DNA of 64,000 nucleotides from Aeriscardovia sp. (GTDB taxonomy: Bacteria > Actinomycetota > Actinomycetes > Actinomycetales > Bifidobacteriaceae). Under the pieces are notes generated by a model. That model was not told the origin of the DNA. It saw only the letters and a list, made by a program, of their open reading frames with translations, and ran no database searches. The stretch covers positions 1 to 64,000 of the forward strand of contig JAGCPN010000007.1 of the NCBI GenBank assembly GCA_017965665.1. Reading direction: 5' to 3'. The first letter of the stretch is position 1. Every line of letters starts with the position of its first letter. Below are positions 1 through 64,000 of the stretch, piece after piece. A program made the position numbers and the translations under genes.

Positions 1-870
1 AACGACGGCCCTATGGCCCAGACCAGGGAGCACGTGCTTTTGGCCAAGCAGGTGGGAGTGCCCAAGATACTTGTGGCCCTCAACAAGTGCGACATGGTCG
101 ACGATCCCGAAATGATCGAGCTCGTCGAAGAGGAGACCCGCGACCTGCTCGAAGAGAACGGGTTCGACAGGGACTGCCCCATCATCCAGATCTCCGCTTA
201 CGGCGCCCTCCACGATGACGCCAAGGACCACGACAAGTGGGTCAACTCCGTCAAGGAGCTCATGAGCGCCGTCGACGACTACATCCCGACCCCGGTGCAC
301 GATCTCGACAAGCCCTTCCTCATGCCTATCGAGGACGTGTTCACCATCTCCGGCCGCGGCACCGTCGTAACCGGGCGTATCGAGAGGGGCAAGATCACCC
401 CCAACACCCCCGTGGAGATCGTGGGCCTGCGCCCGACTCAGACCACCACCGTCACCTCCATCGAGACCTTCCACAAGCAGATGGATCTGGCCGAAGCCGG
501 CGACAACACCGGCCTGCTCCTTCGCGGAATCAACCGCGACCAGGTGGAGAGGGGCCAGGTCGTGGCCGCCCCCGGAACCGTCACCCCCCACACCGAGTTC
601 AAGGCCGAGGTGTACGTGCTGACCAAGGACGAGGGCGGAAGGCACACCCCGTTCTTCACCAACTACCGCCCGCAGTTCTACATCCGCACCACGGATGTGA
701 CCGGCACCATTGAGCTGCCCGAGGGCGTCGAAATGGTCCAGCCCGGCGATCACGCCAACTTCACCGTCCGCCTCCTGCAGCCTGTAGCCCTCGAAAAGGG
801 CCAGACCTTCGCAATCCGCGAAGGCGGCAGGACCGTAGGCTCCGGCAGAGTCACCGAGATCCTCAAGTAA
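1..870 (+). CDS. tuf: Elongation factor Tu, C-terminal part (5' truncated by window edge)
   Basis: GTPase that delivers aminoacyl-tRNA to the ribosome. The reading frame is open from base 1 and the first residues ([17 protein letters not shown]) lie inside the G domain, so the real start is to the left of the window. The G4 motif NKCD is seen near base 83. It is followed by domain 2 ([19 protein letters not shown]) and domain 3 with the typical ending [14 protein letters not shown] strong hairpin terminator follows about 20 bases after the stop, so tuf ends its transcription unit here and the next gene has its own promoter. Identification is certain; only the 5' part is missing. Confidence 0.98.
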
Positions 871-889
871 TTTAAGGATCGCGCTCCCT

Positions 890-923
890 AAAACCCCAGG
901 GCGAACTGGGGTTTTATTTTTTC
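890..923 (+). terminator. Rho-independent terminator after tuf
   Basis: Perfect 10-bp inverted repeat AAAACCCCAG (890-899) and CTGGGGTTTT (906-915) around a 6-base loop, followed by a T-rich tract to 923. It closes the tuf transcription unit. Confidence 0.92.
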
Positions 924-924
924 T

Positions 925-952
925 TTGACACGTACGCGAATTAATCTAAAGT
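925..952 (+). promoter_or_regulatory. Putative promoter of efp
   Basis: A consensus -35 box TTGACA lies at 925-930. A weaker -10 candidate, TAAAGT at 947-952, follows at 16 bases. It sits just after the tuf terminator and about 45 bases before the efp start codon. The -35 is clear and the -10 is a guess. Confidence 0.5.
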
Positions 953-998
953 GTAAAAGGTTTAAACACTTAACCTTGAACGCTGCGAAGGATTTTTA

Positions 999-1559
999 AT
1001 GGCACAGACTACAAACGACATAGCAAACGGATCGATTCTCAACATCGACGGGCGCCTCTGGAGGGTGGTGAAGTTCCAGCACGTAAAGCCCGGAAAAGGG
1101 CCGGCCTTCGTGAGGACCACCATAAAGGACGTGCTGACCGGAAAGCAGGTCGAGCGCACCTTCAACGCCGGGGTGAAAATCGATTTTGCCACCCTCGACA
1201 ACAGGAACCTGCAGTACAGCTACAAGGACGGGTCCAACCTGATGTTCATGGACACTTCCTCCTACGATCAGGTCGCCATCCCCGAAGAGCTCCTGGGGGA
1301 CCAGATAAAGTACCTGGTCGAAGGCACCGACTGCATGGTCAGCTTCTTTGAGGGCAACCCCATAGCCGTGCAGCTCCCGGCATCCGTAGTGCTGGAAGTC
1401 ACCCACACCGAGCCCGGGCTCCAGGGCAACAGGAGCAGCGCCGGCAACAAGCCCGCCACTTTGGAAACCGGCGCCGAAATACAGGTCCCCCTCTTCATAA
1501 ATGAGGGCGAAAAAATAAAGGTTGACACCAGGGACGGCTCCTACTTGAGCAGGGAATAA
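999..1559 (+). CDS. efp: Elongation factor P
   Basis: EF-P binds between the P and E sites of the ribosome and relieves stalling at polyproline. The 186-residue length is standard for three beta-barrel domains (KOW-like N-terminal, EF-P/YeiP central, OB C-terminal ending in [11 protein letters not shown]). The tip loop reads PGKGPAF at about residue 31-37, with the lysine that E. coli modifies. The following proline is the PGKGP pattern known from Actinobacteria, where EF-P works without lysine modification. The ATG is preceded by GAAGGA. nusB starts five bases after the stop, so the two are co-transcribed. Confidence 0.96.
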
Positions 1560-1563
1560 GGGA

Positions 1564-2007
1564 ATGTCGAGATTTGCCGCCAGGAGGAGGGCGCTAAGCG
1601 TTCTCTATGAGGCAGACGAGAAGGGAGGGGATATAGAGGCCCTTCTTCTGGAGAGGCTGGGCGATCCCGGGCTTCCCACACCGCTGCCGGATTATGCCAA
1701 AGAGATTGTGAGCGGCGTGGCCGCCCACAAGGAGGAAATAGACGGGCTCATTGCCAAAAACTCCAGCTGGAAGATTGAAAGGATGGCGGTACTCGACCGC
1801 AATATCATGCGCATGGCCATTTGGGAGTGCCTTTACGGGGAAGGCGGACCGGCCGTAGCCTACATCAACGAGGCCATAAAGCTTGCAAAAATATATTGCG
1901 GAGGAAAGAGCGTGAACTTCATATACGGAGTTCTCTGCGCGGCCACCGGACGCCCGAAGCCAGAAGGCGGGAATGAAGCGCCAAACAGTATAGAATTGAG
2001 TGTATAA
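1564..2007 (+). CDS. nusB: Transcription antitermination factor NusB
   Basis: NusB pairs with NusE (S10) on boxA RNA during rRNA transcription antitermination. The 147-residue all-alpha protein shows the family N-terminus (RRRALSVLYEADEKG), the central NSSWKIERMAVLDRNIMRMAIWE block and the C-terminal YCGGKSVNFIYGVL helix. The last 25 residues (RPKPEGGNEAPNS...) are a low-complexity tail beyond the fold. It sits five bases after efp, a conserved actinobacterial pair. The stop codon overlaps a TATAAT hexamer that probably belongs to the next operon. Confidence 0.95.
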   Translation: MSRFAARRRALSVLYEADEKGGDIEALLLERLGDPGLPTPLPDYAKEIVSGVAAHKEEIDGLIAKNSSWKIERMAVLDRNIMRMAIWECLYGEGGPAVAYINEAIKLAKIYCGGKSVNFIYGVLCAATGRPKPEGGNEAPNSIELSV

Positions 2008-2008
2008 T
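2003..2008 (+). promoter_or_regulatory. Putative -10 box of the tyrosine decarboxylase operon
   Basis: A perfect TATAAT lies over the nusB stop codon. Transcription from here would begin near 2015 and give a leader of about 105 nt before the permease ATG. No convincing -35 box is seen at 16-18 bases upstream. Confidence 0.45.
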
Positions 2009-2018
2009 CGAGAATTTT

Positions 2019-2066
2019 GGCGCGGGGCGGCCGCAGGCTGTTAAAATCTGAGAGATTTTTCGCGCC
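2019..2066 (+). promoter_or_regulatory. Nested inverted repeats in the leader of the permease-decarboxylase operon
   Basis: An outer stem GGCGCG (2019-2024) / CGCGCC (2061-2066) encloses an inner perfect 7-bp hairpin, AAAATCT (2043-2049) and AGATTTT (2053-2059) with loop GAG. It lies between the proposed -10 box and the permease start. It may be a regulatory leader or a weak attenuator. No known riboswitch is recognised. Confidence 0.4.
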
Positions 2067-2118
2067 CTATGAACCTCAAATCCCGATTCCCAAAAACGTA
2101 AGAAAAAGAGTAAAGCAA

Positions 2119-3639
2119 ATGAGCGATCGGATTAAAATCTCTCTGAGTACCTTTGTAGGTATAGCTATGGCTCTTATAGCCTCCGTGCGAAGCATTCCAC
2201 AACTGGCTGCCACGGGTTGGCAGATGATCATATACATGATCATCTCCGTGGCGTTTTTTGCCCTGCCTCTAGCGTTGATGTGCGGAGAGCTTGGAGCCAT
2301 GCTGCCTGGCGCAGGCGGACCCCAGCGATGGGTGCGCAGGGGGCTAAGCGATAAATGGGGATTCGTCGTGGCATGGCTGCTGTGGGCCCAGATGTTTCCG
2401 GGCATGGTCATGGTGGCCGCGCCGCTGGGGCCGCTGTTCGGCAACACCATCAGCAACATACCCCTTGGCAACAACCACTGGTTCGTGATGTGCAGCATCA
2501 TAGTCGTCTATTGGTTTGTCACTCTTCTCAACCTCAAGTTCGACATGGCCAAAATCGGAGGTGACATCGGCACCTGGCTGGGCATTTATATTCCTATCGT
2601 CTTCATGCTCGTACTCGGTATCGGTGCCATGATAAAGACAGGGATCAGGCCTGGAATGGTGCTCGGCACCTTCCATTGGCAGCAGCTTCTTCCCCAGGGC
2701 GATACTCTGCAGTACGTGGCTTCCATAGCCTTCATCTTCTGCGGAATTTCCACCCTCGGCGTGTATATCCCCAGGATTAAGGACTCTACCAGGAACTTCG
2801 CCAGGGGCCTCATGATCGCCCTCGTGGTCGTAGTCTTGATGAACCTTATCCCCGCCTTCCTCATGGGCAACGTCGTCACTTCCAGCAACATCCAGCTCGC
2901 CAACATCTCCCAGCCCATCATCCTGTTCTGCGAGATACTTCACTGGCCCCTGTGGTTGAACAACGTCTTTAGCTGCATGAGCTTTATCGGCGTCCTCGTG
3001 GCCCTCTCCGGCTGGGTCACCGGCCCCAGCCAGACCATGATCCAGGTGGCCAACGAAGGGCTCGTGCCTTCCTCCTGGCGCTTCTACAAGCACAACGAGC
3101 TTGGCGTCTCCAAGCCCATCCTCATCGCCCAGGCGGGACTTATCACCCTCTTCGCCCTCCTCTATGCGCTTCCGGACGTCAATCAGATCTTCATGCTCAT
3201 GACCAATACCACCACCATGTTTTATGTAGTGGTCTATACTCTTATTGCCATAGCTTTCATACGATTGCGCTACGAAGCCAAGGAGCTGAAGCGTCCTTAC
3301 AGGATTGGAAAGAAAGGGAATGGGCTCGCATGGATGTGGGCAATATTCCTTTGGTCGGGCCTGATATTTATAGCCGTCACCGCTATAGCGGCCAGCTCGA
3401 GGGCGAGCGCCGTTGTGATGATAGTGTTCACTCTGATCTTTGCAGTCTTCCCGCTTATTTTGCACCACTTCCGCAGGGATCGCTGGGCTGTTACGGCGCA
3501 AAAGTACCTGCAAAGCTACAGCAGGGAGCACAGGGTCATCCCCGCCGTCCAACTGCGTCCGAGCCTCGTGCGCGGCATGGGCGATGAAAGCGACATAGTC
3601 CAAGATTCGATGGAACCTGAAGATCAACTAAGGAGCTGA
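2119..3639 (+). CDS. APC-superfamily amino acid antiporter, probably tyrosine/tyramine exchanger
   Basis: Integral membrane transporter with about twelve hydrophobic helices. It resembles the glutamate:GABA-type (GGA) branch of the APC superfamily, with an early GELGAMLPGAGGPQRWVRRG segment and a long basic C-terminal cytoplasmic tail. It ends two bases before a tyrosine decarboxylase that has its own AAGGAG site, so by context it should exchange tyrosine for tyramine, as TyrP does in enterococcal tdc clusters. The frame is open upstream to a TTG at 2017, but the extra 34 residues are basic and unlike a transporter. A TATAAT at 2003 would also place the RNA start inside that extension, so ATG 2119 is preferred. 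Substrate is inferred from the neighbour, not from sequence. Confidence 0.85.
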   Translation: MSDRIKISLSTFVGIAMALIASVRSIPQLAATGWQMIIYMIISVAFFALPLALMCGELGAMLPGAGGPQRWVRRGLSDKWGFVVAWLLWAQMFPGMVMVAAPLGPLFGNTISNIPLGNNHWFVMCSIIVVYWFVTLLNLKFDMAKIGGDIGTWLGIYIPIVFMLVLGIGAMIKTGIRPGMVLGTFHWQQLLPQGDTLQYVASIAFIFCGISTLGVYIPRIKDSTRNFARGLMIALVVVVLMNLIPAFLMGNVVTSSNIQLANISQPIILFCEILHWPLWLNNVFSCMSFIGVLVALSGWVTGPSQTMIQVANEGLVPSSWRFYKHNELGVSKPILIAQAGLITLFALLYALPDVNQIFMLMTNTTTMFYVVVYTLIAIAFIRLRYEAKELKRPYRIGKKGNGLAWMWAIFLWSGLIFIAVTAIAASSRASAVVMIVFTLIFAVFPLILHHFRRDRWAVTAQKYLQSYSREHRVIPAVQLRPSLVRGMGDESDIVQDSMEPEDQLRS

Positions 3640-3641
3640 TA

Positions 3642-5480
3642 ATGGAGGATATCGACGTAAACGCCTTGCTCATCGGAGGTAAGTCCGAAAACGGGAAGCT
3701 TTTTAAATCCCTGCTCATGGGCCTGATAGATGAGCATCTGGGCTGGAGGCAGAACTACATGCCCCAGGATCGCCCGCTCATTTCCGCAGACGAACAGGCC
3801 TCCGCCCCCTTCCGGCAGACGGTGCAGAAGCTTAAAGACGTAATGGAAGAGCTGTCGGTGAGGATGAGGGCGGATTCGGTTCCGTGGCAATCTCCCAGGT
3901 ACTGGGGCCATATGAATTCCGAGACCCTCGTCCCGGCCCTCCTCGGGTACTATTTCGGGATGCTTTGGAACGAGAACAACGTGTCCTACGAAGGCTCTCC
4001 CGCTACCAGCCTCCTGGAAGAGGAAGTGGGGATGGACTTTGCCAGGCTCTTTAGCTTCTCCAACGGCTGGGGACACATTTGCGCCGACGGATCCATTGCA
4101 AACCTCGAAGCCCTCTGGTACGCCAGAAACGTAAAGAGCCTTCCTCTGGCCATGAAGGAAGTAAAACCGGAACTCGTGGCGGGCAAGAGCGATTGGGAAC
4201 TTTTGAACATGCCGACAGAGGAAATAATCGATCTGATGTCGGGCCTGAGCGAAGTGGATTTGGATCTTGTAAAGAGGAAATCTGCCAGGAGCGGTAAGAG
4301 GATTGAGGATCTGGGCAAGTGGATCATCCCCGCCACCAAGCATTACAGCTGGCTCAAGGCTGCCGACATCACCGGCGTGGGAATGGACAACGTCATCATG
4401 ATCCCCGTAGACGAACACTACAGGATGAAGATAGATGACCTGGAGAAGACTATAGAGGATCTGGCCTCACAGAAGATCCCCGTTTTGGGAGTGGTAGGCG
4501 TAGTGGGGACTACCGAAGAGGGAGCCATAGATCATATCGACAAGATCTGCGCATTGCGCAAGAGTTTTGCCAAGAAGGGCATCAACTTCTACCTCCACGC
4601 CGACTGCGCCTACGGCGGCTACGCCAGGGCCCTCATCCTCGATTCGAACTACGACGTCATCCCCTATGCCGATCTGGAACATGAATTGAGGGAAAACAAC
4701 GTCTTCCAGGATCCTTCCAACACCATTTCCAGAGACGACTATGAGGCGCTCAAGGCGCTTGAAGACGTGGATTCGGTGACGGTCGATCCCCATAAGATGG
4801 GTTATGTCCCCTATACCGCCGGAGGCATAGCGATAAAGGACATAAGGATGAGGAACGCGGTTTCCTACTTCGCTTCCTACGTCTTCGACAAGACCATCGA
4901 TCCCCCGGTCCAAATCGGGCCCTACATCCTCGAGGGCTCCAAGGCCGGAGCCGCCGCCGCCGCAGTGTGGGCGGCCCACAGGGTCCTGCCTGTAAATATC
5001 ACAGGATACGGAAAGATTATCGGCAGGTCCATGGAGGGGGCCCGCAACTTCTACAAGTTCATGAGCGAACTGGAAGTGGAAGTGGAAGGCGCCAAAGTGA
5101 GGGCCCACACCATTTACTACCCCGACTTCAACATGGTCGACTGGGTGTTCAACGTGGAGGGCAACAAGGATCTGGACGCCATGAACAAGCTGAACCAGAA
5201 CTTCTTTATTCAGAGCTCCATCTACTCGGGACTGGACTACCTAAAGCCCATCCTCACCAGCCACACTGATTTTACCCGCGAAGAATACGGCGACAGCTGC
5301 CTGGGCTTCATAAGGCAGATAGGAATAACCTCCCCTTGGGAGGAGGGATCCCACCTGACCACTTTGAGGGCATCGGCCATGAACCTGATGATGTACGACG
5401 CACAGAACTTTGCTGCCTACAAGGTGAAGATCACCGAGGCTATCAAAGAAGTGCTGAAGCCCTGTCTGAACACTAAGTAG
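3642..5480 (+). CDS. tdcA: PLP-dependent tyrosine decarboxylase (TDC type)
   Basis: Cytoplasmic group II decarboxylase converting L-tyrosine to tyramine and CO2. The 612-residue length equals the enterococcal/lactobacillal tyrosine decarboxylases (about 620) rather than GadB (about 465). From memory of those proteins the match is close: DEHLGWRQNYMPQD near residue 32, YWGHMNSETL, WNENNVSYEGSPAT, AMKEVKPELVAGKSDWELLN and KHYSWLKAAD are all TDC signatures. The PLP lysine lies in DPHKMGYVPYTAGG at about residue 386. The start follows AAGGAG at 3630-3635. With the antiporter upstream and tyrS downstream it forms the classical tyrP-tdcA-tyrS set, which consumes an intracellular proton and can give acid tolerance. 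Aromatic substrate is well supported by family; activity on phenylalanine or DOPA is possible. Confidence 0.9.
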   Translation: MEDIDVNALLIGGKSENGKLFKSLLMGLIDEHLGWRQNYMPQDRPLISADEQASAPFRQTVQKLKDVMEELSVRMRADSVPWQSPRYWGHMNSETLVPALLGYYFGMLWNENNVSYEGSPATSLLEEEVGMDFARLFSFSNGWGHICADGSIANLEALWYARNVKSLPLAMKEVKPELVAGKSDWELLNMPTEEIIDLMSGLSEVDLDLVKRKSARSGKRIEDLGKWIIPATKHYSWLKAADITGVGMDNVIMIPVDEHYRMKIDDLEKTIEDLASQKIPVLGVVGVVGTTEEGAIDHIDKICALRKSFAKKGINFYLHADCAYGGYARALILDSNYDVIPYADLEHELRENNVFQDPSNTISRDDYEALKALEDVDSVTVDPHKMGYVPYTAGGIAIKDIRMRNAVSYFASYVFDKTIDPPVQIGPYILEGSKAGAAAAAVWAAHRVLPVNITGYGKIIGRSMEGARNFYKFMSELEVEVEGAKVRAHTIYYPDFNMVDWVFNVEGNKDLDAMNKLNQNFFIQSSIYSGLDYLKPILTSHTDFTREEYGDSCLGFIRQIGITSPWEEGSHLTTLRASAMNLMMYDAQNFAAYKVKITEAIKEVLKPCLNTK

Positions 5481-5487
5481 AGACCGA

Positions 5488-6735
5488 ATGGACATTCTAG
5501 AAGATTTGAAGTGGCGCGGCCTGATAAACCAGCAGACCGATCCCGAGGGGCTCAAAGAAGCACTTGAAAAGGGGAAGCTCACCCTGTACTGCGGCACCGA
5601 TCCCACCGGACCCTCCCTGCACATCGGCCACCTCATCCCCTTTATCGTCCTCAAGAGGTTCCAACTGCAGGGGTATCACCCCGTAATCCTCATAGGGGGA
5701 GCTACAGGGGCCATAGGGGATCCGAGCGGGAGGAGCACCGAAAGAGTCCTGCAGACCATGGACCAGGTGGAGGCCAATAAAAAGAGCCTGAGGGAGCAGA
5801 TGTCGAAGATCTTCGGACCTGAGTTTAAGATTGTCGACAACTACACCTGGATTTCACGCCTCACCCTTTTGGACTTCCTCAGGGACTTTGGCAAAAACTT
5901 TTCGGTCAACGCCATGCTCAGCAAGGAGAGCGTGGCTTCGAGGATTGAAGGCGGCATCTCCTTTACGGAGTTTAGCTACCAGATCCTGCAGGCTATAGAC
6001 TTTCTCTACCTTTTCGAAAACGAAGGCGTCACCCTGCAGATCGGAGGAGCCGACCAGTGGGGAAATCTGACTGACGGGATAGATCTCATACGCCACAAGC
6101 ACTCCAAGGCCGAAGTCTTCGGATTTACTATCCCCCTCCTGCTGAAGTCCGACGGAACCAAATTCGGCAAATCTTCCGGAGGGGCCGTGTGGCTCGACCC
6201 CAAGATGACCAGCCCCTACGACTTTTACCAGTTCTGGATCAACACTGACGACAGGGACACCGATAAGTACCTGAAGTACTTCACATTCCTTTCCAAAGAG
6301 AGGATTGAAGAATTGGACCGCGAAACCAGGGAGCGTCCGAACCTCAGGCTTGCGCAAAAAGCCCTGGCCTACGAGGTGACCGCCTTCGTACACGGCAAGG
6401 AGGAGGCCGACAGGGCCGAAAAGATCTCCTCCCTCCTCTTTAAGGGGGATATATCCGAGCTCAGCGCGGACGAAATAGAAGAGGCGTTCGGATCGGCCCC
6501 CTCGGCTTCCATAGGAAAAGAGCCCGTGAACCTGGTGGACCTGCTGGTCGAAACCGGGGTCGAAAAGAGCCGCAGGCAGGCCAGGGAGGATATCTCTTCT
6601 AAGGCCATCTCGGTCAATGGCCGCGTTTTGCAGTCCCCCGAAGCGATGGTGGATCCCGCATCCGACTTTGACGGCCGCTTCCTCGTCATTCGGAAGGGCA
6701 AGAAGAACTACACCTTGGCCAGAGTGAGCCAATGA
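5488..6735 (+). CDS. tyrS: Tyrosyl-tRNA synthetase
   Basis: Class I synthetase charging tRNA-Tyr. The N-terminal catalytic domain has the HIGH motif as PTGPSLHIGHLIP (residues about 36-48), the tyrosine-binding QIGGADQWGN segment and the KMSKS motif as KFGKSSGGAVWLD. A C-terminal S4-like RNA-binding domain begins near residue 345 (NLVDLLVETGVEKSRRQAREDI). The length of 415 is normal. It follows the decarboxylase by seven bases, an arrangement known from lactic acid bacterial tdc clusters, where tyrS senses tyrosine. Its stop overlaps the gmk start (ATGA), so it is also the upstream partner of gmk. It may be the only tyrS or an extra copy; the window cannot tell. Confidence 0.96.
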   Translation: MDILEDLKWRGLINQQTDPEGLKEALEKGKLTLYCGTDPTGPSLHIGHLIPFIVLKRFQLQGYHPVILIGGATGAIGDPSGRSTERVLQTMDQVEANKKSLREQMSKIFGPEFKIVDNYTWISRLTLLDFLRDFGKNFSVNAMLSKESVASRIEGGISFTEFSYQILQAIDFLYLFENEGVTLQIGGADQWGNLTDGIDLIRHKHSKAEVFGFTIPLLLKSDGTKFGKSSGGAVWLDPKMTSPYDFYQFWINTDDRDTDKYLKYFTFLSKERIEELDRETRERPNLRLAQKALAYEVTAFVHGKEEADRAEKISSLLFKGDISELSADEIEEAFGSAPSASIGKEPVNLVDLLVETGVEKSRRQAREDISSKAISVNGRVLQSPEAMVDPASDFDGRFLVIRKGKKNYTLARVSQ

Positions 6736-7298
6736 TTCCCCTGGTGGTCCTCAGCGGACCTACTGCGGTGGGGAAGGGCACGGTAGAGCGGGCGCTTTTG
6801 AAGATGCATCCCGAGATCTGGGTAAGCATTTCGGCCACCACGCGCGCCCCCAGGGAGGGGGAGGTCGACGGACGCGACTACTGGTTCATCTCGGAGGACG
6901 AGTTCAAGAGGCGGGAAGAATCAGGGATGTTTTTGGAGACCGCGCTGGTGCATGGGATGGCCCATTACGGCACTCCTCTGGAGCCGGTTTTGGACCACAT
7001 ACGCCGCGGCGTCCCCACCCTCCTCGAAATCGACCTGCAGGGCGCCAGAAGCGTGTCCAGGAAGGCCAAAAGCCTGGGCGTAGACGCCTTTTCGATTTTC
7101 CTTGCGCCCCCCAGTTTTGATTCTCTTGTATACCGGCTCAACCTCCGAGGCACCGAGAGCCCGGAGCAAAAGGCCAGGAGGCTTAAGACGGCCAAAGAGG
7201 AAATGACCCACGAAGACGAGTTTGACGCCGTCGTCGTGAACGACGAAGTCGATGTGGCGGCTTCGGCCATTTGGGATCTTATGAAAAATCTCTATTGA
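6732..7298 (+). CDS. gmk: Guanylate kinase
   Basis: Phosphorylates GMP to GDP. The P-loop is [13 protein letters not shown] (residues 9-21), followed by the nucleotide-binding [22 protein letters not shown] segment and the lid region. The 188-residue length is standard. The start overlaps the tyrS stop by four bases (ATGA), which suggests translational coupling. In bifidobacterial genomes known to me gmk follows pyrimidine genes, so its coupling to tyrS here is unusual. rpoZ begins 16 bases downstream. Confidence 0.95.
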
Positions 7299-7314
7299 GC
7301 AGAAAGGCAGTTAT

Positions 7315-7794
7315 ATGACACTCGGAACGTCCCCCAAGCCCGAAGGGCTCACCAACCCTCCCCTCCATGAACTTATGGAGCACGCCGACTCGAAGTACGC
7401 CCTGCTGATATTTGGAGCCAAAAGGGCCAAGCAGATCAACAATTACTTCATGCAGCTCAAAGCCGGCTACATCAAGGACGTGAGGGGGCCGCTCACTCCC
7501 TATGAGGATAATGAGCAGCCCCTCTCTATAGCTTTCAGGGAGATAAATAAAGGCCTCATAGAGGGAACGCTGGGCTCCGAAGACAACATCAGCTCCCAGT
7601 CGCGCTCCAAAGTCATCAGCAACTCCATATCGCTGTCGGCCACCGACCTTGTGGGCGGAAGCGAAGAAGAGGACGACATAGACGGAGAGGAAGAAGAGAG
7701 CCAGGAAAGCGAAGAGCCCTACGAGGAAGTCGAAGAGGAAGTAGAAGAAGAGGTAGAAGACGAGGACGACGGAGACGAGGATATTGACGACTAA
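7315..7794 (+). CDS. rpoZ: RNA polymerase omega subunit with long acidic C-terminal tail
   Basis: Omega helps assembly of the RNA polymerase beta' subunit. Residues 1-85 carry the family core ([26 protein letters not shown], then [14 protein letters not shown]). The protein continues to 159 residues. The final 45 are almost entirely Glu/Asp ([20 protein letters not shown] is representative), well beyond the usual omega length of about 70-110. The start has an AGAAAGG site. The coding end overlaps the metK start by eleven bases. Position between gmk and metK is the normal actinobacterial order. Confidence 0.93.
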
Positions 7795-8965
7795 TCTTCA
7801 CCCCCTCAGCGCCGAATCCGTCACGGAGGGGCACCCCGACAAGCTCTGCGACAAAATCTCCGACAGCGTCCTAGACGACCTGCTTTCCCAGGACCCGTCA
7901 AGCCATGTGGCCGTGGAAACCGTGGCGTGCAAGGGCATGTTCATGGTGTGCGGAGAAGTCAACTCCGCAGGCTGGTGCGATGTGCAGAAAGTAGTCAGAA
8001 ACACTGTCAAGGAGACGGGGTACACCGATTCTTCGATAGGCCTGGACTGGCAGAGCTGCGGGGTTACGGTGTCTATAACTTCGCAAAGCCCCGAGATAGA
8101 CGGAAGCGTGCGCAGGAGCGGAAAGCCCGAAGAACAGGGGGCCGGCGATCAGGGCGTGGTGTTCGGCTTTGCCTGCGACGAGACGAAAGTCATGATGCCC
8201 CTTCCCATCACGCTGGCCAACCGTCTGACGATGAAGATGGCGGAAACCAGAAAGCAGGGCATCCTCCCCGCCTTAAGGCCCGACGGAAAGTCCCAGGTCA
8301 CCGTGGATTACGAAGGGTTCTGCCCCAAAAAGATCGATACCGTCCTGATCTCGGCCCAGCACGATCCCGGAACCGATCTGAAGGAGTTGGGAGAAGCGGT
8401 GAGGCGGGCGGTAGTTGAACCCGTCTTGGAAGAATGGGCCGGATCTGTCGACGCATCCTCCTTCAATTTCATCTTTAACCCCTCGGGGTCCTTCGTGCTC
8501 GGAGGACCTGCTGCAGACACCGGCCTCACCGGGCGCAAGATCATAGTTGACGCTTACGGCAATGCGGGCCGAAGCGGCGGAGGCGCCTTTTCCGGAAAAG
8601 ATCCCTCCAAGGTCGACAGGTCCGGAGCTTACGCCGCCAGATGGGTGGCAAAAAACCTTGTAGCTTCCGGGGCCGTCAAAAGGGCCGAAGTCCAGATTGC
8701 CTACGCCATAGGGAGGGCCGATCCCGTCGCCCTCGACATCGAAACCTTCGGGACGGAGGCTGCGGGCCTAACTCCTGCCAAAATCAAGGCGGCAGTGGAG
8801 GAAGTTTTTGATCTGAGGCCCGGAGTCATCATAAAAGATCTCGACCTTTTGCGCCCGATTTACTCCCCCACTGCCTGCTACGGACACTTTGGGCGCGAAG
8901 AAGCCTGTTTTACCTGGGAGAAGACGGACCGCGCCAATTTGCTCAGGGATCTTCTTTTGCGCTAA
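7784..8965 (+). CDS. metK: S-adenosylmethionine synthetase
   Basis: Makes SAM from methionine and ATP as a cytoplasmic tetramer. The sequence starts with the diagnostic [20 protein letters not shown] block, then [15 protein letters not shown] (normally GAGDQGLMFGYA) and the P-loop-like [16 protein letters not shown]. The 393-residue length is normal. The only start compatible with a full N-terminus is TTG at 7784, inside the end of rpoZ, with GGAG at 7771-7774 as ribosome binding site. Translation is therefore probably coupled to rpoZ. priA starts directly at the metK stop. Confidence 0.95.
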
Positions 8966-10843
8966 ATGAGCCAGTGCCTCCTGGCAGCCGAGATTCTGCC
9001 CTTCCGTCCGGGGCCCGCCCCCTACCCTCCGCTCGACTACGCCGTTCCTCCCGATTTGGCCCCATATGCCAAGCCGGGCGCCCGCGTTCTTGTACATGTT
9101 CAGGCGAAGGCGATGGAAGGGCTTATTTTGCGATCCTTTCCTGCGCAAGAGAGCCGGTTTAAAAAATTGAAGCCCTTAGATTCCATTTTTCCCGTCCCGG
9201 GTATGGACGAAGAGGGGATAAGGGAGGTCAGGGCGGTCTCCGAATTTTTTGGGGGGCATCTTGCCAACATTTTGGATCTGGCGCTTCCGGCCAGGGTGCA
9301 ATATGTGGAAAAGGAGCTTTCCTGCCCTGCAGAGTGGAGCCGCCAAAACCAAGAGGCCCTTTTGCGCCTCCTGCCACCGGCAAGGCAGGCCTACAGCCAA
9401 ATCCCCGATCTCGAAAAGGCGTTTTCAGAGCGCGGCAATCAGAGTTTCGTATGGGATTTGGCTCAGGGGCAGGGGAGGATTTTTGAAGATCTCTCGCTTT
9501 TGGCCCTTCTGTCAAAAAAGTTCGGGTATTCATTTCTGGCCTGCTTTCCCTCGAATAACCTTTTTGCGAGGCTGAAAGAGGCCTTCGATGAATGCGGGCT
9601 TTCCCCCTTTTTTGCAGGATCGGCCGAGGGCAAGGCCGAAAATTACAGGGCGTTTCTGGCCTGCGCGTCCGGAGGCGCTCAAGTACTGGGCACGAGAAAG
9701 GTCATGCACTTTCCCGTCAAGGGTCCCTGCGTGCTGGCAGACGTAAACTGTTTCGGCTCCGGCTCCACCGACGGCATTGCGCCCTATGCAAATGTGAGGG
9801 ACGTGCTGTCTATAAGGCATAAAGTGCGCGGCGGAATCAGAATCTCAATGGCTTACTGCCACGGAGCCGTTCAGGAAAAGTGGTTGGAAGACGGGGAGGC
9901 CTGCCACATCTTTCCCGCTCTCAAGCCCCGCCTCCGGCCGGCATGCTTTACCCGCGCGAGCATCCTGGAATCGGGAGATCGCTTCCTTCACCTTCCCAGC
10001 TTCCTGGTGGAGCGCCTCAGGAAAAACGGATCTGAGGATAAAAAATCCCTGCTGGTGTGCCCGGCGGGAAGCGGGACTGTTTTTTACCTCTGCCCCGAAT
10101 GCAGCTCTTTTATCAAATGCCCTTCGTGTGGAGGCGCAGCCAAGGGAGAGGGAGGAGTCCCCACATGCCGATCCTGCAGAAAAAAGGGCGGAGAATGGGA
10201 ATGCAGAAAGTGCAGGAAGACTTTTTCCTCCGCTTCCCTGATCCCTCTTACAAGGGGACCCGAGCGCGTCAGGCAAGAGCTTAAAGACCTGTTGAAGGAC
10301 GAGGCCCTGAGGAATACGGAAGTGGCCGTAGCGGGGAATCTGCCCCAGAAGCCTTATTCTTTGGTGGCAATTTTGGACGCCTGGCTCTCCTTCTTCTCGC
10401 TACACCTGGATTCTGAAACTGCGGTGCTCAACTCCTGGATGGAGGCTTCGTCCCTCGCGTCCGATCAAGTCATCCTCATAGGCGAATGCCAAAAAGAGCT
10501 CCTCTCTTCTTTTTCCAACTGGAACTGCGACTTTCCAAAGTGGGAGCTGCAGGACAGGAAACGCTCAGGACTTCCCCCCTTCAGGGCGCCTGTCAGCATC
10601 TGGGGCAGGGGCGGAGAGCCCCAAAAGGCCGTGGAAGAGGTTTTAAGGCTTTTGGCCGTCCCCTCCGGAAAGGCGGAAGTTTTGGGACCTATGGCTTCGC
10701 GCCGGGGGGAAGAGCTGTGCATACTGCTGGTCCCCCCTTCCTTTTCCGCCTCTCTGGGAGGGGTGATAGAAAAGCTTTCAGGGCCGAGGGGAAAACTGCA
10801 GGCCCATTTCTGGATTGATCCTTATTGCTTCGGTTGCAGATAG
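8966..10843 (+). CDS. priA: Probable replication restart protein PriA (helicase-defective actinobacterial type)
   Basis: Related to primosomal protein N'. Residues 1-110 form the 3'BD-like DNA-binding domain (ILPFRPGPAPYPPLDYAVP). A zinc-binding region near residue 370-420 keeps eight cysteines in four CxxC pairs (CPEC, CPSC, CRSC, CRKC). The Walker A GKT and DEEH motifs of true helicases are missing; the corresponding stretch reads VLADVNCFGSGS. Actinobacterial PriA homologues are commonly degenerate in this way. Length 625 is a little short. It abuts metK and is followed by a HAD gene and fmt; priA-fmt adjacency is widely conserved. Confidence 0.87.
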   Translation: MSQCLLAAEILPFRPGPAPYPPLDYAVPPDLAPYAKPGARVLVHVQAKAMEGLILRSFPAQESRFKKLKPLDSIFPVPGMDEEGIREVRAVSEFFGGHLANILDLALPARVQYVEKELSCPAEWSRQNQEALLRLLPPARQAYSQIPDLEKAFSERGNQSFVWDLAQGQGRIFEDLSLLALLSKKFGYSFLACFPSNNLFARLKEAFDECGLSPFFAGSAEGKAENYRAFLACASGGAQVLGTRKVMHFPVKGPCVLADVNCFGSGSTDGIAPYANVRDVLSIRHKVRGGIRISMAYCHGAVQEKWLEDGEACHIFPALKPRLRPACFTRASILESGDRFLHLPSFLVERLRKNGSEDKKSLLVCPAGSGTVFYLCPECSSFIKCPSCGGAAKGEGGVPTCRSCRKKGGEWECRKCRKTFSSASLIPLTRGPERVRQELKDLLKDEALRNTEVAVAGNLPQKPYSLVAILDAWLSFFSLHLDSETAVLNSWMEASSLASDQVILIGECQKELLSSFSNWNCDFPKWELQDRKRSGLPPFRAPVSIWGRGGEPQKAVEEVLRLLAVPSGKAEVLGPMASRRGEELCILLVPPSFSASLGGVIEKLSGPRGKLQAHFWIDPYCFGCR

Positions 10844-10858
10844 TGGATAATTGAATAA

Positions 10859-11518
10859 GTGAAAGCTAACGATACAGACAGGAAAATCCAAAACGTTATT
10901 TTTGACTTCGGCAACGTTTTGGTCAGATGGGACATATACGGGGCGCTGATAAGCAGGTACACGCCCGAACTTATAGATCAATTCCGCCTCAACGAGGTTT
11001 CGGGCTTTGAGGATGCGAACGTCTTTTGCGATCTGGGAGAGCCCCTTAAAAAAGCTGTAGACCTCATCCGCAAAGAGCACGGCGAACCCTGGGGAGAGAT
11101 GATGGAGTGGTACATCTCCCACTTCCCCGATTCCATACTGGGCGAAATTGCCGGATCCAGGCAGCTGGTGAGCGACCTGAAGGAGGCGGGAATCAGAGTG
11201 TTTGGCCTCTCCAACTGGTCCGCCGATCTTTTTGAGAGGGCGCTCCCGCGCCTTCCGGAAGTCATATTCATGATGGAAGACAGGGTGGTGTCAGGATACA
11301 TTCACCAGAGGAAGCCCGACAGAAACATTTTTGAAACGGCGATAGCAAAGTTCAAAATAGACCCCTGTGCGACCGCTTTTATAGACGACAGGCAGGAAAA
11401 CGTGCAGGCGGCAGACCAGATAGGGATGGCAGGCGTGCAGTTTAAGAGCCCCGAGCAAATAAGGGAGGACCTCAGAGCCCTGGGGATCGCCATCCCCGCA
11501 CTCAAAGGCGAAAAGTAG
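10859..11518 (+). CDS. HAD-superfamily hydrolase (HAD-IA, sugar-phosphatase-like)
   Basis: Probable cytoplasmic phosphatase. Motif I is FDFGNVLVRWD (residues about 15-25), which keeps a single aspartate at the nucleophile position and has glycine in place of the usual second aspartate spacing, as in YihX-type glucose-1-phosphatases. Motif II is LSNWS, motif III KPDRNIFE and motif IV IDDRQENV. The start is GTG at 10859, without a strong Shine-Dalgarno. It lies between priA and fmt in a tight run and is presumably co-transcribed. Substrate is unknown. Confidence 0.85.
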   Translation: MKANDTDRKIQNVIFDFGNVLVRWDIYGALISRYTPELIDQFRLNEVSGFEDANVFCDLGEPLKKAVDLIRKEHGEPWGEMMEWYISHFPDSILGEIAGSRQLVSDLKEAGIRVFGLSNWSADLFERALPRLPEVIFMMEDRVVSGYIHQRKPDRNIFETAIAKFKIDPCATAFIDDRQENVQAADQIGMAGVQFKSPEQIREDLRALGIAIPALKGEK

Positions 11519-11533
11519 GCCGAAGGGGGACGA

Positions 11534-12478
11534 ATGCGGACGGTTTTTGCAGGTTCCACCCTTCAGGCTGCAGAGTGCTTAAAAGAGCTGATATTGACCC
11601 AGGACGTGCGCCTCGTTTTGACTCGCCCCGACGCCCGCAGAGGGAGGGGCAGGAAAGAATCTTCCAACCCCGTAAGGCAGGCCGCCAAAGAGCTCGAAAT
11701 CGAGTGCTTCGACGCCAACCCCTCCGATCCGGCCTTTGCCGAAAAGCTGAAAGAGAAGGAAGTGGAATGCGGGGCGGTCGTGGCCTACGGGAGGCTGATT
11801 TCCCCCCGCCTTCTCTCGCTTCTGCCGAAGGGGTGGTACAACTTGCACTTTTCCCTGCTGCCCTATTTTCGGGGGGCCAACCCTGTTGCGGCATGCGTTC
11901 TGGAAAAGTATGCGCACTGCGGCGTCACCGTCTTCAAGCTCACCGAGGGCCTGGACGAAGGTCCGTGGGTTTTAAAGGAGCCCTACTCCCCCCTTTCCCC
12001 CCTCACGGCCGGAGAACTTACCCAAGAGCTCGCAAAGATAGGCAAGAAGGCCCTCGCCCAGGCTCTCTTAAAAGTTGAATCCGGGGAGGCGGCCCTCACA
12101 GTCCAGCAGGACCTGCCCGGTCTGAAGTACGCAGGAAAGATAGGGAAACAAGAGGCCCGCATCGATTTTTCGGGGAAGAGAGAAGAGATATTCTACAGGG
12201 TCCTCGCCTTCAATCCAAACCCCATGGCCTGGGCTGAGGCCGAGGCCGGGGGGCAAAGGACCTACGTCAAACTGAACAGGCTCGGCCTCAGCCGCCCCGA
12301 TCTTCCCCGCGCCGCCGCAGGAAAAATCGCCTCCTTTGCGGGAAGGGCCTTTGTCAGCTGCGCCGACGGATGGCTGGAGCTGCTTGAAATAACTCCGGAA
12401 TCGAAAAAGAAGATGAGCGGGGAGATGTGGCTGAGGGGCATAAGGGGAGGGGCCGAATTTCTTCGGCCCCTCCCCTGA
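11534..12478 (+). CDS. fmt: Methionyl-tRNA formyltransferase
   Basis: Formylates initiator Met-tRNA with 10-formyl-THF. The catalytic Asn-x-His occurs in YNLHFSLLPYFRGANPV, and the catalytic Asp in TEGLDEGPW. The C-terminal domain begins near residue 205 (EARIDFSGKREEIFYRVLAFNPNPMAW). The 314-residue length is normal. It is the last gene of the + strand run. Its final codons encode a perfect 14-bp hairpin that ends immediately before the TGA stop. Confidence 0.95.
   Translation: MRTVFAGSTLQAAECLKELILTQDVRLVLTRPDARRGRGRKESSNPVRQAAKELEIECFDANPSDPAFAEKLKEKEVECGAVVAYGRLISPRLLSLLPKGWYNLHFSLLPYFRGANPVAACVLEKYAHCGVTVFKLTEGLDEGPWVLKEPYSPLSPLTAGELTQELAKIGKKALAQALLKVESGEAALTVQQDLPGLKYAGKIGKQEARIDFSGKREEIFYRVLAFNPNPMAWAEAEAGGQRTYVKLNRLGLSRPDLPRAAAGKIASFAGRAFVSCADGWLELLEITPESKKKMSGEMWLRGIRGGAEFLRPLP
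12444..12475 (+). terminator. Perfect hairpin inside the last codons of fmt, possible bidirectional terminator
   Basis: GGGGAGGGGCCGAA (12444-12457) and its exact complement (12462-12475) flank the loop TTTC. It lies between the convergent fmt and HU genes. No proper T-run follows on either strand, so it may act as an RNA-stabilising or Rho-assisted stop rather than a canonical intrinsic terminator. Confidence 0.6.
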
Positions 12479-12518
12479 ATTTAACAAATGCTCGGCCTGA
12501 AGCCGCCCCGCGCCTTCG

Positions 12519-12812
12519 CTACTTATTGCCCTGGACTGCGTCCTTGAGGGTCTTTCCAGCAGTGAGCTTCACAATTTCCCTTGCGGGAATCTCCATGGCT
12601 TCGCCTGTCTGCGGATTCCTTCCGCTCCTGGCGGCCCTCTCCACCCTTTCAAGGCTGAAGTATCCGGCCAGCCTGACGTCAATACCCTTTTGCGCGCACT
12701 CGAGCAGGGTGTCCAAGAAAGCATCCACAGCCTTCTTCGCCTCTTCGCGAGTAAGGTCCGCTTTCTGGGCTACGCTGGCCGTTATCTCGGTTTTCCCGTA
12801 GTACTTATCCAT
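12519..12812 (-). CDS. hup: HU-type nucleoid-associated DNA-binding protein
   Basis: Small basic histone-like protein that bends and compacts DNA. The 97-residue frame from ATG 12812 matches HU: KTEITASVAQKADLTREEAKKAVDAFLDTL, then the beta arm with GRNPQTGEAMEIPAR and the ending KLTAGKTLKDAV. GGAAG lies seven bases upstream of the ATG. The frame continues 13 residues upstream to 12851, but that extension has no homology and would move the start away from the Shine-Dalgarno. The short upstream gap to the next minus-strand gene is AT-rich and should hold its promoter. Confidence 0.95.
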   Translation of the reverse strand: MDKYYGKTEITASVAQKADLTREEAKKAVDAFLDTLLECAQKGIDVRLAGYFSLERVERAARSGRNPQTGEAMEIPAREIVKLTAGKTLKDAVQGNK

Positions 12813-12875
12813 CTGTCTTCCTTTACTGAAAGTACGACTTGTCATAAACATAATAAACTCGATTCGGATAAAAGC

Positions 12876-15290
12876 TTATAACAGCTGCCTTTTTTCCATG
12901 TACTTCATATAAAGGGCCCCCAGCGCCATCCTCAGCCAGTAGGTAGCGAGGCGGAAAAGCAGGGTGGCGGAGACTGCTATGGCGCTCGGCACCCCCACTC
13001 CTATAAACGTCGTAGAGAGCACCGTCTCTATGGCCCCCAGGCCTCCCGGAGTGGGGACGGCCGACCCGATCCCGTTTGCAAAGAGGAACAAAAAGAGGGT
13101 CTCTATAAAGTTCAGGTGGTAGCCGAAGGCCAAAAGGGAGAACCAGAAAGCCATGTCGAGGGCGGTGTTCTGGATGACAGATCCCATCATGGAAATCAGA
13201 AGGGTCACGGGGTGGGAGAGGAGCTTTCCTAGCATCGATCCGTAGGACTTTAAAACCGGAAGGCACTTCTTCTTTATCCAGTTGCGCACGGGCCGGATGG
13301 CCATGGAGAGCGCCACGAGGCCGACCAGCACTCCGACCGCCACGATGATGATCATTTTATTGGGGATGAGGTTGTGGAAGACGTTTTGGCCGGTGAAGAA
13401 GCCCAGGACTATAAACATGAGGAAGGTGGTGGAAAACTCCGTGACAGTGTCTGCGCTGGCTATGGCCGTGGCCTCGGTATTTTTGTATCCGATCTTTCTG
13501 AGAAACGTGATGTTTACGGCTATCGGCCCCGCCATAGCCGGCATCGAGACTGCTGCAAAGCTCGCCACTGCCTGGGTGCCCAAGATCCCCAGGTGATGCC
13601 TTTTCCGTTTCGCCTTGTCTATAAATACCCCGAACGCGATCCCAGATCCCGTCCACGCGAGAAGCCCTATGGCGCAGGCCGCCAGCGACCACCACGGATT
13701 GGCCCCCTCTATGGCCTTTATTACCTGCTTGAAGTTGAGCTGGGTGAAGACCACGACGAGGGCTATCGTCACCAGGAGGACCGTGATGAAGCGCCTGAGG
13801 TTGAAGCGGGCGAGGCGGACGGTCTGGAGCATCTGATCCTCTTGCCTGGCCTCTTCGTCCAGAGCCGTCTTGATGGGCTTTAGGACTTTCTTTCTCCACC
13901 CTTTTCCCTTTTTCGTGGCTTTGGGGATGACGATCCTCTGGGCGTAGGGGGAGAGGAGGGCGAGCGCTTGGGATCCTAAGACTTCTTTTGCGGCGGCCAT
14001 CGTCTCTTCTACGCCGGTCAGAGTGGCAAAGAGGGCCAAAAGCTGGATCATGTCTATTCTTTTGTGGGCAGGACTGGAGATCATGTCTCCCCCGGACCAA
14101 CCCACCAAAAAGAGCCGCCCCTGCGCATCTCTGGCCAAAGAGAGGGGGGAAATGTTTCGGTGTGTGAGGCCTTTTTCATGCATGGAGTGCAGAGAAGAGA
14201 TGAGGCCCTTCAAGTCCTCTTGGGAAATAGATCCGCGCTTTGGCCTCTGGGGGGGATCGGGGGGCACTTCAAAGACGATGAAGGCCGAATCGGATACTGA
14301 GCCCAGCCTCGCCGGCCGCGGGCCCCCGCCCCCGAGGTTTTCGAGCGCCATCAGGACGGCGTAGTGGTGTTCGGCCATGGCCACTACAGACCTTTCGCGC
14401 CTTATCGTCAGCCCCTCCATTTTTATGGCGTCCCACATCTGTTCCAAATACCTGAGGGAGTGCTGCTGCTCGTCATTTACGGCCATGAGGTAGGATTTGC
14501 CGCCGGAGGTGAGAGAGTAGTACCTCGAGCGCCTCGCTCCGTCGCAGCAGATCTCCTGCCACGCTTCGGGCTCTATCCTCTCCAGCTTTTCCACTTCCAT
14601 TCCGCATCCCGCCAGGGCCGAGGCGAGCTGCGAACCCCACGCCCCGGATCCCGGGGTCCCGAAGGCGAGCCTGAAGGCGAGGCCGATCCAAGCCCCCATG
14701 AATATGGCCATGAGCGCCGCAGGGACGGTGGAAAGCGATGCTATCACCACTATCGCCAGGGTCGCGTAGTACACTTTCCACGCCCACCCCAGCTTGTTTC
14801 GCATGCTCCTTCCGTTTGAAGCCGTGAGGAAGGCCATGACGGTCAGAGAGGCGTCGAAAGTTCCCGCCCGAAACGATACCCCTCCCCCTACAAAGCTTTC
14901 CATCCGGTAAAGGGAAAAGAGGTGGGAGCATACGATTGAGACGCAGAACCCCCCTATCAGGGCCAGGGCTGAAGTCAGGGAGGGAATCCACATCTTCTTG
15001 GACAGGAGCTGTATGAAGACCGCAATGACGACGAGGGAGAGGACCAGGTTGAACAGGAGGGAGAGGGGGAGGAGGACCAGCCAGGAGAAGGGGTAGGAGA
15101 CCCTCTGCACATCGCTCTCTATGCTGTTTGTGGTGGTTTTCAGAAGAAGTGAGCTGACTACTACCAGCGCGGCGAGAATCAGGAAGAGGGCGAGTTTTGC
15201 CAGATCCCCCCAGTCCCTTATCCGCTTGGGCGCATAGTCAAAAATTTCAGGGGATTTTGCCGCCTCGGCCGCGGGCTTTTGCGCTACCAC
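12876..15290 (-). CDS. Flippase/synthase-like (LPG synthase TM, UPF0104) protein with degenerate kinase-like middle domain
   Basis: Large (804 aa) multi-spanning membrane protein. Residues about 25-215 give six to seven helices and residues about 225-470 are soluble. From about 505 to the end lies the UPF0104/lysylphosphatidylglycerol-synthase transmembrane domain, with SMPAMAGPIAVNITFLRK and PTPGGLGAIETVLSTTFI as characteristic loops. The middle part has kinase-like traces: GLTHRNISPLSL at about residue 374 sits where HRDxxxxN would be, and GWSGGD where DFG would be, so the catalytic Asp is absent. No MprF-type transferase domain is present. It starts at GTG 15290, overlapping the end of the upstream gene. 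A role in envelope lipid or undecaprenyl handling is inferred only. Confidence 0.78.
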   Translation of the reverse strand: MVAQKPAAEAAKSPEIFDYAPKRIRDWGDLAKLALFLILAALVVVSSLLLKTTTNSIESDVQRVSYPFSWLVLLPLSLLFNLVLSLVVIAVFIQLLSKKMWIPSLTSALALIGGFCVSIVCSHLFSLYRMESFVGGGVSFRAGTFDASLTVMAFLTASNGRSMRNKLGWAWKVYYATLAIVVIASLSTVPAALMAIFMGAWIGLAFRLAFGTPGSGAWGSQLASALAGCGMEVEKLERIEPEAWQEICCDGARRSRYYSLTSGGKSYLMAVNDEQQHSLRYLEQMWDAIKMEGLTIRRERSVVAMAEHHYAVLMALENLGGGGPRPARLGSVSDSAFIVFEVPPDPPQRPKRGSISQEDLKGLISSLHSMHEKGLTHRNISPLSLARDAQGRLFLVGWSGGDMISSPAHKRIDMIQLLALFATLTGVEETMAAAKEVLGSQALALLSPYAQRIVIPKATKKGKGWRKKVLKPIKTALDEEARQEDQMLQTVRLARFNLRRFITVLLVTIALVVVFTQLNFKQVIKAIEGANPWWSLAACAIGLLAWTGSGIAFGVFIDKAKRKRHHLGILGTQAVASFAAVSMPAMAGPIAVNITFLRKIGYKNTEATAIASADTVTEFSTTFLMFIVLGFFTGQNVFHNLIPNKMIIIVAVGVLVGLVALSMAIRPVRNWIKKKCLPVLKSYGSMLGKLLSHPVTLLISMMGSVIQNTALDMAFWFSLLAFGYHLNFIETLFLFLFANGIGSAVPTPGGLGAIETVLSTTFIGVGVPSAIAVSATLLFRLATYWLRMALGALYMKYMEKRQLL

Positions 15291-15856
15291 GGCTTTGTCA
15301 CCTTCTGGCTCTGGGGTACGGCCGTAGACGAATCGGCCGTAGAAGAGGGGTTCTGGGTGTTGGAGGACAGAAGGGTGTTGAGCTTTTGCTGGTTGTCTGC
15401 CTCGTTCTGCCTCTGCTGGGTTATCTGGGTCCGGTTTTGGGTGGAAGCGGAGGAAGAGGAAGGTGAAGCGCTGCCCGATCCGCCGGGAGACGACTTGTAG
15501 CGCAGATCTATCTCCTGGCTTACCTGGTTGGCGATCTGTATGGCTTTTGCTATGGCGCTTTTGGTGGAGGGCAGCTGGAGGGCGGAAGTCTCCTGCTCCT
15601 GGTAGAGCTGGGAGAGTACATGGGCCTGGGATTCTTTTAAGGAAGCCAGGTTGGGGTTGTCCAGCTGCAGCGCGAGGATGTCGCTTTTCAAAAGGGCCGA
15701 AGTCCCCTCAAAGTTTTTTGCCACGCTCCAGTTGAGGAAGAAAAAGTAGGTGAGGAAAGCCAGCGCAATCCCGCCGCACGCGGCCAGTATCCCCCTCCAC
15801 TTGGGCAGTTTCGTCCTTCCGCTGCGCCTGAGCCGCCCTTCTTCCCTCTTTCTCAC
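15284..15856 (-). CDS. Single-pass membrane protein downstream of the VWA genes (DUF6466-like)
   Basis: 190 residues with a basic N-terminus (VRKREEGRLRRSGRTKLPKW), one transmembrane helix (about residues 25-45) and an extracytoplasmic Ser/Gln/Asn-rich tail with helical segments. The start is taken as GTG 15856 because it overlaps the upstream stop as GTGA, like the other genes of this operon. A frame extension to 15898 would run well into the upstream gene. It resembles a family I remember as DUF6466 in bifidobacteria, but that assignment is uncertain. It is the sixth gene after moxR and probably works in the same envelope-associated complex. Confidence 0.7.
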   Translation of the reverse strand: MRKREEGRLRRSGRTKLPKWRGILAACGGIALAFLTYFFFLNWSVAKNFEGTSALLKSDILALQLDNPNLASLKESQAHVLSQLYQEQETSALQLPSTKSAIAKAIQIANQVSQEIDLRYKSSPGGSGSASPSSSSASTQNRTQITQQRQNEADNQQKLNTLLSSNTQNPSSTADSSTAVPQSQKVTKPW

Positions 15857-16887
15857 TGGTATTTCCTTTGCTTGAAAATATCCGATCCGCATTCCCACAG
15901 GAGGAGTGCGGCTATGACTATTGCCAGGGGCCAGACTTGGATATTGCGCATGGAGTGCTTGCGATCCGTCTCCTGCACCAGGAAGCGGTGGGAGACGTAA
16001 GCGGAAAGCGAGGCGGCCGTGGTGGTCTGGTCCAGGTGCAGATAGGTGCCCGAAAACTCGTCTGCGATTTCTTTCAGGTTCTGGGGATCCAGTTTGGAAA
16101 TGGCGGGGGTATTGCTTCCGGGCTCGTCTAAGTACTTGGGGTTGGATTCGCCCTGCCCGCTGGACAGATCCTGAGGCGAGATGAAGGGGACCTTTCCTCC
16201 CTGCACGCTCCCCACCCCGAGCGCCGCTCCCGCATCCACGAACTGGCGCAGGGGGCTGAAAGACGAAGCCTGAACGTCCCGGGTCTGCTCGCCGTCCGAG
16301 ATGTAGTAAAGAACGATGATGTTGTTGGGGTATTGCTTGTGGACCTTCTGCATAGCCAAAAGCAGGGTGTCTACAGGCTCGCTTAGCTGCGTGCCGTTGG
16401 AGGCGTCAGTGGGCTCCACCGCGAGAACCTGGAGCCAGTTTTGAACTGCCCCCACGTCAGTGGTGGGAGGAAGGGCGAGGGTTGCGGAAGCCCCGAAGGT
16501 CACCCCCGCAAACGCCGCCCCGGGATACATGGACACCAGGTTTTCCACCGCATCTTTGGCGGCGTCAATTCTGGGTATAGCGGCGGCAGAGCCGTAGTGG
16601 GCGTCGTCTACCGCCATGGAGCCCGTGACGTCTACGGCGAAGAACACGTCGGTGTCGGATACGGCGTTGGAGGAAGAAGAGGTGATGATGGTGGGGCCGA
16701 GAGTCAAAAGGATCGCAAAGATCGCTATCAGCCACCGCCTCAGCCAGTCTAAGTGCGTGGCGTCAGAGGAATTTCTGTGCCTCCAAAACATCCAAAACCC
16801 CGCACCGCAGCAGACGAGGATAAGGATGTCTAAGGCGACGGTTAAAAACCAGCTGTGCAGAAGGGGAGTAAAGGCCAATCCGCTCAC
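15853..16887 (-). CDS. VWA-domain membrane protein (BatA/BatB-like), second copy
   Basis: 344 residues: an N-terminal hydrophobic segment (FLTVALDILILVCCGAGFWMF), a second helix near residue 55, a von Willebrand A domain with MIDAS motif DVTGSM at about residue 85, and a C-terminal helix before KQRKYQ. The topology matches aerotolerance-type Bat proteins with the VWA domain outside the membrane. The start GTG 16887 overlaps the upstream stop (GTGA), and the downstream gene starts the same way, so the set is translationally coupled. It is paired with another VWA protein and a MoxR ATPase, a standard chaperone-like metal-dependent system. The client is unknown. Confidence 0.88.
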   Translation of the reverse strand: MSGLAFTPLLHSWFLTVALDILILVCCGAGFWMFWRHRNSSDATHLDWLRRWLIAIFAILLTLGPTIITSSSSNAVSDTDVFFAVDVTGSMAVDDAHYGSAAAIPRIDAAKDAVENLVSMYPGAAFAGVTFGASATLALPPTTDVGAVQNWLQVLAVEPTDASNGTQLSEPVDTLLLAMQKVHKQYPNNIIVLYYISDGEQTRDVQASSFSPLRQFVDAGAALGVGSVQGGKVPFISPQDLSSGQGESNPKYLDEPGSNTPAISKLDPQNLKEIADEFSGTYLHLDQTTTAASLSAYVSHRFLVQETDRKHSMRNIQVWPLAIVIAALLLWECGSDIFKQRKYQ

Positions 16888-18029
16888 CTCCTAACCCAGC
16901 CCAAAAGGAGGAACAAAAGGCAGATAAGGCCTACAAGCACTATCACCCAAATGTCCGGATTGTCGGTAATGTCCACGGTCGGCTCTTTTGTCTGCTGGCG
17001 TATCTTCTGATCCTCTATGTTTTGCACCAGTTCCTCAACCGACTGGCCGTTTTGCCTGGAAAAGAAAGATCCTCCTTCCCAGTCGACCTGCTGCTTGAAA
17101 GCTACGGCATCCGGAGTGGAGAGGTTGGAAGTTTCCCCTATGTACAGGCCGTCTACCCTGATGGAATTGAGTTTTGCCAGCCTCATGGCCTGATGGAGGG
17201 TATAGACGGGGCGCCCCGCCAAAATGTTGTCGGTGGCAAGGACTATGGAGGCCGGGGCCACCCTGGCCTGCGTAGTCTGGGCAGAGGCGGAAAAGCCCGG
17301 GAACATATTTTCGCAGCTCACCAGCCCGTCTCCTATAAGGGAGCTGGACCCCTTCATGTTGTCCGTTCCCGACAGGAAATTGTTAATGTCCTGGTACTGC
17401 TGCGTAGTCATGTTGTTTATGCTCGTCTGGTTGACGACGCCTTTGAGCGCCGTGAGGGCGCTGTTTAGCTCGCTTGTCACGAGGCTGTAGTCGTTGGTCA
17501 GGGGAAAGACGGTTTTAGAGGTTGAGTTGAATATGCTCATGCCAATCCTTTCCGTCTTGAACTTTGAGACGAGCTGCAGGTAACTGGCTATGACCTGCTC
17601 GTCGAATGGCAGCGCCGATCCGGACACGTCCAGGCACAGGACGATGTTTCTCGAAATGCTGGAAGTTTCCAGCTTTTCGATGGAGCTGGGGCGCGAAACC
17701 AGCCCCATGGCGCATCCGAAGGACAAAAGCGCGAGGGTAGTGCAGGAGACTACCAGGGCTTTGTAGGTCCTGTACTGGCTCCATGCCGTCCCCTTCAGGC
17801 GGGTTTTCAAGCCCCAGCTAAGCAGCTTTATCCCGGGGGTCTGCTTTCTGTGCTTGTTGCCCAAAGCCTGAAGAGTAGTCTTCAGCCTCTCTTTGGAACT
17901 GAGGACTTTGGCGGCATCGGGCTTCAGGTATTTGCGCCTGGTGAACCAGAAGACGACTGCGAGCAGGATCACAAGCAAAATCCCCCCGACAAGCAGCGCC
18001 CACGGCCACCTCAGGACAATTCCGCTCAC
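16884..18029 (-). CDS. VWA-domain membrane protein (BatA-like), first copy
   Basis: Two N-terminal hydrophobic helices (about residues 8-27 and 90-110), a VWA domain with MIDAS DVSGSALPFDE at about residue 133 (the expected DxSxS), and a C-terminal helix ending LLFLLLGWVRR. The start is taken as GTG 18029, which overlaps the previous stop as GTGA and has AGGTGG 6-7 bases upstream. GTG 18038 is three codons earlier and also possible. This protein and the following VWA protein both begin with GTGAGCGG. Member of the MoxR operon. Confidence 0.87.
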   Translation of the reverse strand: MSGIVLRWPWALLVGGILLVILLAVVFWFTRRKYLKPDAAKVLSSKERLKTTLQALGNKHRKQTPGIKLLSWGLKTRLKGTAWSQYRTYKALVVSCTTLALLSFGCAMGLVSRPSSIEKLETSSISRNIVLCLDVSGSALPFDEQVIASYLQLVSKFKTERIGMSIFNSTSKTVFPLTNDYSLVTSELNSALTALKGVVNQTSINNMTTQQYQDINNFLSGTDNMKGSSSLIGDGLVSCENMFPGFSASAQTTQARVAPASIVLATDNILAGRPVYTLHQAMRLAKLNSIRVDGLYIGETSNLSTPDAVAFKQQVDWEGGSFFSRQNGQSVEELVQNIEDQKIRQQTKEPTVDITDNPDIWVIVLVGLICLLFLLLGWVRR

Positions 18030-18520
18030 GAGTTCCACCTGCTTATCAGGTCTTCTACCCAGTTGGCGGCGCTTTCCACTGTCGCTTCGTCGGCCGCCCT
18101 GTCGACTTCCGAATCGGCGTATTCGGGGGGGTAGAGGGCGGAGATGGTCTGCCTAAACATTTCATACCTCCTCCTGTTGCTCACCGGGGCCCATTCGAGA
18201 TCGTGGAGAGTTTTGGAATAGAGGTTGAGATCCATCTCTTCCGAGACAAACCCCCTGGCCAATTGGGCGAGGCGGGCGTAAGCGTCCACCTCTTCCAAAT
18301 CCCCCTCTTCATAGGCCTTCTTCACGTCTTCCACCTTCTCTATCCACTCTGAGGCGTCCTTCTGCTCGGAATGCCTTCCCTGCGCCTCTTTTTTGGCCTT
18401 GGGAGGGATGATGAGGGGGAGGACGATTATGGCGGCAGTCAGGATCAGGGCTATGATTCCGACTGCCATGAGAAGCGGGCTGTAGCCCAGTGACGGGACT
18501 GCGCTGGCACTTATTTTCAC
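18026..18520 (-). CDS. Small membrane-anchored protein of the MoxR operon
   Basis: 164 residues from GTG 18518-18520: one transmembrane helix (SPLLMAVGIIALILTAAIIVLPLII, about residues 14-38), then a charged cytoplasmic domain rich in Glu and Tyr with helical predictions (KVEDVKKAYEEGDLEEVDAYARLAQLARGF). It has the size and position of the DUF4381-like partner found between DUF58 and VWA genes in many MoxR operons, but the sequence itself is not diagnostic. It starts three bases after the DUF58 stop and overlaps the next gene by four bases. Confidence 0.78.
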   Translation of the reverse strand: MKISASAVPSLGYSPLLMAVGIIALILTAAIIVLPLIIPPKAKKEAQGRHSEQKDASEWIEKVEDVKKAYEEGDLEEVDAYARLAQLARGFVSEEMDLNLYSKTLHDLEWAPVSNRRRYEMFRQTISALYPPEYADSEVDRAADEATVESAANWVEDLISRWNS

Positions 18521-18523
18521 GCT

Positions 18524-19441
18524 CTACCCCCTCAGCATGCTGGATCGTTGTGGCTTAGGTCCGCGCATGCGCTGGCCCACAAAGTGGATAAAAGTGGAAA
18601 ACATCTCTTCGCTGCTTCCCACCCTGAGCAGTATGTCCCCATGGCGCACCAGCGCTTTTGAAAAGGCGTTGGCCAGGACGTCGCTGCGCGCATCGATCTC
18701 TTTTGAGAGGGCTTTGCTCTGGAGGAAAGAGGGCATGAAGCGCCCCGACGAGGCGTCCTGGACGTCCTGATTGTCGGGGTCGAAGGGGTTTATCGGCTCC
18801 ACCGATACGAAGATCAGGGTGTGGCGCTGGGAAATGGAGGCTATGAGCTGCTCGTGCCTGGCGTCCATCGCCCCGTCGTCTGTGGCGATGACTATCAGGC
18901 CGTTTCCCTGCCGGATGCCCTGCACGTACTGCAACAGGGAGGTAAAGTCCCGCTCGGCGGGCTTCAGATCCCTGAGGGACGCCTCCAGGACGTGATCGAA
19001 CTTCTGATATCCCCCGTTGAAGGGGATGCGGGAAATAGTCTGGCTGTCGGCGAGGACGAGCGAGATGTCGTCCGACCTTTTCAGGCTCACTGCTGCAAAC
19101 ATCCTCAGGGCGTTGGCCGCGACCGTCAGAAGGGTCTCCCTTCCCCGGGCGGTGCCGCCCATTTGGGCTGAAGCGTCCAAAATCAGCCAAAGGGTGGAGG
19201 CCACTTCCCTCTGCCTGTTGACCACGATCGGGCGCCCGCTCCTTCCGGAGGCCTTCCAATCTACAAACTGTATGCCTTCTCCGGGCTCGTAGGGCCGCAG
19301 GTCCGAATAGTCGTACCCTCCTCCCCTCTGCCTCGAAGCGTGCTCACCTTCCAGCGACCCTAGGGTCCTCATTGCGGTGGGCAAAGACAGCCTGGATCCG
19401 AAAGCCTCTATTTTTGCCCTCAGAGGATCCTTTTCACTCAT
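18524..19441 (-). CDS. DUF58 domain protein
   Basis: 305 residues with the DUF58 hallmark GGGYDYSDLRPYEPGEGIQFVDWKASGRSGRPIVVNRQRE at about residues 40-80. A degenerate VWA-like fold follows (LWLILDASAQMGG at about residue 83). DUF58 proteins accompany MoxR AAA ATPases and are thought to be substrate adaptors or partners. Its ATG overlaps the moxR stop (ATGA), showing coupling. No membrane segment is apparent. The surrounding gene set (moxR, DUF58, small TM protein, two VWA proteins) is complete. Confidence 0.92.
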   Translation of the reverse strand: MSEKDPLRAKIEAFGSRLSLPTAMRTLGSLEGEHASRQRGGGYDYSDLRPYEPGEGIQFVDWKASGRSGRPIVVNRQREVASTLWLILDASAQMGGTARGRETLLTVAANALRMFAAVSLKRSDDISLVLADSQTISRIPFNGGYQKFDHVLEASLRDLKPAERDFTSLLQYVQGIRQGNGLIVIATDDGAMDARHEQLIASISQRHTLIFVSVEPINPFDPDNQDVQDASSGRFMPSFLQSKALSKEIDARSDVLANAFSKALVRHGDILLRVGSSEEMFSTFIHFVGQRMRGPKPQRSSMLRG

Positions 19442-20466
19442 GGGACGGGTACCACCTCCAGGACCTTGGCTATCACTTCATCGGTCGTGAGCCCGTCGGC
19501 CAGGGCCTCGAAAGTCAGAAGAATCCTGTGGCGCAGGATGTTGGCCGCAAAGTACTTGATGTCTTCGGGCACCACGTATTCGTGCCCCTGCATCAGGGCG
19601 GATGCCTGGCCCACCCTTATTAGGGCTATCGACGCCCTGGGCGAAGCCCCCAACCTCACTATCTGCTGCAGGCCCCTTATGGGTTTGCTCCCCTCCCCGC
19701 GGGTGGTCTCCACCAGATCTACCGCGTACTTTATGACCTGCGGGCTGACGTGGACCTTTTTGGCCGCCGATCTCAGGAACCTGACATCGGTTATGTCGAT
19801 CTTTTGGGCAAAGTGGGGGTCGAACCTGTCCTTGCCGCGGGAAATTACGAGGTTCAGAATGCTTTGCTCCTCCTCTTCGGAGGGGTAGGTCATGACGGCC
19901 TTCATGAGGAAGCGGTCCATCTGCGCCTCGGGCAGGTTGTACGTCCCTTCCTCTTCGATCGGGTTTTGGGTGGCTATGACCATAAAGGGATCGGGCAGCT
20001 CTATCCTCTCTCCCCCGATGGTCACCGCCCCTTCCGCCATGGCTTCCAGCATCGCCGACTGCGTTTTGGCGCTGGAGCGGTTGATTTCGTCCAGGAGCAC
20101 AAAGTTCGCGTTGATGGGGCCTATCTGGGTGATGAGGCACTGGGTCTGGAAATCGAAAATCTGGGAGCCGACGAGATCTGAAGGCATGAGGTCGGGAGTG
20201 CACTGGATGCGCTTGAACGTCCCCGATACGGCCTGCGCCAGGGTCTGGGCGGCCGTGGTCTTGGCAAGCCCCGGGACCGACTCTATGAGCACGTGCCCTC
20301 CCGAGATCAAGGCGGCTATGAGGGTCTCTCTGAGGTCGATTTGCCCTACGACCTGGGTCGAAAAGCCCTCGCGCAGTATTTTGACCGCGCCCGTGGCCCT
20401 GTCGACTTCTTTGCTGGTTAAAGCGGCCTTGTCTTCGGCGGCGGGATAAGAGGGAAAAAGTGACAT
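19438..20466 (-). CDS. moxR: MoxR-family AAA+ ATPase
   Basis: 342-residue AAA_3 ATPase acting as a chaperone for VWA-domain partners. Walker A is SVPGLAKTTAAQTLA at about residue 60-70. Walker B is FVLLDEINRSSAKTQSAMLEAM and sensor 1 is MVIATQNPIEEEGTYNLPEAQMDRF. A C-terminal lid follows. It is the first gene of the coupled operon reaching down to the UPF0104 protein. No Shine-Dalgarno precedes the ATG. A -10-like TAGAGT lies only six bases upstream, so a leaderless mRNA is possible. Confidence 0.93.
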   Translation of the reverse strand: MSLFPSYPAAEDKAALTSKEVDRATGAVKILREGFSTQVVGQIDLRETLIAALISGGHVLIESVPGLAKTTAAQTLAQAVSGTFKRIQCTPDLMPSDLVGSQIFDFQTQCLITQIGPINANFVLLDEINRSSAKTQSAMLEAMAEGAVTIGGERIELPDPFMVIATQNPIEEEGTYNLPEAQMDRFLMKAVMTYPSEEEEQSILNLVISRGKDRFDPHFAQKIDITDVRFLRSAAKKVHVSPQVIKYAVDLVETTRGEGSKPIRGLQQIVRLGASPRASIALIRVGQASALMQGHEYVVPEDIKYFAANILRHRILLTFEALADGLTTDEVIAKVLEVVPVP

Positions 20467-20472
20467 ATTTCT

Positions 20473-20478
20473 ACTCTA
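20473..20478 (-). promoter_or_regulatory. Possible -10 box of a leaderless moxR transcript
   Basis: Minus-strand TAGAGT ends six bases before the moxR ATG, and no ribosome binding site is present. The -35 is not convincing. Confidence 0.3.
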
Positions 20479-20520
20479 CAAAGCCTTTCTATGTACCCGA
20501 TCTCTTTCTTATAAACGATT

Positions 20521-21225
20521 TTAAAACCCTGATCCTAAATTCCCGCTCCAGTTAACGGGCTTTAGCCCCAATTCTTTGAGCGCCCGGTTGGCCCTGGAAA
20601 AGGGCCGGGAGCCGAAAAACCCGTAGCGGGCCGAGTAGGGGGAAGGGTGGGGAGACTCTATTACGGCCGCGCCCTGCAGTTCCGGAGCCAGACGCCTGGC
20701 GTCCGCGCCCCACAAAATGGCCACGAGCTCCACTCTTCCTTCGCGGCTCTTCTCTTTTACCAGGGCCTTTATGGCAAGTTCCGTCACTTCTTCCCAGCCC
20801 TCTCCGCGGTGGCTGTGGGAAATTCCGGCTTCCACCGTCAGGCACCTGTTTAAAAGCATCACCCCCTGGTCCATCCAGAAGGAAAGGTCCCCGTTTTTGG
20901 GGTGGGAGCCTATGTCGCTGTCCATTTCCGTGTAGATGTTTCTGAGGCTGGGGGGAATTTTGGACGCCTTGTCCACCGAAAAGGCGAGGCCTACGGCATC
21001 TCCGGGGGTAGGGTAGGGATCTTGCCCCACGATCAAAACATTCACTTTTTCCATGGGAATTTGAAATGCCCGAAAGATGAGGGAGGGGTCGGGAAGGTAC
21101 CTTTTTCCTGCGGCCGCCTGCTCCCTCAAAAAATCCCCAATTTTGCGGATCGTCCCTTCGGCGGGAGCCAGGGCCCGGGCCCATGACGGATCCATTATCT
21201 CCGCCAGTTCTCTTCTCAAAGCCAT
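20521..21225 (-). CDS. ung: Uracil-DNA glycosylase (family 1)
   Basis: Removes uracil from DNA. Motif A is [24 protein letters not shown], keeping the catalytic Asp, although the usual His after GQDPY is Pro. This variant is common in actinobacterial Ung. Motif B is [21 protein letters not shown], with the catalytic His. The length of 234 is normal. It stands alone between the MoxR operon and the LytR_C gene and is transcribed on the minus strand. Confidence 0.95.
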
Positions 21226-21316
21226 ATCTCAACTTTACTTTTTAGTATTCGTATGGCAAATAATATAAAATCTGAAATTCAGAGTAGTAAATTGCTCGAC
21301 TTTCAAAGAGGTGCGC

Positions 21317-21826
21317 ATGGCTTCTAGCTCCAAGGGAGACTCCGGATTCGCCGATGAATTTGAAAATCCTCCCGCCGGGCCCGTAGGAGCACACAGGGGC
21401 CCCAAGAGCAGGTGGCGCAGGTTCCTGCCTTATTTTGTGGCCCTATGTATAGCGCTGGCTTTCGGATTTGGGGCCTGGGGCGTGTGGACGGAAGTTGGCA
21501 TAAGAAACAGCCAGCACGGGGCCGAAGCCCTTCAGCCCATGGGGTCTCCCGTAAACAAGGGGACCGTCGTCATAGTTTACAATGCCACTGAAGTTTCGGG
21601 GCTGGCCGGGCAGAACCGGACCACCTTGCAAAACCAGGGCTTTTCCAACGTTTTGGCCCAGGACTGGCCAAATTCCCAGGCGCCCACTTCCAACGTCGTC
21701 TGGTACAACGGCGCCGATAACGAAAACACGGCCAACCAGGTTGCCGCCGATTTGGGCATAACCCAGGTCGTCGAACAGAGTTACACCCTGAACGCCCCCA
21801 TAGAAGCGATATTTGTCACCCCCTGA
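21317..21826 (+). CDS. Membrane-anchored LytR C-terminal-domain protein
   Basis: 169 residues: a cytoplasmic basic stretch, one transmembrane helix (YFVALCIALAFGFGAWGVW, about residues 35-55) and an extracytoplasmic LytR_C-like domain (GTVVIVYNATEVSGLAGQN...QGFSNVLAQDWPNS...VVEQSY). ATG 21317 is chosen because AAAGAGG lies five bases upstream; GTG 21311 overlaps that site. It precedes the CIRCE element and groEL but has its own upstream region. It may interact with LCP cell-wall ligases; this is family-level inference only. Confidence 0.85.
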   Translation: MASSSKGDSGFADEFENPPAGPVGAHRGPKSRWRRFLPYFVALCIALAFGFGAWGVWTEVGIRNSQHGAEALQPMGSPVNKGTVVIVYNATEVSGLAGQNRTTLQNQGFSNVLAQDWPNSQAPTSNVVWYNGADNENTANQVAADLGITQVVEQSYTLNAPIEAIFVTP

Positions 21827-21843
21827 GCGGAGGAGCGCCAAAT

Positions 21844-21870
21844 TTGGCACTCTCCCTCCATGAGTGCTAA
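21844..21870 (+). promoter_or_regulatory. CIRCE operator (HrcA binding site) upstream of groEL
   Basis: TTGGCACTC (21844-21852), a 9-base spacer and GAGTGCTAA (21862-21870) match the CIRCE consensus TTAGCACTC-N9-GAGTGCTAA with a single substitution in the left arm. A -10-like TATAAA follows at 21875-21880. HrcA repression of groEL is therefore expected. Confidence 0.95.
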
Positions 21871-21886
21871 TCTCTATAAATAACAG

Positions 21887-21931
21887 GCCTGCGCAGGCGC
21901 GTAGCTGACGGCGCCCTGCCGCAGGCGCGTA
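21887..21931 (+). repeat. GC-rich repeats in the groEL leader
   Basis: A 12-bp perfect palindrome GCCTGCGCAGGC (21887-21898), a direct repeat GCAGGCGCGTA (21893-21903 and 21921-21931), and an imperfect hairpin around GGCGCCCTGC (21910-21919) lie between the promoter and the groEL start. A longer version of the same GGCGCCCTGC inverted repeat precedes clpC. Confidence 0.7.
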
Positions 21932-21955
21932 AAGGTTTAAATTTTTGGAGGGTAA

Positions 21956-23572
<1,617 letters not shown>

Positions 23573-23591
23573 AGCGCGCTCCTTTGCATGA

Positions 23592-23627
23592 GGCCCCCCG
23601 GATGCCCGTGGGGGTCTGTTTTTTTAT
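23592..23627 (+). terminator. Rho-independent terminator after groEL
   Basis: AGGCCCCC (23592-23599) pairs with GGGGGTCT (23611-23618, one G-T pair) and is followed by a run of Ts (23620-23627). Confidence 0.88.
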
Positions 23628-23659
23628 AAAGTATTCTGAATAAAATCTGAAAATTGTCC

Positions 23660-23665
23660 TATAAT
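23660..23665 (+). promoter_or_regulatory. -10 box of a probably leaderless response regulator mRNA
   Basis: A perfect TATAAT ends eight bases before the ATG at 23674. No Shine-Dalgarno lies between, so the transcript would start at or beside the start codon. Confidence 0.6.
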
Positions 23666-23673
23666 AGTCAACT

Positions 23674-24417
23674 ATGGACAAGGACAATATCGGCACCATT
23701 GTGGTGGTGGATGACGACGAGGACATACTTTATACCCTCAAAGAGGGGCTGAGGTTCCGCCTTCCCTCCTTCAAGGTGAAGACCGCTACCAACAGCAAGG
23801 ATGCGATAGAGCTGATAGAGCTAAGCAAGCCGGATCTGGTGATACTGGACGTTATGCTCCCCGACAGGAGCGGGCTGGAAGTGTGCAAGACAATCCGCAG
23901 GAACGACAAGCACATCCCGATAATCTTTTTGAGCGCGAAAGACGCGCCCAAAGACAGGATTTTGGGATATGCAGCCGGAGGCAATGACTACGTCACCAAG
24001 CCCTTCGTATTCGACGAACTGACCTGGAAGATAAAAAAGACGCTGGAAATGACCAAGCCCCAGACCAAGCCCAGGCCCGTCATATCCATAGCGGACCTGG
24101 AGATTAATGAAGATGCGCTGGAAGTGACCCGCCACGGCAAGCTCGTGCGCCTCAGCCCGACTGAGTTCTGGCTTTTGGACTACCTTGTGAGAAATAAGGA
24201 CAAGGCCCTGAGCAAGGGGGAGATCATATCCCACATCTGGGAGGGGAAGGTAGTGGAGGTCCCCATTGTGGACTCCTACATCTCCTACCTCAGAAAGAAG
24301 ATAGACGGCGTCACCTATACAGACGAAAACGGAGAGGAAAAAAAGGTTGAGCCTCTGATTCAGACGGTAAGGTCTGCAGGCTACATGATAAGGTCCCCGA
24401 AAGAGGCCAAGGGATAG
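23674..24417 (+). CDS. OmpR/PhoB-family response regulator
   Basis: 247 residues. The receiver domain (1-125) has acidic pocket VVDDDEDI, phosphoacceptor Asp in LVILDVMLPDRSG at about residue 58, Lys in YVTKPF near 110. The C-terminal winged-helix domain carries LVRLSPTEFWLLDYLVRNKDKALSKGEIISHIW and the recognition region SYISYLRKKID. It pairs with the sensor kinase that starts 12 bases downstream. The acidic insert TYTDENGEEKKVEPLIQTV in the wing resembles TcrA/MprA-type regulators. Target genes are unknown; neither groEL nor clpC control can be claimed. Confidence 0.93.
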   Translation: MDKDNIGTIVVVDDDEDILYTLKEGLRFRLPSFKVKTATNSKDAIELIELSKPDLVILDVMLPDRSGLEVCKTIRRNDKHIPIIFLSAKDAPKDRILGYAAGGNDYVTKPFVFDELTWKIKKTLEMTKPQTKPRPVISIADLEINEDALEVTRHGKLVRLSPTEFWLLDYLVRNKDKALSKGEIISHIWEGKVVEVPIVDSYISYLRKKIDGVTYTDENGEEKKVEPLIQTVRSAGYMIRSPKEAKG

Positions 24418-24429
24418 CCGGAGGGGAAG

Positions 24430-26175
24430 TTGACAAAAGGCCGGGAAAGGCAGAAAGAACCGCAGCGCAGTCCCGAAAAAGTGAGGGCGAGCGGGATTCC
24501 CCTGAATCTCCAGCTCATTGCCACCCTCTTCGTCCTGCTGGCCATAGGGATCTCGGTTGTGGCATTCGCCACAAAAGAGCTCATATGGAACTACACGGTC
24601 AACAGGATCGACAGCCAGCTTTCCTCCCAGGCCCAGATGATCGTAGACAACGTCGAACCCTTTTCCTCAAAGTCCGCGGCCCTTCCCACCGACTATTTCC
24701 TTCAGATACGCAATAATCAGGGAGACATCCTCAGCACCCCCCTCGTCCCCATAATGGAAGGAGGGGCCGAGAGCATGCCAAAGCTCGCCCCTTCCGGAAG
24801 CCTGGGGGACCTCGGATTCGGCATCCCCGTCACTGTGGCTTCGCAGGTCATCTCTCAGGGGACCTCTCCCTCTTCCTACAAGGAAGTGAGGGCGGACTGG
24901 AGGGTTTTAAAGCTCCACTGGTATCAGAGCGGGACGGGGCAATCGGGGATTTTGTACATAGGCCTCTCCCTCTACGATGCACAGGAGACGGCGTGGATGG
25001 TGATCTACTACTTTATAATCGTGGGGATCATCATCATCCTCATCGCCCTGATCATAGGATCGCTGATTATTTCCAAGACTCTCAGGCCCTTGAAGCAGAT
25101 AGAGAAAATTGCGGCCAATATTGCAAACGGAGACCTTTCGCAGAGAATTCCGGTTCTCCCCGAGAGCACGGAAATCGGGAGCCTGGCCAGTTCTTTAAAC
25201 ATCATGCTTTCGAAGATTGAGAACAGCTTTAAGGCTCAGAAAGAGACAAATGAACAGATGAAGCAGTTCATCTCCGACGCCTCCCACGAGTTAAGAACTC
25301 CTCTCTCCGCCATAAGGGCCTATGCCGAGCTCTACAAAATGGAGCGGGAAGAGGGCGAGGATCTGGCAAAGGCAGACGAAATAGTGGAAAGAATCGGAGC
25401 TTCCAGCGCCAGAATGACCGAGCTGGTCACCGATCTGCTGTCCTTGGCGAGGCTGGACGAAGGAAGGGGGATAGACCTCACCCAGAGCGTGGAACTGGAT
25501 TCGCTCATCCTCGACAGCGTCGAAGACCTTATGGTGCTGGATCCTCAGAGGAAGGTGTCGATGGGGACGCTGGAATTTCTGTCCGCCTTCGCCTCCTGCA
25601 AGGATCCGGATCCCCTCGTCTCCTGCACGCGCTTTGTCCCCGGAGAACTGCCTCAGATCACCACCTACGGAGACGCTACGAGGCTGAGGGAGGTGTTTAC
25701 CAATCTTGTGGGCAACATTCACAAGTACACCCCTTCAGACTGCCCCGTGGAAATCTCCCTCTCCTCGGTCCGGGCGGATATTTCCTTTGCCGACTGCAGG
25801 GAGCTGGAAACGGCAGAGGCCCCCTTGGAGGCTTTTTGCGGGGCCATGCAAAGATCCATGCGCTCGGGAACGGGGCTTCCGTATGCGCTGATAGCGGTTT
25901 GCGATCACGGCCCGGGAATGACGCCCGATTCCATAGGCAGGATCTTTGAACGTTTTTACACTTTCGATCCTTCCCGAACCCGCAAAAAAAGCGGGACGGG
26001 GCTCGGAATGGCGATAGTGAAAGCCATCATCACTTCCCACTCCGGATTTATCTGCGCCAGACACACGCCCGGGGGAGGGCTGACGATAGTGATCGCCATC
26101 CCCATCACAGGCTCCCCCCTTCCCGCCCTATCCTCCCAGGAGGCCGGGAAGGAAAAAGGCCGAAAGCAAAATTGA
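24430..26175 (+). CDS. Sensor histidine kinase (HAMP-HisKA-HATPase)
   Basis: 581-residue membrane sensor. TM1 is near residues 25-48, an extracytoplasmic sensor follows to about 190, TM2 is VIYYFIIVGIIIILIALIIGSLII and then HAMP. HisKA has FISDASHELRTPLSAIRA with the phospho-His at about residue 286. The ATPase domain has an N box (LREVFTNLVGNIHKYTP, with the usual second Asn replaced), a G1 box CDHGPGM and a G2 box GTGLGMAIVK. Between N and G1 boxes there is an insert of about 40 residues. The start is TTG 24430 after GAGGGGAAG. It forms an operon with the preceding regulator. Confidence 0.92.
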   Translation: MTKGRERQKEPQRSPEKVRASGIPLNLQLIATLFVLLAIGISVVAFATKELIWNYTVNRIDSQLSSQAQMIVDNVEPFSSKSAALPTDYFLQIRNNQGDILSTPLVPIMEGGAESMPKLAPSGSLGDLGFGIPVTVASQVISQGTSPSSYKEVRADWRVLKLHWYQSGTGQSGILYIGLSLYDAQETAWMVIYYFIIVGIIIILIALIIGSLIISKTLRPLKQIEKIAANIANGDLSQRIPVLPESTEIGSLASSLNIMLSKIENSFKAQKETNEQMKQFISDASHELRTPLSAIRAYAELYKMEREEGEDLAKADEIVERIGASSARMTELVTDLLSLARLDEGRGIDLTQSVELDSLILDSVEDLMVLDPQRKVSMGTLEFLSAFASCKDPDPLVSCTRFVPGELPQITTYGDATRLREVFTNLVGNIHKYTPSDCPVEISLSSVRADISFADCRELETAEAPLEAFCGAMQRSMRSGTGLPYALIAVCDHGPGMTPDSIGRIFERFYTFDPSRTRKKSGTGLGMAIVKAIITSHSGFICARHTPGGGLTIVIAIPITGSPLPALSSQEAGKEKGRKQN

Positions 26176-26211
26176 TATCATTAGTTCAAAAGAAGGTTAA
26201 AGGAGGAGGCT

Positions 26212-26586
26212 GTGCCAACTGGTAAAATTCGCTGGTTTGACAGCAAGAAAGGCTACGGGTTCATCGTGGGGGAAGACGGCAAAGAGGTATTTATCTCGCC
26301 CAACAGCCTGCCATCGAGCTTTACTCCGAAATCCGGTATGAAAGTGGAGTATTCCGAAGTGGAAGGGGCGAAAGGCCTGCAGGCCTTCGACCTCCACCTC
26401 GTGCAGAGGACGGTCCCGCGGAGACATACCAGCGATGAGATGAATGCGATTATAGAGGATCTGATAAAGCTTTTAGACTCCACCAATTCAAAGTTGAAAT
26501 ACGGCAAGTGGCCCGATCCCCTCACTTCTGACAGATTGGCAAAGATGCTGAGGGCCGTGGCCGATGATTTTGATATAGACGACTGA
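26212..26586 (+). CDS. Cold-shock-domain protein with C-terminal helical extension
   Basis: 124 residues from GTG 26212, with AAAGGAGG upstream. Residues 1-67 are a cold-shock OB fold, with RNP1 as KKGYGFIV and RNP2 as VFISPNSL, where the usual His is Pro. The second half (EMNAIIEDLIKLLDSTNSKLKYGKWPDPLTSDRLAKMLRAVADDFDIDD) is not part of canonical 67-70-residue Csp proteins and is predicted helical. Such extended forms occur in actinobacteria as CspB-like proteins. It binds single-stranded RNA/DNA by family. It lies between the kinase and clpC and is separated from clpC by a strong inverted repeat. Confidence 0.88.
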   Translation: MPTGKIRWFDSKKGYGFIVGEDGKEVFISPNSLPSSFTPKSGMKVEYSEVEGAKGLQAFDLHLVQRTVPRRHTSDEMNAIIEDLIKLLDSTNSKLKYGKWPDPLTSDRLAKMLRAVADDFDIDD

Positions 26587-26643
26587 ATTGCGCCCCGGCG
26601 TCCAAATACGGCAGGCACAAAAGAGCAACAGGAAAATCGGGAA

Positions 26644-26687
26644 CTGCAGGCGCCCTGCAGCCGGCATAGTCCGCAGGGCGCCTGCAG
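26644..26687 (+). repeat. Perfect 15-bp inverted repeat between the csp gene and clpC
   Basis: CTGCAGGCGCCCTGC (26644-26658) and its exact complement (26673-26687) flank a 14-base spacer. No T-run follows; the clpC ribosome binding site begins three bases later. It could be a terminator of the csp transcript, an RNA thermosensor-like leader hairpin, or an operator. The groEL leader shares its GGCGCCCTGC core. Confidence 0.8.
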
Positions 26688-26704
26688 ACGGAAAGGAAGC
26701 TTAA

Positions 26705-29200
26705 TTGTTTGAACGGTTTACAGATCGGGCCAAGCATGCCATGGCTTTAGCCCAAAGGCAGGCCCATTCTCTAAATCATGCCTACATCGGCACCGAGCAC
26801 ATCCTTCTGGGGCTTCTGGAAGAAAAGGAGGGGATCGCGGCCCAGGTGCTCGCCGAAAAGGGCATCACACTGGACAAGGCTCGCGAACAGGTGATCGACA
26901 TGATCGGCATGGGGGACAACCCCGATGCCAAGCATCTGCCCTTCACTACCAACGCCAAAAAAATTTTGGATCTCAGCCTCAGGGAGGCCCTCCAGCTGGG
27001 GCACACCTACATCGGCACCGAGCACATCCTTCTGGCCCTGGTAACCCAGGGGGGAGGAATCGGGGCCCAGGTTCTGATGCAGCTGGGGGCGGATCTGGAC
27101 GACATAAAAAGCGCTACGGTCAGTGCCATACGCGGACAGAAGAGCGAGGATGACAGGCTGGCCAACGCGGGAGGAGTTGAAAACAAGACCGAGCCTTCCG
27201 TCTCGGCCATGCTCTCCCAGTTCGGAACCGACCTCACCCAGCTCGCCCTCCAGGGAAAGCTGGATCCGGTGATAGGCAGGGAGGACGAGATTTTGGACGT
27301 CATGACCGTCCTCTCCAGGCGGACCAAGAACAACCCCGTACTTGTGGGAGAGCCCGGCGTGGGCAAAACCGCCGTCGTAGAGGGTCTGGCGCAAAAGATT
27401 GTGGCCCAGGACGTCCCCGAAACCCTCAAAGGAAAGCAGATCTACTCTCTGGATCTCGCTTCCCTTGTCGCAGGCTCCAGATACCGCGGCGACTTTGAAG
27501 AGAGGCTTAAAAAGGTCATAAAGGAAATCCAGACCCGGGGCAACATAATCCTCTTCATAGACGAGATCCACCAGATTGTAGGGGCAGGATCTGCCGACGG
27601 GGCCATAGGGGCCGGAGACATGCTAAAGCCCATGCTGGCCAGGGGGGAGCTGCAGACCATAGGGGCTACGACCGTTTCCGAGTACAGAAAGTACATCGAA
27701 AAGGATGCCGCCCTGGAGCGCAGGTTCCAGCCTATAACCGTTTCCCAGCCCTCCGTGGCGCAGACTGTGCAGATCCTGCGCGGCCTTCGCAGCCACTACG
27801 AGGGCTTCCACAAAGTGACCATAACGGACGGCGCCCTCCAGAGCGCAGCCGAGCTCTCCGCCCGCTACATCCAGGACAGAAACCTGCCGGATAAAGCCAT
27901 AGACCTCATAGACGAGGCGGGCGCGAGGATGAGGATAAAGCGGCTCACTGCGCCCCCGGAGATAAAAGCCCTTGACAGGGAGATCTCCGAAGCCGGGCAG
28001 GAGGCCAGGAAGGCGGCCGACGCCAAGGACTTTGAAAGCGCCGCTGCGGCCAAGGAAAAGGCCGAAGCCCTCACAAAGGTGAGAGACGAGAAGAAGGCGG
28101 AGTGGGAGAAGACGCGCGCCGCAGACGGCCAGATGGTCATAACCGAGCAGGAAGTGGCGCAAGTTGTGAGCCAGAACACCGGAATTCCCGTCTTCAAGCT
28201 CACCGCCGAAGAGAGCAAAAAGCTCCTCGTCATGGAACAGGCCCTCCATTCCAGGGTCGTAGGCCAAGACGAGGCCGTCAACGCCCTCGCCAAGTCCCTC
28301 CGGAGGGCCCGGGTAGGGCTTAAAGATCCCAAGAGGCCTACGGGCTCCTTCATCTTCGCCGGACCTACGGGCGTGGGCAAGACCGAGCTTGCAAAGGCCC
28401 TCGCCCAGTTCCTCTTTGACGATGAGAACGCCATGATCCGCGTGGACATGTCGGAGTTCTCCGAAAAGTACGCCGTCTCCAGGCTCTTCGGCGCCCCTCC
28501 GGGGTACGTGGGGTACGAAGAAGGCGGGGAATTTACCGAGAAGGTCAGAAAGAAGCCCTTCTCCGTGATACTTTTCGACGAGATCGAAAAGGCCCACCCG
28601 GACGTGTTCAACACCATGCTCCAGATCCTCGACGACGGGCATCTGACAGATTCCCAGGGCCGGAAGGTGGACTTCAAGAACACCATCATCATCATGACCA
28701 CCAACATCGGCACCAAGGACATCTCCCGCACGCAAAATACCGGCTTCTCCCTTTCCGACAACTTCGAGGCCAACTACAAGAACATGAAGTCGAGGGTGGA
28801 GGCCGATTTGAAGCAGCACTTCCGCCCGGAGTTTCTGAACCGCCTGGACGACATAATCGTCTTCCAGCAGCTCACCCTCCCGCAGATAAGGGAGATTGTC
28901 GACATCCAGCTTTCCGAGCTCGAGGGGAGGCTGTTTGCCAGGAACATGTCTGCAGACTTCACCCCCGGGGCCAAGGAGCTTTTGAGCCGCAAAGGCTTCG
29001 ATCCGCTCCTGGGCGCCCGCCCGCTCAGGCGCGTCATCCAAAATGATTTGGAAGACAGAATCGCGGAAGGCATCTTGAGGGGGGAGTTCAAAGAAGGCCA
29101 GATTATAAAGGTCGGAAGCGAGGGGGACGAGTTCACCTTCTGCGCCGAAGATTCCCAGGCCGAGAGCGGGAAGGCGGAGTTGGCCCCCTCCAATAGCTGA
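26705..29200 (+). CDS. clpC: ATP-dependent Clp protease ATP-binding subunit ClpC
   Basis: 831-residue AAA+ unfoldase that feeds ClpP. Two Clp_N repeats occupy residues 1-145, with the phrase [10 protein letters not shown] occurring twice. D1 has Walker [14 protein letters not shown] (about 215) and Walker [19 protein letters not shown]-like M domain is at about 425-460. D2 has Walker [13 protein letters not shown] (about 552). The start is TTG 26705, because the family begins MFERFTDRA exactly there, with GGAAAGGAAG upstream. No HAIR or typical ClgR site is evident. It overlaps the following MFS gene by one base. Confidence 0.96.
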
Positions 29201-30639
29201 TGACCGGCTGCTCGCATATGAAGCTGGGCGGGAGGCTGGCAATGTTTGCTACTTTGCTGGGCTCCGCCTTTTTCTGTCTGTTCAATGAGACGCTGCTTTC
29301 GGTGGGAGACGACGTCCTCATGCGCCGCTTCAACCTGAACTATGTCACCGTGCAGTGGACGATGGGAGGGTTTTTGGTGGCCATGAGCGTCACCGTCCCC
29401 CTCCTAGCCTTCTTCATAAAGGGGTACTCCACGAAACTGGTAGTGTCTCTCGCCCTTTCCTTCTGCTGCGCGGGGCTCGCCATAGACTTTTTCAGCCCTT
29501 CCTTTTGGATTCTCATAACCGGCAGGGTGATAGAGGGGCTCGGAGCCGGATTTATAACCCCCCTCCTGTTTTTCTCGGCCCTCACCCTCTTTTCGCCCAA
29601 ATACCGGGGGCACGTGATTTCCATCTGCGGGATAGCCTGCGGGCTGGGGCCCTCCCTGGCCCCGAGTTATTCGGGGGCCATCTTGAACGCCGGAGCCGAC
29701 TGGCACTTCATCTTCCTTTTCCCTTTTGTGGCCTGCTTCGCGCTCCTGTGCCTTTCCCTGTTTTTTGTGAAAGACATTTCCCCGCATCTCTCCCCTTCGC
29801 CCGACGGCCTTTCGGTCCTCGAGACCCTTTTAAGCTTCCCGTGCCTGATAATCGGCATAGAGCTCTTGGCCGACAAAAACCTGTGGGGCCTGCTGCTTTT
29901 GGCCGTAGGCCTCTTGGCCGGAGGAGCCTGGATTTTGAGGCAGTTCAAGCTGGGGCGCAGGAAGTCTGAGGGCGTCCTTGTGGACCTTTTCTCCATCGCA
30001 AAAAAGCCCATCCTTTTGGGGCTTCTTTTAATTTTCTGCCTCCAAATCGCAAATATGTGCCTGTCGGTGGTCTATCCTCTGGCAATAGAGCCGGCCTTCC
30101 GGCTCTCTCCGGCCGCCGCCTCCTCCATGCTCATGGCGCCTCTGGCGATTTCCCAGGTTTTCGCGCTCCTGGCGGGAAAGATTTACGACCGGTGGGGGGC
30201 AAAGTCCCTCCTCTTTTCGGGATTTTCCCTCATGTCCGGAGGCTTTTTCGCCCTTTCCCTGCAGAGGCGCGTATTTGGCGGCGGAGTGGCGTTTACCTTC
30301 ATTTTCGCCCTCCTCTGCTTTGTGGGAGTGGCTTTGAGCACCCTGGCCGTAGAATCTCACATCTTTTCTCTCCTGCCTTCCAAAACGGCCGATCTGTCTA
30401 CGGCCGAGCAGGAGAGCATGCAGATAGGCGGGGCTGTGGGAAGCGCGGCGTGCATGGCGATCTTCCAGGCGTGCGACCCCGCCTCGGCTCCGCCCCAAAG
30501 CTACCTTTCCGCCTTCTCCAGCCTTTCGATCGTTATGACCTGCCTTTACATTTTCTGCCTGGCCGTCAGCTGGGCGCTCTTGTTCCCTAGAAAAGGGGGG
30601 AAAAATGCAAAAACTTGCAGTAGTTGTGACCACGTATAA
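29200..30639 (+). CDS. Major facilitator superfamily drug-exporter-like transporter
   Basis: 479-residue membrane protein with roughly 13-14 hydrophobic helices, resembling DHA2 (EmrB/QacA) transporters. The early segment NETLLSVGDDVLMRRFNLNYVTVQWTMGGFLVAMSVTVPL is characteristic of that family. Motif C-like GLGPSLAPSYSGAI lies in helix 5. The start overlaps the clpC stop (TGATGA region); ATG 29218 is an alternative start nearer to the first helix. It overlaps the glycosyltransferase start by 35 bases, so the three genes are probably transcribed together. Substrate unknown. Confidence 0.87.
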   Translation: MTGCSHMKLGGRLAMFATLLGSAFFCLFNETLLSVGDDVLMRRFNLNYVTVQWTMGGFLVAMSVTVPLLAFFIKGYSTKLVVSLALSFCCAGLAIDFFSPSFWILITGRVIEGLGAGFITPLLFFSALTLFSPKYRGHVISICGIACGLGPSLAPSYSGAILNAGADWHFIFLFPFVACFALLCLSLFFVKDISPHLSPSPDGLSVLETLLSFPCLIIGIELLADKNLWGLLLLAVGLLAGGAWILRQFKLGRRKSEGVLVDLFSIAKKPILLGLLLIFCLQIANMCLSVVYPLAIEPAFRLSPAAASSMLMAPLAISQVFALLAGKIYDRWGAKSLLFSGFSLMSGGFFALSLQRRVFGGGVAFTFIFALLCFVGVALSTLAVESHIFSLLPSKTADLSTAEQESMQIGGAVGSAACMAIFQACDPASAPPQSYLSAFSSLSIVMTCLYIFCLAVSWALLFPRKGGKNAKTCSSCDHV

Positions 30640-31558
30640 AAGAAACGAGCTTTTGAAAAAGCTCCTGGATTCTTTAAAGCCCGAACGGCCCTGGAAAGTG
30701 GTGATTGTAGACAACGATCCCGATGGCGGCGCGGCCTCCCTCTGCCTGCCGTTTAAAGAAGAAATGGAGAGGGAAGGCGTCGGAACCGAATACCTCCCCC
30801 AGAGGGAAAACCTCGGCGGGGCGGGAGGGTTCTGGGCCGGAATGAAAAGGGCGTATGAACTGGGGGCAGAGTGGTTTTGGCTCATGGACGACGACGTGCA
30901 AATCCTGCCGGGAGCCATAGAGAAGCTGGATAAGTGGACATCCAAAAGCCCGATGGTGCAGGGATCTCGCCTCAACGCCGACGGGACGCCCTTCTATTGG
31001 CAGTACAGGTTCGTCGTGCCTCTGGCCGTTCCCAACCCCTTTGCAGCCAAAGACTGCAGGCCTTTCAGGCAGGCCAATACCTGCTGCTTTGAGGGAGTAT
31101 TGGTGAAACGGGAACTTGTCAGGCGCATAGGCTTTCCGGATCCCAGGTTTTTTATCTACTGGGACGACACCACTTACGGGTACCTGGCTTCAAAAGTCTG
31201 CAGGCCAATCGTAGTGCCCGACCTCATTTTGCAGCGCACCCGCGCCATCAACAATTTGAAACTGTCGGGAAACAGGCGCCTCAACTCCACTTCCGACCTC
31301 AACCGCTACTACATAATGCGAAACCGCGGGTATATGATGCGCTACCTCTCCCTCTTCGGAGACTTCGACCCCCTGCTCTTCGGGCTCGGAACTTTCTTCA
31401 CTTTTCTGAAGGAAGTCGTGAGGATTGCAGTTTTGGATCGCAGGCCGGAGGCTTTCCCCCCCTTAGTGAAGGGGTGGGCGGATTCCAGAAAGATCATGAA
31501 AGACCGATCCTGGAAGCCGGCAAGGGCGATGCAAAAAAAGAGTTTGGAAAAAAGTTAG
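30605..31558 (+). CDS. Family 2 glycosyltransferase, galactofuranosyltransferase-like
   Basis: 317-residue GT-A glycosyltransferase. It shows AVVVTTYKRNELL at the N-terminus, NLGGAGGFWAGM near residue 68, and the metal-binding FWLMDDDVQ at about residue 95. The WDDT segment (FIYWDDTTYGYLA) is the usual acceptor-side acidic motif. This combination (GGAGGF plus MDDDV) is typical of GlfT/rhamnosyl-type GT2 enzymes used for cell-wall or surface polysaccharides. The start overlaps the end of the transporter gene. It is the last core-like gene before the AT-rich accessory island, and no terminator is visible after it. Confidence 0.88.
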   Translation: MQKLAVVVTTYKRNELLKKLLDSLKPERPWKVVIVDNDPDGGAASLCLPFKEEMEREGVGTEYLPQRENLGGAGGFWAGMKRAYELGAEWFWLMDDDVQILPGAIEKLDKWTSKSPMVQGSRLNADGTPFYWQYRFVVPLAVPNPFAAKDCRPFRQANTCCFEGVLVKRELVRRIGFPDPRFFIYWDDTTYGYLASKVCRPIVVPDLILQRTRAINNLKLSGNRRLNSTSDLNRYYIMRNRGYMMRYLSLFGDFDPLLFGLGTFFTFLKEVVRIAVLDRRPEAFPPLVKGWADSRKIMKDRSWKPARAMQKKSLEKS

Positions 31559-31586
31559 GCAGGTTCCGGAAGGGAAAGGCGGGTCT

Positions 31587-31862
31587 TTACTGGCCCTGCT
31601 TGTCCAGTTCCTCCCAGTTCTGAAGATAGGCAAAGCCGTTATCTTGGGATTTGTAGGTCAGCTTGACGGTTATGGGGAAAGTGTTTTTTCCTGTGGTGTG
31701 GAATCTGTAGCTCCTCATAACAAGCATCCCTATAAAGGAGTCCAGTTGTTCATTTGGAAGCAAATAATCAGCGTGCTGCTTTAAAAGCTGCTCGGAAATG
31801 GCTTTGAGCAAGCCTTCTATGCTGTGGTAGGCATGGGCAATGGTTATTGTTGTTTCACTCAT
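31587..31862 (-). CDS. Hypothetical 91-residue protein at the end of the accessory island
   Basis: Not recognised. The frame begins at ATG 31862 with AGGAAG five bases upstream, so it is probably a real gene. The N-terminal half is helical (HAYHSIEGLLKAISEQLLKQHADYLL). The C-terminal half looks like beta strands (TFPITVKLTYKSQDNGFAYLQNWEEL). No signal peptide or membrane segment is seen. It lies on the same strand as the ATPase-helicase gene and about 220 bases after the broken coiled-coil gene, so it could be a third member of that operon or an unrelated small gene. Confidence 0.6.
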   Translation of the reverse strand: MSETTITIAHAYHSIEGLLKAISEQLLKQHADYLLPNEQLDSFIGMLVMRSYRFHTTGKNTFPITVKLTYKSQDNGFAYLQNWEELDKQGQ

Positions 31863-32084
31863 TTCATCTTCCTAAGAGGCGCCGCATATTCCGATCCTTA
31901 ACGGCAAGGGTCCGGCCGCGGCGGCAATAATGCCAACAACTTAATAGTCTAGCTTTTTCATTCTATTTTGACGCCGTCTGCAAACTCCGTATTTCATCCT
32001 CGGCTGCCCGCCTCTCGCGTTTTGCCGGGGAGGTAAAGTGCGATCGGCTTTTTGCAGATTGAAAGTGTGCGCCTTCGATCGGAC

Positions 32085-32911
32085 CTAAATAAACTCGCCT
32101 TCTTTCAGATCCGGAAAGGCTTCTGCGATCTTGGCCATTTTCCGCTCCCTTATTTCGCTGTTTTCAATGTCGGATATCTTATGTGACAGCTCTTTTAAAT
32201 CTCTCCTGTTTGAATCCAGCTCTTTTTCTTCTGTTTGTATTTGCGAGCGCAGTTTGTCGATTTTCCTAATGCGCCCTTTTATTCCTTACACGAGTGCATC
32301 TACGTCCACGGATTCAAGTTGCCTTTGCACGGCAAAATGCATTGCCCTTTCGCGTTCCTCCTCCTTTTCCTCCGCGAGTTCGTCTCTGGATCTGGCAAGG
32401 TCTGCGAGCCTGTCGTACTGCTTGTTTGCAAGCGCCTCTTCATACGCCGCCTCAGCACTGTCCAACTCTTCTTGCCTTGAGAAGGGAGGGAGCGACGGAG
32501 GGAGGGAAAAATGGGCCGGGGCTCAAAGGCGCTTTGTGGCAGCGGCTTTTGCCTTAGCGAAGGTCGCGAAAGGGGGATGCCGTCCCTCTCGCAGTTCTCG
32601 TAAAAACGGTCAATGATAAACTGGGCGACTTCCACCTTGTCTTCCCGGCTCATCCCCATCTCAAATCCCCGGTTGGAAAAATAAGAGTCGGCTTCTTCCA
32701 GGGCTGCGCAAAACTGGGAATAAGCGTGGCCCGGTGAGACCTGGGTATAGGTTTTTGTGTTGGCTCTGCCCAGGGTCGAATCCAAGGCCCAGCTTATATG
32801 TGCCAGATTTGTACCTGTAGTGCCTGTCCATCTGCGATTGCAGTTAAGCATATTTTGGAACAGAGGCATAGATCTGAGGGTGGGATAGTCATTTATGTCT
32901 ACTTTGGGCAT
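32085..32911 (-). pseudogene. Broken coiled-coil companion gene of the ATPase-helicase
   Basis: Not recognised as a known family. It starts at ATG 32911 with an excellent AAAGGAG site, 23 bases after the helicase stop. The first frame is coherent for about 118 residues (MPKVDINDYPTLRSMPLFQN ... FYENCERDGIPL). After a frameshift around 32480-32530 (a pyrimidine-rich CCCT repeat stretch), a different frame is clearly coding: EELDSAEAAYEEALANKQYD, rich in Glu, Ala and Lys. It then meets an in-frame TAA at 32286-32288. Beyond this the same frame continues as a coiled coil (IRKIDKLRSQIQTEEKELDS ...) to TAG 32085-32087. Intact, it would be about 275 residues. Either decayed or carrying assembly errors. 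Confidence 0.65.
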
Positions 32912-32934
32912 ATTTCTCCTTTTTTACGCCTGCT

Positions 32935-34152
32935 TTAGCCCTTAACCCCGGAGGGGTGGAGCTGGATGTCGACGGCATCATCTTCAGCCCGGACTTCGTA
33001 CTGCTTTTCAGGCAAATCGTAGACATTTACATCCTGATGGCCTGTAGAAAAGACATTATTTTCCAAGTAGTCGCTTTGGCCAAACAGCAGCTTTTCAAGA
33101 TCGCAAGCCAAGAATTGGGAGCATTTTCCGTTCTTTTTCATTAAGCTTTCGATCTGCCTTATGCGTATCAGGTCTTCCACTCCATCCGTCTCGTCGTCGG
33201 GCATAATGACAAATAAATAATCCCTGGCTCGGCTTACAGCCACGTTAAGAATATTCATCTTGTTCAGAAACGTCTTAGAAGAACTGGGGTTTTTGGGCGG
33301 GTTGAATACAACGAAAATGATGTCGCATTCATCGCCCTGGAATTTGTGTATTGTACCCGCCTGAATCTTTATTTCTTCAGGGATTTTTTCCCGGCTTATA
33401 AGTTTGTCCATTATATCCGCCTGCGCTCTGTAGGGAGATATTACCCCGATCGAGACGGGAGTGCCTGGATTAAACTGGGAAATTTTGTCCGCAAGAAAGC
33501 GAATATACTCCACGGTCAAAAGGGCAGAGTAAATCTGGTAGGGACTTTCCTGCAGCTTTTTTACCTGGTAGATGCTTTCGTACTTTCTCACAGGATACTT
33601 GATTATGTTCAGCGGACTAATGCCGAGGCTTTCAAGGTGAAGGTCTTTCCTTTTTTCAAAATTGCGGTCATGTTCCAGCATTCCGTTATAAGCAAAATTA
33701 GAGAAAACTTCTCCAATTTCCGGAATTGATCTGTACTGGCGGCTTAAGGGTACAACTGTGTAGGGGTGCGGAATAGTGGAAGGATTTTCAAAGGAGTTCA
33801 GCTTTACCAGGCTGTAGATATTTTGATCCTTCCATTCGTTTCGCTTCACTATGGGTTCGATTTGGAAGGGGTCGCCAGCGATAATAAATTGCTTTGGCTT
33901 TTGCTTGTAAAGCAGAAAAACGATGTCTGCCAAGGGAATCATGGAGGCCTCATCGACTACTATGTAGTCCCACTCTACGTCTTTTAGGTATACTTCTTTT
34001 CTTCTACTCGAAATTAAGTAGTCATATGGGAACCTGGCTATCGTCGTAACGGCTACACATTTTTGTATAGAATCTATATCTAAGTTCTTTTCTCGAAAAA
34101 CGGGGCTTTTTCTATTTCTGCGTCTTCGGTAGTACCTATACGGGCAAGCCAA
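32935..34152 (-). CDS. UPF1-like SF1 helicase, C-terminal half of a frameshifted ATPase-helicase gene
   Basis: Continuation of the preceding large gene in another frame. Meaningful coding begins near 34098; the first 15 residues of the open frame are the shadow of the upstream one. It contains helicase motif II as VVDEASM, motif III as IIAGDPFQIEPI, motif IV region PLSRQYRSIPEIGEVFS, motif V GTIHKFQGDECDIIFVV and motif VI NVAVSRARDYLFVIMPDD. This order and the AGDPFQ and QGDE forms are those of AAA_11/AAA_12 (DNA2/UPF1-like) helicases. The end (VFSTGHQDVNVYDLPEKQYEVRAEDDAVDIQ) carries no added nuclease that I can recognise. The gene lacks its own start and needs the N-terminal part to be complete. 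Confidence 0.82.
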   Translation of the reverse strand: MACPYRYYRRRRNRKSPVFREKNLDIDSIQKCVAVTTIARFPYDYLISSRRKEVYLKDVEWDYIVVDEASMIPLADIVFLLYKQKPKQFIIAGDPFQIEPIVKRNEWKDQNIYSLVKLNSFENPSTIPHPYTVVPLSRQYRSIPEIGEVFSNFAYNGMLEHDRNFEKRKDLHLESLGISPLNIIKYPVRKYESIYQVKKLQESPYQIYSALLTVEYIRFLADKISQFNPGTPVSIGVISPYRAQADIMDKLISREKIPEEIKIQAGTIHKFQGDECDIIFVVFNPPKNPSSSKTFLNKMNILNVAVSRARDYLFVIMPDDETDGVEDLIRIRQIESLMKKNGKCSQFLACDLEKLLFGQSDYLENNVFSTGHQDVNVYDLPEKQYEVRAEDDAVDIQLHPSGVKG

Positions 34153-37100
34153 TCATTATACGAATCGTCGTTTCCGGAGACTTGCATAATCTTTTTTACC
34201 AATACGTCGGCAGCTTTATTGGTAGGAGTTAGCACAAGTACTTTGCAAGAATCTTCCTTTTCCATTAAAGGGCGAAGAATTTCTTTTGCAAGATAAGTAG
34301 TCTTGCCGGTGCCTGGAGGGCCTACAAGAAACTCGATGTTTTCACAAAGGTTCTGTTGCATATTAAAGTCGTCCGGAAGATCCAGATTCGCAAATTGTTC
34401 CGTTAAAGTATCAAGTAGAAAGTCAGGATTTTTTACATCAATAGTGGCGTACGTGACCTTTGAAAAGTCGATTCCTTTGATCTGCTCTTCTGTTTTTGCC
34501 TTTACCCTAAGCGTGTTGCCTTTTACACTAACCACCTCAATTTCAGGGCTGCGAGTCTTCCCATTTTCCATATGCAAATCAAGGGGAATATTAGGAATGT
34601 CCTCTATCGACTGGGGTATATACCTATTAGGACGTCTTAGGATAATTGTTCGGGGGGAGGCAGGATCGGGATCTTTTTCAACTTTGGAAAAACTGATGCT
34701 CACTTCCGGCTTTCGGGAAGATAGGCCCTCTTTTTCTAGGGAAAGAAGCGCCTTGAACCACCCAAAAGAGTACTTGGGAAGCTTGGAGGCGTTAGTTACC
34801 TTTTCCCTTAACTGGTTGAGGCTTTCAATCTCAGATTGTTTCTTTTGTATGTTTTTGTCTATGGAGTCGGAATCTAATGAGTTATCTTCTTCCTGCTCAT
34901 CATTTTCATCCGAGTAGGAAGATGAAGAAGTTGAAACCGTGGAGGGAAGAAGCGTAGTTTTGTGAGAAGACGGAGATGAAAATTCGTTTCCCTTTGGAGC
35001 GGCAATGTTTTCTGTGGATTCAGCAGAAGGAAGGGTGTCGCGGGGAGAATCTTCATTTGCGATTTCTGCATTTTCCCTAACTTGTTCTTCTCCTTCTTCT
35101 CCCTGTTTTTTTAAATTTTCAATCATCGCAAGTGCCCCGGCAAGTGCCTTGCGCTTTTGTTTAGGAGGCAGCTGATCTAATTCAGCCATCAATTCTTCTG
35201 TAGGAGATTTAGCTGGAGTTTTGATTGCAAAAATCTCTAAAAGTTTTGGAGAAGGATCATAATCATCTACACTTTCCGGATCAAACTTTTCATTTTTTGT
35301 GTAGTTCCAGGCCAACTTCCTAAGTTGCGTTTCAACCTCGGATGCATACAGCTCAACTTGATCGCGACGATAGAACCAATGATGCTCCCCGGACGGAAAG
35401 CGATTTTTAGATCCGTAAAATACACTATCCGTCCCGATCTTCCAATCTCCAGAGAAAGAGTAATAAGTCGCTTTTTCTAGCAGTTTTTTCATTTCTTCCC
35501 ATAGAAGTTTTGCTTTGCTTCGGTTTTTCTGGAGTATTTTTGCTATTTTATCCTTTTCATCATTGGAATAATAATTATCATCAATTAATTCGGACAGATC
35601 GCAAGAAGGCATTCCTTCGATAAATTTATTAAGTCCGTCTATTTGAGGTTCTAGCCATATGTTGTAGCTCCAGGAAGGCTTCCAGTTCGCATCTTCCAAA
35701 GTGTCAGGATCTCGCACGCAATAAGAAACTTGAGGGTCTACTTTTACTCCTAAATCTTTTAGAAAGTCTTCTAGAAGATCCTTATTGGGTTGTTCGCCTA
35801 TTATCTGCACATATTTTTTTTCTGATACAAAGTGGGTAGAGGGCGAATTGGCAAACCACTCTTTTAGTTCTGGAGTGGGAAGATAAAGTTCATTTGCTTT
35901 TGCTCTATGCCACTGTCCATCGGGATCGCAGTACGTTAAGAAGCTGCACTCCTTCAAAAGATCTATAAATTTTTCCTCTCGATGACTGCAGTAATAATCG
36001 AAAAATAGCTTGAAATTCTTATGGGACGTTTCAATACTGATATTTGAATTTGCATCAGTATCTTTGTATAACGGAATAACTTTGTTATAAATATAGTCAC
36101 CCCAGGAGGGGGTTGTAATTCCTATACTACTAAAAAAGTTCTTTAATTCCTCTTTATCCCAAAGAGATTGTGCCAAATAATGGTATTCATCGTCGGTTGT
36201 TACATCAGAAGGCAGAAATAAGACCTCCATTCCTTTTTCGTCAAACGCAGACATGGCATGTCCGTGCTGATCCAGAAAAATAGGCAGTCTTTTAGCCTTT
36301 CTGCGACGATCTTTATCTTCATCAATCCATTTATAAAAATCTATCAACCACTCAATTGATTGAGCTTCAATGAAAGGGGCAGTGATTTTATCGAGAATGT
36401 CTAACTCACTAAGATGCTGATGGGTAACAGCATCTATAAATTCTCTTATATCCCTTTCATCTTGGGTCAGAGATCCGTGAGTATCCCTACTAATGGATGG
36501 AAAGGCCCATTTAGCCTGGGGGTCGCCACAAAGCTGTTCCAATTGCTCATTGCTGAACAAATCTGTCATTTTGCTTGACGCGGCCCAATAAGCATGCGGC
36601 TTGGAGGTGTATCCCTTTCTGGAAGGAAGCACGCTCTCGGTTTCGAAAATTTTCTTTGTATCTTCATAAAACGGAGCCCACATACTCCATGAATAGTAAG
36701 GTTTTTTATAAGGAATGATTGAAAGTATGTGGTCGTCTACTAAGCGATTTTCCTTGTCTTCCCCAATCTGCTTTAAAAGCACAATAGATTCAGCTGCCAA
36801 ATCTGCCAGCAGTTTTATCATTTTCTCGTTGTGTGGTTCATATCGCTTTATGCTTTCGCGACTGTTGGTAAGCAGGAACGGGGCCTGTACTATAAAGTGA
36901 AGATCGGTTTCCTCTTTTGTCGGGAAGAAACAAAAGGCGGGCATATCGACAGGGCAAAGGCAAGTCTTACCATCTCTTTCTTCCAAAAAGAAGCCGACAG
37001 AATACTTATTCTCCTCTTCATCCTCGCGCGTAAAGAGCCAAAGCCTGTTTTGGTTCTCGCTATCTCCGAACCTGTTTGTGCAGCAAATTAATTCTGCTGT

Positions 37101-37838
37101 AATATCTTCAAATTGACGCGAGTCCTCTATTTTTTTCTGATAAATCCCTTCGGCATTGCCTATCGCGTATCGTATTTCCCGCAAATGAGGCAGGAAAAGC
37201 AGAGGATAGGAAAGATTTTGAAGCTTGGAAGATATATCCTTAGTGGCCTGCTCGGGAGTTTTATCAGGACTGTCGAAAGGAAGCATGAAAAGGGTTTCAT
37301 CCGCCCTTCTGCCTGTAAAATCCTCTTCCAAAAGACCGGGTACAACAAGTCTTTCAATCCTAAACTTAAATTTGTTGTCATAAATGCGGGGATTTCTGGT
37401 ATATGTGTAAATAGACTTAATTCCTACCCCGTATTTTCCTATTTTATTTTGGTCATTTTCCTTAGTTGAAGCTCCCCAGGCGGTAATGGCATTGATATCG
37501 CCAAGAGGCTTTCCCTTTTCGTCCTCGTCGACATCGGTTACAGAAAAATGTCTGGATCCATTATGGGCAAATATTAGATATTTATTAGGCTCAAGAATAA
37601 ATCTTGCTTTCTCTGCCTTCGCGTCATCGGCATTTTGAAGTAACTCATAGATAAAGTGCGCGACATCGGAATATTTGTCAGCCATATCCCTGCTGGCGCC
37701 CCTCATAGAACGCTTTTCTATAACTCGTGCATTTTCTTTTCTGTCTTCAACAAGTTTTTCAAACAGTTTTAGCTCATCCTGGCTCATCATAAGGCTAATC
37801 TTAGGAGTTGTACGGTTCTCGTTGCAAGGTTCATGCAT
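34080..37838 (-). CDS. GHKL (sacsin/NO VEIN-like) ATPase fused to SF1 helicase, N-terminal part of a frameshifted gene
   Basis: Large cytoplasmic protein, visibly AT-richer than all flanking genes. A GHKL/HATPase domain lies at about residues 45-170: the N box is FIYELLQNADDA (about 67), FAHNGSRHFSVTDV replaces the DxGxG box, and GKYGVGIKSIYTYT is the glycine-rich lid (about 138). A long middle region follows. A Ser/Glu-rich low-complexity linker follows at about 950-1020. The helicase Walker A GPPGTGKTTYLAKEIL sits about 80 residues before the stop, with motif Ia LTPTNKAADVL. The frame then breaks at 34088-34100; one extra A in the AAAA run would join it to the helicase half, giving about 1,630 residues. 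The start is uncertain: ATG 37838 or ATG 37790; no good Shine-Dalgarno is seen. Function is unknown, defence likely by analogy. Confidence 0.8.
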   Translation of the reverse strand: MHEPCNENRTTPKISLMMSQDELKLFEKLVEDRKENARVIEKRSMRGASRDMADKYSDVAHFIYELLQNADDAKAEKARFILEPNKYLIFAHNGSRHFSVTDVDEDEKGKPLGDINAITAWGASTKENDQNKIGKYGVGIKSIYTYTRNPRIYDNKFKFRIERLVVPGLLEEDFTGRRADETLFMLPFDSPDKTPEQATKDISSKLQNLSYPLLFLPHLREIRYAIGNAEGIYQKKIEDSRQFEDITAELICCTNRFGDSENQNRLWLFTREDEEENKYSVGFFLEERDGKTCLCPVDMPAFCFFPTKEETDLHFIVQAPFLLTNSRESIKRYEPHNEKMIKLLADLAAESIVLLKQIGEDKENRLVDDHILSIIPYKKPYYSWSMWAPFYEDTKKIFETESVLPSRKGYTSKPHAYWAASSKMTDLFSNEQLEQLCGDPQAKWAFPSISRDTHGSLTQDERDIREFIDAVTHQHLSELDILDKITAPFIEAQSIEWLIDFYKWIDEDKDRRRKAKRLPIFLDQHGHAMSAFDEKGMEVLFLPSDVTTDDEYHYLAQSLWDKEELKNFFSSIGITTPSWGDYIYNKVIPLYKDTDANSNISIETSHKNFKLFFDYYCSHREEKFIDLLKECSFLTYCDPDGQWHRAKANELYLPTPELKEWFANSPSTHFVSEKKYVQIIGEQPNKDLLEDFLKDLGVKVDPQVSYCVRDPDTLEDANWKPSWSYNIWLEPQIDGLNKFIEGMPSCDLSELIDDNYYSNDEKDKIAKILQKNRSKAKLLWEEMKKLLEKATYYSFSGDWKIGTDSVFYGSKNRFPSGEHHWFYRRDQVELYASEVETQLRKLAWNYTKNEKFDPESVDDYDPSPKLLEIFAIKTPAKSPTEELMAELDQLPPKQKRKALAGALAMIENLKKQGEEGEEQVRENAEIANEDSPRDTLPSAESTENIAAPKGNEFSSPSSHKTTLLPSTVSTSSSSYSDENDEQEEDNSLDSDSIDKNIQKKQSEIESLNQLREKVTNASKLPKYSFGWFKALLSLEKEGLSSRKPEVSISFSKVEKDPDPASPRTIILRRPNRYIPQSIEDIPNIPLDLHMENGKTRSPEIEVVSVKGNTLRVKAKTEEQIKGIDFSKVTYATIDVKNPDFLLDTLTEQFANLDLPDDFNMQQNLCENIEFLVGPPGTGKTTYLAKEILRPLMEKEDSCKVLVLTPTNKAADVLVKKIMQVSGNDDSYNDWLARIGTTEDAEIEKAPFFEKRT

Positions 37839-37861
37839 ATTTTTGAAAGGTATAAAAGCAG

Positions 37862-39019
37862 ATGGCAAGATTTTCCAAAAGATCCGATACCGGCCGCTTG
37901 AATGTCATTTCGCAAGAAGAGCTCAAAATCGGCAAGATTGCCCAGCTAAACGATTCCAACCCCACTCATTTCGGGTTGGGGATTAAAAAATTCGGGGAGT
38001 ACGATCCGAATCCTAAGGGAGGTCCGGGGGCGAGGGAGGCTTTAGCAAAGTTTTTGTCCAACAGGAAGGACAGAATTTCCCCCCTCTTTCTTCCGCCTTC
38101 CCCTGAGCGGCTTTACCTTATCTCTTCCACCTCGCAGGGCTACAGCTGGCTTATGAAGCTCCTTTGCGATCCCGGAGACAAGATCGCCTACCCCTCCCCC
38201 GGCTACCCCCTGATCCCTTCCATAGCCAGGATAGAGGGGGTGCAGGCCGTGCCCTACTTCCTCCGCTTCGACGGGTCCTGGTACATAGACCTCCCCTCGG
38301 TAGAAGGGGCGCTTTCAGATCCGGATGTGAAGGCCCTGGTCCTGATCCACCCAAACAACCCCACGGGGAGCTACGTTTCCAAAGAGGAGTTTAAGGAAAT
38401 AAGCGGGATGTGCAGGGAAAAGGACGTCGCCCTGATATGCGACGAAGTCTTCTACGACTACGGCTTTGCCACCGGCCTTCCCGGAAGGATCTCGGGAACC
38501 GCCGAAGCCCTGACCTTCGCGCTCGACGGCTTTTCCAAGCTCCTCGCCTCCCCGCAGATAAAGACCGCGTGGATTGAAGTGTCGGGAGGGGAAGAGGAAG
38601 TGGCGGAGGCTGAAGCGCGGCTCGACTTTATAGCCGACAGCTTCCTTCCAAACTCGTGGTTCCAAAACGAATCCACTCCCGGGCTGCTTGAAATGGCTCC
38701 CAAAAAGACGGAGGAAGTGAGAAAGAGGGCCGAAGACAACCTGAAAGTGCTGAGGAAGGCTTTTTCCGGAAAAGATCTCGCCTCCTCCCTCATAGAGCCC
38801 CAGGGGGGCTGGAGCGCCCTGGTCAGGTTCGCCTCCACCATAGATGAAGACGCCCTGGTAACGGAGCTGATCAGGAAATACGCGCTTTCGGCCCAGCCCG
38901 GGTACTTCTTCGATATGCCCTTCAACTGCGTCGCCGTCTCGCTTCTGCCTTCTGTGGGCGTCAGCGAGTCTAGAATTAAAGTGCTAATCGAGGCTATCGA
39001 GGCTTTGAGCCGAGAGTGA
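37862..39019 (+). CDS. PLP-dependent class I/II aminotransferase
   Basis: 385-residue fold-type I enzyme. Characteristic features are PNPKGGPGAREALAKFL, ISSTSQGYSWLMKLLCDPGD near residue 85, HPNNPTGSYVSKEEF near 165, ICDEVFYDYGF near 193 and the PLP lysine in DGFSKLLASPQIKTAW at about residue 224. Substrate is not predictable; it resembles amino acid aminotransferases of the AspC/alanine branch. It starts only about 24 bases from the divergent ATPase-helicase gene, so both promoters must share or overlap this short AT-rich interval. GAAAGG lies upstream of the ATG at somewhat long spacing. It is followed by two nucleoside hydrolases, the first overlapping or abutting its stop. Confidence 0.9.
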   Translation: MARFSKRSDTGRLNVISQEELKIGKIAQLNDSNPTHFGLGIKKFGEYDPNPKGGPGAREALAKFLSNRKDRISPLFLPPSPERLYLISSTSQGYSWLMKLLCDPGDKIAYPSPGYPLIPSIARIEGVQAVPYFLRFDGSWYIDLPSVEGALSDPDVKALVLIHPNNPTGSYVSKEEFKEISGMCREKDVALICDEVFYDYGFATGLPGRISGTAEALTFALDGFSKLLASPQIKTAWIEVSGGEEEVAEAEARLDFIADSFLPNSWFQNESTPGLLEMAPKKTEEVRKRAEDNLKVLRKAFSGKDLASSLIEPQGGWSALVRFASTIDEDALVTELIRKYALSAQPGYFFDMPFNCVAVSLLPSVGVSESRIKVLIEAIEALSRE

Positions 39020-39030
39020 TTAGGGGTGAA

Positions 39031-39975
39031 ATGAAACACGTAATTTTGGATTGCGACCCGGGCCACGACGACGCGCTGGCGCTCTTCATGGCCATGGGCG
39101 ATCCCGATATAGACCTCATGGAGGTCACGACCGCCGGCGGGAACCAGAGCCTGGAGAAGGTGACGAAGAACGCCCTCTCCCTGATAGAGCTGGTAGGGGA
39201 AAAGGTGCCCGTATATTCGGGCTCCCTGACCCCGCTCGTGAAGGCTCCCAAGTGGGCAGGCTACATCCACGGGGAATCGGGCCTTGACGGGGTGAAGCTG
39301 GATTCGCCCAAGACCGAGGTGGCAGGAACGGACGCGGCAGCCGAGATAGTCAGGACGATAATGGATCATCCCGACAAGTACGTCACCCTGATTACGACCG
39401 CCCCCCTGACCAATATCGCCCTGGCCGCGCTCCTGGAGCCCAGGATCTGCAGCAGGGTAAAGGAAGTCATAATGATGCTGGGCGCCGTACACACGGGAAA
39501 CGTCACCCCCGTGGCCGAGTTCAACGCCTACACGGATCCCGAAGCCGCCAAGGTGGTCTTTGAAAGGGAGTGGCCCATAACGATGATCGGGCTCGACGTC
39601 ACCCACCAGGCCATCTGCACCAGGGATGTGCAGGCCAGGCTCGCCGCCGCCAACCCGGGGCTCGCGGAAGTGGTAAACGGACTTATGGATTACTTCAGAG
39701 AATCCTATAAGGACGAAGAGTGCTTCCCCGATCCCCCCACCCACGACCCGTGCGCCGTGGCCTACGCCCTGGACCCCTCAGTGGTCAGGACCGTGAAGGC
39801 GCCCGTGTACGTGGAGACGAAAGGCGAAGTCACTTGCGGGATGACCGTGGCGGATCTGAGGGCGCAGGCCCCCAAAGACTGCCGCACCCAGGTAGGCCTC
39901 TCCCTCGACACAGAAAAATTCTGGAATATGGTGGCAAAAGACCTTGCCAATCTGAAAGTAGGAGGCAGGAAATGA
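39031..39975 (+). CDS. Inosine-uridine-preferring nucleoside hydrolase, copy 1
   Basis: Hydrolyses ribonucleosides to base and ribose for salvage. The N-terminal aspartate cluster is DCDPGHDDALALF. The NPEVD-like region is GDPDIDLMEVTTAGGN, and the C-terminal part keeps HDPCAVAYALDPS with the calcium-binding Asp. About 314 residues is the normal size. ATG 39031 is preferred because AGGGG precedes it; a GTG at 39016 overlapping the aminotransferase stop is the alternative. The second nucleoside hydrolase starts at an ATGA overlap with its stop. Confidence 0.92.
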   Translation: MKHVILDCDPGHDDALALFMAMGDPDIDLMEVTTAGGNQSLEKVTKNALSLIELVGEKVPVYSGSLTPLVKAPKWAGYIHGESGLDGVKLDSPKTEVAGTDAAAEIVRTIMDHPDKYVTLITTAPLTNIALAALLEPRICSRVKEVIMMLGAVHTGNVTPVAEFNAYTDPEAAKVVFEREWPITMIGLDVTHQAICTRDVQARLAAANPGLAEVVNGLMDYFRESYKDEECFPDPPTHDPCAVAYALDPSVVRTVKAPVYVETKGEVTCGMTVADLRAQAPKDCRTQVGLSLDTEKFWNMVAKDLANLKVGGRK

Positions 39976-40913
39976 AAAAGCTGATACTGGATCTGGACAC
40001 CGGCATTGACGACACTTTGGCCATGTCTCTGGCCATGGCGAGCCCGGAAGTGGATCTGATAGGCATTATCGGGACTTACGGGAACGTGTACATGGACCAG
40101 GGCCTCAGAAACGACCTGGCCATAACCGATCTTTTCGGCAAGAAGATCAAAGTCTACCGCGGGCTGGACCACGCCCTGAAGAAGGACTCTTTTGAAGTGA
40201 TGGAAATTTCCTCCTTCATCCACGGCAAAAACGGGATAGGCGAGTGCCAGATAGAAGAGTCGGAAAGGATCCCCGAAGAAGAGGACGGCATAGACTTCCT
40301 CATCAGGGCCGCACACGAGTACAAGGAAGATCTGATCTACGTCCCCACCGGCCCCCTCACCAACCTCGCCGCCGCCCTGCAGAAAGACCCCTCCATAAGC
40401 TCCCTCATAGGCAGGGTGGTCTTTATGGGAGGGGCGCTCACCGTCCCGGGGAACGTCTCGGACTGGAGCGAAGCCAATATCAACCAGGACCCCGACGCGG
40501 CGGACTACGTCGTAAAGCACATAGACTGCACCATGGTGGGCCTTGACGTCACCCTGCAGACCCTCCTGACTACAAAAGAGACGGCCAAGTGGAGGGAGCT
40601 GGGCACGCCCCGCGGAAGGTTCCTGGCGGATGTCACCGACTACTACATCAAGGCCTACGAAGTCACTTCCCCCGGCCTCGGGGGCTGCGGCCTGCACGAT
40701 CCCCTGGCTGTAGGCGTGGCGATATGCCCCGACCTCGTAGATTGCCTGCCTATAAACCTGATGGTTGAAACCGAGCCGCCGCTTCGCGGAAGGACCATAG
40801 GAGACGTCTCCAGGCTCTCTGACCCCGTCAAAAAGAACCGGGTCAGCGTCAGGGTGAAAAAGGAGCAGTTCCTGGATATGCTCGTCTCCAGGCTCTCCGG
40901 CCTGGCCGCCTGA
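39972..40913 (+). CDS. Inosine-uridine-preferring nucleoside hydrolase, copy 2
   Basis: 313-residue paralogue of the preceding gene, starting at the ATGA overlap. The catalytic/calcium motif is DLDTGIDDTLAMSLA. Downstream motifs are YVPTGPLTNLAAAL, VFMGGALTVPGN and GGCGLHDPLAVGVAI. The two copies are clearly diverged, so they probably differ in base or sugar preference. Only the ATG at 39972 gives a homologous N-terminus; the frame extends upstream but that part lies inside copy 1. The stop abuts the convergent acyl-CoA synthetase stop with no spacer, so no classical terminator fits between them. Confidence 0.92.
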   Translation: MKKLILDLDTGIDDTLAMSLAMASPEVDLIGIIGTYGNVYMDQGLRNDLAITDLFGKKIKVYRGLDHALKKDSFEVMEISSFIHGKNGIGECQIEESERIPEEEDGIDFLIRAAHEYKEDLIYVPTGPLTNLAAALQKDPSISSLIGRVVFMGGALTVPGNVSDWSEANINQDPDAADYVVKHIDCTMVGLDVTLQTLLTTKETAKWRELGTPRGRFLADVTDYYIKAYEVTSPGLGGCGLHDPLAVGVAICPDLVDCLPINLMVETEPPLRGRTIGDVSRLSDPVKKNRVSVRVKKEQFLDMLVSRLSGLAA

Positions 40914-42746
40914 TTAATTCTGCTTTTTAGGCGCGGGGGCCCTGTAGATGGACTCTATTACGTCCTTGTAGTGGGCCTCCACCTGTTTGCGCCTGACTTT
41001 CAAAGACACCGTCAGCATCCCGTTTTCAGGGGTGAACTCTCCGGGGAGGATCACGAACTTCCTGATGGATTCTGCCCTCGATACGGTCTTGTTTGCCGCA
41101 TCCACCGCGCTCTGGACTTCGCTTCTGACTACGGGGTTCTCGCTGGCTTCTTTCAGGTCCTTGCAGGGCTGGAGCCCCTTGGACTGGAGCCACTGATTCA
41201 CATCCTCCAGATCCAGCGTCACCAGCGCCGACACGAACCTCCTGTTGTTGCCGATGACCAGGCACTGCGCCACTACCGGGCAGCATTCCACCCTCGCCTG
41301 CAGGGGTGCGGGGGCCACGTTTATGCCTCCGGCCGTAATTATCAGCTCTTTCTTTCTGTCGGTGACAGAGAGCCTCCCCGCCTCGTCTATGTCGCCCACG
41401 TCTCCGGTGTGGAACCACCCGTCTATGAGGGACTGTTCGGTGGCTTCCTCCATGTTGTGGTACCTTTTCATGACGCTGCGGCTCTTTATGCAGATTTCCC
41501 CGTCTTCGGCGATGCCCACAGTCATTCCGCAAAGAGGCGCCCCCACGGTGCCGATCCTCCTGTTTGTGGGGGTTTCCACCGTGACGGGCCCGCAGGTCTC
41601 GGTCATCCCGTACCCGTTCAGGAGGGGCATGCCGATTCCTGCAAAGAAATGCGCGAGGGAGGGATCTATCGGGGCGCCCCCTGTGATGCAGAAGTCGGCA
41701 TTGGGTCCGAAGACTTCGAGAATCTTGGAGTAGACGAGCTTTTTATAGAGCGAATAGCGCATCTTGTCTGCAAAGCCCAGAGATCTCCCCTCCTGCTCCC
41801 TCTCGCTCCACAACCGCGCCAGACGGGCGGCCCTGGCGAAAACGTGCCCGGCGTACCCTGTGCCCGCCTTCTGGCTGGCGGCGTTGTAGACTTTTTCAAA
41901 GATCCTGGGGACCGCCAGAAGGAGGGTGGGCTTGAAGGACTGGAAGTCCTGGATGATGGTCGTAAAGTCGGATGTCAGCCCCATCTGCAGCGTCCCCGCA
42001 AAGGCCAGCATCTCCATGTACCTGGCGAACACGTGGCTTAAGGGCAAAAACATCAGGATGCGCCTGTCGGGAATATTGCAGGCGCGGGGGATGTACTGAG
42101 TGCCTGAGAGGGCCGCAAAGACGAAGTTGGAGTGGGTCAGTTCGGCGCCCTTCGGGGTGCCGGTGGAGCCGGACGTGTAGACGATGGTCGCCACGTCATC
42201 CCCCTTGACTTTCCCTGCGGCCTCTTCAAATTCCTCGTCCGTTACGTTTTTACCGAAGGCCTCTATCGCGGCCAGGGCCCCCTCCCCTATCGTAAAGGCC
42301 TCTTTAAGGGAGGGAATGTCGCCCTTGACGCTCTCTATCTTGGATCTCAGGTCTATGTTTTCCGCAAAGGCGTAAGATACTGAAGAATCATTGAAAATCT
42401 GCTTTACCTGGGCGGCCGAGTTGGTCTCATAGACGGGGACTACCACAGCTCCTATCGCGAGCAACGATGCGTCGAGAGCCACCCACTCCCAGCTGGTGTG
42501 GGAAAAGATCGCCACCGCATCCCCTTTTTGGATGCCTTTTCCGAGGAACCCTTTGGCGAGCCTGACTACCAGATCCCTGAATTGTACACCGTTAAAGCCA
42601 ATCCATTTGCCTCCCTCTTTGTAACACATGAGGGGGGTGTCCGGCAGGCGCTCTGCCCTGCCCTTTACAAGTTCGAAAATGCTTTTGTCGCTGTCGATTG
42701 GCTGAGGCAGAGGCGTGGTATACTGCTTGACGATTTGCTGATCCAT
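40914..42746 (-). CDS. fadD: Long-chain fatty-acid-CoA ligase (AMP-forming)
   Basis: 610-residue adenylate-forming enzyme activating fatty acids. The P-loop-like A3 motif is IVYTSGSTGTPKGAELTH at about residue 190. A5 is NGYGMTETCGPVT at about 372 and A7 is WFHTGDVGDI near 443. The C-terminal region is shortened and carries the lysine-bearing part weakly. The length and the N-terminal block (FELVKGRAERLPDTPLMCYKEGGKWIGF) match the actinobacterial long-chain acyl-CoA synthetase branch (FadD15-like). It is monocistronic here, convergent with the nucleoside hydrolases and divergent from the lipoprotein gene, with an AT-rich 115-base promoter region. Confidence 0.92.
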   Translation of the reverse strand: MDQQIVKQYTTPLPQPIDSDKSIFELVKGRAERLPDTPLMCYKEGGKWIGFNGVQFRDLVVRLAKGFLGKGIQKGDAVAIFSHTSWEWVALDASLLAIGAVVVPVYETNSAAQVKQIFNDSSVSYAFAENIDLRSKIESVKGDIPSLKEAFTIGEGALAAIEAFGKNVTDEEFEEAAGKVKGDDVATIVYTSGSTGTPKGAELTHSNFVFAALSGTQYIPRACNIPDRRILMFLPLSHVFARYMEMLAFAGTLQMGLTSDFTTIIQDFQSFKPTLLLAVPRIFEKVYNAASQKAGTGYAGHVFARAARLARLWSEREQEGRSLGFADKMRYSLYKKLVYSKILEVFGPNADFCITGGAPIDPSLAHFFAGIGMPLLNGYGMTETCGPVTVETPTNRRIGTVGAPLCGMTVGIAEDGEICIKSRSVMKRYHNMEEATEQSLIDGWFHTGDVGDIDEAGRLSVTDRKKELIITAGGINVAPAPLQARVECCPVVAQCLVIGNNRRFVSALVTLDLEDVNQWLQSKGLQPCKDLKEASENPVVRSEVQSAVDAANKTVSRAESIRKFVILPGEFTPENGMLTVSLKVRRKQVEAHYKDVIESIYRAPAPKKQN

Positions 42747-42861
42747 AGATTCTATAGTAGTAGAAACTTAAAGATACAGGAAATTTTAATAATTACAGAG
42801 GAGAATTTATCCTGAAGTAAATTCCGATGGATTTTCTCAAAGTTTTTGCTAATTTGGAGAA

Positions 42862-43713
42862 ATGCTGACGAAGAAAAAATCCACCGCCAGGGCGCTTTGG
42901 GCGGCCGCCTCTTGCGTTTTAATCCTCCTCTCCCTGTCAGCCTGTGGAAATTCGCGTCCGCAGGCGGCATCTTCCTCCAGCCAGTCTTCCACTGCTTCCA
43001 ATGTTTCCGCCGCACCGGGGACGATGTCCAGCGCGTTTCGGAAGGGCGGGATTTGGTTTCTCTCCGCAGCCCCTTCCCCTTCCGCCTCCATAAGCCAGGC
43101 CTTCTACTTTGAAGGCGGGAAAGTGACGGTGTTCCAGTACCTCTACGGAAGCGGGGTAAACTTTTCCGACATCTCCGGAACCCTTTCCCAGGAAGAATCC
43201 GAACTTTACCAGTGGGACTCCAAGGGCTGGAGCTCCCTTTTTCCCGAGACGCCTTATAAAAAGCCCGAGCCCACTTCCTACTCTTTAGAGCTCCTGACAA
43301 ATGAAGACAAGAAGGCCGGGGCGGTGGAAATTTTGGAAGACCGGTCCGTAATCGACCCGGTGGACGGGGAGGCCTCCCTCGTCTCTGCCGGACAGAACGA
43401 AGGCGCCGTCCCCCAGGGCGACTTTCTCTACCTTCCCCTAACTACCCTTACTCTGGTAAATGCCGCAAGCGGAATGGGGAAGGTGGCGCCGCTGACCGGG
43501 CGCTACAGGGGGTACCTGAACTGGAACGCGCTCGTTGAAAACGTGGCCCAGAACGTGATGCTCTCTTCCCCCTCGATAGACCTGGGCAAAGAATGGATGA
43601 CGACCCTCTCCTCTTCCGACTTTTCCCTGGACGGACCTAAAACTTCGGGGGTCGAGGTGCACGGGCAGCTCTCCATCAGCCAGAGCCTGGCCAAAAACGA
43701 CAGGATGGCCTAA
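42862..43713 (+). CDS. Hypothetical lipoprotein
   Basis: 283 residues with a lipoprotein signal peptide: basic MLTKKKSTAR, a hydrophobic core, and lipobox LSAC with the modified Cys at about residue 28. A Ser/Ala-rich linker (SSSSQSSTASNVSAAPG) follows. The mature domain has WYFE-like beta content (QAFYFEGGKVTVFQYLYGS, NFSDISGTLSQEESELYQW) but no family I recognise. It is expected on the outer face of the membrane. Its stop overlaps the stop of the convergent DUF59 gene by three or four bases. It may belong to a bifidobacterial lipoprotein family with a solely structural or nutrient-binding role. Confidence 0.82.
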   Translation: MLTKKKSTARALWAAASCVLILLSLSACGNSRPQAASSSSQSSTASNVSAAPGTMSSAFRKGGIWFLSAAPSPSASISQAFYFEGGKVTVFQYLYGSGVNFSDISGTLSQEESELYQWDSKGWSSLFPETPYKKPEPTSYSLELLTNEDKKAGAVEILEDRSVIDPVDGEASLVSAGQNEGAVPQGDFLYLPLTTLTLVNAASGMGKVAPLTGRYRGYLNWNALVENVAQNVMLSSPSIDLGKEWMTTLSSSDFSLDGPKTSGVEVHGQLSISQSLAKNDRMA

Positions 43714-44099
43714 ATTCCCGCCCCGAGGGCCCGGAGCTGCTCCACCCCTTCAGGGGAGATATTTTCCACGCTCCAGAGGGGATTGAAGGTCCAGTCCACT
43801 TTGAACTGGGAGACCGTTCCGTAGAGGGCGTGCGAGATTTCGGTCTCTATGGAGTCTGTAAGGGGGCACAGGGGGGTGGTCAGGGTCATAGTCAAAATCG
43901 CCCTGCCCAGCTCGTCTATTTCCACCTTGTACACGAGCCCCAGGCTCACCAGGTCTATCCCGATTTCCGGGTCTATGATTTCCCCGATTTTGTCCAGCAC
44001 TTTTTTTGCCAGCTCCGTTTTTTCTTCGTCAGGGGCCGACAGCTCCGTCTTGGTGGGGTTTTTTCCCGCATTCTTGAATGAAGAAGGAGCCGAAGTCAT
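43710..44099 (-). CDS. sufT: SUF-associated DUF59 / MIP18-family Fe-S assembly protein (SufT-like)
   Basis: 129 residues from ATG 44099, which overlaps the sufU stop as ATGA. The DUF59 fold is clear: VLDKIGEIIDPEIGIDLVSLGLVYKVEI, then LTMTLTTPLCPLTDSIETEI with the functional Cys in the TxPxCP pattern. The first 30 residues are an unstructured Lys/Thr-rich stretch. Such proteins assist Fe-S cluster maturation and are usually the last gene of Gram-positive suf operons, as here. It converges with, and slightly overlaps, the lipoprotein gene. Confidence 0.93.
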   Translation of the reverse strand: MTSAPSSFKNAGKNPTKTELSAPDEEKTELAKKVLDKIGEIIDPEIGIDLVSLGLVYKVEIDELGRAILTMTLTTPLCPLTDSIETEISHALYGTVSQFKVDWTFNPLWSVENISPEGVEQLRALGAGI

Positions 44100-44554
44100 T
44101 TTCCTTCCCCTTCCAGCGCCTCTTTCAAAGTCGTCCACCCAAGCAGGGCGCACTTTATCCTCATGGGAAACCTGGCCACGCCGATGAAGGCCGAAGCGTC
44201 CTTCAGGCTTTCAGGGGCCTCGCCTTCCCCCCGGCTGTCCATGAGCTTTAAAAAGTCTTTGTAAAGGGAAAGGGCCTCTTTCCGGCTCTTTCCCTGCATA
44301 AGGTCCGTCATTATGGAGAGGGAGGCCGTGCATATGGCGCATCCTTCGCCCTTCCAGGCGATTTTCCTTATGCTTTCCCCTTCCGTCTCCACCTTCATTT
44401 CCACTTCGTCCCCGCAGGAGGGGTTGAAGCCGGAGGCGTAAGCGCAGTGGGAAGAGGAGGCCGCCTTTCCCCCTTCCAAGTCCTCTTTTCTCCCGTGGGC
44501 CTCCTTTGCGGCCTCCAAGATGACTTCCTGGTAGAGGTTTGAAAGATCTTCCAT
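44096..44554 (-). CDS. sufU: Fe-S cluster assembly / sulfur acceptor SufU
   Basis: IscU-like zinc protein that accepts sulfur from SufS. It has YQEVILEAAKEAHGRKEDLEG at the N-terminus, the first Cys ligand in GFNPSCGDEVEM, the second in GEGCAICTASLSIMTDLM, and a C-terminal third Cys region (RIKCALLGW). The 152-residue length is standard for SufU with its characteristic insertion. It starts directly after the sufS stop and overlaps the DUF59 gene by four bases. It lies in its usual place next to sufS. Confidence 0.95.
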   Translation of the reverse strand: MEDLSNLYQEVILEAAKEAHGRKEDLEGGKAASSSHCAYASGFNPSCGDEVEMKVETEGESIRKIAWKGEGCAICTASLSIMTDLMQGKSRKEALSLYKDFLKLMDSRGEGEAPESLKDASAFIGVARFPMRIKCALLGWTTLKEALEGEGK

Positions 44555-45763
44555 TTATCTCCCTTTCAAAAAGTAGGGCCTGACGGCGGAAAGCAGATCC
44601 AGGAACCTTTCCACCTCCCACGGCTCGCTGTAGGCGCAAAGGGAGGCGCGGGTGGAAGAGGGGAAGCCGAAGGACCTGTGCAGGATTTGGGCGCACTGGT
44701 GGCCGGAGCGCACGGCCACCCCGTGGGCGTCCATGAACTGGGACACGTCGTGCGGGTGCACGCCCTCGAGCGCAAAAGAGAGGATGGGGGCCCTGTTGTC
44801 TTCAGACGCCGGCCCCAAAATTTTGACCCCCCGAATCGATGCCGCCTCAAGGAGGCGGCGGGTGAGATCGGACTCGTCTAGGCTGCGGCTCTCAAGGAAA
44901 TCCAGCGCAGGGCCCATGGCTATGGCCTGTGAGACGGGCTGGGTGCCGGCTTCGAACTTCCACGGGGCCTTCTTGTAAACGGCCCTCTTATCCTCCCATG
45001 CGCTTTCCACCATGGATCCCCCGAAAAAGCTCGCGGGGAGCAGATCCAGCAGGGGCTTTCTCCCGTATAAAAAGCCCAGACCCGTAGGCCCGAAGACTTT
45101 GTGGGCCGAAAATGCCGCAAAGTCGATGTCCAGGGCCTTTACGTCCGTCCTCTCGTGGGCCACCGCCTGGCAGAGGTCGCTTACAACTATCGCCCCGGCC
45201 CTGTGGGCCTCTTGGGCGATCTCCCTTACGGGTGCGAAGGCCCCTGTGACGTTGGAGAGCCTGGAGACGGCGACGACTTTCGTCTTTTCCCCTATGGCTT
45301 CCTTCCAGCCGCACACTTCCCCCTCTTCTGTCATGGGAAGAAACCTTATCTTCGCACCCCGCCTGCGGGAAAGCTCCTGGAAGGGGAGGAGGACGGAGTT
45401 GTGTTCGGAGCGGGAAAGGAGGATTTCGTCCCCTTCGCCTATAAAGAGGGGGCTTTTGGGGTCTTCGACGTATCCGAGCGAATTGGCCAAGAGGTTGAAG
45501 GCGCCCGTGGCTGAAGAAGAGAAGGCTATCTCTTCGGCCCTGGCCCCCAAAAATCCGGCGACCTTTCCGCGCACATTTTCAAACTCTTCCGTGGCCTCAA
45601 AGGCCAGAGAGTAGGTGGAGCGGTGGATGGGGGCGTTGAAGGAGGAGGAAAAAATCCGCTCTTTTTCTATGACGGAGCCGAGCTTTTGGCTCGTGGCGGC
45701 CGAGTCCAGGTACGCCAGATCGGGATTGGCGGCAAAGAACGGGAAAAGATCTCGGACGGTCAA
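44555..45763 (-). CDS. sufS: Cysteine desulfurase SufS
   Basis: PLP enzyme supplying sulfur for Fe-S clusters. It has LDSAATSQKLGSVI near residue 19, the PLP lysine in FAAFSAHKVFGPTGLGFLYG (about residue 222), and the catalytic Cys in RSGHQCAQILH (about residue 357). The length of 402 is normal. The start is TTG 45763, which overlaps the sufC stop as TTGA; no other start would give the family N-terminus. It is translated in coupling with sufC. Confidence 0.95.
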   Translation of the reverse strand: MTVRDLFPFFAANPDLAYLDSAATSQKLGSVIEKERIFSSSFNAPIHRSTYSLAFEATEEFENVRGKVAGFLGARAEEIAFSSSATGAFNLLANSLGYVEDPKSPLFIGEGDEILLSRSEHNSVLLPFQELSRRRGAKIRFLPMTEEGEVCGWKEAIGEKTKVVAVSRLSNVTGAFAPVREIAQEAHRAGAIVVSDLCQAVAHERTDVKALDIDFAAFSAHKVFGPTGLGFLYGRKPLLDLLPASFFGGSMVESAWEDKRAVYKKAPWKFEAGTQPVSQAIAMGPALDFLESRSLDESDLTRRLLEAASIRGVKILGPASEDNRAPILSFALEGVHPHDVSQFMDAHGVAVRSGHQCAQILHRSFGFPSSTRASLCAYSEPWEVERFLDLLSAVRPYFLKGR

Positions 45764-46515
45764 GACAGGGTCCCGATCAGTTCGTCGTACCCCTCCTCTT
45801 CTATCCTGTCTGCAAGATCTTTGCCGCCGCTCATAGCGATTTTGCCCTTGTAGAAGAGGTGGACGAAGTCGGGGTGCACGTACTTAAGGATCCTGGCGTA
45901 ATGGGTGATGAGGATTATGCCGCACCCTTCCTCGTGGCTGCGGCAAATGCCTTCGCTGACAATCCTCAGGGCATCCACGTCAAGCCCTGAATCTATCTCG
46001 TCGAGGATCGCGAACTTGGGCTTTAAAACTTCCAGCTGGAGTATCTCAGCCCTCTTTTTTTCTCCGCCGCTGAACCCCTCGTTCACGTTCCTGAAGGCAA
46101 ACTGGGGATCCATCTTCAGCCTCTCCATGTATCCCTTCAAAATGGAGGGCCAGCTCCTGATCGAGGGGGCTTCGCCTTTCAAAGCTTTAAGGGAGGTCCT
46201 TAGGAAGTTGGCGAGGGGGACCCCCGGCACTTCCACCGGGTACTGCATTCCCAAAAACAGCCCTTCTTTCGCCCTCTCGTCCGGGGTCAAAAGCTCAAGT
46301 TCGGTCCCGTCGAGCCTTACGGAGCCGGAGGTCGCGTAATCGGGATGGGCCATGAGGCTGTAGGCGAGGGTCGACTTGCCGGATCCGTTGGGGCCCATGA
46401 GGACGTGGATCTCGTCCGAAGAGGCCTCGAGATTTACGCCTTTCAGGATTTCCTTGGGCCCCTCCTTGGTTGCCACCGAGCTTCTGAAGTCCTTTATTTC
46501 AAGCCTGTGCGCCAT
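45760..46515 (-). CDS. sufC: Fe-S assembly ATPase SufC
   Basis: ABC-type ATPase of the SufBCD scaffold. Walker A is GPNGSGKSTLAYSLM at about residue 40. The signature is FSGGEKKRAEILQ and Walker B is FAILDEIDSGLDVDALRIV, followed by the H-loop ILITHYARIL. The 251-residue length is normal. It overlaps the end of sufD by 17 bases and its own stop overlaps the sufS start. Confidence 0.97.
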   Translation of the reverse strand: MAHRLEIKDFRSSVATKEGPKEILKGVNLEASSDEIHVLMGPNGSGKSTLAYSLMAHPDYATSGSVRLDGTELELLTPDERAKEGLFLGMQYPVEVPGVPLANFLRTSLKALKGEAPSIRSWPSILKGYMERLKMDPQFAFRNVNEGFSGGEKKRAEILQLEVLKPKFAILDEIDSGLDVDALRIVSEGICRSHEEGCGIILITHYARILKYVHPDFVHLFYKGKIAMSGGKDLADRIEEEGYDELIGTLS

Positions 46516-47575
46516 TTGAAACCCCCATTTTCCTGCAAAAGGCCCTAAATTCCTCTTCCCCTTCTCCAGATTCCATGTTTGAGAGGAGTTCTTCGAAAAA
46601 TCCCGAAATGATCATCCGCTTCGCTTCCTCCTCGCCAATCCCGCGGGATCGAAGGTAGAAGAGCTGGATAGGATCGAAGTAGCCCACGGAGCTGGAGTGG
46701 CCGGCGGCGACGATGTCTCCGTTTTTGATTTCCAGCTGCGGCTCCGAAAAAGACTTGGCCCCGGGGGTCAAGACAAAGTTTTTATTGAGTTCGTACGAAT
46801 CGCTTCCGGGAGCGCCTTTGCCTATAATGCTTTCCCCGACCCATGCGCTCCTGGCAGAGCTTCCGATCAGCGCGCCCCTGTAAGACACCCTGGACTTGCA
46901 GTCGGGGACGGAATGGGCCACTCTGACCCTGCACTCGGTGTAGCATTCCCCGCAGGCGAAATAGATCCCGTTCATTTCCGCTTCCGCCCTGGGGCCTGCA
47001 AAGTAGGCTCCTAAAGAGTACCTGTCAAAACCTCCTCCGAGGCATAAAAGGTTCCTCTTCACTTTCGCCCCGGAAGCGATCCTGGTCGAATCGTATATGA
47101 ACCTTTTGCCGTTTCCGAGGCAGATGACGGTGAGAGTAACCTGGCTCTCCTCAGGGGCGGCCGCATCCAAAAAGTAGACCCCGTCCCCTTCGCCTTCAAA
47201 GAACAGTACGGCGTCGGATTTCCCTTTTCCAAATCTCAGCGAAAGGAAGAGGGAGTCCCTTTTGCCCTTGTTTTTGACTTCTATCCTCGTCTTGCCCTCC
47301 GGGACCCGTATCGGAAAAGATCGGCCCACTGAGGCAAAACCTGCGGCCTCCACCTGGTCGCGCGGGGAGAGGAGTTTTTCGGCTTTCCCCTCCCCGGGTT
47401 CGGATCCGTTTAAAAGCACGCGGGCGCAGAGGGAAGGCTTGAAGGGCTCTTTGAACTCCTCTGCGACGTCCAACGGGGCGTACTTCCACTCCTCCCTCTT
47501 TTCCATATTCCCGAAGGCGCCAAAGTCGAATGAAGCCGTCCCCTCCGGCTCGAAAAGACCGTCATCGGTTTTCAT
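46499..47575 (-). CDS. sufD: Fe-S scaffold protein SufD
   Basis: 358-residue paralogue of SufB that completes the SufBC2D complex. The SUF core is seen in [35 protein letters not shown] near the C-terminus. A right-handed beta-helix region with weakly conserved repeats precedes it. The N-terminus ([17 protein letters not shown]) matches the WRYT-like start of SufD. Its ATG overlaps the sufB stop (ATGA). Confidence 0.94.
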
Positions 47576-49023
47576 CCAACGGCTCCTTCCATTTGCAACT
47601 CTATGAGTCGGTTGAGCTCAAGGGCATACTCCATGGGGAGCTCGTTTGACACGGGCTCGATAAAGCCCCGAACAATCATGGCGGCCGCTTCCTTTTCTTC
47701 GATCCCGCGGGATCGAAGGTAGAAGAGCTGGTCGGATGAGATTTTAGATACCGTGGCCTCGTGGCTCATCTCCACCTGGTTCTCGGAGATGTCCATAGTG
47801 GGGTAGGTGTCGGATCTGGAAATGTCGTCCACCAGCAGCGTGTCGCAGCTGACTGAGGACTTGCATCCCTGGGCCCCCTTTATCACTTTTACAAGGCCGC
47901 GGTAGGCGCACCTTCCGCCCCCCCTGGATATGGACTTGGCCACGATTGTGGAAGAGGTGTGGGGGGAAAGATGGATCATCTTCGCTCCGGTGTCCTGGAT
48001 TTGGCCTTTACCGGCCAGAGACAGCGACAAAACCGATCCCTTGGCCCCCGGCTCGGTGAGGATGCAGGAAGGATACTTCATGGTGTCTTTGGAACCTATG
48101 TTCCCGTCGACCCACTCCATCTCCCCGTCTCTTTTGACTAGGGCCCTTTGTGTGGTGAGGTTGTAGACGTTGGTGGACCAGTTCTGGATCGTCGTGTAGC
48201 GGCACTTGGCCCCCGGTTCGACGACTATTTCGACTACGGCGGCGTGCAGGGAATCGGTAGCGTAGATAGGAGCCGTGCACCCCTCCACGTAGTGCACGTA
48301 CGACCCCTCGTCTGCGATGATGAGCGTCCTCTCAAACTGCCCCATGTTTGGGGTGTTAATCCTAAAGTACGCCTGGAGGGGTATTTCTACCCTCACGCCT
48401 TTAGGCACGTATACGAAAGATCCCCCGCTCCACGCCGCAGTGTTTAGGGCGGCGAATTTGTTGTCGTCAAACCCTACCACCGTGCCGAAGTACTTTTCAA
48501 AGAGCTCCGGATATTCCTTCAGGCCCGTGTCGGTGTCGAGAAATACCACGCCCTTGTCGGAAAGTTCCTTGCGGATTGAGTTGTAGACGACTTCCGATTC
48601 GTACTGGGCCGCGACCCCGGCCACGAGCCTTTTTTTCTCCGCCTCAGGGATTCCGAGTTTTTCGTAGGTTTCCCGAATGCTTGCGGGGACCTCGCTCCAG
48701 GACGTCGCGACCTTGTCGGAAGCCTTCACAAAGTACTTGAACTCGTCAAAATCGAGAGAACTGAGATCTACCCCCCAGGTCGGGACCGGCCTTTTCGCAA
48801 AAGCCCTGTACCCTTTCAGGCGCAGTTCCAGCATCCACTCGGGTTCGCCTTTGTCCTTGGAAATCTGCCTTACGACTTCTTCGCTTATCCCTCTCGGGGC
48901 CGAGCTTCCCTGAAGATCCGAATCGTGCCATCCGTATCCGTAATCTCCAAATTGGGAAATCAGGCGGCTGTCCTGTTCGATTTTTTCAGGGTTCACCTTT
49001 TTTCCGGAGGAGCTGGGATCCAT
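47572..49023 (-). CDS. sufB: Fe-S scaffold protein SufB
   Basis: 483-residue core of the Fe-S scaffold. It contains the long conserved blocks [70 protein letters not shown] and [31 protein letters not shown] lies just upstream of the ATG. It is the first suf gene, 26 bases after pyrG, so the suf operon may be read from the pyrG promoter. No SufR-type regulator gene is next to it. Confidence 0.96.
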
Positions 49024-49049
49024 TTTCCCTCCTCAACTCTCCAAGGGAG

Positions 49050-50702
49050 TTACTTGTCCTCTCTCACCTTTTTATGTACGATTGCCGCGTCCACAAGGCC
49101 CTTGAAGAGGGGGTGGGGCGCGTAGGGGCGGCTCTTCATCTCAGGATGGGCCTGGGTAGCAACGTAGAAGAGGTTTCCGGTGACTTCCACAAATTCCACC
49201 AGTTCCCCGTCAGGGCTGGTGCCGGCAATGGTGAGCCCTGCGTCTTCGAGCGCCTTCTTGTAGGCGGAGTTCACTTCATACCTGTGCCTGTGCCTCTCCG
49301 CTATGTCCTTTTTCCCGTAGAGTGAGTACGCCTTGGTGCCCTCCTTGAGCACTGCGGGGTAGCTTCCCAGGCGCATGGTGTGGCCCATGTCCTTTGTCCC
49401 CGCTATTACGGCCTTCTGTTCTTCCATAGTGGCTATCACGGGGTTGGAGGTGTCGGGGTTGAACTCGGTGGAGGAGGCGTCTTTCAGACCCAAGACGTCC
49501 CTCGCGTACTCTATCACCATGCACTGCAGGCCGAGGCAGATCCCCAGGGCCGGGAAGTTGTTCTCCCTGGCCCACTTCAGGGTCCTTATCATCCCTTCTA
49601 CGGCCCTCTTTCCGAAGCCTCCGGGGATGATCAGGCCGTCGCAGCCCTTGAGGAGGGAGGCGATCTTTTCGTCATCCGTGCACTCGTCGGCGTCAATCCA
49701 GCGGATCTTTGCATCGACCCTGTCGCCGAACCCTGCGGCCTTCACCGATTCGACCACTGAAAGGTAGGCGTCCGGAAGGTCCACATACTTGCCTACAATC
49801 GCGATCTCCACCGATCCCTTGAGGTGGGAAATGGCGTCCATTAGGTTCGCCCACTCTCCCCACTCCAGTTCGTGGGCCTTGAGGCCCAGGCGCTCCACTA
49901 CGAAGGAATCCAGACCTTCTTCGTGGAGCATCTTGGGGACCATGTAGATGTTTTCCGCATCCGGGCAGGAGATTACGCCCTTCTCCTTGACGCCGCACAT
50001 GAGCGCCACTTTTTCTTTTATGGACTTTGGCAAGGGGAGCTCGGAGCGCAGCACTATGGCGTCCGGGCTGATTCCCTCGCGCCTCAAAAGCATCACGGCC
50101 TGCTGGGTCGGCTTGGTCTTGAACTCCTTGGGGGCCCTGAGGTAGGGGACGAGGGAGACGGTGATGAACATGCAGTTTTCCTGGCCTATCTCCTGGCACA
50201 CCTGCCTGGCCGCCTCCATGAAGGCGAGAGACTCTATGTCTCCTATAGTGCCCCCGATTTCAGTAATTATCACGTCCACGTCATCGCCGGCCTGGGAGCG
50301 CATCCTGCGCTTTATCTCGTCGGTGACGTGAGGTATGACCTGGACGCACTCGCCCAGGTACTCTCCCGCCCTCTCCTTTCTCAGAACTTCCTGATAGATC
50401 TGCCCTGAGCTGACGGACGCTTTTTGGGAGAGGGGGGTGCCGAGGAATCTTTCATAGTGACCCAGATCGAGGTCGGTTTCGGCCCCGTCTTCGGTGACGT
50501 ACACTTCCCCGTGCTGGAAGGGGTTCATGGTTCCCGGATCCACATTCATGTAGGGATCCAGCTTTTGCTGCAGGACCTTTACGCCTCGGCTGCGCAGGAG
50601 CCTGCCCAGAGATGAAGAAGTTATTCCCTTTCCAAGGGATGAAACCACTCCGCCAATTACAAAGATTTGCTTAGTTATATGCCCATTGTTTGCTGTAACC
50701 AT
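49050..50702 (-). CDS. pyrG: CTP synthase
   Basis: Makes CTP from UTP and glutamine. The N-terminal synthase domain starts FVIGGVVSSLGKGITSSSLGRLL with the P-loop, followed by KLDPYMNVDPGTMNPFQHGEVYVT. The C-terminal glutaminase has GICLGLQCMVIEYARDV with the nucleophilic Cys at about residue 393, and the HPE triad element in QAHPEMKSRPYAPHPLF. The length of 550 is normal. The ATG is eight bases after a -10-like TAAAAT, and no Shine-Dalgarno is present. It is followed closely by the suf operon. Confidence 0.97.
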   Translation of the reverse strand: MVTANNGHITKQIFVIGGVVSSLGKGITSSSLGRLLRSRGVKVLQQKLDPYMNVDPGTMNPFQHGEVYVTEDGAETDLDLGHYERFLGTPLSQKASVSSGQIYQEVLRKERAGEYLGECVQVIPHVTDEIKRRMRSQAGDDVDVIITEIGGTIGDIESLAFMEAARQVCQEIGQENCMFITVSLVPYLRAPKEFKTKPTQQAVMLLRREGISPDAIVLRSELPLPKSIKEKVALMCGVKEKGVISCPDAENIYMVPKMLHEEGLDSFVVERLGLKAHELEWGEWANLMDAISHLKGSVEIAIVGKYVDLPDAYLSVVESVKAAGFGDRVDAKIRWIDADECTDDEKIASLLKGCDGLIIPGGFGKRAVEGMIRTLKWARENNFPALGICLGLQCMVIEYARDVLGLKDASSTEFNPDTSNPVIATMEEQKAVIAGTKDMGHTMRLGSYPAVLKEGTKAYSLYGKKDIAERHRHRYEVNSAYKKALEDAGLTIAGTSPDGELVEFVEVTGNLFYVATQAHPEMKSRPYAPHPLFKGLVDAAIVHKKVREDK

Positions 50703-50710
50703 GGAATTTC

Positions 50711-50716
50711 ATTTTA
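50711..50716 (-). promoter_or_regulatory. Possible -10 box of a leaderless pyrG mRNA
   Basis: Minus-strand TAAAAT ends eight bases before the pyrG ATG, with no ribosome binding site in between. The same geometry is seen before the response regulator and the histidine phosphatase. Confidence 0.4.
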
Positions 50717-50743
50717 CCACCGGCCTCTGAAACCCCTCGTGTC

Positions 50744-52009
50744 TCATACGGACGGGTTGGCCGCTTGCCACTTTTCGTACTGGGCTTTGTAGGCCTGGAA
50801 CTGCTGCTCGCTGTCGGTAAAGTAGGTCTCGCCCGTGTCGAGGTTCACGGTGACAAAGTAGATCCAGTTTCCGGGGGTGGGGTTCATGGCCGCCTTTATC
50901 ATCTCTGGCCCCGGGTTGCTTATGGGGGTCGGGGGGAGGCCCTGGTGCAGCCTGTCGTTGTAGGGGTTTGAGGCGTCGGTGAGCATGGATTCGGTCAGGT
51001 TTTTGGCCTGCACTCCGAAGCCGTAGGCTATGACGCTGTCCATGCCGAGGACCATGTGCTGGGCGAGGCGGTTGTAGATGACCCTGGACACTTTCCCGTA
51101 GTACTGTTCCTGGTTGACCTCCTGGCCGATTATGGAGGCGATTTTAAGCACCTTCTCCCTCTGGGCCCCGGTGGGGACGCCGAGGGAATTGAGTTCTGAA
51201 ATCCTTGCGTCAACCATGGCCTTCAACAGTCCGTCTATATTCTGGTAGCTCTTGGGGTCGTAAGTGCCCGGCTGAAGCCACCCTTCGAAGCTCCCCTGCG
51301 CCGAAGCGGGCAAGATCCCCTTGCCTCCGCCGTTGAGCGCAGCCTCTATCTGCTGCTTTGTCCAGGAAGTGTATTTGAGGAGGGTGGGAATCATATCGGA
51401 GGCGCGCATGGCGCTGGTGAACACCAGCATCCCCATGGCCTTGGAGGGATCGGTGATGATGGAGATGACTTCGCTCGAGCTCATCTTGTACTTGAGGGCG
51501 AATGTGCCGGGCTGGAGCGCCTGGGAGTCGTTGCCGGATTCTACGGCGTTTTCAAACCCGTTTACAGAGGCCACGATCCCGGCTTTGACGAGGCCCTGGG
51601 CTATTTGCCCCGTCCCCTCTCCGGGGTTTATCGTGAAGTCCACGGAGCCGTATCCGGGGCCGGAGTAGTCAGAATCCACGGCGTTGCCGAACCAGGAGAA
51701 CAGGCCTCCTCCGAAGCGGCTGGTCGCGATCCCCCCTGCAGCCACGACCATCGCAAAGACGGCGCAGATGATGCAGACAGTTATAATCTTCCGCTTTCTG
51801 GCCTTTCTGTCCTTTCTCTGCTCCCAGCGGCTCTTAGCGGCGGCTTCGGCGGTTGTGCCGGCTTCCTGTTCGAAAAGCTGAAAGTCGTCGAGCTCTCCCT
51901 CTTCCTCCCCTTCGCCCTCCGGCTCATCTTGGGGGATGCCTAAATCAGGATTTTCAGAGGGCTCTTTTGCTTCATCCGGCTTCTCTTCGTCACTGTCCGG
52001 ATCCGGCAC
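50744..52009 (-). CDS. mltG: Endolytic murein transglycosylase MltG (YceG-like)
   Basis: 421-residue membrane-anchored enzyme that cuts nascent peptidoglycan strands. A long acidic cytoplasmic N-terminus (residues 1-70) is followed by a basic stretch, one transmembrane helix at about 74-95 and the extracytoplasmic YceG domain. That domain has IASIIGQEVNQEQYYGKVSRVIYNRL with the catalytic Glu near residue 297, and LPPTPISNPGPEMIKAAMNP. The start is GTG 52009, inside the end of ruvX (20-base overlap). The alaS-ruvX-mltG order is well conserved. Confidence 0.94.
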   Translation of the reverse strand: MPDPDSDEEKPDEAKEPSENPDLGIPQDEPEGEGEEEGELDDFQLFEQEAGTTAEAAAKSRWEQRKDRKARKRKIITVCIICAVFAMVVAAGGIATSRFGGGLFSWFGNAVDSDYSGPGYGSVDFTINPGEGTGQIAQGLVKAGIVASVNGFENAVESGNDSQALQPGTFALKYKMSSSEVISIITDPSKAMGMLVFTSAMRASDMIPTLLKYTSWTKQQIEAALNGGGKGILPASAQGSFEGWLQPGTYDPKSYQNIDGLLKAMVDARISELNSLGVPTGAQREKVLKIASIIGQEVNQEQYYGKVSRVIYNRLAQHMVLGMDSVIAYGFGVQAKNLTESMLTDASNPYNDRLHQGLPPTPISNPGPEMIKAAMNPTPGNWIYFVTVNLDTGETYFTDSEQQFQAYKAQYEKWQAANPSV

Positions 52010-52430
52010 TTTTCCTCCCCCTTTCCCTCTCCATCGCCGACTGCAGGATCATGACGGCCGACAACTGGTCTACGACCCGCATATGGCGGTTCGCCCGCAT
52101 TCCCATGGATTCGAGCTCTCTGTGCGCGCTCAGAGTCGTCAGCCTTTCGTCCGCCGTCTCCACCCTGCAGGGCACCATCTTTTCAAAGGCCTCTTTCCAG
52201 CGCAGGGCGGCCCTGGCCGACGGGCCGAAAGAGCCGTCCATGTTGAGGGGAAGACCTACCGCCACAAGGGACACCCCTTCTTCAATGGCGATTTCGCTCA
52301 CTTCATCCAAGGCGAAGAAGGGATCTCCCCCGGCCTCCACGGTCCTCAAAGGCCATGCCATAAGCGATTCGCTTTCGCCCAGGGCCAGGCCTATGCGCCT
52401 TTTCCCCAGATCTACCCCCATGCACTTCAT
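51990..52430 (-). CDS. ruvX: Holliday junction resolvase-like YqgF/RuvX
   Basis: 146-residue RNase-H-fold protein involved in 16S rRNA 5' processing in other bacteria and formerly called a resolvase. It has MGVDLGKRRIGLALGES with the catalytic Asp, VAVGLPLNMDGSFGPSAR, and a DERLTTLSA motif. It starts at the alaS stop and overlaps mltG by 20 bases. Its position is the normal one in the alaS operon. Confidence 0.94.
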   Translation of the reverse strand: MKCMGVDLGKRRIGLALGESESLMAWPLRTVEAGGDPFFALDEVSEIAIEEGVSLVAVGLPLNMDGSFGPSARAALRWKEAFEKMVPCRVETADERLTTLSAHRELESMGMRANRHMRVVDQLSAVMILQSAMERERGRKSAGSGQ

Positions 52431-55087
52431 CAGGCTTTGAGGGCCTCCAGTCTCTCACTTACGGCCTTCACCCCGTCTTCGGTTTTCTGGCCCGCCTTGC
52501 CTCCGCCCTGGGCGAAGGAGGCGCTCCCGCCTCCGCCGCCCTTTATGGCCGTGCAGAAGGCCTTTACGAGCTCGTTTGCTTTTACGCCTTCGGCCACCGC
52601 CTGCCTGTTGGCCGCCGCCACAACTATGGGAGCCGAAACCGACACCCCGTAGAAGAAGCAGCAGGCCGGGCGGTTCTGGATCTTGGAAATAAGGCTGGTC
52701 GCGGCCTTTCTGAGAAGGTCTATCGTGACGTCTTCGCCCAGGTCTTCCACAAAGGCCGACTTTCCGGATGCGGCTAAGGCCTTCACTTTCTCTTCAACCT
52801 TTTCTTCCCTGAAGCCCGACAGTTCCTTTTCGGCGCTCTTCAGGTTGGAAAGAAGGGATGAGGCCCTGGTCTCGAGCTCTTGGGGCAGGCACCCCATGGC
52901 CGAAGAGAGGGCTTTGACAGTCCGGTGGTTCAGGTGGTTTTGAAGGTACGCCTTCTTTCCGACCAGAGCGTCAATCCTTCGTATGCCCGCACCGTTGGAA
53001 AATTCCGAAACTATGACAAACTGGCCGGCCCTGCCCGTGGAGGGCAGGTGGGTCCCTCCGCACAGTTCCCTGCTCCATCCGTCTTCCCCGATGGACACTA
53101 CCCTGACTATCGGCGAATATTTGTCGGAGAAAAGATGCATGGCCCCTTGCTCTATAGCCTTTTCGAGCGGCATTTCTTCGGCGCTGACGGGGAGGTCTTC
53201 CATGATTTTCATGTTTACCATCTGCTCTATGGCAAAGAGCTCTTCTTTTGTCGGGGCCCTCCCTGACTTGTAGTCAAAGCTCAGGGCATCCACGTCAACC
53301 ACGCTCCCGCTCTGCACGGCATCCGGCCCCATCACCTCGCGTATGGCGCGGTGGAGGATGTGGGTGGCGGTGTGGCTCCTCGCCAGGCCCGCCCGCCTTT
53401 CTGAATCCACCAGGGTCTGCACCTTCTGTCCGGCGAGAACTTCCCCTTCTTCCACCCGGCAGTGGTGGACGGTGAGGCCTTTGACGGGCTGCTGGACGTC
53501 GAGCACTTCGCACACCCCCGTGGGGGACACTATCTCGCCCCTGTCGGCAAGTTGGCCTCCCTTTTCGAAGTAGAAGCTGGAAGAATCCAAAATGAGGTCG
53601 ACCATTTCGCCCTCGCAGGCCTTCTGAGCGGGGCCCTTTTCGGAGAGGATTTCAAGAATGGTCCCCGAAGAAGAGAGGGTCTCGTAGCCCGTGAATTTCT
53701 GCTCTCCCTTCAGCCTCTTTTTCGCTTCGTCGTACACCGCCACGTCCACGTTGTGCCTCTTGTTTACGGCGTCCTGGCGGGCGCGGCCCTTCTGAATCGC
53801 CATTTGGGCCTTGAAGCCCTCCTCGTCCACTTCAAGCCCGCTCTCCCGTGCGATCTCCCGGGTCAGCTCTATCGGGAAGCCGAAAGTGTCGTGGAGCTGG
53901 AACGCGTCCTTTCCGTCAATCTTCTCCTTTTTCTCAGCTTTTGCCCGGCTTATGGCGGAAGAGAGCATGTCGCTTCCCCGGTTCAGGGTGCGCCTGAAGG
54001 TCTCTTCCTCCTTTTCCGCCTCGGCCTGAATGGAGGAAATCTTTTCCTCCAGCTCCGGATACTCTTCCCTCATGGCCTTTTCCGAGACCCCCAGCAGCTC
54101 CGGAAGAAGAGCCCTCTGGGGGGCCCCAAGCAGCGTAAGGGAGCGCACTGAGCGGCGAAGCAGCCTGCGCAACACGTAGCCTCTTGCAAGATTTGAGGGC
54201 TCTACGCCGTCTGCCATGATCATCATGGCGCTCCTGACGTGGTCGGCCACTATGCGCATATGGGTGTCGCAGAAGGGATCGGATCCGTACTTCCTTCCGG
54301 AGAGGATCTCGGTTGCCTCTATTACGGGAAACACTTCGTCTGTCTCATATATGTTCTTTTTCCCGTTCAAAAGGTAGCTCAGCCTTTCCAGCCCCATGCC
54401 GGTGTCTATGTTCTTGTTTTTCAGCTCTCCGGCGATGTGCAGGTCTGTCTTGGAGCGGACGTTGTCGACCTCGTAGTTCTCAAATACGAGGTCCCATATC
54501 TCTATGTAGCGCCTGTCGTTTCCGGAAGGCCCGGTGGCCTCTCCGAATTCTTCTCCCTGATCCAGGAAAATCTCGGAGCACGGCCCTCCGGGCCCGGGGC
54601 CGCCCGTGGTCCAGAAGTTGTCCTCCATGCCGAGCTTTTGGATGTGGCTCCCTTCGACTCCGAGGGAGCGCCAGATCTCTTCCGCCTCCCCGTCCTCTTC
54701 AAATACGGTGACAAACAGCCTTTCGGGATCCAGGCCGTAGCCTCCCTCTTCCACATCGCCCGTCAGAAGGTCCCACGCCCAGCCTATGGCCTCTTTTTTG
54801 AAGTAGTCCCCGAAGGAGAAATTGCCCAGCATCTGAAAGAAGGTGCCGTGGCGGGTGGTCTTTCCCACTTCGTCTATGTCCAGTGTCCTTACGCACTTTT
54901 GCAAGCTGGCCATCCTTTTGGACTCAGGCTTTTGCTCTCCCAAAAGGTAGGGGATGAAGGGGATCATGCCGGCAATCGTAAAGAGGGTAGTGGGATTAGA
55001 GGACACTAGGGACGCGGAGGGCTTTACCAGGTGCCCGCGCTTCTCAAAATAGTTCAGAAATCTGTCTGCAATCTCGCTTGTTTTCAT
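52430..55087 (-). CDS. alaS: Alanyl-tRNA synthetase
   Basis: 885-residue class II synthetase. The N-terminal domain starts FLNYFEKRGHLVKPSASLV, and FQMLGNFSFGDYFKKEAI is the class II motif 2 region. The editing domain has HTATHILHRAIREVMG (HxxxH) and the Cys in ELCGGTHLPSTG. The C-terminal DHHA1 domain has GGGGGSASFAQGGGKAG. Length and domain order are normal. It begins at ATG 55087, 11 bases after a small membrane-protein gene, and is coupled to ruvX. Confidence 0.97.
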   Translation of the reverse strand: MKTSEIADRFLNYFEKRGHLVKPSASLVSSNPTTLFTIAGMIPFIPYLLGEQKPESKRMASLQKCVRTLDIDEVGKTTRHGTFFQMLGNFSFGDYFKKEAIGWAWDLLTGDVEEGGYGLDPERLFVTVFEEDGEAEEIWRSLGVEGSHIQKLGMEDNFWTTGGPGPGGPCSEIFLDQGEEFGEATGPSGNDRRYIEIWDLVFENYEVDNVRSKTDLHIAGELKNKNIDTGMGLERLSYLLNGKKNIYETDEVFPVIEATEILSGRKYGSDPFCDTHMRIVADHVRSAMMIMADGVEPSNLARGYVLRRLLRRSVRSLTLLGAPQRALLPELLGVSEKAMREEYPELEEKISSIQAEAEKEEETFRRTLNRGSDMLSSAISRAKAEKKEKIDGKDAFQLHDTFGFPIELTREIARESGLEVDEEGFKAQMAIQKGRARQDAVNKRHNVDVAVYDEAKKRLKGEQKFTGYETLSSSGTILEILSEKGPAQKACEGEMVDLILDSSSFYFEKGGQLADRGEIVSPTGVCEVLDVQQPVKGLTVHHCRVEEGEVLAGQKVQTLVDSERRAGLARSHTATHILHRAIREVMGPDAVQSGSVVDVDALSFDYKSGRAPTKEELFAIEQMVNMKIMEDLPVSAEEMPLEKAIEQGAMHLFSDKYSPIVRVVSIGEDGWSRELCGGTHLPSTGRAGQFVIVSEFSNGAGIRRIDALVGKKAYLQNHLNHRTVKALSSAMGCLPQELETRASSLLSNLKSAEKELSGFREEKVEEKVKALAASGKSAFVEDLGEDVTIDLLRKAATSLISKIQNRPACCFFYGVSVSAPIVVAAANRQAVAEGVKANELVKAFCTAIKGGGGGSASFAQGGGKAGQKTEDGVKAVSERLEALKA

Positions 55088-55098
55088 GGGGACTTGCC

Positions 55099-55326
55099 TT
55101 ATCTGTTCAAAAATTTATCTGCCAGCTGTTTTTCCTTTTCCTCCATAGCGCAGGAAAACTCCGCAATCAGCGCCTGGAGGGTGGAAGCCGGAAGGTTTTC
55201 ATCTTCGCCTGAAAAGAGGAAGGAGGATGCCTTGTTGGGCAGGCTGCTTTTCACATACGCCCTGGCCTTTGAAACCATAATTACGCCTATCGCCACGCCC
55301 AGGGAGAGATAGAAGAGCTTTTTCAC
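55099..55326 (-). CDS. Small membrane-anchored hypothetical protein of the alaS operon
   Basis: 75 residues: an N-terminal hydrophobic anchor (LFYLSLGVAIGVIMVSKA) followed by a polar tail with a helical Glu/Lys-rich end. It overlaps the upstream DUF948 gene by four bases (ATGA). A short protein of this kind between DUF948 and alaS is usual in bifidobacteria. Function unknown. Confidence 0.8.
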   Translation of the reverse strand: MKKLFYLSLGVAIGVIMVSKARAYVKSSLPNKASSFLFSGEDENLPASTLQALIAEFSCAMEEKEKQLADKFLNR

Positions 55327-55709
55327 TTTTTTTCCTCCGCGCCGGCGGCCTTACTTTTCCCCTTCATAAAGGAGGAGGCGGTCTTTTTGAAGGCGTACAG
55401 GAAGGATGCGGCCTTGATTATGGGCTTTCCGAGGATGGAAGTGTAAAGGTTGCCCAGGGCGGCCGCATTCTGGGCGGTGTACTTTACGGAGTCCGTTATG
55501 GAGTTCACATCCGAAAGGGTCTTGTTTATTTCTCCCACAGCCTCGTTGCCCTGCTTTATTACCGGCACCACTTCGTTGCCCGCGTCCTCTACGGTTTTTG
55601 CTATTGCGTCAAAAAGCCTTCCCAGTCGCACCATGGGGTAAATCAGGACGCCCGCTATGACGGCGAATGCTATAGCCGCTATCAGACCTGCTATGGCGCC
55701 TACGCTCAT
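55323..55709 (-). CDS. DUF948 domain membrane protein
   Basis: 128 residues: an N-terminal transmembrane helix (IAGLIAAIAFAVIAGVLIYPMVRLG), then a long amphipathic region typical of DUF948 (DAIAKTVEDAGNEVVPVIKQGNEAVGEINKTLSDVNSITDSV), and a basic C-terminus. DUF948 proteins resemble methyl-accepting-type coiled coils without signalling motifs. It lies between rpsD and alaS as in other bifidobacteria. Function unknown. Confidence 0.87.
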   Translation of the reverse strand: MSVGAIAGLIAAIAFAVIAGVLIYPMVRLGRLFDAIAKTVEDAGNEVVPVIKQGNEAVGEINKTLSDVNSITDSVKYTAQNAAALGNLYTSILGKPIIKAASFLYAFKKTASSFMKGKSKAAGAEEKK

Positions 55710-55727
55710 AATTCCTCCTACTGTTTT

Positions 55728-56378
55728 TTACAAGGTCTCAAACGTCAGGCAGTGCTCGAAGTCCGATTGGGTATCGAACACGCACTTGAAAATTTCTCCG
55801 TTTCCCGGCCGTTCAGTTCTCCGGCTTCCGCACTTTCTCAGAAGATCTAGCAAAGTGGAGCCGTGACAGACCTGCAGGACAGGACCTTCAGGGGAGATGG
55901 ATTCGAGCCATTCGGCGGCGTCCTTATAGCCTTTTTTCAGCCTTTGCCAGTACTCCCGGCTTCCTTCGGCGTCCCGGAAGGGATCGGCCGCCTTCAAAAG
56001 ATCCATCGCGCCGTCCGATCCGCATTTTTCCAGCGCCTCTTTGAAGGTCCGGATCCCCTTTTTGGCACCGGCCATGACCCAGGCTGCGGATGCGTCATAA
56101 CCCTCAAAAAAACCGAAAAATTCTTCCCTGAGGTCTTTAAAACTTTTTGTGGGTATATCCAGCCCCATGCATGAAAGCTCGATTTTCAGACTGTCTTGGG
56201 CGCGCCTGAGATCGGAAGAAAAGGCGGCGCAGAACCCTGCGTCCTTCATGGCCTCGGCAGCCCGCCTGCACTGCTCCTCCCCTTCGGGCGTCAGCGGGGC
56301 TTCGCTCCACCCCTGCAGCTTCCCATAGCGGTTGAAATAGGTCTGTCCGTGCCGGACCATGTATAGGCGTATTTTCAC
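55728..56378 (-). CDS. Histidine phosphatase family protein (phosphoglycerate mutase-like)
   Basis: 216 residues from GTG 56378. The catalytic loop is YMVRHGQTYFNRYGKLQGWSEAPLT, with the phospho-His at about residue 10. AFSSDLRRAQDSL and the second catalytic His in LQVCHGSTLLDLL are also present. The size suits broad-specificity phosphatases better than true glycolytic dPGM. A TATAAT lies seven bases before GTG 56378, so the mRNA is probably leaderless; the longer frame from 56402 would start inside the rpsD terminator and is rejected. ATG 56360 is another possible start. Confidence 0.85.
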   Translation of the reverse strand: MKIRLYMVRHGQTYFNRYGKLQGWSEAPLTPEGEEQCRRAAEAMKDAGFCAAFSSDLRRAQDSLKIELSCMGLDIPTKSFKDLREEFFGFFEGYDASAAWVMAGAKKGIRTFKEALEKCGSDGAMDLLKAADPFRDAEGSREYWQRLKKGYKDAAEWLESISPEGPVLQVCHGSTLLDLLRKCGSRRTERPGNGEIFKCVFDTQSDFEHCLTFETL

Positions 56379-56385
56379 GTATTCG

Positions 56386-56391
56386 ATTATA
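56386..56391 (-). promoter_or_regulatory. -10 box of the histidine phosphatase gene (leaderless)
   Basis: A perfect TATAAT on the minus strand, with seven bases to the proposed GTG start and no Shine-Dalgarno. It directly follows the rpsD terminator hairpin. Confidence 0.6.
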
Positions 56392-56394
56392 AAG

Positions 56395-56419
56395 AATGGC
56401 ATCCCATAGGGATGCCATT
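56395..56419 (-). terminator. Hairpin terminator after rpsD
   Basis: Perfect 11-bp inverted repeat, AATGGCATCCC (56395-56405) and its complement (56409-56419) with a 3-base loop, 15 bases after the rpsD stop. The T tract is short and mixed (CTTTAT). It is immediately followed by the -10 box of the next gene. Confidence 0.75.
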
Positions 56420-56434
56420 TGTAAGAGACGGAAG

Positions 56435-57061
56435 CTACCTTGCGTAGTACTCGACCACGTACTGGATATTTATCTGGATGGGCACGCTGGCGGCGTCAGG
56501 CACGCTGACGAGGGTGGCCTTGAGCTGGGCAAGGTTCACATCGAGGTAGCCGGGAGTCTTGGGGAGGACTTCCTGGTTCACTCCCTCGGCCGCGGCCCTG
56601 AGGGGGGATATCAGCTGGCTTTTGGGCTTTACCTGTATAACCTGCCCGGGCTTGACCCTGTAGCTGGGCCTGTCGACGATGACGCCGTCAACCATGATGT
56701 GGCGGTGGTCCACAAACTGGCGCGCCTGGGCCATGGTCCTGGCGAAAGTGGCGCGCAGGACGAGGGAGTCGAGCCTGGACTCCAGGGATGCTATCAAAGC
56801 TTCGCCCGTTTGGCCCTTGGTGTGGGTGGCCTTCTTGTAGGCGTCCGAAAGCTGCTTTTCGGACAGATCGTACTGGGCGCGGAGGCGCTGCTTTTCCTTG
56901 AGACGGACGGCGTAGTCGGATTCCGCCCTCTTCTTGGCCCTGCCGTGCTCACCCGGCACATAGGGCCTCTTTTCAAAATACTTCTGGGCCTTGGGGGTAA
57001 GGGCTATGCCCAAAGCCCTCGAAAGACGCACTTGCCTGCGAGAACGCTGTATGCTTGTCAT
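56435..57061 (-). CDS. rpsD: 30S ribosomal protein S4
   Basis: 208-residue primary rRNA-binding protein. It begins with a basic RSRRQVRLSRALGIALTPKAQKYFEKRPYVPGEHG block. The S4 RNA-binding domain is LESRLDSLVLRATFARTMAQARQFVDHRHIMVDG. The end VVEYYAR is typical. AAAGAGG lies upstream of the ATG. It stands alone rather than in the alpha operon, as in other actinobacteria. No zinc Cys motif is present in the N-terminus. Confidence 0.98.
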   Translation of the reverse strand: MTSIQRSRRQVRLSRALGIALTPKAQKYFEKRPYVPGEHGRAKKRAESDYAVRLKEKQRLRAQYDLSEKQLSDAYKKATHTKGQTGEALIASLESRLDSLVLRATFARTMAQARQFVDHRHIMVDGVIVDRPSYRVKPGQVIQVKPKSQLISPLRAAAEGVNQEVLPKTPGYLDVNLAQLKATLVSVPDAASVPIQINIQYVVEYYAR

Positions 57062-57502
57062 TTATCCTCTTTCCGTCGTATAAAACGAACAGCAAATTGC
57101 TTTTGAGCCGGCCTACTAGGGCTAAGGCTCCGGACGGTAAGCCGGGTGCAATTTTACAGGACTTTTCAGACATCGCTCCTTCTTTGAAGCTTCCATCGTC
57201 CTTTGAAGGGGGATGGGAAGTGAGTTTGAAAGGCCTTTGTCCAAAGCGCGGGGGCCTGCATGCAGCTAAGTGTCAGGCTATGGGCGCAAGGGGCGAAGAT
57301 CGCCTTCGCCTCGGGGTTTTGACATAGATCGGGGGCGCGGATCTGGCACAAGCGGTCCTGAGGGCAAGAAGTTAAGTCCGGATGCCTTTCAGGGCCGGGA
57401 ATCTTTTAGCGGAGCGGTGACGGCGTGTTTTTGGCGGGCCCCTTAGGATCGAAGAGAGGCAGAATGCATTTCTTGAAACCTACAAAAAAAGGAGAAGAAA
57501 AA
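57062..57502 (+). other. Intergenic region between rpsD and a 45-residue gene
   Basis: Contains the rpsD promoter and leader on the minus strand (its Shine-Dalgarno AAAGAGG is close to 57070). A 7-bp perfect hairpin GGCGAAG (57292-57298) / CTTCGCC (57304-57310) is followed after six bases by TTTT. A TTGACA at 57319-57324 has no good -10 partner. The stretch 57330-57420 is GC-rich and could be structured, but I recognise no known RNA or riboswitch and see no convincing coding frame. Confidence 0.5.
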
Positions 57503-57640
57503 ATGTCGGACAATGACAAAATCAAGTATGAAGACTTAGAGGCCGACCTCGCCAAGCTGGATAAAGATTACGCTAAATTCAAAGCCGACCTCGCCAAGCT
57601 GAAGGCCGATTCGGAAGAAGTGGGACCGAGAGAAATATAA
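57503..57640 (+). CDS. 45-residue charged small protein
   Basis: Starts at ATG 57503 with GGAG eight bases upstream, inside a purine-rich stretch. Composition is dominated by Lys, Asp, Glu, Ala and Leu. The phrase ADLAKL occurs twice, 14 residues apart, giving an amphipathic helix or short coiled coil (EADLAKLDKDYAKFKADLAK). There is no signal peptide or membrane segment. The frame is open to a GTG at 57425 but without a site there. A strong terminator lies 47 bases after the stop, so this is a self-contained transcription unit. Not recognised. Confidence 0.65.
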   Translation: MSDNDKIKYEDLEADLAKLDKDYAKFKADLAKLKADSEEVGPREI

Positions 57641-57686
57641 ATCCTGACAGGGCCGCCAATCTTTCAGGAGCGGCGGCGCGGTTTTA

Positions 57687-57748
57687 AAGGGCAAACGGGA
57701 AAAGCTGCAGGGAAACGCCCCTGCGCTGAACCGTTTGCCCTTATTTTT
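57687..57748 (+). terminator. Strong branched terminator after the 45-residue gene
   Basis: A 12-bp perfect stem (AAGGGCAAACGG at 57687-57698, complement at 57731-57742) encloses a second hairpin of GCAGGG/CCCTGC type and is followed by TTATTTTTT to 57748. Confidence 0.85.
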
Positions 57749-58122
57749 TGATCATCTCGCCGCTTCAACGCCCCTGATCCAATCGCCTTTCGGTTTCTCC
57801 GCTATTTTCTGACTGTGCAATGCCTGCGATCGCGTTGCGGAGGTGGGCGAAACCTAAACGCCCTGAAACCGGCTTTTCAGGCGCGCCCAATATATCGGCC
57901 CTTTTCAGCTTCTTTCAAAACTCCGATTTTGTTTCCCGCCTTTTTCATATTTTAAAATGCCGCCCTCTTTTTAAATTTTTAGCGTCTCCGATCCTCCGCC
58001 TTTGGAGTAGAGGATTTAAGATTTTGAGAATTTGAGACTGTCGGGTGCATCTGGGCTTTTTGCCGGAGTTTAAAAGACGCCACAGTAGATTTGACAACGG
58101 CACTCTATGGGCAAAAAAAGAG

Positions 58123-58217
58123 CCCGTCCCTCCAAAAGGCGGAAACGGGCTCTCCGCTCTGCAACAGAGCAGAACCCAAAAGGGCAAAATTTCATGCATT
58201 AAGTACTGATAGTACTT
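58123..58217 (-). ncRNA. Candidate small RNA of about 95 nt
   Basis: On the minus strand a TATAAT (58224-58229) is followed at the right distance by a run of structure. There is a 7-bp hairpin at 58201-58217 (AAGTACT, loop, AGTACTT), then a GCTCTG-TTG-CAGAGC hairpin. A terminator stem AGAGCCCGT / ACGGGCTCT (58129-58153) then ends in seven Ts (58123-58129). No open reading frame with a ribosome binding site fits inside. This is the arrangement of an independent small RNA gene. It does not resemble SRP, 6S, tmRNA or RNase P RNA. Confidence 0.6.
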
Positions 58218-58223
58218 TCCGCC

Positions 58224-58229
58224 ATTATA
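58224..58229 (-). promoter_or_regulatory. -10 box of the candidate small RNA
   Basis: TATAAT on the minus strand, 7 bases before the first hairpin. The -35 region is AT-rich without a clear hexamer. Confidence 0.5.
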
Positions 58230-58709
58230 TCCTAAATTTGCACAATTTGGAAAAGGGATTTAAAAAAGATTTCCGCCTTTTCAGATCCCCGTTTTGCCGT
58301 CTTTTCCTAAACTGCAGGATGCGCCCAATTTGCCATGGCATCCAGATGCGTTTGCCTCCATCGCGCACTGCCGCTCCGGGATTTTTTCTCCTATGCCCCC
58401 CTTAAATTGCTCACGCCGCTCCCGCTCTGCCGGGAAGGCGCGCGCAGGGAGCTCTGATTTTCAAAATTGGCAAAGGGCGGACACACTTTGCGGGAACAAC
58501 GGGAATGATGCCCGATAAACCGCCCTGTTTAAAGTAATTTCCGGTTTGTTGTGCGCCCGGGGCGGCAGAGAAATGGCGCGACGGTATCGCACTTAAAAGA
58601 TCGCCCTTACCCGGTTTCAAACCCAGGAAAACTGCAAATAGGGAGCGGGCGCCTCATCCGGCCTGGAAAATGAGTTACAGATTCTAAACCAACCGGGAGG
58701 TAAGAACTG

Positions 58710-60989
58710 TCACCCCCACAGTTCCAGGGATCTGTCGAAAACTGAGAGGGAAATGGAACCGTAGGCCCTGAAGTTCACCCTGATTTTATTTCCCGTAGGA
58801 GTGGAAAGGACTTTCTCCACCGTTCCCAGCCCCATGATCTTGTGGCGGACTTTAGATCCCACTTTAAATTCCGGAGCCTTGCCGTCCGAAGATGAATGAA
58901 CGCGGGAGGATGCGGACGTGAGCCCGTACCCCGCCTCCGAACGGCGCGCAGAAGCAGTGCGCTCCGATCCGTAGCGGGAAGATCTGCCCAAAAAGCCCCC
59001 GAAAAGGGAGGGCTGGTAAGAATCTTCCTCAATCTCCCTTTCGGTGAGCAGTTCCGGCGGAATTTCGTCAAGGAACCTGCTCCGCTTCATGTCCTCCCTC
59101 TCGCCAAAGCGCACCCTCTCTGCCACATGGCTCAAAAACAGGTTCTTTTGTGCGCGGGTGATGGCGACGTAGGCCAGGCGCCTTTCTTCCTCCTCTTTGT
59201 TCTGGTTCTTTGAAGTTATGGACGGAAAGATGTCTTCATCCATCCCCACGACAAAAACCGTGGGAAACTCAAGACCCTTGGAAGAGTGCACCGTCATGAG
59301 GCTGACCGTGTCGCTCTCTTTCCCGTCCCCGTCCCCGTTCATCATCAGGGTGGAGTATTCAAGAAAGTCCAGAAGGGTGGCTCCAGGTTTTTTGAGGGCG
59401 AGTTCTCCGGCGGCAGCCGAAAGCTGCTCTAAGTTTGCGGTCCTGTCCTCGTCCTCATCGGCCCCCATCCTCTGAGGATCCAAAAGTCCGGAGTCCCGTA
59501 TCACGGATTTGACCAGCTCTTCGAGCGGGGCGCCCTGTTGCGCTTTCAGCCTCCATGCCCTTATTTTTGCCTCAAGCGCCGCGGCCGCCTTCGCCACTCC
59601 CGGCCTGAGCAGCCCTTCCATCTTCCCCAGGGCGGACTGCATGGAAATCTTATTTTGCGAGGCATATTCCGCGATCTTTTTCTGGCTCACTCCTCCTATT
59701 CCCCTGGCGGGAGTATTGATGATTCTGAGCAGGCTTTCGTCATCTTTGGGGTTGGCCACAACTTCAAGGTACGCTATGGCGTCCTTGACTTCCTTCCTGC
59801 CGTAGAACTTCTGGCTCCCTTTGATGGTGTAGGGTATGCCCCTCTTCACAAAGGTTTCCTCCACCGCCCTGGACAGGTCGTTATTCCGGTAGAGCACCGC
59901 AAAGTCGGAATAGGGGGCGCCCGAATCGTGCATCTCGATTATCCGGGAAGCGATGTCCCTCGCCTCGTCGAAGGGGGTGTCGCAGTCGGTCAGCTCCACC
60001 CTTCTCCCGCTTCCGTTCTCGGTCCAGAGCTTTTTGTCCACTCTCTCCGAGTTCTGCTTTATCAGCGAATTGGCCACGGAGAGGATATCCGGAGTGGAGC
60101 GGTAGTTCTGCTCCAGAAGAATGGTGGCGGCGCCTTTAAAGTCTTTGGAGAAGTTGCGGATGATGGAGATGTCCGAACCCCGGAAAGAGTAAATGGACTG
60201 GTCAGAATCCCCTACTACGGTTATGGAGGCCTGGGGGGAATCCAAAAGGCGTATGAGCGAGTACTGCGTCTGATTGGTGTCCTGGTACTCGTCTACGAAG
60301 ATCCGCGTAAACTTTTTCTGATATTCTTCGCGCACCTGCGCGTTGGAGCGCAAAAGCTCTACGGCCTTCAAAAGGAGATCGTCGAAGTCTACGGCGTTGT
60401 TTTTGGCCAGGACAATTTCATAATCCCTGAACGCCAGCGCCTCCACTTCGGGCCACATCATTTTCTGGTTATAGGACTGGGAGGTGCCTATGCCCTGTTC
60501 TTCAAATACGCTCTGCCATGTGCGCCCGGTATTTTTGCATTTCGAAATCCATTTCCTCAAACCCTTGAGGTTTTTCTCTTCGGCTGCCACTCCGTACTTC
60601 GCTATGACTTCCTTTACCACTTTGGCCGAGGCATCCGAATCGTAGACAGAAAAGTTTTCTCCCAGCCCTACGGCTTCCGGGTGGGCTCTCAGCATTCTAG
60701 AGCAGGCGGAGTGGAAGGTGGAGATCCACATTTGCCCGGCGACAGGCCCCACCAGGGAGGCGAGCCTCTCCTTCATCTCGTTGGCCGCCTTGTTGGTAAA
60801 GGTTATGGCCAAAAAGTTGTAGGGCAAAGCCTCCCCTTTCAGGAGCTGATAGGCTATACGCCGGGTCAGGACCCGGGTTTTGCCGCTGCCCGCCCCCGCC
60901 GAGACGAGGAGGTACTTTCCGGGATAGGTGACGGCTTTCTTTTGCTGGGGGTTGAGGTCGGAAAGGATGTTTTCAATAGGTCTGAGCAT
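58710..60989 (-). CDS. pcrA: ATP-dependent DNA helicase PcrA/UvrD
   Basis: 759-residue SF1A helicase. Motif Q is LNPQQKKAVTYP, Walker A is SAGAGSGKTRVLTRRI, and motif Ia is ITFTNKAANEMKERL. Walker B is IFVDEYQDTNQTQ, motif III GDSDQSIYSFRGSD, motif IV EQNYRS, motif V MTVHSSKGLEFPTVFVVG and motif VI RLAYVAITRAQKNLFLSH. The C-terminal Tudor-like tail KVGSKVRHKIMGLGTVEKV is typical of PcrA and helps bind RNA polymerase. Acts in excision repair and conflict resolution. Monocistronic as far as can be seen. Confidence 0.96.
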   Translation of the reverse strand: MLRPIENILSDLNPQQKKAVTYPGKYLLVSAGAGSGKTRVLTRRIAYQLLKGEALPYNFLAITFTNKAANEMKERLASLVGPVAGQMWISTFHSACSRMLRAHPEAVGLGENFSVYDSDASAKVVKEVIAKYGVAAEEKNLKGLRKWISKCKNTGRTWQSVFEEQGIGTSQSYNQKMMWPEVEALAFRDYEIVLAKNNAVDFDDLLLKAVELLRSNAQVREEYQKKFTRIFVDEYQDTNQTQYSLIRLLDSPQASITVVGDSDQSIYSFRGSDISIIRNFSKDFKGAATILLEQNYRSTPDILSVANSLIKQNSERVDKKLWTENGSGRRVELTDCDTPFDEARDIASRIIEMHDSGAPYSDFAVLYRNNDLSRAVEETFVKRGIPYTIKGSQKFYGRKEVKDAIAYLEVVANPKDDESLLRIINTPARGIGGVSQKKIAEYASQNKISMQSALGKMEGLLRPGVAKAAAALEAKIRAWRLKAQQGAPLEELVKSVIRDSGLLDPQRMGADEDEDRTANLEQLSAAAGELALKKPGATLLDFLEYSTLMMNGDGDGKESDTVSLMTVHSSKGLEFPTVFVVGMDEDIFPSITSKNQNKEEEERRLAYVAITRAQKNLFLSHVAERVRFGEREDMKRSRFLDEIPPELLTEREIEEDSYQPSLFGGFLGRSSRYGSERTASARRSEAGYGLTSASSRVHSSSDGKAPEFKVGSKVRHKIMGLGTVEKVLSTPTGNKIRVNFRAYGSISLSVFDRSLELWG

Positions 60990-61048
60990 ATCTGTCTTAA
61001 AACGGGTCGTAGAGGGAGGGGGATGTTAAAGGGCCTCAGCCCCTGGAT

Positions 61049-62299
61049 CTAGTCTTTGGAAGGCTGCTGGGCTTCTTCCTGCTTCTGGGATGCGGCAGGG
61101 GCCAGTCCGCTCTGGAAATCGCTTACGCCCTTTTGAAGCCTTCCCAAGGCATCGTCAAGTTCGGAGCGCGGGCAGGCCACGTTCATCCTTAGAAACTTCC
61201 TGCCGTTCCCGCGGAACCTGTCTCCCGGAAGGAGGATGAGCCCGGTATCCTTCTCGAGGTAGTCGGCCAAATCCACGGCGCTCTTTCCGCTGGCGGCAGA
61301 GAGCAGGGCGCTGCAGTCGAGCCACATCAGGTAGGTGGCCTGCAGGGGTACGGGCTTTATTTCGGGGATGGAGGAAGCGAGGAACTCCTTTGCGTGGTCC
61401 ACATTCCCCCAGAGGTAGTTTTTGAGCGCCGCCACCCAGTCGTCGGAGTCCTGGTAGGCGGCTATGGTCCCCTGCAGGGAAGTTGTGCCCGGGGAAATGA
61501 TGTCGGCTATGGCGAAGCCGCGGGAGCAAATCTCCCTGAGAGCCCTGTCGGGAATGATGGCGCTGGCGGAGTGGAGGCCCGGGGTATTGAAGGTCTTGGA
61601 GGTGCTGGTCAGCATTATGGCCACATCCGTCAGATCCTTGGGCAGGCTCATCACGGGCACGTAGCTCTGGCCGGGGGCGATCACCAGATCTCCCCATATT
61701 TCGTCGCACACAACGGTTATGTGGTAGGTGTGGGCCATGCGCAGGATAGTCGTCAGCTCGCTTTGCTTCCAGCAGGTTCCGGTGGGGTTGCAGGGGTTGG
61801 CCAGAAGCATCAGGGAGGCGTGGCCATTGGAAAAGGCGTTCTCCAGAAGATCCCAGTTTATCGAGTACTCGTTGACCGAAGAATCATAGTCCAAAGGAAC
61901 TTCGATGACATGCCTGCCGTTGTCGAAAATGACGTTGAAGTAGGCGTTGCACACGGGGGTAAACATGACGATGTTGTCGCCTATATTGCTCAGGCGCTGG
62001 ACTATCACTGAGATGGCCGGAATGACTCCGTTGCAGTACACAATCCACTCTTTTGCGGGCTCCCAGTTGTGCATGGAAGTGCACCAGCGAACGATGGAGT
62101 TGTAGTAGTTGTCCCTGGGGATCTCGTAGCCGTAGATCCTCGTGCTTATCTTCTTTTCGAGTGCGCCTATGATGGCGGGTGAGGTCTTGAAGTCCATATC
62201 TGCGATCGTCATGGGGAGCTGTCCTTCCTGGACGTCCCACTTCACAGAATTGGTGTTCATGCGGTTTATAACCGTGTCAAATTCAAATTGATCGGGCAT
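61049..62299 (-). CDS. MalY/PatB-family C-S lyase (PLP, cystathionine beta-lyase-like)
   Basis: 416-residue fold-type I PLP enzyme. It shows VKWDVQEGQLPMTIADMDFKTSP at the start, YGYEIPRDNYYNSIVRW, and LLANPCNPTGTCWKQSEL. The PLP lysine is in LTSTSKTFNTPGLHSASAI (the STSKTFN form is diagnostic of the PatB branch) and FLRMNVACPRSELDDAL lies near the end. It likely cleaves cystathionine or cysteine conjugates to give pyruvate, ammonia and a thiol. A Gln/Ala-rich tail of about 20 residues ends the protein. Confidence 0.93.
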   Translation of the reverse strand: MPDQFEFDTVINRMNTNSVKWDVQEGQLPMTIADMDFKTSPAIIGALEKKISTRIYGYEIPRDNYYNSIVRWCTSMHNWEPAKEWIVYCNGVIPAISVIVQRLSNIGDNIVMFTPVCNAYFNVIFDNGRHVIEVPLDYDSSVNEYSINWDLLENAFSNGHASLMLLANPCNPTGTCWKQSELTTILRMAHTYHITVVCDEIWGDLVIAPGQSYVPVMSLPKDLTDVAIMLTSTSKTFNTPGLHSASAIIPDRALREICSRGFAIADIISPGTTSLQGTIAAYQDSDDWVAALKNYLWGNVDHAKEFLASSIPEIKPVPLQATYLMWLDCSALLSAASGKSAVDLADYLEKDTGLILLPGDRFRGNGRKFLRMNVACPRSELDDALGRLQKGVSDFQSGLAPAASQKQEEAQQPSKD

Positions 62300-62354
62300 A
62301 TTCGTTCACCTCGGTTTAAGTGTCCTATTCAATAGTACAAGTACGAAGACGAAT

Positions 62355-62900
62355 CTAAACCAGGCGCCATTTGATGACGACAATCTGGTTTATGGACCAG
62401 AAGAGCACGCCGTAAAGGCCGCCTCCGATTCCCGAGAGGAATGCCACCATCCACAGCGGGTAGCGGCTCTTCATGACAAACATCGCCAAAAAGCCCATGC
62501 ACAGGCCTATGCCGATATACAGCACGCAGTTTGACCAGAATATTCTAAAGACCCGGATCCTGTGGAGCCTCCGGTTCTCGCCCTCTATGCGGGTGACGCT
62601 CTTTTTGATTTGAGGGATTATAAAGAGGCTGTAGGCCAGTTCCACCGCGGTAAAGCACGCGGTTATGAGGATAATTTTTGAAAAGCGGTAGTTCTTTTTG
62701 TCGGCGCACCAGAACATCACGGTCCAAATGACGAAGAACGCCACCGCATTGAGGAAGTAAAGGAGCCATTTGCTGAAAGTCGGCCTCGTGTCTACCGTTT
62801 TAGCCTTTGCCCTGGCGGCCAGAACGACTTTCCTCCTTTGCTTTTTTTCGTTTTTCCTCATCAGCTGCTGGGCTGTGAGCTTCTTCTTTTTGTATGTCAT
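62355..62900 (-). CDS. Hypothetical four-helix membrane protein
   Basis: 181 residues from ATG 62900 with AAAGGG six bases upstream. A very basic N-terminus (TYKKKKLTAQQLMRKNEKKQRRK) is followed by four hydrophobic helices at about 46-65, 74-95, 124-142 and 150-175. The frame extends 10 residues upstream, but the Shine-Dalgarno favours 62900. No family recognised. It is divergent from the DUF2871 gene. Confidence 0.78.
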   Translation of the reverse strand: MTYKKKKLTAQQLMRKNEKKQRRKVVLAARAKAKTVDTRPTFSKWLLYFLNAVAFFVIWTVMFWCADKKNYRFSKIILITACFTAVELAYSLFIIPQIKKSVTRIEGENRRLHRIRVFRIFWSNCVLYIGIGLCMGFLAMFVMKSRYPLWMVAFLSGIGGGLYGVLFWSINQIVVIKWRLV

Positions 62901-63001
62901 TATGAACCCTTTGTTTTCTGCGGAGCGCACTCGACTACTTATCCTGTTAGACGATTAAATTATATTGATATCAAAAGGTCAAAACAGAACGAGGTGCGGA
63001 A

Positions 63002-63427
63002 ATGAAAGTTTGTTTGGGATTTGCCCTGTTCTATATGGTTTTAGGACTCTGCCTGGGTGTTTTTGCAAGGGAATACACGAAAAGGAAGGGTCTGGATCCC
63101 GCAGAAGCCAAGAGGACCAACCTTATAGATCTTCATCCTCACACCCTGATACTGGGAATGTTCATGTTCCTGATTCTCAGCGTATTCGGATACCTCTCCC
63201 ACTCTTTTGCCGCCGACAGGGCCCTGTTTGTCTGGTTTATGGTAATTTACAACATCGGCGTTCTCGGCACGGTGTTCATGCTCTTTGTGAGGGGAATGGT
63301 GCAGCTGGGGTCCAAGACGCCCGGCAAAAAGGAAAACGCGATGATTTCCGGAATGGCCGGCCTCATGCACATAATCCTCGCCGTAGGGCTCATCCTGCTT
63401 TTCTGCACCCTCTACCACTGTCTGTAA
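63002..63427 (+). CDS. DUF2871 membrane protein
   Basis: 141 residues with four transmembrane helices (about 4-22, 45-66, 74-96, 117-138). The DUF2871 hallmark LHPHTLILGMFMFLILSVFGYLSHSFAADR is in the second helix, with two conserved His residues that could bind metal or heme. RBS GAGGTG precedes the ATG. A strong terminator follows. Function unknown; the family is found in bifidobacteria and lactic acid bacteria. Confidence 0.88.
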   Translation: MKVCLGFALFYMVLGLCLGVFAREYTKRKGLDPAEAKRTNLIDLHPHTLILGMFMFLILSVFGYLSHSFAADRALFVWFMVIYNIGVLGTVFMLFVRGMVQLGSKTPGKKENAMISGMAGLMHIILAVGLILLFCTLYHCL

Positions 63428-63438
63428 ATTGAACTTTT

Positions 63439-63463
63439 TGCGGGGGCTTCCCGCATTTTTTTT
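63439..63463 (+). terminator. Terminator after DUF2871
   Basis: TGCGGG (63439-63444), 5-base loop and CCCGCA (63450-63455), followed by eight Ts. Confidence 0.9.
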
Positions 63464-63705
63464 GCCTCGCTCCGCGTTTTCAGTTCTTTCTTTCCCTTTT
63501 TCCGACTTTGGACTTTTTTGCCGCCAGGGCAAATGACGCGGCGCTGGGCAGTTCGCCCCCAGACCTATAAGAAAGATCAGTTTGTCCCCTCCGCCCCCTG
63601 TCAAAGGCAGGCTCTTTTTATCGGAATATACCGATTCTTCGCAGCCGCCCCCTTAGCTCCCTTTTTCGGGTGGAAGTTTCCCTAAATCCGGAGCATCTTT
63701 TTCCC

Positions 63706-64000
63706 TTATCTTCTTTTAAACTTTTCAGATATTTTCAGCGCCCCCGCCCCGGCAGTTATCAACAGCACTCCAAATACCGCAATCATAAACATGCTCACCT
63801 TCTGGCTTCCCGTGTAAGGTAAGGACCTTATTGACGCGGCCCTTAGCTCTTCTACGCTGATTTCGCTTTGTTGCGACTGGAGGGAAAAGGTTCCCGTAGC
63901 GGAGGGGGCGAGGTAGGAAGCTGCAGAGATCTGATTTGAGCCGGCAGTAAAAGATGCGTCCTGGTTCAAAAACCCTACCGCTTCCACTTCCAGACTTCCG
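63706..64000 (-). CDS. C-terminal end of an LPXTG cell-wall-anchored surface protein (5' part outside window)
   Basis: The frame is open to the right edge, so the start is missing. The visible part ends with the sortase signal LPYTGS, a hydrophobic helix (VSMFMIAVFGVLLITAGAGAL) and the basic tail KISEKFKRR. Just upstream is a polar Ser/Thr/Gln-rich stretch (FSLQSQQSEISVEELRAAS), as in a wall-spanning stalk. It would be anchored to peptidoglycan by a class A or C sortase. What the protein binds cannot be told from this fragment. Confidence 0.88.
   Translation of the reverse strand, partial: GSLEVEAVGFLNQDASFTAGSNQISAASYLAPSATGTFSLQSQQSEISVEELRAASIRSLPYTGSQKVSMFMIAVFGVLLITAGAGALKISEKFKRR

Follow-up and report, generated by a model that had tools for sequence, protein, structure and literature searches.

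A Frameshifted Sacsin-Type GHKL ATPase-Helicase Gene in a Variable Site of Aeriscardovia and Its Relatives beside Restriction-Type Genes

Genes at the Locus

The stretch of Aeriscardovia sp. DNA analyzed here (the window, 64,000 nucleotides) carries on its minus strand a gene for a sacsin-type GHKL ATPase joined to a superfamily I (SF1) helicase, followed by a short companion ORF and lying between conserved glycosyltransferase and aminotransferase genes (table 1). The ATPase-helicase occupies two ORFs, 37868-34080 (1262 aa) and 34152-32935 (405 aa), which overlap by 73 bases. Because the homologue in the nearest relative, the MAG Aeriscardovia sp. RGIG7154 (G176, contig JAFYJT010000006.1), reads as a single 1615-aa frame (P0003, 5' end cut by the contig edge), the two ORFs are one gene carrying a frameshift. 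An earlier note on this DNA had proposed one gene with one frameshift and a repaired length of about 1,630 residues, and the one-frame homologue bears this out; that length is counted from ATG 37838. The first ORF extends without a stop as far upstream as TTG 37868, and alignment to homologues points to ATG 37790 as the likely start. The window gene and its relative share 53% identity in the first part and 70% in the second. A programmed frameshift was rejected, the relative being in one frame.

Table 1. Features of the GHKL-helicase locus and its flanks in window coordinates.
Feature	Position	Strand	Basis or remark
GlfT1-like glycosyltransferase, conserved flank	30605..31558	+	
91-aa gene, no Pfam match, one edge of the variable site	31587..31862	-	in 7/7 genus genomes
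Broken orphan "companion" ORF	32085..32911	-	frameshift near 32.5 kb, in-frame TAA 32286-32288
Remaining SF1B UPF1-class helicase and conserved C-terminal tail	32935..34110	-	
Overlap of the two GHKL-helicase frames (frameshift)	34080..34152	-	homology to the relative switches frame here
GHKL-helicase first frame (GHKL, middle region, linker, WFK region, helicase Walker A)	34080..37838	-	ORF and domain searches, homologue P0003
Helicase Walker A, GPPGTGKTT	34296..34322	-	
Pre-helicase WFK region (KYSFGWFKALLSLE ... IDFSKV), found in fusion proteins	34380..34814	-	family alignment
Middle region common to TmtA-like proteins	34824..36731	-	PADLOC profile, family alignment, model
Sacsin-type GHKL (Bergerat) ATPase domain and adjoining region	36732..37676	-	domain search, sacsin SR1 nearest structures
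Aminotransferase, conserved flank, divergent from GHKL-helicase	37862..39019	+	

The reality of the break was assessed by matching the ORFs of a sister contig (G179:C36) to the window. The conserved genes of the window gave single-frame matches without frame breaks, the four multi-frame rows of the comparison being antisense shadow ORFs or tandem nucleoside hydrolases, and the accessory segment carries three lesions within less than 6 kb; sequencing error is for these reasons an unlikely cause of the frameshift, and the comparison suggests real, recent decay of the accessory segment. Past the frameshift, mismatches to the relative still show a codon-position pattern (0.25, 0.16, 0.52), which points to a recent break. 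The Siphonobacter copy (L034) is also frame-broken, at about 11785 between the middle region and the helicase, at another place in the gene. The window also holds a tandem pair of nucleoside hydrolase genes (39016-40913, plus strand) that are ~30% alike.

The companion ORF had been put forward as a second gene with a strong Shine-Dalgarno and an extended coiled coil. Its position and start stand, with ATG 32911 lying 23 bases past the GHKL-helicase behind a good Shine-Dalgarno (AGGAGA), but the coiled-coil part sits in a different frame from that start and is itself split by the in-frame TAA, so that the product is coiled-coil-like only if read across both lesions. In the syntenic relative only 323 bases, without the companion, separate the helicase gene from the 91-aa gene, and DNA comparison found no remnant there. 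The companion is absent from six other genus genomes; 189 genomes of the family gave marginal matches only (best E 0.0096), the fetched homologue loci held only these same weak matches, and plasmids and viral contigs held no homologue. Since it is broken and absent from relatives, the locus is not a conserved two-gene operon. The companion was accordingly rejected as a conserved partner on its two lesions and its absence from the syntenic relative and the genus, and is by comparison a broken orphan private to the window genome. Neither the pair of the earlier note, whose first member is itself frameshifted, nor the constant company for which the note would have surveyed gene neighborhoods survives this comparison.

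Domain Architecture of the ATPase-Helicase

Domain searches match the N-terminus to Pfam SACS (7.5e-15) and to the NCBIfam sacsin ATP-binding model NF047352 (5e-20), and the C-terminus to AAA_11 and AAA_12 (2.1e-25), in accord with the GHKL ATPase plus SF1 helicase architecture read earlier from motifs. Those motifs (ELLQNADD, GKYGVGIKS, GPPGTGKTT, DEAS, QGDE, and SRARD) are all present. The N-box ELLQNADD and GKYGVGIKS are conserved in the family; DEAS, QGDE, and SRARD lie with GDPFQI in the second helicase part, after which the tail reads HQDVNVY...YEVR...AVDIQ. Among solved structures, those closest in sequence are sacsin SR1 domains for the N-terminal part and SEN1, IGHMBP2, UPF1, and Dna2 for the helicase. 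Structure prediction, which the earlier note had called for, agrees with this assignment. For the relative's protein, the C-terminal 635 aa were modeled with AlphaFold2 (mean pLDDT 84), and a fold search with this model retrieved Dna2, IGHMBP2, and UPF1 (E about 1e-24); a weaker N-terminal model (pLDDT 74, pTM 0.52) places sacsin SR1 at the top, with MutL and GyrB also matched. The linker closing the middle region, at about 34860-35105, has low model confidence and is probably disordered. Profile searches detected no nuclease domain in the fusion protein.

A Variable Site in Aeriscardovia

The GC content falls to 0.40-0.44 over 33-38 kb of the window as against mostly 0.55-0.60 around it, confirming the AT-rich segment described previously; the chromosome has a GC content of 57%, and the relative's copy of the gene 0.44. 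The earlier reading of an accessory insertion is borne out, and the genes on either side are conserved: the glycosyltransferase and aminotransferase flanks occur in 7/7 genus genomes, on separate contigs in RGIG7154. The gap between them is 6.3 kb in the window versus 0.8-2.1 kb in five other genus genomes, and the DNA that fills it differs from genome to genome. The 91-aa protein at its edge is conserved at 79-99% across the genus. One genome (G180, L059 725-1087) has a 36%-identical second copy beside this gene, plus a 162-aa ORF. Another (G179, L061 726-1304) has in the variable site a 193-aa ORF that is HNH-like by eye (EYDHIIPL) and found no Pfam match; a partial relative of this ORF is present in G177 (L058).

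Two genomes (G175, L060; G180, L059) retain a relic of 27-35 codons of the helicase C-terminus, the conserved tail being the only relic found. Its DNA identity of ~89-91% over 71-79 bases exceeds that of most flanking genes. The GHKL-helicase itself is present in only 2 of the 189 family genomes. The window segment is best read as an accessory insert that has decayed within a variable site of the chromosome of an Aeriscardovia-like member of the Bifidobacteriaceae, the GHKL-helicase being the one conserved gene that it holds.

The Fusion Family and Its Neighbors

An alignment search over one genome per species recovered 31 loci. Both the GHKL and helicase parts are present in 28 of these, including the RGIG7154 relative and the frame-split Siphonobacter copy; in L029, L038, and L039 the helicase part is not in the same ORF. 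Further fusion loci are two on plasmids, two on virus-collection contigs, and the window itself. Members come from six phyla (Actinomycetota, Bacteroidota, Bacillota, Spirochaetota, Myxococcota, and Pseudomonadota), and complete proteins are about 1,530 to 1,900 aa long. Most members retain the N-box, G2, Walker A, DEAS, QGDE, and SRARD motifs, as scored by simple patterns that miss variants, such that absences in the motif table do not represent losses. The tail following the helicase, HQxVNVYxxPxxxYEVRxExxAVDIQ, is conserved in many members; the proteins of L014, L016, L025, L026, L031, L033, and L037 have different C-terminal ends. A tree inferred by a quick method with midpoint rooting places the window copy and its RGIG7154 relative in a group of 11 members (99% SH-aLRT), which holds all five members linked to PDC-S68 and no member linked to restriction-modification (RM) genes.

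Type III mod/res genes lie upstream of the fusion gene in seven loci (L003, L004, L015, L027, L032, L034, and L076), with res directly adjoining it, and two of these (L027 and L032) have pAgo downstream. PDC-S68 adjoins the fusion gene in L016, L017, L025, L026, and L031, from Spirochaetota, Myxococcota, and Bacillota, the two being 15-95 bases apart or overlapping as ORFs. On a Hymenobacter plasmid (L004), PDC-S68 lies 8.6 kb upstream, before mod and res. The upstream gene of L014 joins T5orf172 and ResIII domains, and L035 has a kinase-like neighbor (PD-T4-6/mad6-type). The gene directly downstream of the fusion gene in L025 (at 14316-17309) encodes a protein with AEP-TOTE primase, DEAD helicase, and PLD-like domains. 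As raw counts, the adjacency is striking, and homologues beside type III RM, PDC-S68, and pAgo genes lend sequence-based support to the antiphage link suspected earlier. At more than half of the loci, including both Aeriscardovia copies, no known defense gene was found among the few neighbors scanned. The genes flanking the window copy are identified and are not mod/res, and the window's own genome gave no PDC-S68 match at E<=1e-5.

In the reciprocal view, seven of the eight best plasmid PDC-S68 matches were inspected, and a fusion gene was nearby in one, that of Hymenobacter; none accompanied PDC-S68 on the Rhizobium, Vibrio, Embleya, Bartonella, or Paracoccus plasmids. An obligate PDC-S68 pair was therefore rejected, plasmid PDC-S68 mostly lacking the fusion gene, and the link is a recurrent island association. 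On a Sphingomonas plasmid (L082 7330-17718), PDC-S68 is split into two ORFs, and the gene directly after it encodes a sacsin-domain protein of 1607 aa other than the helicase fusion.

Comparison with Named Systems

The earlier note had recognized no named system. By domain content the fusion protein is neither Tiamat nor Mokosh, and to this extent we agree, but it has recognizable kin in both. The PADLOC TmtA profile (PDLC03972) matches window residues 64-935 at 2.2e-53 and P0003 at 1.3e-54, with the sacsin-type GHKL and middle region in common. The TmtA-like proteins tested (L074, L008, and L029) end in a NO VEIN domain (PF13020), whereas the fusion family has the WFK region and SF1 helicase in its place, and NO VEIN was not found in P0003, L026, L033, or the window pieces. 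Assignment to Tiamat was rejected on this missing domain; judged by its domains, the family is a helicase-fused relative of TmtA. With Mokosh it shares a UPF1/MOV10-class SF1 helicase (PADLOC MkoA, 1.2e-26), a likeness limited to the helicase core, the fusion family having a GHKL N-terminus. Mokosh has a phospholipase-D nuclease, fused or adjacent; no PLD domain was found in P0003, L026, L033, or the window pieces.

PDC-S68, the recurrent direct neighbor in the window copy's own clade, is by contrast a separate protein with a RecD-like helicase and a possible C-terminal PD-(D/E)xK-like motif, seen by eye and with no Pfam call. PDC-x entries are unpublished PADLOC candidates (PMC11811056). GHKL ATPases of the MORC/paraMORC type recur in gene neighborhoods together with type III-like restriction helicases and nucleases, and a general role similar to the one proposed below has been argued for the MORC-type ATPases (Iyer et al. 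2008, PMC2292703); the helicases there are separate and of superfamily II, whereas the present family fuses its sacsin-type GHKL to one of superfamily I. In the open-access literature we found no paper on PDC-S68 by name and none describing a sacsin-type GHKL plus SF1 helicase as a defense system.

Proposed Role and Alternatives

We propose, at about even chances, that the GHKL-helicase is an accessory ATP-gated helicase of restriction-type defense, inactivated in this strain. In relatives, the fusion protein would serve as the accessory motor of such a defense. The GHKL part may be a clamp or switch, gated by ATP, through which the helicase is loaded or licensed on invading DNA (or RNA), and the helicase would then translocate 5'-to-3', opening or stripping the nucleic acid, a polarity and substrate suggested by its helicase family. 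Destruction would fall to a nuclease-translocase partner, either type III Res or PDC-S68, or at solo loci to nucleases of the host. In the window strain, the gene would have been inactivated recently, before visible loss of codon constraint. The adjoining mod/res, PDC-S68, and pAgo genes, the grouping of the window copy with the PDC-S68-linked members, the retained catalytic motifs, and the variable site with its relics speak for this proposal; the many loci without a known defense gene next door and the plasmid PDC-S68 genes that mostly lack this partner speak against it. The lack of a nuclease domain among the domains detected in the fusion is a further difficulty, since solo copies would then depend on a different effector; they would need host nucleases or else act alone like Tiamat. 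A broader reading, which we hold more tentatively, is that the fusions form an unnamed multi-phylum defense module. Its UPF1-class helicase, moving 5'-to-3', would be gated by an ATP clamp of Hsp90/MutL-like type, and its nuclease-translocase partners would be swapped by clade: type III Res, PDC-S68, and perhaps, at L014, a GIY-YIG-type SF2 helicase. Many members would meanwhile keep the conserved C-terminal tail.

Many loci are solo and partners differ between clades, as would be expected if the fusion were a self-sufficient single-protein defense like Tiamat, its GHKL or middle region sensing a phage product, its helicase being the effector, and its restriction neighbors mere island company. 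The strong match of the N-terminal half to TmtA (2.2e-53) and a TmtA-like relative adjoining Qat anti-phage genes also favor such a system. We nevertheless think it unlikely, although it is the most credible of the rivals, as the neighbors are directly adjacent and clade-specific beyond what loose island company would lead one to expect and no toxic or nuclease domain was found in the protein. It is less probable still that the protein serves not defense but DNA or RNA maintenance (repair, or R-loop or collision clearance) in chromosomes and mobile elements. The UPF1/SEN1/Dna2 class of the helicase would suit this function, as would RelA/SpoT, GyrB, and other housekeeping genes near some loci and a virus-collection copy near resolvase-, UmuC-type polymerase-, and transposase-like ORFs (by eye), but patchy presence (2/189 family genomes), a variable site with relics, and restriction, PDC-S68, and pAgo neighbors all argue against it. 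Very improbable, finally, is a working two-gene operon in which the coiled-coil protein works together with the ATPase-helicase and sequencing errors account for the breaks. The 23-base spacing and strong Shine-Dalgarno speak for it; against it are the companion's two separate lesions, its absence from the syntenic relative, the genus, and the fetched homologue loci, and the unbroken frames of other conserved window genes.

GHKL ATPases with helicases are a recurring and poorly explained theme in bacterial immunity. The fusion family has both engines in one chain and is tied by adjacency to type III restriction and to the unnamed candidate PDC-S68, and its loci are a concrete, testable set. 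In Aeriscardovia, a genus of small genomes, an accessory defense-type gene comes and goes at one site, where it is found unbroken in one genome, broken in another, and as a scrap in two.
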